A stretch of 48,004 bases of DNA from the NCBI GenBank assembly GCA_031289955.1, contig JAITOL010000100.1, positions 1-48,004 on the forward strand, in the 5' to 3' direction. Numbering within the stretch: the stretch's first letter is position 1; each line of letters opens with the position of its first letter. The position numbers and the translations under genes were made by a program. Shown one piece after another: positions 1 to 48,004 of the stretch. The DNA comes from Synergistaceae bacterium (GTDB lineage: Bacteria; Synergistota; Synergistia; Synergistales; Synergistaceae). The notes beneath the pieces were generated by a model that was not told where the DNA came from, did no database searches, and saw nothing but the letters and a program-made list of their open reading frames with translations.

Positions 1-890
1 GACGCGCTCTGGTCGAGGAGCCTCATGACTATCTTTTCTCCGTATAACGTGGGCAAAGTGTTGACGCGAAGGTCTATGCGCTTGTCCAGCACCATCACGA
101 TGATACGGCCGTCCTGAGGTTTCCTGCGTTCGGATATATCCATGCCGGCTATTATTTTGAGGCGCGATATGACCGCCGGATGGAGAGTCGCCGGATATTC
201 CATATACTCGTAGAGTGCCCCGTCGACGCGGTACCGGACTTTCGAGACCTTCTCATATATCTCTATGTGGACGTCGGAAACCAGATCCCTGACGGCCTGT
301 TCGAGAATGTTGCTGACGAGCCTTACGACGGGCGCGTCCTCCACAGAAACTCCGGCGACGTCCTGACTGAGCCCGGCCGACGTTATGGAGGTCGCGAAAT
401 CCTCAGCGGCGGACTCGACTTCGCCTATGGCGTCGTCGAGGCTGCTTTGGACCTTGTAGAAGTTCATGAGGGCGCGTCTGACGTCGGAAGCTGTCGCGAC
501 GTTTATGTCGAATTCAGCGTTCGTTATCATGCGAAGTTCGTCGACAGCGATTACGTTCAGCGGATCGGACATGGCTATCGCGATCTTCCCCGAATCGAGT
601 ATCGCGAGAGGGACTGTTTCGAGCCTCTGCGCGACAGATTCCGGTATGATCTTGATAGCTTCCTTCGATGGTTTATACTTTGCAAGAGAAACCAGGGGGA
701 GTTTCAATTGTCTGCTCAACGCGTCCGCAAGTTGACGTTCCGTGAGCCAGCCGTTTTTGAGCAGAATTTCGCCGAGCCGCATCCTGGAAATTTTCTGCTC
801 TTCGAGCGCGGCATCCAGGGTGCTCTTGGCTATAGCGCCCGCATCAACCAAAAGGTCTCCCAGTTTTAAGTGTCTCCATTCCTCGCTCAT
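1..890 (-). CDS. Type IV pilus assembly / type II secretion ATPase PilB/GspE, N-terminal part (C-terminus beyond window)
   Basis: Manual reverse-strand translation MSEEWRHLKLGDLLVDAGAIAKSTLDAALEEQKISRMRLGEILLKNGWLTERQLADALSRQLKLP...DVHIEIYEKVSKVRYRVDGALYEY...VISRLKIIAGMDISERRKPQDGRI; T2SSE N-domain and GspE core motifs. Open at the window edge. Confidence 0.9.
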   Translation of the reverse strand, partial: MSEEWRHLKLGDLLVDAGAIAKSTLDAALEEQKISRMRLGEILLKNGWLTERQLADALSRQLKLPLVSLAKYKPSKEAIKIIPESVAQRLETVPLAILDSGKIAIAMSDPLNVIAVDELRMITNAEFDINVATASDVRRALMNFYKVQSSLDDAIGEVESAAEDFATSITSAGLSQDVAGVSVEDAPVVRLVSNILEQAVRDLVSDVHIEIYEKVSKVRYRVDGALYEYMEYPATLHPAVISRLKIIAGMDISERRKPQDGRIIVMVLDKRIDLRVNTLPTLYGEKIVMRLLDQSA

Positions 891-1195
891 TAAGAGGTCA
901 CTCCGTTCTTTGTCTTTATGACACATAAATACAAAAGCATTATAACTTAATCAACCGTTCGCTTGCAAGTTTAAACCTCGGCTCTTGATCGAATATATCA
1001 GATGTTTCACGCCCCCCTTGTTCATCATCTTTGTCATCGCCGAAAACTCCCGGGCGTGTTTTTGCGTCGCGGCGCCGATTTGTTCAAATTCCCCTTAAAA
1101 AGTATGTGCTACTTAACATTTAGACGCGACTAAAGATATTGAAGGAAAATTATTGAGTCTATTACTATTGCGTTATCCTATTTTATTGCTTAGTA

Positions 1196-1222
1196 TACAT
1201 TAATGTAGTAAAAATTTATAAT
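1196..1222 (+). promoter_or_regulatory. Putative promoter of the hnd operon: 12-bp palindrome TACATTAATGTA (1196-1207) upstream of TATAAT (1217-1222)
   Basis: Perfect palindrome 10 bp upstream of a consensus -10; no good -35 hexamer at 16-18 bp. Confidence 0.4.
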
Positions 1223-1364
1223 CGTCGGGTGTATTCCAGCTGATAATGAGTCAAAATCTGCCAGAGCGTTTGAGATGAAGAGTTGAACTATACGCGCCTC
1301 CATATACGGGGAGCGCGTTTGTGCTGTGGCAGGCGCACCTGTATTCAGATAAGGAGGATTGACA

Positions 1365-1841
1365 ATGGGAGAAAAAATTGCGGAAAAAGACATGGTCAGG
1401 CTCGATGAGCTTCTGGCCGATCTTGGAAGTCAAAGGGGGACTCTCATCCCCATTCTGCAAAAATCGCAGGAGATATTCGGTTATCTGCCGAGAGAGGTTC
1501 TTGTCCGCATAAGCGAAAAAACCGGCTCTCCGCTGAGTCGGATTTATGGGGTGGTCACGTTCTACTCTCAGTTTCATCTAAAGCCGCGCGGGCGCAATAT
1601 AGTTCGCTCGTGCCAGGGCACCGCGTGTCACGTGAGGGGAGCTAAGGGCATACTTTCAGAACTGAAAAAAGAGCTCGGACTCGAAGGCGAAGAGGCTACG
1701 ACGAAAGACCTGGGTTTCACGCTGGAAACGGTCGCCTGCATAGGCTGCTGCGGCCTCGCTCCTGTCATCATGGTAAACGATGAAACTCATGGACGCCTTG
1801 TGCCGGATTCGGTGAAGGGTATTCTGGATCAATACAGATAA
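1365..1841 (+). CDS. hndA: NuoE/HndA-like thioredoxin-fold [2Fe-2S] subunit of NAD(P)-dependent [FeFe]-hydrogenase
   Basis: AAGGAGG RBS at 1351 and ATG at 1365; ...SCQGTACHVRGAKGIL...VACIGCCGLAPVIMVN Cys pattern of NuoE. Confidence 0.9.
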   Translation: MGEKIAEKDMVRLDELLADLGSQRGTLIPILQKSQEIFGYLPREVLVRISEKTGSPLSRIYGVVTFYSQFHLKPRGRNIVRSCQGTACHVRGAKGILSELKKELGLEGEEATTKDLGFTLETVACIGCCGLAPVIMVNDETHGRLVPDSVKGILDQYR

Positions 1842-1882
1842 TCGGCGTGGACGAAAGACGCTGTTTGGGGAGGTGTGTACCA

Positions 1883-2248
1883 ATGGTCATAAAAAATCTC
1901 GATGATCTTCGCAAGATCAAGGAAACCGCGAAACAGGCCACGAGCGCGCGGCACGAAAACGGCACTCAGGTCATAGTGGGCATGGGCACGTGCGGCATAG
2001 CCGCCGGGGCCAGGACGGTCATGACCGCCATACTCGAAGAAATTTCGCGGCGCGGCATACAGAACGTATCCGTCATGCAGACAGGATGTATAGGCATGTG
2101 CCAGAGGGAGCCGCTCGTGGATGTGGTGCGTCCGGGAGAACCCCGCGTCACCTATGGAAACGTCAAGCCCGAGGATGTCCCAAGGATCATTTCGGAACAC
2201 CTCGTCAACGGACGGATAGTGGGCGACCTGGTCGTAGCCAAAATATAG
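1883..2248 (+). CDS. hndB: HndB-like [2Fe-2S] thioredoxin-fold ferredoxin
   Basis: MVIKNLDDLRKIKETAKQ...VGMGTCGIAAGARTVM...QTGCIGMCQREPLVDVV; located between hndA and hndC. Confidence 0.85.
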   Translation: MVIKNLDDLRKIKETAKQATSARHENGTQVIVGMGTCGIAAGARTVMTAILEEISRRGIQNVSVMQTGCIGMCQREPLVDVVRPGEPRVTYGNVKPEDVPRIISEHLVNGRIVGDLVVAKI

Positions 2249-2301
2249 CGTTTCCATACGCCTATATGATGATAAAGATTAGGGAACGGGAGGAATAAAT
2301 A

Positions 2302-4092
2302 ATGGAGAAGCTCGCAAGAGCTCATGTCCTTGTCTGCGGCGGAACCGGCTGCTCTTCGTCCGGATCGAAGGAGATAATACCGGAGATGCGCGATAAGCTC
2401 AAGGAAAAGGGCATGGATATGGAAGTCAAGGTCGTGGAGACCGGATGCCACGGACTTTGTGAATTGGGTCCGCTCGTCATCGTCTATCCGGAGGGCGTGT
2501 TTTACATCAGGGTGAAGCCGGCGGACGTCGACGAGATAATAGAAAATCACCTGATAAAAGGCAGGGTTGTCGAGCGGCTGCTCTACAGGGAGCCCGCGAC
2601 GCTCGCGACCGTGCCCGACTACGACGATATAGCGTTCTACAAGAAACAGAAGCGCTACGCTCTCGTAAACTGCGGCCACATCAACCCTGAATCCCTCGAG
2701 GAATACATCGGGGCGGACGGCTATGAGGGACTCGCTAAAGCTCTCTCCATGAAACCGGAGGAAGTTATAGGCGAGGTGAAGAAATCGGGGCTGCGCGGCA
2801 GAGGCGGCGGCGGATTCCCCACCGGCAATAAATGGCAGTTCACCAGGGCCGCCGCCGGAGACAAAAAGTACGTCATCTGCAATGCCGACGAGGGTGACCC
2901 GGGCGCTTTCATGGATAGATCCGTTCTCGAGGGCGACCCGCACAGAATTCTCGAGGGCATGATAATCTGCGGCTATTCCGTGGGCGCGGACGAGGGTTAT
3001 ATCTACTGCCGCGCGGAATATCCGCTGGCCATCAAACGCCTCCAGGGCGCCATCAAGCAGGCGATGGATACGGGTCTTCTCGGCGAGAATATCCTTGGCA
3101 GCGGGTTTAATTTCACGATCCACATCAAGGAAGGCGCCGGAGCGTTCGTCTGCGGCGAGGAAACCGCTCTCATCGCTTCCATCGAAGGCCGCCGCGGCAT
3201 GCCGCGTCCGCGCCCTCCGTTCCCGGCAAACTCCGGGCTCTGGGGCAAGCCGAGCAATATAAATAACGTCGAGACGTTCGCCAATATCCCGTCAATCCTG
3301 CGAGACGGAGGAGACTATTTCGCGTCCCAGGGTACGGAAACCAGCAAGGGCACGAAGGTATTCGCGCTCACCGGAAAGATAAACAACACGGGTCTCGCGG
3401 AGGTGCCGATGGGGATCACCATGCGCGAGATAATATACGACATCGGCGGCGGCATCCCGGACGGCAAGAAGTTCAAGGCGGTTCAGATAGGCGGCCCGTC
3501 GGGAGGATGTCTTCCGGAGCAGCTCTTAGACCTCGCCATAGATTACGAATCGCTGACGAAAGCGGGCGCGATGATGGGTTCGGGCGGACTCGTCGTCATG
3601 GACGAGACGACCTGCATGGTCGATGTGGCCCGCTACTTCCTGAACTTCACTCAGGACGAGTCCTGCGGCAAATGCACACCCTGCCGCGAGGGAACGAAGA
3701 GGATGCTCGAAATATTAAACCGTATCTGCGACGGCCATGGAACGGATGACGACATCCCGCTTCTCGAGTCTCTCGCGAGCTCCATAAAGGCCGGTTCGCT
3801 CTGCGCTCTGGGCCAAACCGCTCCCAACCCGGTTCTCTCGACGCTCAATTTCTTCCGCAACGACTATGAGGCCCATATAAAGGATCATAAGTGCCCGGCC
3901 GGCGTGTGCGCCGCTTTCGTGGGTTACACGATAACGGACAACTGCCGCGGGTGCGGACTGTGCAAAAAAGTATGCCCCGTCGACGCCATTACCGGCGAGA
4001 TCAAGGGTAAACACCTCATCGATCCGAACAAGTGCATCAAATGCGGCGCTTGTCAGGCCAAGTGTCCGTTCAAGGCGATCGATAAAGGTTGA
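2302..4092 (+). CDS. hndC: NuoF/HndC-like NAD(P)H-binding flavoprotein subunit of [FeFe]-hydrogenase
   Basis: N-terminal [2Fe-2S] thioredoxin domain, GLRGRGGGGFPTGNKW FMN/NAD motif, ESCGKCTPCREG 4Fe-4S, C-terminal 2x[4Fe-4S] ferredoxin. Confidence 0.93.
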   Translation: MEKLARAHVLVCGGTGCSSSGSKEIIPEMRDKLKEKGMDMEVKVVETGCHGLCELGPLVIVYPEGVFYIRVKPADVDEIIENHLIKGRVVERLLYREPATLATVPDYDDIAFYKKQKRYALVNCGHINPESLEEYIGADGYEGLAKALSMKPEEVIGEVKKSGLRGRGGGGFPTGNKWQFTRAAAGDKKYVICNADEGDPGAFMDRSVLEGDPHRILEGMIICGYSVGADEGYIYCRAEYPLAIKRLQGAIKQAMDTGLLGENILGSGFNFTIHIKEGAGAFVCGEETALIASIEGRRGMPRPRPPFPANSGLWGKPSNINNVETFANIPSILRDGGDYFASQGTETSKGTKVFALTGKINNTGLAEVPMGITMREIIYDIGGGIPDGKKFKAVQIGGPSGGCLPEQLLDLAIDYESLTKAGAMMGSGGLVVMDETTCMVDVARYFLNFTQDESCGKCTPCREGTKRMLEILNRICDGHGTDDDIPLLESLASSIKAGSLCALGQTAPNPVLSTLNFFRNDYEAHIKDHKCPAGVCAAFVGYTITDNCRGCGLCKKVCPVDAITGEIKGKHLIDPNKCIKCGACQAKCPFKAIDKG

Positions 4093-4115
4093 TCCGGGAA
4101 GGAGGGGAGAACGAT

Positions 4116-5864
4116 ATGTCCAGCGTAAATGAAACAACTGTGAAAGTGACGATAGACGGGCAGGAAATAAGCGTGCCCAGGAGCTATACCATATTGCAGG
4201 CGGCCCGCCTGGTCGGACTAAATATACCGCATCTCTGCTATCACCCGGAGCTCGCCCGCGAGGGCAACTGCCGCGTCTGCCTCGTGGAGGTGGAGGGGGG
4301 GCGCTCGCTCGTGGCCAGCTGCGTCTATCCGGTAAACGAGGGCATGAAGGTTCACACCAACTCCCCGATAGTCAGGGAGACGCGCAAGACTGTGGTCGAG
4401 CTCATGCTGGCAAATCATCCGGAGGATTGCCTCTTCTGCGTAAAAAACCAGCACTGCGAACTGCAGGAGATAGCGGCCGATCTCGGCATCAGGCGCGTTC
4501 GCTTTCACGGCGAGAAGCGCGTGGCCGAAAAAGACGAAAATAACCCGTCCATAGTGCGCGACCCACAAAAGTGCATACTCTGCACGAGGTGCGTCCGCGC
4601 CTGCTCGGAGCGTCAGGGGCTCGATATTTTCAGCTCCGTCAACCGCGGCTTCAACAGCATCGTCGAGCCAGCCTTCGGCCTCGGCCTCGATGAAGTCGCG
4701 TGCTCCTACTGCGGCCAGTGCACTACCGTCTGCCCGACGGCGGCCCTCACGGAGAAAGACGATACGCAGATTCTGTGGGACGCCCTGGCCGATCCCGATA
4801 AGTTCGTAGTCGTTCAGACGGCCCCGTCAGTTCGTATAGGCCTCGGCGAGGAATTCGGAATGAAGTCCGGCGGCATAGTCACCGGAAAGATGGTCGCGGC
4901 CCTGCGCAGACTCGGTTTCGACAGGGTATTCGACACGGACTTCGCCGCCGACCTCACGATAATGGAGGAGGGTCACGAACTGCTGCATCGCATCAAGACC
5001 GGCGGGGTAATGCCGATGATGACCTCCTGCTCGCCCGGGTGGATCAACTTTGTCGAGACGGTGCATCCGGATATGATACCTCACCTGTCGACGGCCAAGT
5101 CGCCGCAGGGAATGTTCGGCGCCACGGTGAAGACATACTTTGCGGAGAAGGCCGGAATCGACCCGGCAAAGATAGTATCCGTCTCCGTCATGCCCTGCAC
5201 GGCGAAGAAATGGGAGGCTAAGCGCCCTCAGCTCTGCGACAGCGGTTATCGCGACGTCGATATAGTGATCACGACCCGCGAGTTCGCGAGGATGATAAAG
5301 CAGACCGGCGCCGACTTCATGAACCTGTCCGAGGAGGATTTCGACAATCCGATGGGCGTCTCGTCCGGCGCGGGCCAGATATTCGGCGCGACGGGCGGCG
5401 TCATGGAAGCCGCTCTGCGTACGGCATACGAAGCCTACACTGGCAAAACTCTCGAAAACCTCGACTTCATTGGAGTCCGCGGTCTCGCCGGAATCAAAGA
5501 GGCGTCAGTGGACATGGGCGACGGGGTTGTCCTGAAAGTCGCAGTAGCTCATACGCTCCGCAATGCCGAAAAGCTGATAGAGAAAATTAAGGCGGGCACG
5601 GCCGATTATCACTTCATCGAAATCATGGCCTGCCCCGGCGGATGTCTCGGCGGCGGCGGCCAGCCCTATCCGACGGATACCGAAATCCGTCAGGCGAGGA
5701 TGGACGCCATTTACAACGCCGACGCGCACATGAAATATCGCAAATCGCACGAGAACCCAGCCATAATCGAGCTATACGACACATGGATGGGCAAACCCCT
5801 CGGCGAGCGCGCTCATCATCTGCTGCACACCCACTTCAAAGCGTGGGAAGGCCGTTTGAAGTAA
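4116..5864 (+). CDS. hndD: [FeFe]-hydrogenase catalytic subunit HndD/HydA-type
   Basis: 2Fe-2S ferredoxin N-terminus, His-Cys3 cluster, 2x4Fe-4S, H-cluster loops TSCSPGW / VMPCTAKK / IMACPGGCLGGGGQP, short C-terminal small-subunit region. Confidence 0.95.
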   Translation: MSSVNETTVKVTIDGQEISVPRSYTILQAARLVGLNIPHLCYHPELAREGNCRVCLVEVEGGRSLVASCVYPVNEGMKVHTNSPIVRETRKTVVELMLANHPEDCLFCVKNQHCELQEIAADLGIRRVRFHGEKRVAEKDENNPSIVRDPQKCILCTRCVRACSERQGLDIFSSVNRGFNSIVEPAFGLGLDEVACSYCGQCTTVCPTAALTEKDDTQILWDALADPDKFVVVQTAPSVRIGLGEEFGMKSGGIVTGKMVAALRRLGFDRVFDTDFAADLTIMEEGHELLHRIKTGGVMPMMTSCSPGWINFVETVHPDMIPHLSTAKSPQGMFGATVKTYFAEKAGIDPAKIVSVSVMPCTAKKWEAKRPQLCDSGYRDVDIVITTREFARMIKQTGADFMNLSEEDFDNPMGVSSGAGQIFGATGGVMEAALRTAYEAYTGKTLENLDFIGVRGLAGIKEASVDMGDGVVLKVAVAHTLRNAEKLIEKIKAGTADYHFIEIMACPGGCLGGGGQPYPTDTEIRQARMDAIYNADAHMKYRKSHENPAIIELYDTWMGKPLGERAHHLLHTHFKAWEGRLK

Positions 5865-5887
5865 GCGACGTTTGGGCAACCGGATAA

Positions 5888-5934
5888 CATACATGAACCG
5901 GGACCGCGAATTTCGCGATCCCGGTTCATGTATG
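5888..5934 (+). terminator. Long hairpin after hndD (about 22-bp stem, no U-tract)
   Basis: atacatgaaccgggaccgcgaa / ttcgcgatcccggttcatgtat inverted repeat with one wobble. Confidence 0.7.
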
Positions 5935-6093
5935 CCGGCATGAAGCTGAACGATCCGGCGTTATGCCGCCGCCCCCGCGAGTCTCCGGAGAGTATCGCGA
6001 GCTGTTCCGATTCCATAGCTATTATATGTTGCGTGGATGTTTTGCGATGTTTTCGTCAGATTGTTTGGTCGAGTTCGATAATTAGGTATTTTT

Positions 6094-6126
6094 TTGATGT
6101 CATATTGACGATAGCTAATGTACTAT
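6094..6126 (+). promoter_or_regulatory. Putative hutI promoter: two 11-bp-phased repeats (TTGATGTCATA, TTGACGATAGC) then -10 TACTAT
   Basis: Same architecture as the fhs and hutH upstream regions. Confidence 0.5.
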
Positions 6127-6148
6127 TCAATCAGATGGAGGTGGCCCA

Positions 6149-7396
6149 ATGAAAAAAACTGCCGAACTTGTGATAAAAAACGCTCTTGAACTGCTGACAT
6201 GCGCCGAGGACGCGTCCGACCTCATCGGCGTTGTGAATAACGGTTGGCTTGCCGTGAGCGAAGGCAAAATAGCCGCGCTAGGCGACGAGAAAGAGATAGC
6301 GCCGATGATTTCGGGATCCACCGAGGTTATCGACGCGTCAGGCAAAGTGGTCGCCCCGGGCTTCGTGGACAGCCATACGCATGTCGTGTTCGGAGGAACC
6401 AGGGTGGGGGAGTATTTCGCCAAAATCGAAAATCTGTCGGACGACGAGATAAAACGGCGCGGCATAAAGACAGGTATTTTGACGACGCTCAAACCCACCA
6501 AAGAACATTCTCTGGAGGAACTGTATGAAGAGACCGCGCTTCGAGTCCGCGACATGATAGTCTCAGGCACTACGACCGTCGAGAGCAAGAGCGGCTACGG
6601 GCTCGACCGGGATACGGAGATAAAACAGCTCACTGTGAACCGTCTCCTGGAACGCCGCCTGCCGATAAGCGTCGCGTCCACGTTCCTCGGCGCTCATGGA
6701 TGGCCGCGCGACATGGAAAAAGGAAAATACATGGATTTTCTGATAAACGAGATGATACCGTTCGTGGGTTCACAGGGTCTGGCCGAGTTTTGCGACGCGT
6801 GGTGCGACGAGGGGCATTACACTGCCCGCGAATGTGGCGTCATACTGGAAGCGGGCCTTAAAGCCGGTATGAAGCCCAAACTCCACGAGGGCGGTTATTC
6901 GTACATAGGCGGCGCCGAGGTCGCCGCGGATCTGGGGGCAGTGTCGGCGGATCATCTCAACTACGACCCGAGGCCGTCGCTGCGCCGTCTCGCCAAAGCA
7001 GGCACGGTCGGCACTCCGCTGCCCGGCATAGATTTCGCCGTCGGGCATATTCTGCCGTTCGACCCGGCCCCAATGATCGAAGAGGGCCTGGAGCTCGCGA
7101 TAGCTACGAACTGCTGCCCGGGCTGCTGGTGCACATCTATGCCTTTCATCCTGATACTCGCGTGCAGGGAGCACGGCATGTCGTCGGAACGCGCTATCCG
7201 CGCCGCGACGATCACCGGCGCTAAAGCCCTTTCGAGGCAGGAGACGATAGGGTCGCTCGAAATTGGCAAAAACGCGGACATACAGATATGGAATCTCGAA
7301 CGTCATGAGGATATAGCGTATCACTACATGACGAACCCTGTCGAAACCGTGATCAAGAACGGCCGCGTCGTGGCGCGTAACTCGATGCTCGTCTAG
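6149..7396 (+). CDS. hutI: Imidazolonepropionase
   Basis: APGFVDSHTHVVFGGTRVGEY, KSGYGL, HEGGYSYIGGAEVAADLGAVSADHL; hut context. Confidence 0.95.
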   Translation: MKKTAELVIKNALELLTCAEDASDLIGVVNNGWLAVSEGKIAALGDEKEIAPMISGSTEVIDASGKVVAPGFVDSHTHVVFGGTRVGEYFAKIENLSDDEIKRRGIKTGILTTLKPTKEHSLEELYEETALRVRDMIVSGTTTVESKSGYGLDRDTEIKQLTVNRLLERRLPISVASTFLGAHGWPRDMEKGKYMDFLINEMIPFVGSQGLAEFCDAWCDEGHYTARECGVILEAGLKAGMKPKLHEGGYSYIGGAEVAADLGAVSADHLNYDPRPSLRRLAKAGTVGTPLPGIDFAVGHILPFDPAPMIEEGLELAIATNCCPGCWCTSMPFILILACREHGMSSERAIRAATITGAKALSRQETIGSLEIGKNADIQIWNLERHEDIAYHYMTNPVETVIKNGRVVARNSMLV

Positions 7397-7439
7397 TATT
7401 TTACTGATATACATAAAATAATTCTCCGGAGGGATGTAT

Positions 7440-8333
7440 ATGAAAAAGATAATGCTTTGCGAACTCAACGTCAGCGAAGGGACCGACTCGGTCAAGATCG
7501 AGGCGGTCACGGACGCTCTGTCGTCGACCCATGACATAACCGTTATAGAGGTCAACTCCGACCATGACCATAACCGAAGCGTTTTTTCGTTTATCGGGGC
7601 GCCTGAGGTAGTCCTCGCTGGCGCCAAGAACGCGGCGGGACGCGCCGTCGAGCTCATAGATATGAGCGTCCACAAGGGGAGCCACCCTCGCATGGGAACG
7701 ATAGACGTCGCTCCGTTCGTGCCTATACGCGGGGTTACGATAGACGAAGCGCTCTCGGTCGCGCGAGAGTTCGGCAAATTTCTCGGATCGCTCGGCGTGC
7801 CTGTCTATTATTATGAGGACGCGGCCACGAGGCCGGAGCGCCAGAACCTGGTCGACATACGCAAAGGGCAGTATGAGGCGCTGGCTGAAAAAATGAAGGA
7901 TGAGGCCTGGAGGCCGGACGAAGGTCCGTTCGCGTTCGTTCCCAAGTCGGGCGCCACTGTAACCGGCGTTCGCTTTCCTCTTGTGGCGTTCAACGTCAAT
8001 CTCCGCACTACCGACCTCTCGGTGGGAAAGGAAATAGCGAAGAGGATGCGTTTTTCGAGCGGCGGCCTCAGATTTTGCCGCGCGATAGCGCTGGAACTCA
8101 CCGATAAGAATATGATACAGGTATCCATGAACCTGACGAACTTCGAGAAGACGCCAATACCCGTGGTGTTCGACATGGTGAAGTCCCTGGCCGACAGCTT
8201 CGGAGTCGGCATAGCGGAGAGCGAACTCGTCGGCCCGCTGCCACTCGCCGCGATAGAGGATGTTATGCGGCATTGTCTGCGCGTGCGAGCCTTCACGGTC
8301 GAGCAGATCGTCGAGAGCCATCTCCTCGGCTGA
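7440..8333 (+). CDS. ftcD: Glutamate formimidoyltransferase
   Basis: LCELNVSEGTDSVKIEAVTDAL...VNSDHDHNRSVFSFIG...HKGSHPRMGTIDVAPFVPI; RBS ggagg favours the ATG at 7440 over 7434. Confidence 0.93.
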   Translation: MKKIMLCELNVSEGTDSVKIEAVTDALSSTHDITVIEVNSDHDHNRSVFSFIGAPEVVLAGAKNAAGRAVELIDMSVHKGSHPRMGTIDVAPFVPIRGVTIDEALSVAREFGKFLGSLGVPVYYYEDAATRPERQNLVDIRKGQYEALAEKMKDEAWRPDEGPFAFVPKSGATVTGVRFPLVAFNVNLRTTDLSVGKEIAKRMRFSSGGLRFCRAIALELTDKNMIQVSMNLTNFEKTPIPVVFDMVKSLADSFGVGIAESELVGPLPLAAIEDVMRHCLRVRAFTVEQIVESHLLG

Positions 8334-8358
8334 TCGGGCCGACGTCATATTGCACAGC

Positions 8359-8402
8359 GCCCAACAAGAAGCTCCCCCGCGCGGGGGAGCTTCTTGTTGG
8401 GC
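8359..8402. terminator. 44-bp perfect palindrome between convergent ftcD and hutH (bidirectional terminator)
   Basis: GCCCAACAAGAAGCTCCCCCGC|GCGGGGGAGCTTCTTGTTGGGC, exact 22-bp arms, no loop, no U-tract. Confidence 0.8.
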
Positions 8403-8427
8403 TGGATTGCCCGCTAATAAGGAGGAT

Positions 8428-9960
8428 TTATGCCAGAGGGCCGGTCGCCCGCTCGACCGCTTCGAGCAGCTCCCCGCTGCCGACGAGCTCGGCGGAGGCA
8501 TTCTGGTCGCCCGCGAATATACGGTCGTTCTCCATCATCTCCACCTTCGAGCGGATGGCCTTGTACGCCGCCTCGGTGCCGCGTCCCATCCCGCGCTTTT
8601 CCTGAAGATCGATGGCCTGTGCCGCGCACATCAGTTCTATACCCAGGATCATTTTGACGTGCTCGACGATTGTGGCCGCCTTGCGGGCCGCTATCGTCCC
8701 CATGCTGACGTGGTCCTCCTGACCGGCCGACGTCGGTATCGAATCCACGCTTGCCGGATGAGCGAGCACTTTATTCTCCGATACCAGGGCCGCTGCCACA
8801 TACTGGGGAATCATGAATCCACAGTTGATGCCGCCCTGCTTCACGAGGAATGCCGGCAATCCGTGGTTCATCGCCGGGTCGACGAGTTTGGCTATGCGGC
8901 GCTCTGAAACGTTGCCCATCTCGGCAATCGCTATGGCCAGGGTGTCGGAGGCTATGGCCATCGGCTGCCCGTGAAAGTTGCCGCCGGAGAATACGTCGCC
9001 GCTGTCCGTGAATACGAGGGGATTGTCCGTGACGGCGTTCATCTCCGTCCCGAAGACGCCCGCAACGTAGTCGAGCGCGAGCCTGCTGGCGCCGTGTATC
9101 TGCGGTGTGCAGCGGATGGAGTAGGCGTCCTGTACTCTCAGTTCGCCCTGTCGCGTCGTGTACTCGCTGCCTTCGAGCATCTTGCGGACATTGGCGGCGC
9201 TGTCCATCTGTCCCTTGTGCTTTCTTATGGAGTGGATTCTGGGGTCGAACGCGTTTATTATCCCGCGAAGAGATTCCACGGTGAGCGCGCCGATAGCGTC
9301 GGCGGATTTGACGAGTATGGAGGAGTCGTAATAAGCGTGCGCCGCGACGGAGGTCATGCACTGCGTGCCGTTGATGAGGGCGAGCCCCTCCTTTGCGCGA
9401 AGTGAGATGACCGGGATGCCCGCTTTTTCCATGGCGTCACTCCCGCTTATTACCTGGCCCCTGTATTCGGCCTCTCCAAGCCCCAGCATCGGCAAGACCA
9501 TGTGGGAGAGAGGGCAGAGGTCGCCGCTCGAACCGACGGAGCCTTTTTCGGGGATGACGGGGTGCACGCCTTTGTTGATCATTTCAAGAAGAGTGTCGAT
9601 CAATATGGGCCTTACGCCGGAAAAACCGTTCGCGAGAGAGTTCGCCCTGAGAAGGAGCATACCGCGCACGACATCCCTCGGAAGCGGGTTGCCGACCCCG
9701 CAGACGTCCGACAATATGAGATTTATCTGGAGAAGGTTTACCTCGTCCTCCGGTATCGCTACGTCGGCGAAACGCCCGAACCCGGTGTTTATGCCATACA
9801 TAGCCCGTCCCTCGGCGACGAGCGAGTCGACTGCCTTGCGTGAATCGTTCACTCGCGTTATTGCCTCGTCCGCTATGCCGACGCTCGCGTTTTTGCGCGT
9901 CACGGATATGAAATCCTCGAATGTCAGATTTCCGCCGTTCAATGAAATATGATGTGCCAT
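8428..9960 (-). CDS. hutH: Histidine ammonia-lyase
   Basis: GSVGSSGDLCPLSHM (MIO ASG-type motif), ALINGTQCMTSV, ...NFHGQPMAIASDTLAIA. Confidence 0.96.
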   Translation of the reverse strand: MAHHISLNGGNLTFEDFISVTRKNASVGIADEAITRVNDSRKAVDSLVAEGRAMYGINTGFGRFADVAIPEDEVNLLQINLILSDVCGVGNPLPRDVVRGMLLLRANSLANGFSGVRPILIDTLLEMINKGVHPVIPEKGSVGSSGDLCPLSHMVLPMLGLGEAEYRGQVISGSDAMEKAGIPVISLRAKEGLALINGTQCMTSVAAHAYYDSSILVKSADAIGALTVESLRGIINAFDPRIHSIRKHKGQMDSAANVRKMLEGSEYTTRQGELRVQDAYSIRCTPQIHGASRLALDYVAGVFGTEMNAVTDNPLVFTDSGDVFSGGNFHGQPMAIASDTLAIAIAEMGNVSERRIAKLVDPAMNHGLPAFLVKQGGINCGFMIPQYVAAALVSENKVLAHPASVDSIPTSAGQEDHVSMGTIAARKAATIVEHVKMILGIELMCAAQAIDLQEKRGMGRGTEAAYKAIRSKVEMMENDRIFAGDQNASAELVGSGELLEAVERATGPLA

Positions 9961-10017
9961 CTCGGATCCTCCCAGTACTAAAGTGTGTTTCGATGGTTAA
10001 ATATTGAACATATTTTG

Positions 10018-10060
10018 ATTATATTAGAGATTTCATCAAGCGCCTCATTGATTTCATCAT
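10018..10060 (-). promoter_or_regulatory. Putative hutH promoter/operator: -10 TATAAT (10018-10023), repeats TTGATGAAATC (10029-10039) and ATGATGAAATC (10050-10060)
   Basis: Two near-identical 11-mers offset by exactly 21 bp, proximal copy 5 bp from the -10. Confidence 0.5.
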
Positions 10061-10163
10061 ATAAATAAATTATCGCGAAAGCGTGTCAAAAATATGTAAA
10101 ATATATGGGATATAATCATGATGGCTTACGCCGTAAGGCGGGGCCTTTTTTAGCGCGGTTTTA

Positions 10164-10195
10164 TTGATATGAAATTGACGATATCCCGATATAAT
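10164..10195 (+). promoter_or_regulatory. Putative fhs promoter: TTGATATGAAA + TTGACGATATC (11-bp phased) then -10 TATAAT (10190-10195)
   Basis: The 20-mer TTGATATGAAATTGACGATA matches hutI TTGATGTCATATTGACGATA at 17/20 positions. Confidence 0.5.
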
Positions 10196-10232
10196 GGTTT
10201 TGAAGATCCAATAAAATCCGGGAGGGCTGTCG

Positions 10233-11906
10233 ATGACATATAAAACTGATATAGAAATAGCTCAGGAGACCGTTATGGAGCCTATATCGAAAGTCGCCGC
10301 GTATCTGGGCATTGCGGACGATGAGCTGGAACATTACGGTAAATACAAGGCGAAGGTAACGCATGAACTCTGGGACAGGATAAAGGACGGGCCGGACGGG
10401 CATCTCATCCTTGTCACGGCCGTGACCCCCACGCCGGCAGGCGAGGGAAAGACGACGACGTCCGTAGGCCTCGCTCAGGCTCTCGCCCATATCGGCAAAA
10501 AAGTGACGCTCGCCCTTCGCGAGCCCTCGCTCGGCCCGGTTTTCGGCATAAAGGGCGGCGCCGCCGGCGGCGGATACAGCCAGGTCGTGCCCATGGAGGA
10601 TATAAATATCCACTTCACCGGCGACTTTCACGCAATAACGTCTGCCCACAACCTGCTCGCCGCTATGCTCGACAACTCGATCCAACAGGGCAACCCCCTC
10701 GGCGTCGACTCTCGCAGAATCGTCCTTCGCAGGGCGCTCGACATGAACGACAGGTCGCTCCGCAAGATAGTGATAGGGCTCGGCGGCAAGACGGAGGGCA
10801 TTCCCCGCGAGGACGGTTTTGACATAACGGTCGCGTCGGAGGTCATGGCGATACTCTGTCTCTCCCGCGATCTGGACGACCTCAAGGGCCGCCTCGCTGA
10901 GATAATCGTCGCTTACACATACGATGGCAAACCTGTCCGCGCGCGAGACCTGGAAGCCCATGGCGCCATGGCTATGCTTCTGAAGGACGCCATAAAGCCG
11001 AATCTGGTTCAGACGATCGAACACGTTCCGGCGTTTGTCCACGGCGGGCCATTCGCCAATATAGCCCACGGCTGCAACAGCATCATGGCGACGAAATACG
11101 GGCTCAAGCTCGCCGACTATTTCATCACTGAGGCTGGTTTCGCCGCCGATCTGGGGGCAGAGAAGTTTCTGGACATAAAATGCCGCCTCGCCGGGCTCAA
11201 GCCGAGCGCTGTAGTTATAGTGGCGACGATACGAGCGCTCAAGATGCACGGGGGGCTCCACAAAAATGACCTTGCGACGCAAAATCTGAAAGCGCTCGAG
11301 GCCGGCATACCGAACCTCGAAAAGCATGTGGAGAATATCCTCTCGTACGGACTTCCGGTTGTTGTGGCGCTCAACGCCTTCCCGACCGACACCGACGAGG
11401 AGCTGGGTTTCATCGTGGAAAAATGCGCGAAGCTTGGCGTCTCCGTCGTCCGTTCGGATATATGGGCAAAGGGCGGAGTGGGCGGTATAGAGCTTGCCGA
11501 GGCGGTCATCGCGGCATGCGACGCGCCCAACACGTTTCACTATCTCTACGAAGAAGACGCCTCTCCCGCGGATAAGATAACTACGATAGCTACGAAGATA
11601 TATGGGGCGCAGGATGTCAATTTCACGCCCAAGGCCATGTCGGACCTGAAGCTCATTCACGAACTTGGCTACGACGATCTGCTCATATGCATGGCAAAGA
11701 CTCAGTCGTCCCTCTCGGACGACCCGAACGCGAAGGGGCGTCCCGAGGGATTCACCCTGACGGTTCGCGAGGTGAGGCTTTCCGCCGGAGCTGGTTTCAT
11801 AATTCCCATAACGGGCGCGATAATGACGATGCCCGGCCTTCCGAAACGCCCAGCCGCCTGCGACATAGACGTGGACGGCAACGGGCGAGTATCGGGACTG
11901 TTTTAA
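10233..11906 (+). CDS. fhs: Formate--tetrahydrofolate ligase
   Basis: [55 protein letters not shown], full-length. Confidence 0.97.
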
Positions 11907-11925
11907 GGAAAAGGGGTGCGGTGTT

Positions 11926-13938
11926 ATGTTTGACGCTGCTGGAAAAACTCTGGAGATACGGCTGGATTTTCCAAACGGGCTGCCCGCTAAAACCGAGTTT
12001 GAACCCGGCATAAGAAGGGCCCCGAACAGAGGTCAGATATTGAACGAGTCCGAGATGGTTCTGGCGCTCAAAAACGCCCTGCGCTACATACCGGAAGAGC
12101 GCCACAGGGAAATAGCGCCCGAGTTTCTGGCGGAGTACCGCGAACACGGCCGCGTTTACGGCTATCGTTTCCGCCCCGCCGGACGCCTCACGGGCAAGCC
12201 GATAGACGAATACAAAGGCAAATGCGCAGAGGGCCGCGCGTTTCAGGTGATGGTGGACAACAACCTCGACTTCGACGTCGCGCTCTATCCCTATGAGCTG
12301 GTGACGTACGGCGAGACCGGCCAGGTCTGTCAGAACTGGATGCAGTACCTGCTGATCAAAAAATATCTCGAAATATTGACCCAGGATCACACTCTCGTGA
12401 TAGAGTCCGGTCATCCTCTTGGGATTTTTAAATCGAAGCCCGATGCCCCGAGGGTCATACTGACGAACGGCCTCATGATAGGCATGTTCGACAACACCGA
12501 GGGCTTCACGCGCGCCGCCGCGCTGGGCGTCGCCAATTATGGGCAGATGACAGCCGGCGGCTGGATGTACATAGGCCCGCAGGGCATCGTCCACGGAACT
12601 TACAACACGCTGCTCAACGCCGGCAGAAAGAAGTTCAGACTCCCCGAGGGCAAGGGGCTCGCCGGGCATCTTTTCGTCTCGTCCGGACTGGGCGGCATGA
12701 GCGGAGCGCAGCCTAAAGCCGCCGAGATAGCCGGCGCCGCCTCCATAATCGCCGAGGTCGACCCTTCGCGCGTCGACACCCGCATCACGCAGGGCTGGGT
12801 GAGCAAGAGGACTCGCGACCTGTCCGAAGCCTTCAAATGGGCGAACGAGGCTATGGCCGAGGGCAAAGCCCTGTCGATAGCGTATGAGGGCAACATAGTG
12901 GATGTGCTTCAGTACGCGCTTGATAACGATAAAAAGGTCGAGCTGCTCTCGGATCAGACATCATGCCACGCGGCCTACGAGGGCGGATACTGCCCTCAGG
13001 AGACGACGTTCGAGGAACGCACGCGCCTGCTGCAAAGCGACCCATACGAATTCCGCCGCTGCGTCGACAGAAGTCTTCGCAGGCACTTCGAGCTGATAAA
13101 GGCGCTCGTGGATAAGGGCACATATTTCTTCGACTATGGCAACTCGTTCATGAGGGCCATCTTCGACTCAGGAGTGAAAGAAATAGCCAAAAACGGGGTC
13201 GACACCTACGATGGCTTCATATTCCCGTCCTACGTGGAGGACATAATGGGGCCGCTGCTCTTCGATTATGGCTATGGCCCCTTTCGCTGGGTCTGCCTGA
13301 GCGGGAAGCCCGAGGATCTGCGCGCGACGGACAATGCCGCGATGGATTGTATCGATCCGGCAAGACGTTTTCAGGATCACGACAACTGGGCATGGATACG
13401 CGACGCGGAGAAAAACAAGCTCGTAGTAGGCACGCAGGCCCGTATCCTCTATCAGGATGAAGAGGGCCGCATGCGCATAGCGCTCAAGTTCAACGAGATG
13501 GTCCGCCGCGGTGAGATAGGCCCGGTTATGATAGGCCGCGACCACCACGATGTCTCCGGAACCGATTCGCCGTTCCGCGAGACCTCCAATATAAAGGACG
13601 GCAGCAACATCATGGGCGAGATGGCTATACAGTGTTTCGCTGGCAACTGCGCGCGCGGCATGAGCCTGGCTGCCCTTCATAACGGCGGCGGAGTCGGCAC
13701 AGGCAAGTCGATCAACGGAGGGTTCGGCCTCGTTCTGGACGGCAGCGGAAGGATAGACGAGATAATCCGCAGCTCGATAAGCTGGGACGTGATGAGCGGC
13801 GTTGCTCGCCGCGCCTGGGCCCGCAACGAGCACGCCATGGAGACCATAGCGGAGTTCAACGGCAAACGCGGCGACGGCCATATAACCCTGCCATATGTGG
13901 CGGACGAAACGTACCTGGAGTCGCTAGTCAAAGGTTAG
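11926..13938 (+). CDS. hutU: Urocanate hydratase
   Basis: GLGGMSGAQPKAAEIAGA, MAIQCFAGNCARGMSLAALHNGGGVGTGKSINGGFG. Confidence 0.94.
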   Translation: MFDAAGKTLEIRLDFPNGLPAKTEFEPGIRRAPNRGQILNESEMVLALKNALRYIPEERHREIAPEFLAEYREHGRVYGYRFRPAGRLTGKPIDEYKGKCAEGRAFQVMVDNNLDFDVALYPYELVTYGETGQVCQNWMQYLLIKKYLEILTQDHTLVIESGHPLGIFKSKPDAPRVILTNGLMIGMFDNTEGFTRAAALGVANYGQMTAGGWMYIGPQGIVHGTYNTLLNAGRKKFRLPEGKGLAGHLFVSSGLGGMSGAQPKAAEIAGAASIIAEVDPSRVDTRITQGWVSKRTRDLSEAFKWANEAMAEGKALSIAYEGNIVDVLQYALDNDKKVELLSDQTSCHAAYEGGYCPQETTFEERTRLLQSDPYEFRRCVDRSLRRHFELIKALVDKGTYFFDYGNSFMRAIFDSGVKEIAKNGVDTYDGFIFPSYVEDIMGPLLFDYGYGPFRWVCLSGKPEDLRATDNAAMDCIDPARRFQDHDNWAWIRDAEKNKLVVGTQARILYQDEEGRMRIALKFNEMVRRGEIGPVMIGRDHHDVSGTDSPFRETSNIKDGSNIMGEMAIQCFAGNCARGMSLAALHNGGGVGTGKSINGGFGLVLDGSGRIDEIIRSSISWDVMSGVARRAWARNEHAMETIAEFNGKRGDGHITLPYVADETYLESLVKG

Positions 13939-13960
13939 TAAATATAAAGGAGGCGTAAGA

Positions 13961-14590
13961 ATGGCTTTTGAGGCGGATACGATAAAAGTTTTTCTGGACG
14001 AATTGGCGAGCGATTCCCCCGCGCCTGGCGGCGGCAGCGTCGCGGCTTTGGGGGGCGCGCTTGGCGCGGCCCTGGTATCCATGGTGTCGAACCTCACCAT
14101 CGGCAAGGAGAAGTATCGCGAAAATTGGGCGGCGATGGAGGAGATAGCGCAAGAGAGCGAGCGGCTTCGCGGGGAGTTCGTGAGGCTCATGAACGAGGAC
14201 ACTGAATCGTTCAACGTTTTCATGTCGGCCATGAAGATGCCCAGGGACACGGACGAGCAGAAAGCCGCCCGCGGGAGCGCCCTTGCGGACGCGGCTAAGG
14301 GCGCGACGGAGGTTCCTCTCTCTACGCTCGAAAAATGCGCCGAGATGGCTTGTCTGGCGTCGCGCGCCGTTTCGCTGGGCAACCCGAACACGGCGAGCGA
14401 CGCGGGAAGCGCGGTTTTGCTCGCCGAAGCGGCGGGGAAGGGCGCGGCTTATAACGTGCGAATCAACCTGCCCGGCATAAAGGACGAGATTTACGCGGCG
14501 GAGGCCCGTCGCAGGATGGCGTCCGCTCTCGACAGGATCGCGAAGAGCTCGGGTGAAGCCGAACGGAGCATGGATAAAATTTTAGGATAA
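13961..14590 (+). CDS. fchA: Formimidoyltetrahydrofolate cyclodeaminase (FchA/FTCD C-domain)
   Basis: LDELASDSPAPGGGSVAALGGALGAALVSMVSNLTIGKEKY...NPNTASDAGSAVLLAEAA. Confidence 0.93.
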   Translation: MAFEADTIKVFLDELASDSPAPGGGSVAALGGALGAALVSMVSNLTIGKEKYRENWAAMEEIAQESERLRGEFVRLMNEDTESFNVFMSAMKMPRDTDEQKAARGSALADAAKGATEVPLSTLEKCAEMACLASRAVSLGNPNTASDAGSAVLLAEAAGKGAAYNVRINLPGIKDEIYAAEARRRMASALDRIAKSSGEAERSMDKILG

Positions 14591-14616
14591 CCTCGAGTTT
14601 AGGCATAGAGTTTGCG

Positions 14617-14661
14617 AAAATAGCCCTGCGCTGGGGGATTCCCAAGCGCAGGGCTATTTTT
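14617..14661. terminator. Intrinsic terminator with A/T tracts on both sides, between fchA and the MFS pseudogene
   Basis: aaaatagccctgcgctggg-ggatt-cccaagcgcagggctattttt. Confidence 0.85.
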
Positions 14662-14681
14662 GATTTTTGATGAGCGATTCG

Positions 14682-15564
14682 CTATATTCGATTTCTTTTC
14701 ATTGTGGGTTTTAATTTTAGGAGCATTATCGCAGCCATCGCCATGAAAAGCGAAGCGTACGCGGTCAGTGTTGTGTCGTAACCGATGAAGGCGGAGGCGG
14801 CCGAGAGCGCGGGAGGGCCGAAGAACATGCCGATTCCCCAGAACAGATAATAAGCCCCCGATATTGTGCCTTTCAGGGTTTCGTCCACCGTTTCGTTCAG
14901 GAATATCATCGACGCTATATAAAAAACGCCGAGCCCGAGACTGGCGGCGGCGAGCGCCGCAAACAGCCCGGACGAGTTTGCCATCCTGACGGCATATAGC
15001 CCAATTGACGCGGCGGCTAGTCCGCAGACCATGAAAACCGCGCTTCCGAATTTTCCGCACAATCGCCCTGTGATGATCTGCGAAATACTGATGGCGACGT
15101 AAAATAACGAGAAAAATATTCCTATATGATCCGCGTTGAACGCTTTTTCCCGCAACAGCCAGGCGGGGAGGGTGGTTAGGAATATGCCGTAGCCGCTTCC
15201 GTAGAGCGTGATCCCGAGCAGGGCAAGTTTGACCTTGCCGTTTCGGGCGACTTTAACGATAGCGGATATGTCGAAAGATCCCGCGAGTTTGTCGTCGGGG
15301 CGCACGTTTTCGACGCAGCAAAATGAGGAATTTCTTGAAGCCATACTTGTCCGCCAGAGCTCCGATGGGGATCTGAAGCACGATATAGGATATCGCGAAC
15401 ATGGAGGCGAGATAACCGACGTTGCGCCCATGTCCGTCCAGCGCGATGATTTTTTGCGGTAAGAGGGCCACTATCATTCCAACGCCGATCATCATCAAAA
15501 ATACGGATATATTGAGCCCCAGAAGCGTTTTGTCGTACTTCACGGCGAAGCCTCCCCGGTTCAT
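14682..15564 (-). pseudogene. MFS transporter pseudogene (internal deletion of about TM3-TM6 plus frameshift)
   Basis: 15253-15564 encodes TM1-TM2 with motif A (GALADKYGFKKFLI); 14682-~15330 in another frame encodes the central loop and TM7-12-like region (VRPDDKLAGSFDI...ITLYGSGYGIFLTTLPAWLL...). Confidence 0.75.
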
Positions 15565-15630
15565 CGATTCATTTTCAATAACGGCAATATTTCTACAACT
15601 CCGGAAGGTGACTATTTAGAAGCATAACAC

Positions 15631-15675
15631 AAAAAGCATGGATCGACCGAATAAACAGGCCGATCCATGCTTTTT
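15631..15675 (-). terminator. Intrinsic terminator downstream of the DUF3798 gene
   Basis: Perfect 15-bp arms aaaaagcatggatcg / cgatccatgcttttt with U-tract. Confidence 0.85.
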
Positions 15676-15689
15676 GCGGTGTTATTTTT

Positions 15690-16901
15690 TTAGTTGCCAG
15701 TCATCTGGATGCTGAGATATTTCTCGGGAACCGGGACGTCGGCCACTCCGAGATATCCGCTGCCGAGGATGTAGGTGTCCTGATAGACGAGGAAGAAGTT
15801 CCTCATCGGCTTTTTTGTAGCCGCGTCTACGTAGAAGTTGCCGTTCCATTTGGCGCCGGGCGAAAATTTGCCGTAGCTTTCGAGAAGAACATTCGTGTCG
15901 GTTATCTTCGCTTTGCCCTCTGCGACGAGTTTGCCGAATTCAGCAAGTCCGGCGGTGTGGGAGAAACCGACCGAATAGGCCCATGTTCCCATGCGGCCGC
16001 TCGCGCCCTTCGCCACTATCGCGTCCTCCACCTTCTTGAGGATTGCCGGCCAGTCTCCGGATATTCCCTGGAGGTCTATGCCGAAAGCTCCGGGAAAACC
16101 CATCAAAGGAGAGGGGAGATCCGCTTCTACAAAGTAGCCGCCGTATTCGCCCAGCTGGCGGAGCAGAGGCTCTGTGTGTGCGTCGTTTGTGCAGAAAAAC
16201 GCCGTGTCTTTTCCATACTGCTCGATCCAGGCGGGAGTCCTCTCCAGTATGAACTGCTGAGCTCCGGCCACGCCCACGTCGCTTGTCGGATCGGGGGCCG
16301 TCTCGAACACGAATTTGATGCCGAGATCCTTGCACGCCTCTTCCATGATCGCCCGGCGGCGTCCGAGCGTCTCATAGCTCATGTGACGCGGGAAGGAGAT
16401 GTGGACGAACGTCTTCGCGCCGAGTTGCTTCGCCGAGTGGGGGATGAGATACCCGCGCGAAATGAAGTCCGCGTTTGTCGTGAGATCGGCCACGGAGGCT
16501 ATTACGTTCGGATCCTCGTGCGCTTCGCCCGCGAGGCAGATTATGTCGGGGCGCTTCTCTTTGATCTTGCGGAAGCCCTCGGTCGTCCCGGGGATCGCCT
16601 GGTTGACTACGACTACCTTCATGAGCGGGTCGTCCGCCAAGCCCGCTATCTGAGCTATTGTCGTCTCCATCTCGGACATGAAGTTGTCGGGATAGGTGAG
16701 GTGCTTGATCATTCCGCCGTTCGAGACGTCTCCGTAAAGACGGATCATCTCCTCGGCGCCCCTCAGGTCATCCTCGCTCTGCGACACCGTTCCTGTCACG
16801 ATACCGATGTGAAACGGCGAGTCGGCCGCCATGGCGGTTACGGAAAACAACGCTGTGATTACAAACGCCAGCGCCGCCAATATCGTTACTTTCTTCTTCA
16901 T
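15690..16901 (-). CDS. DUF3798 periplasmic binding-protein-like protein (copy 1)
   Basis: Signal peptide MKKKVTILAALAFVITALFSVTAMAA; FHIGIVTGTVSQSEDD...; GAGGAGG RBS before ATG at 16901. Confidence 0.8.
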   Translation of the reverse strand: MKKKVTILAALAFVITALFSVTAMAADSPFHIGIVTGTVSQSEDDLRGAEEMIRLYGDVSNGGMIKHLTYPDNFMSEMETTIAQIAGLADDPLMKVVVVNQAIPGTTEGFRKIKEKRPDIICLAGEAHEDPNVIASVADLTTNADFISRGYLIPHSAKQLGAKTFVHISFPRHMSYETLGRRRAIMEEACKDLGIKFVFETAPDPTSDVGVAGAQQFILERTPAWIEQYGKDTAFFCTNDAHTEPLLRQLGEYGGYFVEADLPSPLMGFPGAFGIDLQGISGDWPAILKKVEDAIVAKGASGRMGTWAYSVGFSHTAGLAEFGKLVAEGKAKITDTNVLLESYGKFSPGAKWNGNFYVDAATKKPMRNFFLVYQDTYILGSGYLGVADVPVPEKYLSIQMTGN

Positions 16902-16987
16902 TACGCTGCTCCTCCTCATAAAATATTTGAACTTCTTTATATTTCTGAATTATCCGCGAATGACCGCGGGAAGTTCCGTTTTAGAGC

Positions 16988-18202
16988 CTATTTGATGTCC
17001 AGATATTTCTGCGGAACCTCGAGGTTCGTAACTCCCATATATCCCCTGCCGAAAATGTACGTGTCCTGATAGACGAGCACGACGTTGCGCAGCGTCGCTC
17101 CGGTATTCGTATCCTTATACGCGCTGCCGTTCCAGCTTGCGCCCGGCGTAAATTTGTCGTATGCCGCCCACAGGTCTTTTGTGTCGCCGAGTTTCGCGTT
17201 GCCCTCGACTATGTTTTTGCCGTACTCGGCCAACGCGCACGTCGTGCTCCATCCGTAAGAGTAGGCCCAAGTTCCCATGCGCCCCGAGCCGCCCGCTGTC
17301 GCAACGGCTTCCTCGACTTTTTTCAGTATCGCGGGGAAATTTCCCGACTCATTCTTGAGGTCGATGCCGAACGCTCCTGGATAGCCCATGAGCGGCGAGG
17401 GGAGGTCGGGCTCGACAAAGAGCGCGCCGTACTTGGCCACCTGGACGAGCAGCGGCTCGGTCTGCGCGTCGTTTGTAGCGAAGAAAGCCGTCTCTTTTCC
17501 GTATTTATCTATCCAGTTCGGAACCTGCTCCAGTATGAACTGCTGGGCGCCGGGGATGCCGACGTCGCTGGTGGGGTCGGGAGCGGTCTCGAAGATGAAC
17601 TCCATGCCGAGGTCTTTGCAGGTCTGCTCCATGATTGCGCGCCTGCGGGCCAGCAGCTCGTAGCCCATGTGGCGCGGGAACGAGATGTGAACGAATTTTT
17701 GGGCGCCGAGTTCCTTGGCTGTGTGGATGATGAGGTATCCTCTCGCCACGTTGTCGGCGAATATTGCCAAATCGGCGACAGCCCCAATGACGCCCGGATC
17801 CTCCTGCGGCTCGCCCGCGAGACAGATGATGTCGGGGCGCTTTTCCTTGACGCGGCGAAAAGCCTCAGTAGTTCCGGGGATGGCGTCGTCGACTACGATG
17901 ACCTTGACCTTGGGATCGTCGGACAGGCCGACTATCTGGGTGATGGTAGTTTCCATCTCCGACATGAAGCTGTCTGGCATCGTGACGTGCCTTATCATTC
18001 CGCCCTCGGAAGCGTTTCCGTAGAGGCTTATGAGATGTTCGGCCGCCCTGTATGTATCCTCAGCCTGTGATACCGTCAGGGTCGCCACTCCGATGTGGAA
18101 ATCCGGCGCCGCCGCGAAAGCCATGCTTCCCGTCATAGCGAGAATGAACGCTGCCAATAGAGCATAGAAAAATAAGCGCTTTTTTGATGTGAATATACAC
18201 AT
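16988..18202 (-). CDS. DUF3798 periplasmic binding-protein-like protein (copy 2, tandem paralog)
   Basis: Colinear and strongly similar to copy 1 across the whole length; start at MCIFTSKK with GGGAGG RBS rather than the upstream ORF start. Confidence 0.8.
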   Translation of the reverse strand: MCIFTSKKRLFFYALLAAFILAMTGSMAFAAAPDFHIGVATLTVSQAEDTYRAAEHLISLYGNASEGGMIRHVTMPDSFMSEMETTITQIVGLSDDPKVKVIVVDDAIPGTTEAFRRVKEKRPDIICLAGEPQEDPGVIGAVADLAIFADNVARGYLIIHTAKELGAQKFVHISFPRHMGYELLARRRAIMEQTCKDLGMEFIFETAPDPTSDVGIPGAQQFILEQVPNWIDKYGKETAFFATNDAQTEPLLVQVAKYGALFVEPDLPSPLMGYPGAFGIDLKNESGNFPAILKKVEEAVATAGGSGRMGTWAYSYGWSTTCALAEYGKNIVEGNAKLGDTKDLWAAYDKFTPGASWNGSAYKDTNTGATLRNVVLVYQDTYIFGRGYMGVTNLEVPQKYLDIK

Positions 18203-18287
18203 TGAGGATCCCTCCCAGAAAATATGTTGCGTTACGAGAAAAAGGGGCGTTGCAATTGTATATTTGTGTTTCTCAAACGATGATGAA

Positions 18288-18316
18288 ATTATCCATACCA
18301 AAATAAGCATTGTCAA
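18288..18316 (-). promoter_or_regulatory. Sigma70-type promoter for the DUF3798 tandem: TTGACA-17 bp-GATAAT
   Basis: Reverse strand TTGACA (18316-18311), spacer of 17, GATAAT (18293-18288). Confidence 0.65.
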
Positions 18317-18458
18317 GTAATAAGGGAACAGCAAAACACTATATTCAGGATATATTCCGAAAAAATATGTAAATATCATGAATTTTCAGCGAATTGTATA
18401 ATAAAAACCGCGTTGTTTACAATTCATCCGTTGGATGATGAATATATTTAACGTATAA

Positions 18459-20363
18459 TTAATCTGTGGTTCCCTCCGGAGCAACTGCCGCGTCATATAT
18501 CTTCCGCGCGCGCTCCTTTGCCCTGCGGGCCGTCGCGCCTGATACGCTCTTTCCCTTGAAAAAACCCTTTCCGTCGAGGTCGTCCAGGCGGCTTTGTGCA
18601 GCGGGGTCGCCGTTTAACGACGCGAGATAATACCACATATAGGCGTCCTCGAGGTTCCTCTCCAATCCCAGGCCGTCTTTATACATGTCGCCCAGCCTCA
18701 TTTGGGCGTCCGCGATTCCCTGATCCGCCGCCGCCCGGAAGTATCCGGACGCTTTGGCGTCGTCCTTCACCGTCATATCGGCGTAAAATATTTCGCCCAG
18801 CGCCGCCTGCGCATAGGCGGCGCCGCTCTCCGCCGGAGCGGTGAAGAGCTTCACAGCCTCTGCAATGTCTTTGGAGACGCCGAGCCCCCTGTAGTACATA
18901 TCTCCCAGGAAAATTCGCGCCGGTTGGCTTTCGGTGGCCGCATATCTCTCGACTATGGGCAGAAGCGCGCCGTATGTTATTTGAGGAGTCGCGGAAGCGA
19001 GCGCGTCGCGTTCGCTCTTGAGGCGAGCCGCGTTCGGTATGGACGGTATGAGGGACTTCACGTCCCGCGCCGTCTGTGAGATGGCAAGCAGCGCGTGATA
19101 CGGCACCGGATCCGCCGCGCCTCCCATGCCGGCCGAGAGCAGTTGGGCCGCCAGCGGTTTGTCGTCCTTAAACCACGCGATGAGGCCGCGTTCGACGGAG
19201 GTTGTGACGCCGCCCGCTCTTCCCAGGCCCCTCTCATACGCTATTATCGTCGACTGCACGTCGTCGGCGAACAGCTCGGGGTCGAGAGCGCCGGACTCCA
19301 TATCGCGGAGCACGGTCGCGCTGATATCGCGCTCGACGTCGAAGTCGATGTTGACCGATACGCGGTCGATTCCCTTCTCGCGTTCTCCTATCGAGTAGTA
19401 CATGACCCCGGCGTACAGATTGTTCATCCAGTTTTCCCTTGGCGTGTTCTCCGTTATTATCGCGAGCTGAGTCGCTATATCCTCGGAGGAGGCGCCCTTG
19501 CCCGACAGCATGCCTGCCCTGTATTTCGCCGCTTCGGCCCTGTAGGGATCCTGCCTGAGAACCGGTCTCCACATACGCTCGAACTCGGCGAAGCATCTCT
19601 CGGCGGTCTTGGCGTCGCCGGATTTTTGGGCCGCGGTTCCGTAGTAGTACCAGAACGGCGCGTAAACTTTGAAGTGTGGTTCGAGGGCGCGGAACATGCG
19701 CAGGCTCTTTACTCCGTCGGGCTCGCGTATCGCCTTGTCGAAGTCGTCGAGGTCGCTTTGGGCGAGGCGGTAGTCGTCGGAGAGGGCATATCGCCGAAGC
19801 AGCGTCCATGAGGAGTCGAGCAGGCGTTTTTGGAGCGCGGCGCACTCCTCTATATTCTCTCGTTCGAGCTTCCACAGTTCGTCGTCCAGTTCCGCGCGCA
19901 CGTCGTTTGTCGGGTCGGACGCGCCGAAATATGCCGTCACCTCGCCGGCGAGCAGCGCGCCTATAAAACTCCACGGATTGGCCGCCGGTCCCCGCACGGA
20001 CGAGAGCAAATTCACAAACCTGTTTTTCTCCCTCGCGTCGTATTTGCTGTTGAAACGCTCCGCTTCCTCGCGGCGAAGGGTTTTGCCGCCGATTACGCCC
20101 ATGAGATCCTTGTAGAGTTCCCTTATCTCGGGGTCGTCCTCGATGTTGCCTAATTTGAGGTTGTTGATGATGTTCCTGTACTCGTAATCGAGAATCACCC
20201 TGTCCTCTGTGGTCGTTATCCTGTGGACGGACACGATAGCCATGTTGAGCGCCGACAGGGTGTTGACCGGATCGTAACCGGAGCTTTGAGCGGCGAATGA
20301 GGACGATGTCCAGAAACACGTGGCCGCCAGCGATAGAACTGCCGATATTATCTTTTGACGCAT
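18459..20363 (-). CDS. Secreted TPR/Sel1-repeat protein
   Basis: Signal peptide; C-terminal Sel1-like repeats: ARIFLGDMYYRGLGVSKDIAEAVKLF, AQAALGEIFYADMTVKDDAKASGYF, AQMRLGDMYKDGLGLERNLEDAYMWYYLA. Confidence 0.8.
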   Translation of the reverse strand: MRQKIISAVLSLAATCFWTSSSFAAQSSGYDPVNTLSALNMAIVSVHRITTTEDRVILDYEYRNIINNLKLGNIEDDPEIRELYKDLMGVIGGKTLRREEAERFNSKYDAREKNRFVNLLSSVRGPAANPWSFIGALLAGEVTAYFGASDPTNDVRAELDDELWKLERENIEECAALQKRLLDSSWTLLRRYALSDDYRLAQSDLDDFDKAIREPDGVKSLRMFRALEPHFKVYAPFWYYYGTAAQKSGDAKTAERCFAEFERMWRPVLRQDPYRAEAAKYRAGMLSGKGASSEDIATQLAIITENTPRENWMNNLYAGVMYYSIGEREKGIDRVSVNIDFDVERDISATVLRDMESGALDPELFADDVQSTIIAYERGLGRAGGVTTSVERGLIAWFKDDKPLAAQLLSAGMGGAADPVPYHALLAISQTARDVKSLIPSIPNAARLKSERDALASATPQITYGALLPIVERYAATESQPARIFLGDMYYRGLGVSKDIAEAVKLFTAPAESGAAYAQAALGEIFYADMTVKDDAKASGYFRAAADQGIADAQMRLGDMYKDGLGLERNLEDAYMWYYLASLNGDPAAQSRLDDLDGKGFFKGKSVSGATARRAKERARKIYDAAVAPEGTTD

Positions 20364-20463
20364 GAATTTTTCCTCCATAAGATACGCTCTAGTTGTGACT
20401 TTCGTGATAATATTATAAACTAATCCACATTTAACATCGCAGGCATTGAGAGGGGATTTTGCA

Positions 20464-21912
20464 ATGGCAAAGAATATAACTCCAAAAGAAAAAAATTATT
20501 CAGAATGGTATCTCGACGTTATACGCGCGGCCGAACTCGCGGATTACGCCCCGGTGCGCGGATGCATGGTCGTTCGTCCGAACGGCTACGGTATATGGGA
20601 GAACATTCAGGCAGTATTCGATAAAGCTTTCAAGGAGACCGGACATGTCAACGCCTATTTCCCTCTTCTCATACCGAATTCGTTCATGGAGCGCGAGGCG
20701 AAGCACGTCGAGGGTTTCGCCCCCGAATGTGCCGTCGTAACTCACGCTGGAGGCGCGGAGCTGGAGGAGCCGTTCGTCATCCGCCCGACATCGGAAACCG
20801 TCATAGGGCACATGTACAGCCAGTGGGTTCAGTCGTGGCGCGATCTTCCGATTCTGATAAATCAATGGTGCAACGTAATGAGATGGGAAAAGCGCCCCAG
20901 ATTGTTCCTCCGCACGTCCGAATTTCTCTGGCAGGAGGGGCATACGGCCCACGCGACGCGCGAGGAGGCTATGTCGGAGACGTTCACGATGCTCGACGTC
21001 TATCAGAGGTTAATGAACGATGAGCTGGCTCTCCCGGTGCTCTACGGCGAAAAATCCGAGAACGAGCGCTTCCCCGGCGCGGACAACACATACTCGTGCG
21101 AGGCCATGATGACGGATAAAAAAGCTCTTCAGGCCGGCACAAGCCACTTCCTGGGCCAGAACTTCGCGCGCGCTTTCGAGATATCCTTCCAGGACAAAAA
21201 CGGCGAGCGGGCTTTTGCCTGGACGACGAGCTGGGGCGTCTCGACCCGCCTCATAGGCGCCATAATAATGACTCATTCCGACAACGACGGGCTCGTGCTG
21301 CCGCCCCGCGTCGCGCCTGTAAAAGCCGTGATTATGCCCATTTCGAGCAATGAAGCGACGCTGCGCGACAAGCTGGAGCCGGAGGCCGTGTCGCTCGAGC
21401 GCGAGATAAATTCCGCGCTGGGCGGGCTGTATGCCAAGGTGGACAAACAGTATCACAATCGCCCCGGCGACAGGTTCTTTCATCATCTCCAGCGCGGAGT
21501 GCCGATTCGTGTCGAGATCGGCGAACGCGAGTTCGAGGCCGATTCCGTTGTTCTGGTGCGCCGCGACACTGCCCAAAAAGAGCGGGTTGCGAGGGCCGAA
21601 GCGCCGAATCGCGTGAAAGAGCTTCTGGCCGAGATACAGAAAAATCTCTACGACAAGGCGAAAGCGTTCCGCGAGGCAAACACCCACGACGTAACTAACA
21701 TGGACGACCTCAAGAAATTCTTCACCGACGAGGGCGCGGGAGGTTTCGCTCGCGTGTACTTCGGCGGGACGCCTGATGACGAGGGCGAGATAAAATACGT
21801 CACGGGCGGCGCCACGATTCGCTGCATGCCCCTGGACGACGACTCGACCGGAAATTGCGTCTACACCGGCAAACCCGGCGCGCGCAGGGTGATACTGGCC
21901 AAAGCCTACTGA
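20464..21912 (+). CDS. proS: Prolyl-tRNA synthetase, archaeal/eukaryote-like type (no INS editing domain)
   Basis: EKNYSEWYLDVIRAAELADYAPVRGCMVVRPNGYGIWE; VIRPTSETVIGHMYSQWVQSWRDLPILINQW; C-terminal ...ATIRCMPLDD...CVYTGKPGARRVILAKAY. Confidence 0.95.
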   Translation: MAKNITPKEKNYSEWYLDVIRAAELADYAPVRGCMVVRPNGYGIWENIQAVFDKAFKETGHVNAYFPLLIPNSFMEREAKHVEGFAPECAVVTHAGGAELEEPFVIRPTSETVIGHMYSQWVQSWRDLPILINQWCNVMRWEKRPRLFLRTSEFLWQEGHTAHATREEAMSETFTMLDVYQRLMNDELALPVLYGEKSENERFPGADNTYSCEAMMTDKKALQAGTSHFLGQNFARAFEISFQDKNGERAFAWTTSWGVSTRLIGAIIMTHSDNDGLVLPPRVAPVKAVIMPISSNEATLRDKLEPEAVSLEREINSALGGLYAKVDKQYHNRPGDRFFHHLQRGVPIRVEIGEREFEADSVVLVRRDTAQKERVARAEAPNRVKELLAEIQKNLYDKAKAFREANTHDVTNMDDLKKFFTDEGAGGFARVYFGGTPDDEGEIKYVTGGATIRCMPLDDDSTGNCVYTGKPGARRVILAKAY

Positions 21913-21962
21913 TTAGCATATCCTTATTGAAGGGCTAAAAATAACAAATTGGCTGTAAGTTT

Positions 21963-21996
21963 GGGGCTGTGTAGAAACTTTGTTTCCGCACGGCCC
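21963..21996. terminator. Hairpin between convergent proS and the hydrogenase-like gene
   Basis: ggggctgtgtagaaac-ttt-gtttccgcacggccc imperfect inverted repeat. Confidence 0.4.
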
Positions 21997-22020
21997 TTGC
22001 CGTTTGCGCGAACTCTTTTT

Positions 22021-23331
22021 TTATCTGCGTTTTTGTATCGTGTGCGGCTGGGTGTCCGCCAGCGATAGTATCTGAGCCGCCAGCGAGGAGATGCCTTCCC
22101 TCAGTTTGAATATGCAGTCCGTTATATCGCCCTGTTCCCTCACTATGTCCTCCGCCATTGCCTTGCACGAAGGGCGTCCGCAGGCGCCGCAGTCTATGTG
22201 GGGCATCTCCGCGAATATGGCATTCATCTGTTTGAGCCTGCTCATGGCTTCCGAAAGATCGTTCGACAGGGGCAGGCGCTGTTTCGATGGGATCGGTTCC
22301 CTCGTGTGCCAGATTTTCGGCGTCTCGTATAAAGCGTCGAGCTCGCTTCTCCTCTGCGGAGATACTTCCCAGTCGGTCTCTATATGCCGGTTTCTCAGGT
22401 GAGCCAGGAAACGCGACTCAGGAACGGCCACTCCGCCGAAACACCCCAAGTCGCACGTTCTGCACTCCACGAAGTCGACCCCGCGCAGACGACCGAGTTC
22501 GAGCTGCTGAAGCAGGTCTTTCGTGTTGCGCAGGCCGGAGACGGCTATCACTGTCAGTTCCCGCCCGGCCAGTTTCGAGATGTGTCTCGTCTCTCCGCCC
22601 CTGGTCGCCCATGTGGGGAATCTCCATTTCGACTTGGCGGACTTTTCATACGACGACACCTTGACTCCCGCCGCCATCAGGAAGTGAACGACTTTCCTTA
22701 TCGAAACTATGTGCTGTATCGACGACGGTTCCTTTGTGACGGGGTCGCGCACGAGCGTTATTTTGGCGGGGCATGGGGCGAAAAGCGTCATGGGCGCGAA
22801 AGATTTTGTCCCGCGCCGCCATAACTCCGCCGCTATCTCAAGAGGGTTCTTGATCGGTATCACGCGGCTCAGGAGTTCGGGGAACTGAAGCTGTATGAGT
22901 CCTATAACGGACGGACAGTACGCCGATATGAGAGGCCTCTGGTCGGGCGACATTTCTTCTATTATCCTGGATGTCGCGTAAGCGGAAAGGTCGAACGCCT
23001 GTTCCGCCTCATCTATCAATAAGTTCACTCCGCTTTTGGCGAGAGTCGGCTGAGCGTCCTCGGGGAACCAGAACGAACCGAACTGGGCGAAAAATGTAGG
23101 GTCGGGAAGAGCCTCAACAGAGCCGTGGGCATGAATGAGCTCCCAATCGTCGTCATCCAGCCCGAGGGCTTTACGGGCGCACGCCCGAAGGCACTCGCCG
23201 CAATCCACGCATAGATCCTTGATGATCGCGATAGAGCCGTTTATGACCCTTATGGCTTCAGTGGGACAGGACTTGATACAGTTTACGCAGCCATGACAGG
23301 CCGAATAAGATATCCTGATGCTGTGGGCCAT
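22021..23331 (-). CDS. Putative sensory [FeFe]-hydrogenase-like iron-sulfur protein (2x4Fe-4S, Fe_hyd_lg_C-like core, C-terminal FeS domain)
   Basis: CHGCVNCIKSCPTEAI...CVDCGECLRACARKAL; SAYCPSVIGL, FAPCPAKIT, CRTCDLGCFGG; IDCGACGRPSCKAMAEDIV. Confidence 0.85.
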   Translation of the reverse strand: MAHSIRISYSACHGCVNCIKSCPTEAIRVINGSIAIIKDLCVDCGECLRACARKALGLDDDDWELIHAHGSVEALPDPTFFAQFGSFWFPEDAQPTLAKSGVNLLIDEAEQAFDLSAYATSRIIEEMSPDQRPLISAYCPSVIGLIQLQFPELLSRVIPIKNPLEIAAELWRRGTKSFAPMTLFAPCPAKITLVRDPVTKEPSSIQHIVSIRKVVHFLMAAGVKVSSYEKSAKSKWRFPTWATRGGETRHISKLAGRELTVIAVSGLRNTKDLLQQLELGRLRGVDFVECRTCDLGCFGGVAVPESRFLAHLRNRHIETDWEVSPQRRSELDALYETPKIWHTREPIPSKQRLPLSNDLSEAMSRLKQMNAIFAEMPHIDCGACGRPSCKAMAEDIVREQGDITDCIFKLREGISSLAAQILSLADTQPHTIQKRR

Positions 23332-23421
23332 GAGTTTAAACTCCTTGTATTAATATTTTTTACCGCGCGGATGCCGGGGAACCGCTGATTCAATAACATA
23401 CGCCATTTCGCGCGAAGAACT

Positions 23422-23859
23422 TTAAATCGGCGATTCCTTGAGGTTTATCACTGTCCTCAGCGTGGTTCCGACCCCTACCTTTGTGTCTATCTCGAATACG
23501 TCGGCGTTTCTTTTTATATTGGGCAGGCCCATCCCCGCTCCGAAACCCATTTCACGGGCATGGTCGCCTGCCGTGGTATAGCCTTCCTGTATCGCGAGTC
23601 CAATGTCCGGAATACCGGGACCCTGGTCTATGGTCTTTATTTCCACCTTGTTCTCGTCGATGTTGGCAACGATGCGTCCGCCGCCGGCATGGATGACGAG
23701 ATTCATCTCGGCTTCGTAAGCTATAATGGCCGCCCTTCTGCAGATCGAAGAGTTGACGCCGAGTATTTTCAGAGTTTCCTTGAGGTTGTTCGAAGCCTCT
23801 CCGGCAGTCTGATAATCGTCAGCCACGACATCGTACTCGAGATCGATCGGTTCAGGCAC
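23422..23859 (-). CDS. HATPase_c / anti-sigma-factor (RsbW)-like kinase domain protein
   Basis: AYEAEMNLVIHAGGGRI; DQGPGIPD; GFGAGMGLPNIKRNADVFEIDTKVGVGTTLRTVI (N, G1, G2 boxes). Confidence 0.85.
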   Translation of the reverse strand: MPEPIDLEYDVVADDYQTAGEASNNLKETLKILGVNSSICRRAAIIAYEAEMNLVIHAGGGRIVANIDENKVEIKTIDQGPGIPDIGLAIQEGYTTAGDHAREMGFGAGMGLPNIKRNADVFEIDTKVGVGTTLRTVINLKESPI

Positions 23860-23862
23860 GGC

Positions 23863-24228
23863 TCACTCTCCGCCGTTGGACAGTATGCACGGCTTTATCC
23901 CCTCGGCGTAGAGAATGCCGCATACCTGAAACATGCTCATATTGCTGATGATGAGAGAAATACCCGACTCGGCGGCGAGCGATATCGTATCCCGCATGGG
24001 GGTTTTGCCCCTCACGAAGAGAACGCCGGGAATATCGAGCATCTGCGCCGTCCTGACTATCTGGATATTCGTCAGTCCTGTGATCAAAAGAGCGGCAGGC
24101 GAGCACAGAGCGAGGACGTCGCTCATGAGGTCGCACGCGTAAGCTCTTGGAGCGTCAATCTCCGTGAGTTTTTCTTCCCCGCAGAGAACTTTTGCGCCAA
24201 TTAAGCGCGCAATTTTATCAAGGGTCAA
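23863..24228 (-). CDS. DRTGG-domain protein (copy 1)
   Basis: TLDKIARLIGAKVLCGEEKL...YACDLMSDVLALCSPAALLITGLTNIQIVRTAQMLDIPGVLFVRGKTP; TTG start with GGGAGG RBS. Confidence 0.75.
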   Translation of the reverse strand: MTLDKIARLIGAKVLCGEEKLTEIDAPRAYACDLMSDVLALCSPAALLITGLTNIQIVRTAQMLDIPGVLFVRGKTPMRDTISLAAESGISLIISNMSMFQVCGILYAEGIKPCILSNGGE

Positions 24229-24295
24229 TTATTCTCGCCTCCCAGTGTTTTTGTAACCCTTCGGCCAACTATGTATCTCATAATGATGAAGGCGT

Positions 24296-25501
24296 CTATT
24301 CTATCGTTTCGCGTGAGAAAACTTCGACGCTGCCATGGGATTCGTAGGTTCTGTTTTGCACCCTGAGCACCCCGTATTTCCTCGATTTCGGCCTGTGTGT
24401 GGCGGGATCGATGGAGAGGATTTCATCCATCAGCGGTATCTCGCCGATCCTCCCCAGCGCGAGGGCTATATTCGGAGTTTCCCCGACTCCCGTAACCTGA
24501 TAAGCGCCGACAACCCATTTTGCCATCGCGTACGCTTTGGCTGCCGTTACAGGATCCTCGACAATTACGTTAAAAGCGTCCCGAATCTTGTTTATTATAA
24601 CATGCCTTCCATCTTCGTTACGGTCGAGCAGCACGTCCCTGTCCACTATGACGAGCCCGTCCGCGTCGGTGAGTATCTGTTGGGGGCCGCCGGAGTAGTA
24701 AACCACGATCCCATCCTGCCGGCGCTGCGAGTTCTGCCATATGGACAGAGTTGCCATAGCGTCGAGCCAGCAGATGAAAAGCTTTGTGCCGCCGGACGCC
24801 GCTTCCCTCACCTGGGGCAAAAATTCGTCCTGTCTGTATGCCGCCACTGACAGATTCAGAGTGTCGAGACCCCTTGCCCGGAGAAACCGTATGTTCTGTT
24901 CCGCGCCCGCGGCCAGTTTCCGCGAGAGAATATCCGTAACGACCGCCGCCTGTTCGTGCCGCGCGAGATACGCGGCCTCGGCCAGAGCGTTGGCCCGCGC
25001 GTAATATGGAAGGTCGAGCGCGAACAGATAAGGCCACGGACGCCCGGTATTGGGGGAATTGAGAATCATATCGTCGCCCCCGGCGAAAAGAAGAGATGGT
25101 CCCCGTTCCCTGCACAGTTCAGCCAGAATCTCATTGAAGCCCGAATCGGCGAAACTGACGATGGCCGACACATTCATGGCGCGCCATGTTTCAAGTCGCG
25201 ACGGCAGTTCACCTCTATCCGCTATGTCGGAGAACATGAACGTTATTTCCCTGCCGCGTATAGCCTCGCGTTGCGTGGATATTTCGCGTTCCGCCGTTCT
25301 CATGGCGTGCTTGATCGCGTCCCCCTCGGGGCTTTCCCATCCGTTTTCGGGTTTAATGACGACGACGGGCCAAGCCCAACCCTCCTTCACGCCGAGAAGA
25401 GGATCCTCATCCTCCACGGCGGCAGCGGCGCCGCCGCATCGGAGAATGATCGCCGAGATCAGAGCGAAAAATAATAAAAGTTTTTTAGATAGCCGGATCA
25501 T
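24296..25501 (-). CDS. Orphan periplasmic substrate-binding protein (branched-chain amino acid-type fold)
   Basis: Signal peptide MIRLSKKLLLFFALISAIILRCGGAAAA; PBP1-like segments; no permease or ATPase nearby. Confidence 0.6.
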   Translation of the reverse strand: MIRLSKKLLLFFALISAIILRCGGAAAAVEDEDPLLGVKEGWAWPVVVIKPENGWESPEGDAIKHAMRTAEREISTQREAIRGREITFMFSDIADRGELPSRLETWRAMNVSAIVSFADSGFNEILAELCRERGPSLLFAGGDDMILNSPNTGRPWPYLFALDLPYYARANALAEAAYLARHEQAAVVTDILSRKLAAGAEQNIRFLRARGLDTLNLSVAAYRQDEFLPQVREAASGGTKLFICWLDAMATLSIWQNSQRRQDGIVVYYSGGPQQILTDADGLVIVDRDVLLDRNEDGRHVIINKIRDAFNVIVEDPVTAAKAYAMAKWVVGAYQVTGVGETPNIALALGRIGEIPLMDEILSIDPATHRPKSRKYGVLRVQNRTYESHGSVEVFSRETIE

Positions 25502-25553
25502 GATATTTCCACTCACAAAACACCCCGAAGTTATACCGCCGACGCTAGTCCGT

Positions 25554-26804
25554 TCAGCGTACGGCCAACAATATTTTTTCCACCGATAATTCCCCAATGA
25601 TGGCCGAGGGATAATCGTGTTTGCCGTCCTTGTCCCTGTATGAGAGGAGCTTTATCCCCTCTTGCGGCTTTGAGGGAAGGCTCGCTGTCTCGATGCGTCC
25701 CATCTCCCGCACGCAGGCCGCTTTGTATTTTCCTCCGCAAGCGCATGGGGTCCCCTCCGTGAGCTGGGCAATATCCGCTATCGGCGGGTCGAAATCTCTC
25801 GGGTGGCAGCAGCCTGTTTTATGATAGCCGGGACGGTTTGCGCCCACTACCGTATTTTTCGCGCCGATCACGCTGTCGTCGCAGACGATCACAACATCGG
25901 AGGGCATACCGACAGGTCCGCAGTAACCGGCCACCTCTCCGATCAACTCATATAACTCTTTTTTATCGGCGGAGCGAAGCCCTGTGAGGCCGCGTTCACC
26001 TCGGAGCCACCTGTCGAGTTTGTTCATGCTCAGATTGTAGTCGCCCCGGACGAAAGACGCTACCGCGCGGCGGTTTGAATCCGCGTCATAAGCGATATAA
26101 AGCATGGCCTTTATCGTGCGCGTCACATCGACGCCCAGTTGATCGCATAATTCCGTTATGGTGTTGGCCCCCGGAGTTTCCACGTCCGCCGCCCTGGATT
26201 CCGGCTCCCCGGCGCCCGGCTGGGCCGGCGTGTAGCCAAGAGGGGAGTCCGGCAGCTTCACGTTTCCGCACGAGGGACATATGAAACCCGGCCTCGAGCC
26301 TATCGCTCCCTGTCCGCACCCCTTGGCCAGTATAAAGAGGCGGGAGTTGCCCTCGCGTATTTCCTCCACGAAGGACGGCGTCAAACCGTCGCCCCCGGTT
26401 TTACCCCGCAAAGCCGCCGTCACCGCTTCCATGAGGGCGCGGGCTTTCGCGTCGCGGCTTGCCTCGTCGGTATCCCAGGCGAGAAGCCTGATATTTCTGC
26501 CCCGTTCCTCACAGAACGATGTCGCCGCGTCCTGCCATTCGCGAACGAACCTCTCCGCGAGCGAGAATATGGCGTCGTCATTTCCGCAGTTTACTGTCTG
26601 ATAGCCGCATCCCTCGCTGAGGGCGGCGAGTATGTCGCCGGATAACCTTCGCCTTTTGGCCTCTCCCTCCGGCAGAAGCAGCAGTTCGCCGCTTTTGGCG
26701 TTGTACGCGGCTTCTCCCGAGACGACCATATTTATCACGCCCTGATCCTTTACGTGCGCCGGAGCGTTTCCCGTTTTAGGTAACAGCGTTTTGAATTCGG
26801 ACAA
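25554..26804 (-). CDS. Bacterial-type ProRS-derived paralog: INS/YbaK editing domain retained, catalytic motifs eroded, anticodon-binding domain absent
   Basis: GFICPSCG...VETPGANTITELCDQLGVDVTRTIKAMLYIAYD...ASFVRGDYNLSMNKLD...GYCGPVGMPSDVVIVCDDSVIGAKNTVVGANRPGYHKTGCCHPRDFDPPIADIAQLTEGTPCACGGKYK; colinear with bacterial ProRS but ends at the motif 3 position. Confidence 0.75.
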   Translation of the reverse strand: MSEFKTLLPKTGNAPAHVKDQGVINMVVSGEAAYNAKSGELLLLPEGEAKRRRLSGDILAALSEGCGYQTVNCGNDDAIFSLAERFVREWQDAATSFCEERGRNIRLLAWDTDEASRDAKARALMEAVTAALRGKTGGDGLTPSFVEEIREGNSRLFILAKGCGQGAIGSRPGFICPSCGNVKLPDSPLGYTPAQPGAGEPESRAADVETPGANTITELCDQLGVDVTRTIKAMLYIAYDADSNRRAVASFVRGDYNLSMNKLDRWLRGERGLTGLRSADKKELYELIGEVAGYCGPVGMPSDVVIVCDDSVIGAKNTVVGANRPGYHKTGCCHPRDFDPPIADIAQLTEGTPCACGGKYKAACVREMGRIETASLPSKPQEGIKLLSYRDKDGKHDYPSAIIGELSVEKILLAVR

Positions 26805-26901
26805 CCTTACCCCTCCCGTATGAGTTGACGATTTCAGCCTGTTAATCCGGTAAAATCCCGGCGGCGTCTGATATGAGACAATCCGGCGAGATAACGCCGC
26901 T

Positions 26902-28179
26902 TTAATTTCTCACAAGCGCGAGTCTGTCGGCGCGCGCGCGGGACAAAATAGCATCCTTGTCGAGCGTGAGATACTCGCCGTCCCTGTAGAGCGGTTTGCC
27001 GGCTACGAACGCGGCCCTGACGTCGCGCGAGGAGCCCGCGTACACGGCGAACTCCGGCGCGTTCGTTTCGTCGCAGCCGACATATCTGGGGTTGTCCATA
27101 TCTATCACTATCACGTCGGCCATGTAGTCGGGCTGGATGAGTCCGACGTCCTTGAAACCGAGTCCGCGCGCCCCGTTCACCGTCGCCATTTTCAGCACCT
27201 CGCGAGCGCCTGCGACTGTGGGGTCGAGGTTGTAGCCTTTGTGCATCAGAGCGGCGGTTCTCATCTCGTCCCAAATGTCGAGCCTGTTGTTGCTTGCGGC
27301 GCCGTCCGTGCCCAGCGCCACGCGAACACCCGATTCGAGGAATTCTTTAATAGGGGCGTACCCGCTGCCGAGTTTCAGGTTGCTCTTTGGGTTGTGGACG
27401 AGAGTTACGTTGTCGCGGGCAACGCGAGCCAGCTGCTCCGTCGGGAACCAGACGGAATGAGCTAGAATCAGCTCGCGTACCTCAAGAAGGCCCGCGGATT
27501 CAAGATAATCCGCCGGCTCTATTTTGTATTCGTTCCTGAATGTGTCGAGCTCCCCCTTCGTCTCGAGCCAGTGGAAGTGAACGCCAAGGTTGCGCTCTTT
27601 CGCCAACGCCGCGATTTTGCGAACCGCCTCGCGAGGCACTGTGTAGGGCGCGTGAGGGCCTAACTGAACGGTGACGCGTCCGTCGCGTCCGTTGTATTCC
27701 TCCGCGAGCGCGAGGTTTTCATATATTCTCTTCTCGTCCTCTCCCATGAGCCCCCTGCACAGTGCGCCTCGTACGCCGGCATCCAGGAGCGAATCGGCCA
27801 CTTCGTTCATGAAGTAGTACATATCGCAAAAACAGGTGACGCCGCCCGAGATCATTTCGAGCATCGCGAGATCCGCGCCCGTTCGTATGTTGGCCGGAGT
27901 GAGCTTGTCCTCCGCGGGGAATATTCTCTGATGAAGCCACTCCATGAGCGGAAGCTCCTCAGCCAATCCGCGAAGGAGCGTCATTGACACGTGAGTGTGC
28001 GCGTTTACAAGGCCCGGCAGCGCCATACACCTGCCCGCCCCGTCGAACAGCACGTCGCCTCGTCCGGCGCCAGGGGGCGTTATGGCGTTTATCCTGCCCG
28101 ATTCGCCCGTGACTATGTCGCCATACTGGGCGTCGCGCCTGCCGGCGTCCCATATGAGGACATTTTTTATGACCGGCAC
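26902..28179 (-). CDS. mtaD: 5-methylthioadenosine/S-adenosylhomocysteine deaminase-like amidohydrolase
   Basis: ALPGLVNAHTHVSMTLLRGLAEELPLMEWL; GVHFHWLETKGE; LVHNPKSNLKLGSG; VALGTDGAASNNRLDIWDEMRTAALMHK. Confidence 0.87.
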   Translation of the reverse strand: MPVIKNVLIWDAGRRDAQYGDIVTGESGRINAITPPGAGRGDVLFDGAGRCMALPGLVNAHTHVSMTLLRGLAEELPLMEWLHQRIFPAEDKLTPANIRTGADLAMLEMISGGVTCFCDMYYFMNEVADSLLDAGVRGALCRGLMGEDEKRIYENLALAEEYNGRDGRVTVQLGPHAPYTVPREAVRKIAALAKERNLGVHFHWLETKGELDTFRNEYKIEPADYLESAGLLEVRELILAHSVWFPTEQLARVARDNVTLVHNPKSNLKLGSGYAPIKEFLESGVRVALGTDGAASNNRLDIWDEMRTAALMHKGYNLDPTVAGAREVLKMATVNGARGLGFKDVGLIQPDYMADVIVIDMDNPRYVGCDETNAPEFAVYAGSSRDVRAAFVAGKPLYRDGEYLTLDKDAILSRARADRLALVRN

Positions 28180-28180
28180 G

Positions 28181-29443
28181 TCATTCCCTCCAGTCCTTCA
28201 GATATTTTTCCTGTTCCGGCGTGAGGCGCTCGAGCTTTATGCCCAAAGATTCCACCTTGTAGTTGGCCACCGTTTCGTCGATGAAATCCGGCACTTTATG
28301 GAGTCCGCGTTTCAGGCTCGCCCCGCCCGCGATATAAAGGGCCGAAAGAAGCTGTGTCGCGAAGCTCGTGTCCATTATCTCTATGGGATGCCCGTCGCCG
28401 GAGGCGAGGTTGACCAGTCTGCCCTCGGCCAGAAGGTGGAGCTTTCTTCCGTCGGTCAACTCGTATGTGCGCACGTTATTGCGCGAGAAATACGTCTTCA
28501 CGGCCAGTTCCTGAAGATGAGGCACGTAGACCTCGACGTCGAAATGACCGGCGTTTGCGAGAAGAACGCCGTCGCGCATCTTCTCAAAATGTTCGCCGCG
28601 TATGACCTGGGTGTTGCCTGTGACAGTAATGAAGATATCGCCGACCTCGGCCGCCTGACGCATGTCCATCACCTGATAGCCGTCCATGTGGGCTTCAAGG
28701 GCGCGATGTGGGTTGATCTCGACGACTATGACGTGCGCTCCCTGACCGGACGCCCGCGACGAAACCCCCTTGCCGCACCATCCGTAACCGGCCACTACGA
28801 CGTTCTTTCCGGCCACGACGCAGTTCGTCGTTCGGACTATACCGTCCCAGACGGACTGTCCGGTGCCGTAACGGTTGTCGAAGAGATATTTGCTCAGCGC
28901 GTCGTTCACCGCGAGCATCGGGAACTTGAGCATTCCCTCCCCGTCCATGGCGCGGAGACGTTTGATGCCAGTGGTGGTCTCCTCGCATCCGCCGAGGATG
29001 CTCGGCGCCAGTTCGGGATAGCTTTCGTGTATCATCGCCACGGTATCGCAGCCGTCGTCGATGATGATGTCCGGTTCCCACGCGAGCATCTTGTGCAGGT
29101 TCTCCTCGTATTCGATCGAGCTCATTCCATGTTTGCTGAATATATGCACGCCTTCGTCAGCGAGCGCGGCGCATATGGGATCCTGCGTCGAGAGCGGGTT
29201 GCTGCCAGAGGCCGCGACCACCGCGCCGAGGTCTTTGAAAACTTTCAGGAGGCAGGCCGTCTTTGCTTCGAGGTGCAGGCACGCGGCGATCGTATGCCCG
29301 TCGAGAGGCTTTTTCCCACCAGCGCCTTCCTTTTCGCATATAAGCCTCATAACCGGCATGAACTGCCACGCCCAGTCTATCCTCTCTCTGCCTTCCCGCG
29401 CCAGTTTTATGTCAGCGACGGAGTAGTCTTCTTTTCCGATCAA
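28181..29443 (-). CDS. ahcY: Adenosylhomocysteinase family protein
   Basis: CLHLEAKTACLL, GSNPLSTQD, NDALSKYLFDNRYGTGQSVWDGI, VVAGYGWCGKGVSSRASGQGAHVIVVEINPHRALEAHMDGYQVM; TTG start with GGGAGG RBS. Confidence 0.92.
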   Translation of the reverse strand: MIGKEDYSVADIKLAREGRERIDWAWQFMPVMRLICEKEGAGGKKPLDGHTIAACLHLEAKTACLLKVFKDLGAVVAASGSNPLSTQDPICAALADEGVHIFSKHGMSSIEYEENLHKMLAWEPDIIIDDGCDTVAMIHESYPELAPSILGGCEETTTGIKRLRAMDGEGMLKFPMLAVNDALSKYLFDNRYGTGQSVWDGIVRTTNCVVAGKNVVVAGYGWCGKGVSSRASGQGAHVIVVEINPHRALEAHMDGYQVMDMRQAAEVGDIFITVTGNTQVIRGEHFEKMRDGVLLANAGHFDVEVYVPHLQELAVKTYFSRNNVRTYELTDGRKLHLLAEGRLVNLASGDGHPIEIMDTSFATQLLSALYIAGGASLKRGLHKVPDFIDETVANYKVESLGIKLERLTPEQEKYLKDWRE

Positions 29444-29568
29444 TTTAAAAACCTCCCGGTCTCGGTAGTATGAAAAATATTTTCCTGGTTACTTGCTCTA
29501 TATATTATCATGTATGCGGCATCTGATATAATTCATAAACGTATTTTTTATTCGGGAGGAAATTTTTA

Positions 29569-32229
29569 ATGGCTGGTACTGATAAAATGGAGCGCAGAAG
29601 CGCGCGCCTGCTCCGCGAAATGTTTCTGTCATATTTCGAGGAGCACGGATGTCGAAGATATATGAGTTTTCCGCTCGTGCCGGACGATCCCACACTGATG
29701 TTCACCGTCGCCGGGATGGTGCCGTTCAAACCATATTTTCTGGGGCTTCGCGCGCCGGAGGTGACGAGAGCCACAACCGCTCAAAAGTGCATAAGAACCA
29801 ACGACATAGAAAACGTCGGCCGCACCGCGCGCCATCATACATTTTTCGAAATGCTCGGAAACTTCAGCTTCGGCGACTATTTCAAAAAAGAGATCATACC
29901 TTGGGCATGGACATTTCTCACCGAGCGCGTGGGGCTCGATCCGGATCGTCTGTACGCCACGATATATCTCGACGACGACGAGGCCCATGATATGTGGCGC
30001 TCCCTCGTCGGGCTGCCCGAGGAGCGCGTATACCGCCTCGGGGAGGACGACAATTTCTGGGCGGCTGGGCCGACGGGGCCGTGCGGTCCCTGTTCCGAGA
30101 TAATATACGACCAGGGGCCGGAATTTTCGTGCGGCAGCCCTGACTGCGGCGTAGGCTGTTCATGCGACAGATATCTCGAGATATGGAACCTCGTTTTCAT
30201 GCAGTTTTCGCGGGACGAAGAGGGCAAACTCACGCCGCTTCCGAAAAAAAATATCGACACGGGCATGGGACTCGAGCGCCTTTCGTCAGTCGTTCAGCGA
30301 GTGAAAGGCGATTTTGAGACGGATTTATTCAAGCCCCTCATAGACCGCGCGTGCCGGATGGCCGATATTCGTTACGGCGATTCCAAGAAGGGGGATCTCT
30401 CGGTTCGCGTCATATCCGACCACCTGCGGGCGTCGGCTTTCATGATAGCGGACGGCGTGCTTCCCTCCAACGACGGGCCGGGCTATGTGCTTCGCAGGCT
30501 GATTCGGCGCAGCGTGAGATACGGCAGGCTGATAGGCGTCGACCGGGCGTTCCTGACGGAGCTTCTGCCGGTTGTGAGCGAAATAATGAGCGACCCTTAC
30601 AACGAATTGATCGAGCATCGCTCCGCCATAGAACAGATTATCGCGCTCGAAGAGGAGCGTTTTGGCCGCACGCTCGAACAGGGCATGGCGATACTGGACG
30701 ACGAACTTGTAAAAGTCAGGCATGCTTCGGGGGCGAATTTGTCCGGCGAGGTGGCGTTCCTGCTCTACGACACGTTCGGTTTTCCGCTCGAACTCACGGA
30801 GGAGATAGCGTCCGAATCGGGCCTTCAAGTCACGCGTGACGAGTTCGACCGCGAGATGGACCGCCAAAAGGAGCGCGCCCGCGCTTCGAGCAAACAGGCG
30901 GGCGCGGTCATGTCCAAAAACGTCTACACGGAGCTGGCCGACACGTTGGGCGCGACGCGGTTCGACGCTTACGAAACGGTTGCGGAAAGCGCGGAAGTGC
31001 TCGCTATAATAAAGGAAGATTCTCCTGTGGACGTCCTCTCGGAAGGTGAGGAAGCTCTTGTGGCGCTCTCGCGGACGCCGTTTTACGCCGAACGCGGAGG
31101 TCAGGTTGGCGATACCGGAACACTGTCGGGCAGGGGCGTGCGGTTCGACGTTATTGACACATTGTATCCGAGCGGCGGTCTCATAGTTCATAAAGGCAGG
31201 CTGGCGGAGGGTTCGCTTAAAGTCGGAATGACTGTGGAAGCGGTCATAGATGTGGCCAGGCGCGATGCCATAAGAAGGCATCACACCGCCACCCACCTCC
31301 TGCACGAAGCTCTCTGCCGCATCCTCGGGCCGCACGTTCGTCAGGCAGGCTCTCTTGTCACCCCTGAATTTCTGAGGTTCGACTACAATCATTTCACTGC
31401 GCTCGCTCCCGAACAGATAGCGGAGGTCGAGCGTCTCGTCTACGCTCAGGTTTTAGCCGACATGCCGGTCACAACGAGCGTCATGAGCTATGTGGAAGCG
31501 AGGAAGCTCGGGGTCAAGGCCCTGTTCGAGGAGAAGTATGGGGATGTCGTGCGCGTTCTCGACATACCCGGTTTTTCGACCGAGCTGTGCGGGGGCACGC
31601 ATGTCTTGGCCACGGGGCAGATAGGCCTTGTGAAGATAACGAAAGAAGAGGGGATAGGCTCAGGGGTGAGAAGAATATTCGCGTCCTGCGGAGAGTCCGC
31701 GCTTGCCGCGTTCCAGGAGAGCTCGTTTATCCTGCGCGCGCTCTGCGAGACTATGGAGGTCGACGCCGAATCCCTCGTCCCGAGGGCCGGCGCTCTGATC
31801 GAGGGAAACAGGGAGCTCGAACGAAAAAATCAGGAGCTCGTTCTGGCCGGCATGATAGAGTCGGCCCGGGAAACCGTAAACAAAGCGATCCGCGTCGACG
31901 GCCTGCTCCTGGTGGCCGAAAAATTCAAAGGAGCTTCCCGCGACATACTGCGAAAGATCGGCGACAGAATAAAACAGATAGAGCCGGATTCCATAGTGTT
32001 GTTGGCGGGAATCGAGGACGACGGCGTATCGCTCATAGGCATGGCTTCGGAAGAGGCCGTTCGCCGCGGGGTTCACGCCGGCAATCTCGTGAGGGAAATA
32101 TCCGCGATGATGGGCGGCAGCGGCGGCGGTAAACCCGCTATGGGACAGGGCGGCAGCAAGGATTCGTCGCGTATGGCCGAGATATTGGCTTCCGCCGGCG
32201 ACATAGTGAACGCTCAGCTTAAAAAATAA
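29569..32229 (+). CDS. alaS: Alanyl-tRNA synthetase
   Basis: FLSYFEEHGCRRYMSFPLVPDDPTLMFTVAGMVPFKPYFLG; HHTATHLLHEALC; ELCGGTHV; C-terminal DHHA1. Confidence 0.98.
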   Translation: MAGTDKMERRSARLLREMFLSYFEEHGCRRYMSFPLVPDDPTLMFTVAGMVPFKPYFLGLRAPEVTRATTAQKCIRTNDIENVGRTARHHTFFEMLGNFSFGDYFKKEIIPWAWTFLTERVGLDPDRLYATIYLDDDEAHDMWRSLVGLPEERVYRLGEDDNFWAAGPTGPCGPCSEIIYDQGPEFSCGSPDCGVGCSCDRYLEIWNLVFMQFSRDEEGKLTPLPKKNIDTGMGLERLSSVVQRVKGDFETDLFKPLIDRACRMADIRYGDSKKGDLSVRVISDHLRASAFMIADGVLPSNDGPGYVLRRLIRRSVRYGRLIGVDRAFLTELLPVVSEIMSDPYNELIEHRSAIEQIIALEEERFGRTLEQGMAILDDELVKVRHASGANLSGEVAFLLYDTFGFPLELTEEIASESGLQVTRDEFDREMDRQKERARASSKQAGAVMSKNVYTELADTLGATRFDAYETVAESAEVLAIIKEDSPVDVLSEGEEALVALSRTPFYAERGGQVGDTGTLSGRGVRFDVIDTLYPSGGLIVHKGRLAEGSLKVGMTVEAVIDVARRDAIRRHHTATHLLHEALCRILGPHVRQAGSLVTPEFLRFDYNHFTALAPEQIAEVERLVYAQVLADMPVTTSVMSYVEARKLGVKALFEEKYGDVVRVLDIPGFSTELCGGTHVLATGQIGLVKITKEEGIGSGVRRIFASCGESALAAFQESSFILRALCETMEVDAESLVPRAGALIEGNRELERKNQELVLAGMIESARETVNKAIRVDGLLLVAEKFKGASRDILRKIGDRIKQIEPDSIVLLAGIEDDGVSLIGMASEEAVRRGVHAGNLVREISAMMGGSGGGKPAMGQGGSKDSSRMAEILASAGDIVNAQLKK

Positions 32230-32233
32230 CGAC

Positions 32234-32746
32234 GTGAGGCGGATAATCGCGCTCGATATCGGGACAGTGCGGATAGGAGTGGCTGTGAGCGACCCGAGGG
32301 GTTTTTTCGCTCAGGGCGTAACCGTCATTAAGGCCGGTGAGGGCTGGATGGAAGAACTGTCCGGGATAATATCGGAATACGACGCTGGCGCGCTGCTGGT
32401 GGGCATGCCCCGCCGCACGGACGGGGCGGAAGGCCCGGAAGCGGCAGGAATGAGAGGTACTATCGATCGGATAGCGGCGCGCTTCCCGGGGTTGGAGGTA
32501 TTGCCCTGGGATGAACGATTTACGACGGTCATCGCCAATCAGGCGCTGCTTGAAGCCGACGTTTCCAGGTCAGGCAGGAGGGAACGGGTCGACAAAGTGG
32601 CGGCTTCCGTGCTGCTTCAGAGTTATCTCGACTCCCTGCGAACCGGGACGGAAGCGACGGACGCCCCGCCGATTCCGATGGAGATACCGATTCATGACGA
32701 CGGCAGAAATAACAGAAATAAAAGGAAACGCGACAAATATAACTGA
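32234..32746 (+). CDS. ruvX: YqgF/RuvX-type RNase H-fold (putative Holliday junction resolvase / pre-16S rRNA nuclease)
   Basis: RRIIALDIGTVRIGVAVSDPRGFFAQG; LLVGMPRRTDGAEGPEA; LPWDERFTTVIANQ; GTG start 4 nt after alaS. Confidence 0.9.
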   Translation: MRRIIALDIGTVRIGVAVSDPRGFFAQGVTVIKAGEGWMEELSGIISEYDAGALLVGMPRRTDGAEGPEAAGMRGTIDRIAARFPGLEVLPWDERFTTVIANQALLEADVSRSGRRERVDKVAASVLLQSYLDSLRTGTEATDAPPIPMEIPIHDDGRNNRNKRKRDKYN

Positions 32747-32766
32747 TATTGGGAGAGTGTTGAGAT

Positions 32767-33696
32767 ATGAGCGATGTTTCACATCAATTGAGTTACTACG
32801 AGCCTTCCGGACAATCGCCGCTCGCGGGGTTTATCATGACTCTGATATTTGGGTCGGTCGTGGGCGGGATAACCGGAGCTGTCTACGGTTTCGCGAATCA
32901 TCATGATCCGCTCGTTTATATAAACGTACTCATTGCCATATTTTTCGGATTCACGATCGGACACACGGTCAAATTCGGGGTGAAAAAATTTCATATCCGC
33001 AGCGCGATGACCGCCTCCGCGCTCGGTCTGCTGGTCTTCATCGTCGCGTACGCGTCCCACTGGTTTTTTTATCTCGCCTCCGTATATTCCGACAGGGTGA
33101 TGGGGATGTCATGGGACGTTCCCCAGATAATAAAGATCGCGTATCTCATGGCCAAAGACCCTGGCGGTGAGGCACTGGATTTTCTGAAAAAAATATATGA
33201 AATCGGGGCCTGGTCGCTCACGGGCCGTTCCGGAAAGAACGGCATAGAGATAAAGGGGATAATATTGGCGTTGTTCTGGCTCGCCGAAGCGGCGGCAATA
33301 GGGTATTCATCTATTTCCATACCCTGCGAACAGGCAGGACGCCCTTATTCCGAACGCCGCGGCGAATGGATGGATTCCGTAAAGTTTCCCGGACATGCCG
33401 CGTTTATCGAGGACATAGAGGCTTTCAAGGCGTCCGTCGCCAAAGGAGACTTTACCGCTCTCACGGAGCGGATCGCGGACGCCCCCGCCGAAGGCGTGGA
33501 CGTTTATAAATACGCCGCTGCGGAGCTGTATAAGGATCCGGGCGAACCGTTCATAAGCGTGGAAAATGTGACTGTGACGCTGAAGAAAAAGAAGCATGAC
33601 ACGAGCGCTAAAAACGTCGTTAAATATCTGAAAATACCCGTGTCGGCCTCTTCCTCCATTTCGGCCGCTCTGGGTGGAGCGGAGGCGGCGCAATAA
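32767..33696 (+). CDS. Uncharacterised multi-pass membrane protein
   Basis: Several predicted TM segments (GFIMTLIFGSVVGGITGAVYGF; LVYINVLIAIFFGFTIGH; ALGLLVFIVAYASHWFFYL); soluble C-terminus; no family recognised. Confidence 0.7.
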   Translation: MSDVSHQLSYYEPSGQSPLAGFIMTLIFGSVVGGITGAVYGFANHHDPLVYINVLIAIFFGFTIGHTVKFGVKKFHIRSAMTASALGLLVFIVAYASHWFFYLASVYSDRVMGMSWDVPQIIKIAYLMAKDPGGEALDFLKKIYEIGAWSLTGRSGKNGIEIKGIILALFWLAEAAAIGYSSISIPCEQAGRPYSERRGEWMDSVKFPGHAAFIEDIEAFKASVAKGDFTALTERIADAPAEGVDVYKYAAAELYKDPGEPFISVENVTVTLKKKKHDTSAKNVVKYLKIPVSASSSISAALGGAEAAQ

Positions 33697-33739
33697 AAAA
33701 ACTTATAAAAATTAAAGGTAATTCGATGGGGAATCTGTT

Positions 33740-36340
33740 TTGAAATTGCCCGAGGGCGTAAAGATGACTCCGATGCTGAAGCAGTACGGAGAATGGAAGG
33801 ATCTGTATCCCGACTGCCTGCTGATGTTTCGCATGGGGGATTTTTTCGAGCTGTTTTTCGACGACGCCGTAACGGCGTCGGAAGCCCTGGATATAACCCT
33901 CACAGCCCGTGATCCGGATAAGGCGATACCGATGGCGGGCGTCCCCCATCACGCACTCGACGCTTACATGGGCCGGCTCATCGCCGCCGGCTATCGCGTG
34001 GCGATTTGCGACCAGATAACGGAGCCCGACGGCAAAACGCTCGTCGAGCGCAGCGTCGTCCGCGTCGTGACGCCCGGCACGTATGTCCCTCAGGACGCCG
34101 AGGGGGAGGGCAGGCTCGCCGCTGTATACTCGTCGGGGGATTCCGTTTCGATAGCTTTGCTCACGTCCGGAACCGGGAAATTTGAGGCCGGTACTTTCCC
34201 GAGGGACGAGGCTGTGTCCCTCATTTTGGCTTTCGGGCCGGAGGAGATTCTCATGCCTAAAGGGCAGGAGGGCGACTTTATACCTATGCTATCCGGCGAA
34301 GCCGGACCTCGCGGCAAGTTCGCGCCGGTTTCGCGCGAGCGCGGCGAGTTTTCCCCATCCTATGGGGCCGACTGGCTGGCGAAACGATGGAATATATCGA
34401 CGCTTCGCGCCATGGGCCTGGAGGACGCAGATCCGGCCGCCGGGGCCGCGGCAGCGGCGCTCAGGTATCTGGAAGAAACGCAGTTCGGCGGAGGCGGTCA
34501 TGTCCACGAGATAAGGCCGATCCAGCCGGAGGGTATATTGATACTCGATCACGCGACCCAGGCGAATCTCGAACTCGTGGAAGCCGTCGGCCCGTCGCTT
34601 TACTCCGTTCTCAACAGGTGTCGGACCCCCATGGGCAGAAGGCTTCTGAAGGATTGGATAACTCATCCCTCAAAGAGCAGGGATATGATCGAATTCCGTC
34701 AGGACTGCATAGAGTATCTCGTATCCGACAACTTTCCGCGAAAGAAGTTGTCCGCCGCGCTTTCGTCGTGCGGCGATATGGAGCGCGCCGTATCGCGCCT
34801 TGCCATGAAAGTGGGCAATCCGAGGGATCTCGGCGTCGTGCGCGACACGCTTTTGTCGCTGCCAGGAGTTATCGAGGCGACGAGTTCATCCGAATCCGAA
34901 CCACTGCGCTCCATATTCGCGGATGTGCCGGATTTATCGGAGCTGCGCGAACTTCTCGGCATGGCGCTTTCTGACGAACTTCCGCGCCTGCTGTCCGCTG
35001 GCGGCGTCATAAGGGAGGGTTTCGACCCCGAGCTCGACGCGTCGCGCGACGCGATAACGCACGCGGAGGAGAATTTGAAGTCGTTCGAGGCTTCCGAGCG
35101 CGAACGCACAGGCATAAAGGTCAAAGTCGGCATAAACAGGGTGTTCGGCTATTACATCGAGGTGGGCAAGAGTTTCGCCGATAAAGTTCCCGACGATTAT
35201 ATAAGGCGGCAGACCGTCGCTAACGGGGAGCGTTTCGTCAACGAGCGCCTGAAGGATATAGAACGCAGGGTCTATAGGGCCGAACATGAGATCAGCCGTC
35301 GCGAGGAAACGCTCTACAAAGAGATATTCTCGTCCGTCATGGCGAGCGTCGCCGCGTGTCAGACGGCATCTCGGGCCATAGCGACGGCGGACGTCCTGTC
35401 GTCCCTGGCCGAGGTCGCGTACGACAATTCCTACGTCAGGCCTATGATCGACGACAGCCGGATATTCAGCGTAATGGGCGCGCGGCACCCCGTGATAGAG
35501 CGAACCCACACCACAACTCCCTTTACGCCAAACGACATATCGCTGGATCCGGACAACGCCAATTCGGGGTGCATAGCCGTGATAACTGGCCCCAACATGG
35601 CAGGCAAATCCACGTATCTCAGAACCTCCGCGCTGGTGGCGATAATGGCCCACATGGGCTCTTTCGTCCCGGCCGAAGAGGCGAGGATCGGCGTGATCGA
35701 CAGGATATTCACCCGCATCGGGGCGAGGGACGAGCTCTCGTTGGGCAGAAGCACGTTCATGGTCGAAATGGTCGAGACGGCCGATATACTGCGCCACGTG
35801 ACGGCGCGAAGCCTCGTCATCCTCGACGAGGTGGGCAGAGGGACGTCGACGTATGACGGCATGAGCATCGCGTGGGCTGTGCTCGAGTTTCTCGATCTTC
35901 ACGTGGAGGGGCGCACGAAGGCGCTCTTTGCCACACACTATCACGAATTGACCGACCTGTCCCTGCCTCAGCTGGTGAACCTGAGTATGGCCGTCGACGA
36001 ATCGGTGGACGGCATCAGGTTCCTGCACAAAGTGGTCGAGGGCCCCGCCGACAGATCGTACGGCGTCGAGGTCGCCAGACTTGCCGGGGTTCCCAATATC
36101 GTAGTGAGGCGTTCGCAGGAGATACTGGACGAGCTCGAGCGGGAATCCCTCTCGTCCGATAGGAATCTTGGGGCCATGTCCAAAAAGTACGCGCAGAAGG
36201 AGATATTTTTCGACGTCGAGCGCGAAGGCGTCATCGAGGAGCTCTCCCAATGCGATCCAAATCAGATGACTCCGATGGAGGCGCTCGATATGGTGTTTCG
36301 TTTGAGACAGAAGAGCAGGGGGATACTGGGACTCAAATGA
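33740..36340 (+). CDS. mutS: DNA mismatch repair protein MutS
   Basis: TPMLKQYGEWKDLYPDCLLMFRMGDFFELFFDDA; ITGPNMAGKSTYLRTSALVAIMAHMGSFVPAE; VILDEVGRGTSTYDGMSIAWA; TTG start. Confidence 0.97.
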   Translation: MKLPEGVKMTPMLKQYGEWKDLYPDCLLMFRMGDFFELFFDDAVTASEALDITLTARDPDKAIPMAGVPHHALDAYMGRLIAAGYRVAICDQITEPDGKTLVERSVVRVVTPGTYVPQDAEGEGRLAAVYSSGDSVSIALLTSGTGKFEAGTFPRDEAVSLILAFGPEEILMPKGQEGDFIPMLSGEAGPRGKFAPVSRERGEFSPSYGADWLAKRWNISTLRAMGLEDADPAAGAAAAALRYLEETQFGGGGHVHEIRPIQPEGILILDHATQANLELVEAVGPSLYSVLNRCRTPMGRRLLKDWITHPSKSRDMIEFRQDCIEYLVSDNFPRKKLSAALSSCGDMERAVSRLAMKVGNPRDLGVVRDTLLSLPGVIEATSSSESEPLRSIFADVPDLSELRELLGMALSDELPRLLSAGGVIREGFDPELDASRDAITHAEENLKSFEASERERTGIKVKVGINRVFGYYIEVGKSFADKVPDDYIRRQTVANGERFVNERLKDIERRVYRAEHEISRREETLYKEIFSSVMASVAACQTASRAIATADVLSSLAEVAYDNSYVRPMIDDSRIFSVMGARHPVIERTHTTTPFTPNDISLDPDNANSGCIAVITGPNMAGKSTYLRTSALVAIMAHMGSFVPAEEARIGVIDRIFTRIGARDELSLGRSTFMVEMVETADILRHVTARSLVILDEVGRGTSTYDGMSIAWAVLEFLDLHVEGRTKALFATHYHELTDLSLPQLVNLSMAVDESVDGIRFLHKVVEGPADRSYGVEVARLAGVPNIVVRRSQEILDELERESLSSDRNLGAMSKKYAQKEIFFDVEREGVIEELSQCDPNQMTPMEALDMVFRLRQKSRGILGLK

Positions 36341-38088
36341 GCGAAAAAGACGGAGCGATAAAAAAACTTGACGCGAGCGTGGCAAGCCGCATAGCGGCCG
36401 GAGAGGTAATAGAGCGTCCTGTGTCCGCGGCCAAGGAACTGCTGGAAAATTCCATAGACGCGAAGTCGGGCGACATCCGGATAACTCTCCTGCAGGGGGG
36501 CAAGGCGTCGCTCGTTGTGGAGGACGACGGGACTGGCATTGCTTACTCCGAACTGCCTCTGGCTGCCGAGCGTTACGCGACGAGCAAAATATCAGACCTG
36601 GCCGACCTCGAACGTGTGCGCACGCTCGGTTATAGAGGAGAAGCCCTATCGAGCATAGCTGCGGTGAGCAGGATGGAGCTTCGGAGCAGACGCGACGGAG
36701 AAAGTTCGGGGGGCGTTTTGACGCTCGAGGGCGGGCGCGTCGCGTCATGCGCGGAAGTGCCATGTCCGAGGGGCACGAGGGTCCAGGTGGACGATCTGTT
36801 CTTCAATTTGCCCGCGAGAAGAAAATTTTTGAAGACCGCGTCGTCCGAGCTCAAGAGGATAATCCAGGTCGTGCAGGATTACGCCGTAGTCAACCCCGGA
36901 GTTCGCTTTCGAGTTACCAATGACGGCAAGAAACTGCTCGATATCGGCGACGCTCCCGATACCGACGATGTGCTGCGGTCGCTTTGGGGCGATGAAAATC
37001 GGTCCGTGCGAGCCGCGTCTCAGGGCGATGGCGTGTCCGTCGCCCTGTGGTGGAACGGACTGCCCGGCTCTCACAGGGTGAACGTGACGGCGTTCGTAAA
37101 CGGACGCCGCGTGCAGGACGCGACAGTCAGAGCGGCGCTGAACGCGACAGACGCCTCGATATACGGCGAATGGATAGTGATGATTTCGCTGCCGCCGGAG
37201 GATGTGGACGTCAACATTCATCCCGCTAAAGCGGAGGTGCGATTCAGGAAAACGGGCCCGATTTTCGAGGCTGTGCGCAGGGCGGCTCAGCACGCGCTCA
37301 CAAGCGGGGGAGGTTTCAACGGTTCGTCCGCCGGGCAGCATATGGAACTGCCCGCTCCGCGTCTCGATCCATGGGAGAATTACGTTCCGCCGGCGCCTGA
37401 TTTTGGCAAAAAAAACAACGGTATTTTCTCGAACGTTCCGCGGGAGACGGCGTCAGTCGTTCAAACGGAGCGGAATCTTTTTCCGGAGTCCGAGCTGGGA
37501 AGCGTCCGGAAATATCTCGGACAGGCTCAGGGAGGGTATCTCGTTTTCGATGATCCCAGGGGGCTCTGTCTTCTCGACGCACATGCCGCTCACGAACGAA
37601 TATTGTACGAGGAGATAGAGGACTCGTTCAGAGGCAGGAACGTTTTGTCGCAGGCCCTGCTCTCGCCGCAGGAACTTCCTCCCGCCGTGGCCGTCTCCGC
37701 GCGGCTCTACAGAGAAGAGCTCGCCGGAATGGGCTTTGCGTTCGTTTTCCCGGACGACGAGCGCGCGGAGTCCGGGCTTCCCGAGTTGGTCTCTGTCCCG
37801 GTGCTGCGCGGCCTGGGGCGCCTGTCTCCCCTTGAGATGCTTCGAAGCGCGATAAAGGGCATAGAGGAGGAGACGGATCCGTCGAAACGCGACCGGGAAG
37901 TTTGGTGGCGCTGGGCGCGCACCGCCTGCCGGGACGCTATAAAGCTGGGAACGACGGTCGAACGCGACGAAGCTCTCGACCTGTTCGAACGCCTCGAAAA
38001 ATGCCGCGCGCCCTACAGTTGTCCGCACGGACGCCCTACGACGATATTTCTCGCCGGCGAAAAACTTAAAAGCTGGTTCGAGCGATGA
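36337..38088 (+). CDS. mutL: DNA mismatch repair protein MutL (endonuclease-type)
   Basis: IKKLDASVASRIAAGEVIERPVSAAKELLENSIDA; RGEALSSIAAVS; LLDAHAAHERILYEE; CPHGRPT; ATGA overlap with mutS. Confidence 0.96.
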   Translation: MSEKDGAIKKLDASVASRIAAGEVIERPVSAAKELLENSIDAKSGDIRITLLQGGKASLVVEDDGTGIAYSELPLAAERYATSKISDLADLERVRTLGYRGEALSSIAAVSRMELRSRRDGESSGGVLTLEGGRVASCAEVPCPRGTRVQVDDLFFNLPARRKFLKTASSELKRIIQVVQDYAVVNPGVRFRVTNDGKKLLDIGDAPDTDDVLRSLWGDENRSVRAASQGDGVSVALWWNGLPGSHRVNVTAFVNGRRVQDATVRAALNATDASIYGEWIVMISLPPEDVDVNIHPAKAEVRFRKTGPIFEAVRRAAQHALTSGGGFNGSSAGQHMELPAPRLDPWENYVPPAPDFGKKNNGIFSNVPRETASVVQTERNLFPESELGSVRKYLGQAQGGYLVFDDPRGLCLLDAHAAHERILYEEIEDSFRGRNVLSQALLSPQELPPAVAVSARLYREELAGMGFAFVFPDDERAESGLPELVSVPVLRGLGRLSPLEMLRSAIKGIEEETDPSKRDREVWWRWARTACRDAIKLGTTVERDEALDLFERLEKCRAPYSCPHGRPTTIFLAGEKLKSWFER

Positions 38089-39026
38089 ATCGCGACGCCC
38101 TTTATGCCATAGTCGGCCCCACTGCGGTTGGAAAGACTAAGGCCGCGTTCGAGCTTGCCGGCGCGGTGGGCGGAGAGATCATATCGGTGGACTCCAGGCA
38201 GGTTTACAGATATCTCGACGTCGGAACGGACAAAATTTCCGCGCAAGAACGCAGGATAATCGCGCATCATCTCATAGATGTCGCGGATCCGGACGAGGTA
38301 TTCACAGTCGCTGATTTTGTGAAATACGCGTCAGATTCCGTCCGTCGCATACATAACAGGGGGAAAATACCTATACTTGCCGGCGGAACTCCGCTATATT
38401 ACAAAGCGCTTGAGGGAAATATGCTCTCGGATATGCTGCCCAAAGATGATAATATCCGCGGAGCCTTGGGGGACGAAGCGGCCCGAAACGGCCTGGACTC
38501 TCTTTATGATGAGCTCAAAGCCGCGGATCCGGACAGCGCGGCCCGGATCCACAGAAACGATCAATTTCGCATAACGAGAGCTCTGGAGCTCTATCGAATC
38601 ACAGGCCGGAGCGCTACGAGCATCTATGCCGAGGGTAAAAAAATTGGCGGGGATACGCAAATATTTTATTTCGGAATAACGTCGCCCAGGGAAAATCTGT
38701 ACAGGAAAATCGAAAAACGCGTGGAGGAGCAATTCCACTCCGGCTATATCGAGGAGGTCGAATGGCTCATTCGCAACGGTTATTCCCGCGAGCTGCCCGC
38801 GTTGAAGGGCTTCGGCTACAGGGAAATAGCTGCTTATCTGATGGGAGAGATGTCGTTTGATGACGCGATGAACGGGGATGTTCGGTCGACAAAAGCTTTT
38901 TCCAGAAGACAGATGACGTGGTTTCGCCAATTTTCCCCGATTGTGTGGTATGATTTTACTGAAATTTCTTTATCAGAAGCGGTACGGAATATGGCGGATA
39001 TAATTTCGCGTTCGACGCCGCGATGA
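38085..39026 (+). CDS. miaA: tRNA dimethylallyltransferase MiaA
   Basis: AIVGPTAVGKTKAAFELA; ISVDSRQVYRYLDVGTDK; FTVADFVKYA; ATGA overlap with mutL. Confidence 0.96.
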   Translation: MNRDALYAIVGPTAVGKTKAAFELAGAVGGEIISVDSRQVYRYLDVGTDKISAQERRIIAHHLIDVADPDEVFTVADFVKYASDSVRRIHNRGKIPILAGGTPLYYKALEGNMLSDMLPKDDNIRGALGDEAARNGLDSLYDELKAADPDSAARIHRNDQFRITRALELYRITGRSATSIYAEGKKIGGDTQIFYFGITSPRENLYRKIEKRVEEQFHSGYIEEVEWLIRNGYSRELPALKGFGYREIAAYLMGEMSFDDAMNGDVRSTKAFSRRQMTWFRQFSPIVWYDFTEISLSEAVRNMADIISRSTPR

Positions 39027-39856
39027 AGTTGGTGGTTGCAAGCCCGACAGGGCTATGTTTCGGAGTCAGAAGGGCTATAGAACAACTTGAGAAAGCGCTT
39101 GCGACATATGGTACAGTCTACGCTCTGGGGAGTCCCATACACAATCCGCAAGAAGTGGCTCGTCTCAAATCCCTCGGACTCGAAGTCATAATGAACGTAA
39201 ACGAAGTGAGCGGCGACGCCGTCGTTTTTGTGCGCGCCCATGGAATTTCAAGGGCGGAGCTGGAAGAACTGAAGATAAAGAGCCGGGTGATGGTCGACGG
39301 GACCTGTCCTTTTGTGAGGAACGCTCAGAAGAGGGCGGAATCCCTTGCCTCGGAGGGATATAAAGTCATCATACTGGGCGATTCGGAACATCCGGAGGTG
39401 CGCGGGATTCTCGGTTATATAGAGGGAGATTCCTGCGTCATAGGCGGGAAAAAAGATGTTGACAATAGCGCGAGATACGGGAAAATAGGTATTTTAAGCC
39501 AGACGACACAGAACGAGGCGTCATTGGCGGACGTTGTCGCGAAGTTCGTATTTCTTACTGATGAGATCAAGGTATATAATACTATCTGCCGCGCTACAAT
39601 TGAACGTCAGGAGTCGATAAAAAATCTGGCTGGTCAGGTGGACGGCATAATTGTAATAGGCGGCAGAAACAGCGCCAATACACGAAAGCTTGTTGAAATA
39701 TCCGAGTCTCTTGGCGTGCCGACGATGTGGGTTGAACACGCGGGCGAAGTCGACTGGGGGTGGACGCGCGGCAGGGGAACGATAGGAGTGGCCGCGGGCG
39801 GAAGTACGCCCGATTGGCTGATAAATGATTTAACAGGAAAATTAAAGAGGCTGTAG
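39023..39856 (+). CDS. ispH: 4-hydroxy-3-methylbut-2-enyl diphosphate reductase
   Basis: [68 protein letters not shown]. Confidence 0.96.
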
Positions 39857-39878
39857 GTCCGAGGAGGCTGTGACGGTA

Positions 39879-41432
39879 ATGGTTGACGAAACCGGAAATG
39901 GAGAATTTACAACGGAAGAGACGATGGAGAGCATTATGGAGCAGATGGGCGGCTTCGAGGATATCCATCGCGGCAAAGTGGTCGAAGGGGTCATTGTGGA
40001 CTCCAGAGACGACGGTTGGCTCGTGGACGTGGGTTTTAAATGCGAAGGTTTTCTCCCGCAAAAGGAGTGGACTCATCCTGTTCTTGTCGAGTCCGCGCAG
40101 GAGCCCGCCGTGGGGGACAAAGTTCGCGTTCAGGTGACCAACATCAGCCAGGGCGAAGAAGCTCAGCTGACATTGAGCCGTTGGCGTTGTGAATTCGACG
40201 AGAGATGGAACAGGCTCGAAGAAGAGCTCGCCAAAAATGAAATTGTCGAAGTTCGCGGACGGCGAAAGGTAAAGGGCGGGTTGATAGTCGACTGCTTCGG
40301 GCTGGAGGGTTTCATTCCCATTTCCCACCTCGCGGAGGAAGGGCGTGGAGTCAACCCCGGCAGGCTGGTGGATCAAATATTCCCTGTCAAAGTCATAGAG
40401 CGTGATCGCCGCAAGCGCCGCTTCGTTCTTTCGAGACGTTCGATACTCGAGGAGGAGATGGGCGCCGAGCGTGAGAAGTTTTATGATACCGTCCACGAGG
40501 GAGACGTCCTCGAGGGCGAAGTCAGCAGCATCACCAGCTTCGGCGTTTTCGTCAATCTCGGGGTCATAGAGGGCCTGATACATATAACGGAACTTGCCTG
40601 GCAGCGCAACGTCAAGGCGAAAGACGTCATCAACAAGGGCGACACGGTCAAGGTCAAGGTAATTGGCATCGACAGCGAGAAGAACCGCATTTCCCTGTCC
40701 ATGCGCCAGACGCTCCCCGATCCCTGGGAGACTGCGTCCGAGCGCTGGCCGAAGGGAACCGAGGCCGAGGGCACTGTCACGAACATGACCGATTTCGGCG
40801 CGTTTGTGGAGATCGAGCCCGGAGTCGAAGGGCTCATACATATCGGAGATCTGAGCTGGAGCCGCATCAAACATCCGAAAGAAGTGTTGAAACGCGGCCA
40901 GAAGGTTGACGTGGTCGTGCTCGAAGTGGATAACGAGCGCAAACGCATAAGCCTCGGCTACAAGCAGCTCAACGATCCGTGGCGCGGAATAGAGTCGCGT
41001 TTCGTTAAAGAACATGACGTGCCCGTGAAGGTCATCCGCCTCGCGGACTTCGGCGCGTTCGTGGAACTGGAGCCGGGAATAGAGGGGCTCATTCACATAT
41101 CCCAGCTCAGCCGCGCGAGAGTCGAGAAACCGAGCGACGTCCTGAGCGTCGGGCAGGAGGTAACGGCCCGCATCCTGGAAGTCGATCCCGCAACGCGCAG
41201 GATACGTCTCTCCCTGAAGTCGCTTCAGCCTGAAGGCGAAAGACATTCACGCGACGATGGAGGCGCCCCGGCGGAACGCGAGCGCGATCATCGTCCGAGG
41301 CGCGACGATGATCGCAGGCAGAACAAAGATCGCGGTCCTCAGATACCCACCGAGGAAATATCCATGACGATAGGGGATTTCCTCAAGGCGCGGGAAGAGG
41401 AAAACTCGCCCGGCAGCGACTCATCGGAGTAA
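39879..41432 (+). CDS. rpsA: S1-domain RNA-binding protein / ribosomal protein S1-like (multiple S1 repeats, charged tail)
   Basis: Repeated S1 signatures: [87 protein letters not shown] gaggagg. Confidence 0.92.
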
Positions 41433-41464
41433 ATTCGTTCGGCACGATATAAAAATATAAACGG

Positions 41465-41492
41465 CCGGGTCTGAATTCAGGCCCGGTTTTTT
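41465..41492 (+). terminator. Intrinsic terminator after rpsA
   Basis: CCGGGTCTGAATTCAGGCCCGGTTTTTT. Confidence 0.85.
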
Positions 41493-41533
41493 GTGAGCGC
41501 CACGCCTGAAACTCCAACCGCAAATTTGACCGC

Positions 41534-41561
41534 TTGACATAGGGCTATATCGCTTTATAAT
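41534..41561 (+). promoter_or_regulatory. Consensus sigma70 promoter upstream of creD: TTGACA-16 bp-TATAAT
   Basis: Exact -35 and -10 hexamers; a leader of about 65 nt to the ATG at 41633. Confidence 0.75.
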
Positions 41562-41632
41562 ATACCGCAATGCGTAATACGTGTGAATTGCAGCGCGCCA
41601 TTTGGGCCTGTATATCGAACGGGAGGGGAATA

Positions 41633-43243
41633 ATGATGTGGACTATCGTAGGGTTGGTGTTTTTTCTTCTGCTTCTTGGAGTATTGGGAGCTGTGCTTGT
41701 TACTGTGTGGTGGCTCTGGAGAAGGGCCACCGTTCAGGAGGGCGAGCCCGCGCCGAAATGGGGGGATCTCCGCTCTCTTCGGGCAATACTCGGTCGTCAG
41801 TCCATAATCGCCCGAATGGCGGCGGTCGCGATAATCGCGGGGCTCATGACGATACCGCTCGGTTTCATTTACGATTTGACGCTGGAGCGCAATCGCCTCT
41901 ACGGATCGGTGGTACAGGAAATATCGTCGACATGGGGCGACAGCCAGATTTTGACGGGGCCTGTGCTGTCAGTTCCTTATACGGTGCGCTATCAGGTCGC
42001 GGAGGAAGTTCCGCTCACCGCCGCCGAATTCGCCCTCGAACAGTCCAGAGGCGGAGAGCGGACGACAAAACGGGTTGTGAGGGATGTGGAGGAAGAGCAC
42101 GCGGCGCTCGTTTTGCCCGAGGATCTGTCGGTCGACGGCAAAATATCCACTGAGCTCAGGAGCCGCACCATATACTCGACGAGGGTGTACACGGCCGACA
42201 TGAAGGTATCCGGCAATTTCAGAAAGTCGGATCTTTTCAAGATAAGGCAGAATGTCGTGGCGGTGCACTGGGACAAAGCCACATTCGTAGTAGGCATAAC
42301 GAGCACAAAATCCATCCGGAGCATAAGCGACCTCGAGTTCGCCGGACATACATACACCTTCCTGCCGGGAACGGGAGGTCTCAAGGTTCTGCCGACCGGT
42401 TTCTCCGTCGAGGGCGATCTGTCGGGCGAGGAAGACGGCGAGATGTTCAGCTTCGATTTCGATGTGTCCGTAAATGGTTCCGGAAGGCTTTACCTGACGC
42501 CCATAGGCGTGTCGAGCGTATTGAAACTCAGCTCCGACTGGCCTCACCCTAATTTCACCGGTTCCGGGCTGCCGTCGTCGCGCAGCATAACGCAGGGCGG
42601 TTTTTCCGCCGAGTGGGACATTCCTAATCTCGTCCGCAACTATCCCCAGTTCGACGATGTCGAAAAATGGGACATGGTCTCCGAACACGCCGATTCGTCC
42701 GAGTTCGGGTTCGAGCGGACACCGGAGACCGGCGGTCACCGCATAAGGGAATATATCGTGGGCGTCGAATTTTTCGAGCCCGTGTTCCATTATTCGCTTC
42801 TGATCCGAGCGGTCAAATACGGGATGCTTTTCATCGCCCTGATATTTCTGGGCGTCGTTATATTCGAGCATTACTACGCCAAAAAGACTCACATATGGCT
42901 GAATATGGCCCAATATATAGTGATAGGGGCCGGATTGTCCATCTTCTACCTCATCCTTTTGGCCGCGTCGGAACATATCGCTTTCACGCCGGCGTATATT
43001 CTGGCGTCCGTGCTCAATGTAGCGATGACGAGCGGATACGTGATGTCAGCGCTCCGCCAGAGCCGCCCGGCGATGCTCACCGCAGTCGTTCAGGGCATGC
43101 TCTACGCGCTGCTTTTTTTCATCCTTCGCATGGAGGATTACGCGCTGTTGGGCGGCACGACGCTGCTCGTGGCGGGAACCATCGCGCTGATGTTCGTGAC
43201 GAGAAATATCAACAGGCCTGATGAAGGCAGGAAGCCGGAATAA
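41633..43243 (+). CDS. creD: CreD-like inner membrane protein
   Basis: MTIPLGFIYDLTLERNRLYGSVVQEISSTWGDSQILTGPVLSVPY...; multiple C-terminal TMs (EHYYAKKTHIWLNMAQYIVIGAGLSIFYLILLAASEHI). Start assigned by GGGAGGGG RBS. Confidence 0.88.
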   Translation: MMWTIVGLVFFLLLLGVLGAVLVTVWWLWRRATVQEGEPAPKWGDLRSLRAILGRQSIIARMAAVAIIAGLMTIPLGFIYDLTLERNRLYGSVVQEISSTWGDSQILTGPVLSVPYTVRYQVAEEVPLTAAEFALEQSRGGERTTKRVVRDVEEEHAALVLPEDLSVDGKISTELRSRTIYSTRVYTADMKVSGNFRKSDLFKIRQNVVAVHWDKATFVVGITSTKSIRSISDLEFAGHTYTFLPGTGGLKVLPTGFSVEGDLSGEEDGEMFSFDFDVSVNGSGRLYLTPIGVSSVLKLSSDWPHPNFTGSGLPSSRSITQGGFSAEWDIPNLVRNYPQFDDVEKWDMVSEHADSSEFGFERTPETGGHRIREYIVGVEFFEPVFHYSLLIRAVKYGMLFIALIFLGVVIFEHYYAKKTHIWLNMAQYIVIGAGLSIFYLILLAASEHIAFTPAYILASVLNVAMTSGYVMSALRQSRPAMLTAVVQGMLYALLFFILRMEDYALLGGTTLLVAGTIALMFVTRNINRPDEGRKPE

Positions 43244-43274
43244 TCGACACACTGGCTTCGGTCATACTACGGAG

Positions 43275-43321
43275 TCCGAGTCGCGGGCGCGGTCAGTGTC
43301 TGACGCGGCCCGCGATTCGGA
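43275..43321. terminator. Large hairpin after creD
   Basis: tccgagtcgcgggc ... gcccgcgattcgga stem with additional inner pairing ggtcag/ctgac. Confidence 0.6.
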
Positions 43322-43379
43322 GCGGTGCATATTTCAGTTATAGCTTCCCTCATAACGTGCGCGGATATCGCCGTCCAGC

Positions 43380-43604
43380 TTAACGGATTGTGTTATCAAT
43401 TTTTATTACCGATGGCTTGGTGAGATTATTCAGGATATCGGGTTCTATCGGGACTTCCCAGTAATCTCCGCGAATTTGGGATGTAATCATGCTGACAATG
43501 ACTTCTTGTCCTAAATCTTCCCACACAAATGCCGGACGATTCTTTTCCCCTGGGATGTCTGAAAAAGGGAAATTTATCCATACAATTTGACCCTCTTTAA
43601 ACAT
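43380..43604 (-). pseudogene. C-terminally truncated PemK/MazF-family toxin remnant
   Basis: MFKEGQIVWINFPFSDIPGEKNRPAFVWEDLGQEVIVSMITSQIRGDYWEVPIEPDILNNLTKPSVIKIDNTIR* stops where the family normally continues for about 30 residues. Confidence 0.6.
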
Positions 43605-43734
43605 GTACGCATTTCACCTTCAGCAGTTCCTTTTCTTTATTGCTCAGCAAGCGTCCGGCGGCCTTGAATTCAGTTATCTCTTTTCCGAGAAGTTCGTTGT
43701 CAGTGTCACGATTTGTCTCTTCGTTTAGCGCATC

Positions 43735-44034
43735 TTAAGCAAGAACTTCCTTCAGCCTGTCCAGCGCCTCTTCAAGCGCGCTAAAGCGTTTATCTGGGTC
43801 CAGTTTCGTCAGTTCGGCTACGGATTCGAGTATTGGGGCGGCTTTGAGGAGTTTTTGCATGGGAATTCGCTTCGTGTCGTACTCCAACAGGAGGCCGCAT
43901 GTTCTGTTGTTGACCTCCGCCGCCCTGACTCCCTCTATGGTGAGAATCACTTCCATGAATCGTCCCGCGAGGGTTTTGTCCGCCAGGAGGGGAGACCTGA
44001 GGCGGATTCTGCCTTCTATGAAACTTTCTATCAT
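43735..44034 (-). CDS. HMA_2-like domain protein (no CxxC) accompanying the P-type ATPase
   Basis: IEGRIRLRSPLLADKTLAGRFMEVILTIEGVRAAEVNNRTCGLLLEYD; 4-nt overlap with the ATPase gene. Confidence 0.7.
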   Translation of the reverse strand: MIESFIEGRIRLRSPLLADKTLAGRFMEVILTIEGVRAAEVNNRTCGLLLEYDTKRIPMQKLLKAAPILESVAELTKLDPDKRFSALEEALDRLKEVLA

Positions 44035-46127
44035 CGCTTTTCCTCTTCATTTTTCGTATCTAAAATCGGCATCATGCTGAAAACGCTCGAACCTATCGTC
44101 GACATGTTGTGGAGCAGAGCCGACATGCCGGGGGAGATCGTTCCGGTGATGCCGAGCGCCAGCAGCAGCGAGTTCAAGGAGACTATATACGCGTAGTTGC
44201 GGTAAATCTTGCGCATCAGACCTTCGGCCAGCTTTCGCGATACGACGATGTCGCGCAGCCTGTTTTCCGTCAGCACGACGTCGGCCACCTCCCTCGTTAT
44301 ATCGGCGCCTCCGTGCATGGCGACGCCCACGTCCGCGGACGCCAGCGCCGGGGAGTCGTTGATGCCGTCGCCGACCATGACAACCACCGACCGCTCCTGT
44401 TTCATGCGATTGATTATTCCTGCCTTGTCCTCCGGCAGCAATTGAGAATATACCTCGTCCATGCGCATTTTGGCGGCCACGTTCCCGGCTACCCCCGCGT
44501 TATCGCCAGTCAGCATGACGACTCGCCTAACTCCCGCGCCGTGAAGGTCGCAAACGACGTCGTGCGCGTCGTCCCTGAGCGGATCCTCTATGCAGATGAT
44601 CCCGGCGAGATTGTCGCCTATCGCCAGATATAGCACAGAGTGGAACGCGCTCTCGCGGTCGATCGTTTTCTTTTGTTCGGCGGTCGGCACTATTTCTCCG
44701 TGCTCGAAGACGAAATGCGCGCTCCCTAAGAGCGCCCTCTTTCCTTCGATATGGGAAACGATGCCGTGGGCCGCCAGATATTCGACGGTAGAATGTTTTT
44801 CCTTGTGCGTGAGGTTTTCGATCTCCGCCTGTTTTACCACCGCCCTGGCTATCGAATGTGGGAAATGTTCCTCCAGGCACGCGGCGTTTCGCAACACCTC
44901 CTCGCGTTTCCATCCGCTGAATGGGACGACTTTGGAGACCGATGGAACGGCCACGGTGAGAGTCCCCGTCTTGTCGAAAACCACAGTGTCGGCGGCGGCA
45001 AGCGACTCGAGGAACCTCCCTCCCTTTACGAGTATTCCCAGTCTGCCCGCCTCCCTCATTGCGGAGAGAAAGGCGAGCGGGGTGGAGAGCTTTATCGCGC
45101 ACGAGTAATCGACAAGAAGAGCGGACATCGCTTTCGCCGCGTCCCTTGTAAAAAGGTATACGCCTCCGGCCAGAAGTATGCTGTATGGCACAATGGCGTC
45201 GGCCAATTTTTCCGCGCGGTTCTGTATGTCGGCTTTTCTTTCCTCGGATTCGTCTATTAACTCGACTATTTTATGGATGCGCGACTCTCTGTCGAAAGCC
45301 GTCGCGCGAATGACCAACCCGCCCTCTTCGACGACGCTTCCCGCATAGACGGAGAGACCCGGCTCGCGAAGTATCGCCTCGGATTCTCCCGTCATGGCGG
45401 ATTGATTGACCATGGCTTCGCCTTCGACAACGACTCCGTCCACAGGGATGACGCTGCCGGCGCGTATGACGACCTCATCTCCGATTTCGAGTTCGCGCAT
45501 CGGTATCAGAGTCTCTTGTCCGTCTTTTCGTATCCAAAGTTTGTCCACATGAATAGCGAGGCTGTCGGCCAGACTGTCTCTCGATTTTTTGCGCGTCCAG
45601 CTTTCAAGCAGATCGCCCAATCCCAAAAGCGTGGTAACCAGGGCCGCGGTGCTGAAATCCCTCCTGTACATGGATGCCCCTATGGCGAAAGCGTCGAGAA
45701 CCGAAACGTTCAAACGCCCATCGCGGCCCAGGCTCTCGAGCCCGCGGAATAAAAGGGGGAGCGCGCGAAAAAATGTGATCGCGCCGCGTATCGCCGCGGG
45801 AAGCAGCGAACGCGCCAAAACGCCAGCGGTCATCTTGAGGAGCGAATCTCCAAGACTCTCCCGGCTCGCGGGGATCATGCCATCGATGTCGATGCCCCTG
45901 TAAAATGTCTCGTCGAGCAGACGAATGGCCTCCAGGATGGAGTCGCGCGCGCCGTCTTCATAATGGATCAGGATGCTCCCCGTTATGTGGGAGGCGGCCG
46001 CGCTCATGACGCCGCTCTGGGTTTCGAGCAATGCCTCTATTACGCGGGATTCCGGCATATCGAACGTACCTGCCGGACAGTGTACGCGGACGCGCCCCGG
46101 AATCTCGTGAACTATTTTATATTCCAT
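44031..46127 (-). CDS. P1B-type metal-translocating ATPase with a YSCAIKLSTP TM motif
   Basis: N-terminal HMA-like PGRVRVHCPAG; SAMTGES; VFDKTGTLT; EEHFPHSIARAVV; MVGDGINDSPALASADVGVAM. Confidence 0.92.
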   Translation of the reverse strand: MEYKIVHEIPGRVRVHCPAGTFDMPESRVIEALLETQSGVMSAAASHITGSILIHYEDGARDSILEAIRLLDETFYRGIDIDGMIPASRESLGDSLLKMTAGVLARSLLPAAIRGAITFFRALPLLFRGLESLGRDGRLNVSVLDAFAIGASMYRRDFSTAALVTTLLGLGDLLESWTRKKSRDSLADSLAIHVDKLWIRKDGQETLIPMRELEIGDEVVIRAGSVIPVDGVVVEGEAMVNQSAMTGESEAILREPGLSVYAGSVVEEGGLVIRATAFDRESRIHKIVELIDESEERKADIQNRAEKLADAIVPYSILLAGGVYLFTRDAAKAMSALLVDYSCAIKLSTPLAFLSAMREAGRLGILVKGGRFLESLAAADTVVFDKTGTLTVAVPSVSKVVPFSGWKREEVLRNAACLEEHFPHSIARAVVKQAEIENLTHKEKHSTVEYLAAHGIVSHIEGKRALLGSAHFVFEHGEIVPTAEQKKTIDRESAFHSVLYLAIGDNLAGIICIEDPLRDDAHDVVCDLHGAGVRRVVMLTGDNAGVAGNVAAKMRMDEVYSQLLPEDKAGIINRMKQERSVVVMVGDGINDSPALASADVGVAMHGGADITREVADVVLTENRLRDIVVSRKLAEGLMRKIYRNYAYIVSLNSLLLALGITGTISPGMSALLHNMSTIGSSVFSMMPILDTKNEEEKR

Positions 46128-46147
46128 TGAACGTTAAAAGGGTGAGC

Positions 46148-46372
46148 TCAGGCGTCCGTCTTGGATTCCAGCGAATGCTTGGCTTCCGCCGCGATGTCGC
46201 TCGCGGTTTCTTTCGTGCGTTCGACCGCTTTCGCGACGCAGTTTTTGAGCTCGAGCCCCTTCGCCGCTATCGCGACGGCCGTCTTCCTTCCCGCCGCGCT
46301 TTTCACGAAACATACCGCGCCCGCCCCAGCCGCTACGCCTGCCAGGAAAAATAACGCTTTTTGACTTATCAT
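46148..46372 (-). CDS. Small single-TM protein encoded upstream of the P1B-ATPase (DUF6110/DUF1490-like, tentative)
   Basis: MISQKALFFLAGVAAGAGAVCFVKSAAGRKTAVAIAAKGLELKNCVAKAVERTKETASDIAAEAKHSLESKTDA: Gly/Ala-rich TM then amphipathic helix. Confidence 0.65.
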   Translation of the reverse strand: MISQKALFFLAGVAAGAGAVCFVKSAAGRKTAVAIAAKGLELKNCVAKAVERTKETASDIAAEAKHSLESKTDA

Positions 46373-46524
46373 TATAGAGACGCCCCCTTATATCCTGCTA
46401 AAATTTGCGATTCGCATAAAAAGAATAACATGCTTTGTTATCCAGGTCAAACCTGAGAAAAGCCTCTCGAACGACGCTATTTCACAAGCTCTGGTGTTAT
46501 AATGACCCTCGGGAGGTGTTGTCG

Positions 46525-46869
46525 ATGCCTGAAAAATCTGTTTCCGACATCTGTTCCGCTCTGAACGCGAAAGTTCATGCGCGGGGCGACGGAGAAAAAA
46601 CTACGGAGCGAGTCGCTGTCGGCGATCTCCTGAGCTTCATAATGGGCGGAGATTCCGACGGGGCTGCCTGGGTAACGATTCAGACGCATCTCAACGTGGC
46701 CGCGGTCGCCGTTTTAAAAGAAATTCCCCTGATAATCATCGCGTCCGGCAGGATGCCGGCGGCGGATCTCGTCGCGCGGTGCGAGGACGAGCGTATAGCT
46801 CTCGCGACTTCGGATATGTCCATATTCGATACCTGTATCGAACTCGGGCGTCTCGGGCTCGCGGGGTAA
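46525..46869 (+). CDS. DRTGG-domain protein (copy 2)
   Basis: MPEKSVSDICSALNAKVHARGDGEKTTERVAVGDLLSFIMGG...AVAVLKEIPLIIIASGRMPAADLVARCEDERIALATSDMSIFDTCIELGRLG; RBS gggaggtg. Confidence 0.75.
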   Translation: MPEKSVSDICSALNAKVHARGDGEKTTERVAVGDLLSFIMGGDSDGAAWVTIQTHLNVAAVAVLKEIPLIIIASGRMPAADLVARCEDERIALATSDMSIFDTCIELGRLGLAG

Positions 46870-46874
46870 AATAT

Positions 46875-47633
46875 TTGGATGCCGGGTTGAAATATTACTG
46901 GGTCGATCTCCATCTCCACACGGTTCTGTCTCCGTGCGGAGAATTGGAGATGGGAGCGCGCGAAATAGTCGCTCGCGCCCGCGAGGCCGGGCTCGACGTC
47001 ATCGCCATCACGGATCACAACTCCTGCGAGAATTTTCCAGCCATAGCGAAACTGGCCTCCGGAACCCCCCTCGTTCTGCCCGCTATAGAGGTGCAGACGG
47101 CGGAGGATATCCACGTCGTCACGATATTTCCCGAATACTCATCCGCTCTCGATTTCAAAAACTGGCTGTGGCTCAAGATGCCCCCGATCAAAAACGATCC
47201 GGACATCTTCGGTTATCAGGTCGTGGTCGATTCTAACGACGATATCCTCCGTATGGAGGAGACACTCCTCATACAGGGGGCCGGTTACGACGTCGACACG
47301 ATAGTTGCCCGAGCGAACGATCATGGCGCGATAACTATCCTGGCCCACGTGGACAGGCCTGTTTTCGCGTATCCGGCGGTTCTGGGGCCGTTCCCGCGGG
47401 ATTATCCCGTCGACGCGATAGAGCTCTCGGCCCATCTTGATTCCGAGCAAGCCGACGAATGGCGGAAGAAATATCCCTCCCGCGTCTTCATCAGGTCGTC
47501 GGATTCCCATACGCTCGACACGATGAGCCGGGCGAACTGCTCGAAAATGCTTCTCGCGTCCCCGGCGTTCGACGAGCTCAGGATGGCCCTTCACGGCGAG
47601 GGAGGCCGGCGAGTCTCCTGGCCATGGGGATAA
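46875..47633 (+). CDS. PHP-domain phosphoesterase
   Basis: WVDLHLHTVLSPCGELEMGAREIVARAREAGLDVIAITDHNSCEN; ITILAHVDRPVFA; SSDSHTLD. Start (TTG 46875 or 46887) uncertain. Confidence 0.85.
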   Translation: MDAGLKYYWVDLHLHTVLSPCGELEMGAREIVARAREAGLDVIAITDHNSCENFPAIAKLASGTPLVLPAIEVQTAEDIHVVTIFPEYSSALDFKNWLWLKMPPIKNDPDIFGYQVVVDSNDDILRMEETLLIQGAGYDVDTIVARANDHGAITILAHVDRPVFAYPAVLGPFPRDYPVDAIELSAHLDSEQADEWRKKYPSRVFIRSSDSHTLDTMSRANCSKMLLASPAFDELRMALHGEGGRRVSWPWG

Positions 47634-47644
47634 TCGAAACCCGC

Positions 47645-48004
47645 ATGGCTAAAACATCCAAAAGCGCAAAAAAAACGACCGCTCGCTATCGCTGCTCCGA
47701 GTGCGGCTCTGTAAGCCTAGCGATGGTGGGGAGATGTCCCGATTGCGGCGAGTGGGGGACAATGACGGAGGAAGCTCCCTTGAAGGAGGACAAAACCGGC
47801 AGAATATCCGTCTCCAGGGTCGAACCGATTTCGAGCGCCGCCGTGCATCCCGAGGAGAGAATATCGTCCGGCATAGAGGAGCTCGACCGGGTGCTCGGGG
47901 GAGGCTGGATAAACGGAGGGGTCGCGCTCCTCGGAGGCGAGCCGGGGGTGGGGAAGTCGACTCTGCTGCTTCAGGCATGCGCGCAGATGGCGAACGCCGG
48001 GCGC
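47645..48004 (+). CDS. radA: DNA repair protein RadA, N-terminal part (runs off window)
   Basis: Manual translation MAKTSKSAKKTTARYRCSECGSVSLAMVGRCPDCGEWGTM...RISSGIEELDRVLGGGWINGGVALLGGEPGVGKSTLLLQACAQM. Confidence 0.95.
   Translation, partial: MAKTSKSAKKTTARYRCSECGSVSLAMVGRCPDCGEWGTMTEEAPLKEDKTGRISVSRVEPISSAAVHPEERISSGIEELDRVLGGGWINGGVALLGGEPGVGKSTLLLQACAQMANAGR

Follow-up and report, generated by a model that had tools for sequence, protein, structure and literature searches.

SARPs are described as mainly actinomycete activators of antibiotic genes, in a family best known from antibiotic-producing Streptomyces, and their promoters follow a rule: the direct repeats lie 11 or 22 bp apart, the 3' repeat is 8 bp from the -10, and the -35 is poor (PMC10936776). 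In Streptomyces coelicolor, the SARP-NOD-TPR activator AfsR (PDB 8hvr, 8k60, 8jke) is a wHTH-BTAD-STAND-TPR protein of ~1000 aa; at the afs box, two 11-bp direct repeats lie over the -35 of a weak core promoter and end ~8 bp from the -10 (PMC10936776). The system described here is alike in predicted domain order, protein size and promoter layout. It differs in its lineage, which is distant from that of AfsR, in its repeat (TTGAYR instead of CGTTYATCG), and in its targets, which are antibiotic or phosphate genes for AfsR but catabolic genes (histidine, Mo-hydroxylase/ammonia-lyase) here. SARP-LAL regulators such as PimR are likewise large ATP-binding proteins with two to three repeats (heptamers in PimR) at 11 bp, but the PimR operator is clear of the -35 and serves an antibiotic regulator gene, unlike the boxes here (PMC5930380). 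HutC (a GntR repressor), HutP (an RNA antiterminator) and HisR resemble the present case in controlling histidine catabolism or transport, but their protein families and site types are unrelated to it; HisR, a regulator for histidine biosynthesis, has sites that are 20-bp palindromes (PMC9413887). In the literature searched, we found no regulator of the SARP kind for the hut-fhs route from histidine to glutamate and formate.

The window, i.e. the whole 48-kb stretch of DNA that was analysed, contains three units bearing boxes: hutI-ftcD, hutH on the minus strand, and fhs-hutU-fchA (Table 1). NCBIfam matches confirmed the identities of hutI, ftcD, hutH, fhs and hutU. The fchA label is putative, as its NF045657 match is under the curated cut-off.

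Table 1. Genes and predicted promoter elements of the hut-fhs region (positions in the window).
Feature	Position	Strand	Basis
hutI, imidazolonepropionase	6149..7396	+	TIGR01224, 340 bits vs cut-off 298
ftcD, glutamate formimidoyltransferase	7434..8333	+	TIGR02024, 387 bits
hutH, histidine ammonia-lyase	8428..9960	-	TIGR01225, 674 bits
fhs, formate--tetrahydrofolate ligase	10233..11906	+	NF010030, 906 bits
hutU, urocanate hydratase	11926..13938	+	TIGR01228, 446 bits
fchA-like methenyl-THF cyclohydrolase / cyclodeaminase (putative)	13961..14590	+	NF045657, 206 bits < cut-off 275
Predicted SARP-type box and -10 of hutI-ftcD, TTGATG-TCATA-TTGACG-N10-TACTAT	6094..6126	+	Composite scan of window and assembly
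Predicted SARP-type box and -10 of fhs-hutU-fchA, TTGATA-TGAAA-TTGACG-N9-TATAAT	10164..10195	+	Composite scan of window and assembly
Predicted SARP-type box and -10 of hutH, TTTACA-TATTT-TTGACA-N9-GATAAT	10069..10100	-	Window composite scan; kept in G010
Initially annotated hutH pair (21-bp offset) and TATAAT	10018..10060	-	Box part not conserved, TATAAT conserved

The initial annotation had proposed that all three units carry pairs of a shared 11-mer, TTGAYGAWAKC, as helically phased direct repeats in place of the -35, and every sequence and coordinate that it quoted was found in the DNA. At hutI, TTGATGTCATA (6094-6104) and TTGACGATAGC (6105-6115) are followed by the gap TAATG and by TACTAT (6121-6126). 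At fhs, TTGATATGAAA (10164-10174) and TTGACGATATC (10175-10185) are followed by the gap CCGA and by TATAAT (10190-10195). The elements annotated for hutH lie on the minus strand at 10060-10050 and 10039-10029, with TATAAT at 10023-10018.

We searched with a composite pattern: a pair of TTGAYR hexamers at an 11-bp offset, with no more than one mismatch in its 12 positions, followed by a -10 at N8-11. Exactly three matches occurred in the window, at hutI, fhs and hutH, against 0.35 per shuffle and a shuffle maximum of 1. The hutI and fhs matches coincided with the annotated pairs, whereas the hutH match was another site (10100-10069, minus strand), which is the best conserved stretch in the comparison with the closest relative, G010. 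The hutI box is also kept in G010, as TTGATG-N5-TTGACG. In contrast, the annotated hutH pair is not kept there, as the TTGATG beside its -10 reads CTGCGA; together with its TATAAT it is a possible second hutH promoter. The conserved element is the hexamer pair TTGAYR-N5-TTGAYR, in 11-bp phase and 9-10 bp ahead of the -10. The 11-mer consensus was too long, because conservation is confined to the TTGAYR core and its 11-bp phasing. With hutH placed at the corrected site, phased direct repeats replacing the -35 are present at all three units and conserved in relatives. The geometry of the predicted boxes follows the published SARP promoter rule (PMC10936776): the repeats are 11 bp apart at all three window promoters, the distance to the -10 is N9-10 after the hexamer (equal to 8-9 after a heptamer), and the -35 is poor.

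The repeats are genuine and depart from randomness, but the 11-mer taken singly lacks specificity: the 2.65-Mb assembly contains 27 exact copies of it, which rules it out as a regulon marker. A similar composite, scanned over the whole assembly, gave only three matches: hutI, fhs and one transporter gene, of a type that adjoins hut genes in relatives. When TTGAYG pairs of every spacing were counted across this genome, the 11-bp offset was not enriched (2/52, one of them in coding sequence). Hence, the regulon is small rather than global.

In related genomes, the box recurs upstream of hutH, hutI, hutU and fhs, and it co-occurs with ~1000-aa SARP-STAND-TPR (AfsR-like) regulators. We examined 33 promoters of hut, fhs and SARP genes from SARP-bearing genomes. 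TTGAYR pairs (at least 11/12) were found at offset 11 in 15 of them, compared with 0-4 at each other offset from 7 to 30. Perfect pairs (12/12) at offset 11 numbered nine against 0.02 in shuffles, and seven against 0.03 when the window's genome was excluded. The distance to the -10 was similarly sharp, with at least five TATAAT positions matched in 9/20 sites at N=9 and in 0-2 at each other distance from 2 to 19. Across 12 SARP-bearing genomes, the composite matched 16 times, compared with once for the reversed pattern, and 12 of these 16 matches precede hut, HAL, Mo-hydroxylase, hut-linked transporter or SARP genes. The G025 and G036 SARP genes have versions in which the repeats stand 22 bp apart, and G135 and G086 have triple repeats. 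Within the genus, the correlation between presence of regulator and box is partial: G003, G006 and G008 have box-like pairs and no detected SARP gene in draft assemblies that are 80-96% complete. In the f9 genomes G053 and G060, a box lies upstream of a Mo-hydroxylase gene and a BTAD protein is absent.

The window's genome (G000) encodes a single BTAD protein, G000:C204:9008-12034, of 1008 aa, with the predicted domain order wHTH, BTAD, AAA_16/STAND ATPase and TPR. Its BTAD (PF03704) scored 39 bits (cut-off 22.1), and its STAND/NOD and TPR extension scored 69.5 bits for AAA_16 and 30.2 bits for TPR_12 (Pfam). All 17 aligned SARP N-termini match BTAD. The N-terminal profile matched the AfsR structures at 5e-9 to 6e-8 across wHTH and BTAD, aligning jointly over positions 4 to 225. 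The wHTH segment gave an hhalign value of 76% to OmpR DNA-binding domains and did not reach PF00486; alone, its PDB scores were weak and none was significant. The protein falls in a hutU-linked clade (99% SH-aLRT). SARP genes lie directly 3' of hutH in G030, G036, G015 and G025, and divergent from hutU in G025, G036 and G135. In G000, the SARP gene is on a contig other than the hut contig, and no clear box was found at its own promoter. The boxes, their phase, position and conservation, and the domains and linkage of the regulator can be read from the sequence itself.

We consider it likely that the repeats serve as operators for an activator of the AfsR/SARP family, of which the G000:C204 protein is the probable regulator; we infer its binding to the boxes, the activation and the identity of the inducer. 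Against this reading stand the box-bearing genomes in which no SARP gene or BTAD protein was detected, the separation of the G000 SARP gene from hut, the lack of a clear box at its promoter, and the weak scores of the winged-helix segment alone. Two protomers, each contributing its N-terminal OmpR-like winged helix and BTAD (SARP) domain, would sit side by side, one per 11-bp repeat, with the paired repeats filling the -35 region and spacer. The bound protomers would bring RNA polymerase to promoters whose -10 is fair but whose -35 is poor. Their targets would be hutI-ftcD, hutH, fhs-hutU-fchA and a putative carrier of histidine or urocanate, all switched on once an inducer lifts the autoinhibition by the STAND/TPR part; this inducer may be histidine, urocanate or formiminoglutamate. 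As already proposed initially, the boxes at all three units point to an activator with an OmpR-type winged helix over the whole route from histidine to glutamate and formate. This looks like an anaerobic bacterium's use of AfsR/SARP-type activator boxes to turn on amino-acid catabolism.

The initial annotation had assigned the boxes to an OmpR/PhoB-family activator. An activator with a putative OmpR-type winged helix is supported, but a two-component response regulator is disfavoured and a SARP is the best candidate. The pho box consists of 6-N5-6 direct repeats with an 11-bp period that replace the -35 at ~10 bp from the -10, a layout shared by the boxes here, and G000 has nine PF00486 matches, one of which shares the contig of the SARP gene. 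However, PhoB has a receiver domain, kinase control and the sequence TGTCA. A linked response-regulator gene, a supporting though not strictly defining feature of OmpR/PhoB regulons, was not found: across eight genomes, no PF00486 match shares a contig with hut genes or, where the genome is complete, lies close to the hut loci. In at least six genomes, by contrast, a SARP gene is the neighbour of a hut gene. We regard a response regulator as improbable.

A repressor that blocks RNA polymerase by binding operators overlapping the promoters would fit the position of the boxes over the -35 and spacer, and hut operons elsewhere are controlled by repressors such as HutC (PMC12977541). Yet these promoters lack a good -35, the N9 distance to the -10 is held fixed, and the linked regulator carries a STAND module and comes from a family of activators, which makes repression somewhat less probable still. 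Control of hutI by a factor of the Crp/Fnr type, which has a TTGAT-like half-site, is suggested by L214:1401-2147 in G003, a gene for a Crp-type HTH and cNMP domain immediately upstream of hutI. Such a gene was noticed beside hut in G003 only, and we give this explanation very little weight: Crp/Fnr sites are inverted repeats, whereas the repeats here are direct and 11 bp apart. The least credible explanation is that AT-rich promoter DNA produced the repeats by chance; it would suit the abundance of the single 11-mer, but is contradicted by the excess of window composites over shuffles and by the sharp 11-bp spike among the relatives' promoters.

If the SARP reading is true, it supplies the control logic for the hut-fhs route. 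It would also provide a small, ligand-rich system for asking what switches large SARP/STAND activators on, because the candidate inducers are few and simple metabolites. More tentatively, expanded paralogous SARP-STAND activators may serve across this order of anaerobes as regulators dedicated to single pathways in the catabolism of imidazole and related nitrogen compounds (histidine; Mo-hydroxylase/ammonia-lyase/BCCT clusters), each sensing its own metabolite via STAND-TPR and all using one common TTGAYR box, an extension that we hold to be slightly less likely than not. The SARP family would then be as much catabolic as antibiotic. If histidine fermentation in this distant lineage is indeed under a SARP regulon, with its defined box and linked regulator, the role of the family would become wider.

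When the window was re-read, the sequences quoted in the initial annotation were found at their positions. The identities of hutI, ftcD, hutH, fhs and hutU are based on curated models, while the fchA-like gene scored below the cut-off of its model. Jointly, these genes encode the pathway that converts histidine to glutamate and formate. They are arranged as hutI-ftcD, hutH on the opposite strand, and fhs-hutU-fchA. A terminator-like hairpin with a T run lies between the hutH and fhs promoters; G002, G004, G006 and G009 have a similar hairpin upstream of fhs, after a gene with an ABC substrate-binding-protein-like C-terminus. Beyond the fchA-like gene comes a transporter-like ORF, followed by two tandem periplasmic-protein-like genes, the first of which is DUF3798 (PF12683).

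The 11-mer TTGAYGAWAKC, proposed as the shared marker of the three promoters, was uninformative alone, with 27 exact copies in the assembly; allowing one mismatch, it was moderately enriched in the window (17 vs 6.4). The informative element consists of two TTGAYR hexamers with an 11-bp start offset, followed by a -10 after 8-11 bp. We searched the window on both strands for this composite (at least 11/12 hexamer matches, -10 at 8-11 bp), and obtained exactly three matches, upstream of hutI, fhs and hutH. Shuffled windows gave 0.35 composites on average and at most 1. The hutH promoter thus does carry a composite, but not at the 21-bp pair annotated at 10060-10029. In an alignment with G010, the nearest relative having the gene cluster, the best conserved stretch upstream of hutH was ATATTTTACATATTTTTGAC.CGCT.TTCG.GATAATTT. 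The two 11-mers originally assigned to hutH have decayed in G010, and the TATAAT beside them is retained, possibly as a second hutH promoter.

Locations of boxes, regulator genes and neighbouring features (plain numbers are window positions; G000 is the genome of the window, other G numbers are relatives, L numbers are their loci)
Feature	Location	Strand	Remark
hutI box	6094		composite scan of window
fhs box	10164		composite scan of window
hutH box	10100-10069	minus	TTTACA-N5-TTGACA-N9-GATAAT; composite scan of window
Possible second hutH promoter	10018-10023		
Terminator-like hairpin	~10124-10152	plus	
Tandem periplasmic-protein-like genes	15690-18379	minus	
Carrier gene box	G000:C96:22691		
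BTAD protein gene	G000:C204:9008-12034		
Crp/Fnr-type gene	L214:1401-2150		G003
Broken SARP gene	L218:5548-10113		G025
Split MIO-type lyase	L294:10462-12861		G025
Mo-hydroxylase box region	L295:11484-11934		G060

Gene content and group structure point to Synergistota as the probable lineage. To assess conservation, we took from relatives the upstream sequence (at most 300 bp) of hutH, hutI, hutU, fhs and the regulator genes linked to them. Among 33 promoters from genomes encoding a BTAD regulator, 15 contained offset-11 pairs (at least 11/12 matches), whereas each of the other offsets between 7 and 30 occurred in 0-4. Full 12/12 matches numbered 9 against 0.02 expected, or 7 against 0.03 without the window's own genome. 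The spacing to the -10 was rigid: among 20 sites picked without any -10 requirement, 9 matched TATAAT at five or more positions at N=9, and other distances gave 0-2.

A protein of ~1000 aa is recurrently encoded among the genes adjoining the boxes. Its N-terminus has the rough consensus GxPxIExDGxRxxFPLKKAEAxLxYLAxEGxAxRExLKxLFWGDKxExQASxNLRNALYLLRxxxP, and Pfam recognises BTAD, AAA_16 and TPR domains. A profile of 17 N-termini matched AfsR structures across winged helix and BTAD (E 5e-9 to 6e-8), and EmbR 2fez across the BTAD (1e-7). The winged-helix segment alone aligned with OmpR-type DNA-binding domains at 76% hhalign probability, but matched weakly in direct searches. These matches therefore point to an AfsR-like large SARP, whose DNA-binding part is supported but not proven. 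The sole BTAD protein of the window's genome groups with those of G010 and G022; all three belong to a supported ten-member clade, together with the proteins linked to hutU in G025, G036 and G135.

SARP genes lie directly 3' of hutH in G030, G036, G015 and G025, and divergent from hutU in G025, G036 and G135. In G022 the SARP gene is upstream of, and codirectional with, hutU-like and fchA-like genes, named by sequence resemblance rather than model search. SARP paralogues are divergent from or near Mo-hydroxylase, aromatic-lyase and BCCT clusters, which bear TTGACG-N5-TTGACG boxes. No SARP gene was found in the draft assemblies of G003, G006 and G008, genus members with box-like pairs, and no BTAD protein in G053 and G060, the two genomes checked of the related group f9, though the box is present there.

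The SARP gene after hutH in G025 is broken into several reading frames, with the hutH box retained and further, intact SARP paralogues elsewhere in that genome. Also in G025, an MIO-type aromatic amino acid lyase downstream of a TTGACG-type box is apparently split into two adjacent ORFs (367 + 426 aa), as in L301 (G166) and L388 (G030). In G060, G053, G063 and G064, the box upstream of the Mo-hydroxylase small-subunit gene lies in a region overlapped by an XRE-type regulator gene.

In SARP promoters described in the literature, the direct repeats are spaced by 11 or 22 bp, 8 bp separate the 3' repeat from the -10, and the -35 is poor (PMC10936776). Our boxes have N9-10 between hexamer and -10, and therefore 8-9 if the repeat is counted as a heptamer; in G025 and G036, the boxes of the SARP genes show the 22-bp spacing. 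PimR sites consist of two or three repeats (PMC5930380), and the boxes are likewise double or triple (triple in G135 and G086).

An OmpR-family response regulator, as originally proposed, would be expected to use an identical site layout, but none of eight genomes had a PF00486 match linked to hut, and we consider this binder unlikely. Somewhat less probable still is that the bound protein represses, because the missing -35 and the fixed distance between box and -10 favour activation. Control of hutI by a Crp/Fnr-type factor would fit the presence of such a gene directly upstream of hutI in G003, but direct repeats are ill-suited to that family, making this highly improbable; the G003 gene may have taken over the control of hut in that species.

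We favour activation by the SARP at the hut and fhs boxes, as predicted from sequence. The mechanism class of the initial annotation stands, its regulator is refined to a candidate SARP, and the hutH site is relocated.

In the 2.65-Mb assembly, TTGAYR-N5-TTGAYR-N8-11-TANNNT occurred at three places: hutI, fhs and a site preceding a carrier gene of the Na_H_antiporter families PF03553/PF13726. The hutH site was missed by this stricter pattern because of its TTTACA and GATAAT. Homologues of the carrier adjoin hut genes in G025, G036 and G024, and the G010 orthologue retains the box (TTGGTG-N5-TTGACG-N9-AATAAT); we infer that the carrier transports histidine or urocanate. In 12 SARP-bearing genomes together, the pattern matched 16 times, compared to 1 for the reversed control pattern, and 12 of the 16 matches were upstream of hut, HAL, Mo-hydroxylase, transporter or SARP genes. 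With TTGAYG hexamers, the pattern matched 38 times in 183 genomes of the order, vs 7 times for the reversed control. The box is a real, conserved element of a small regulon.
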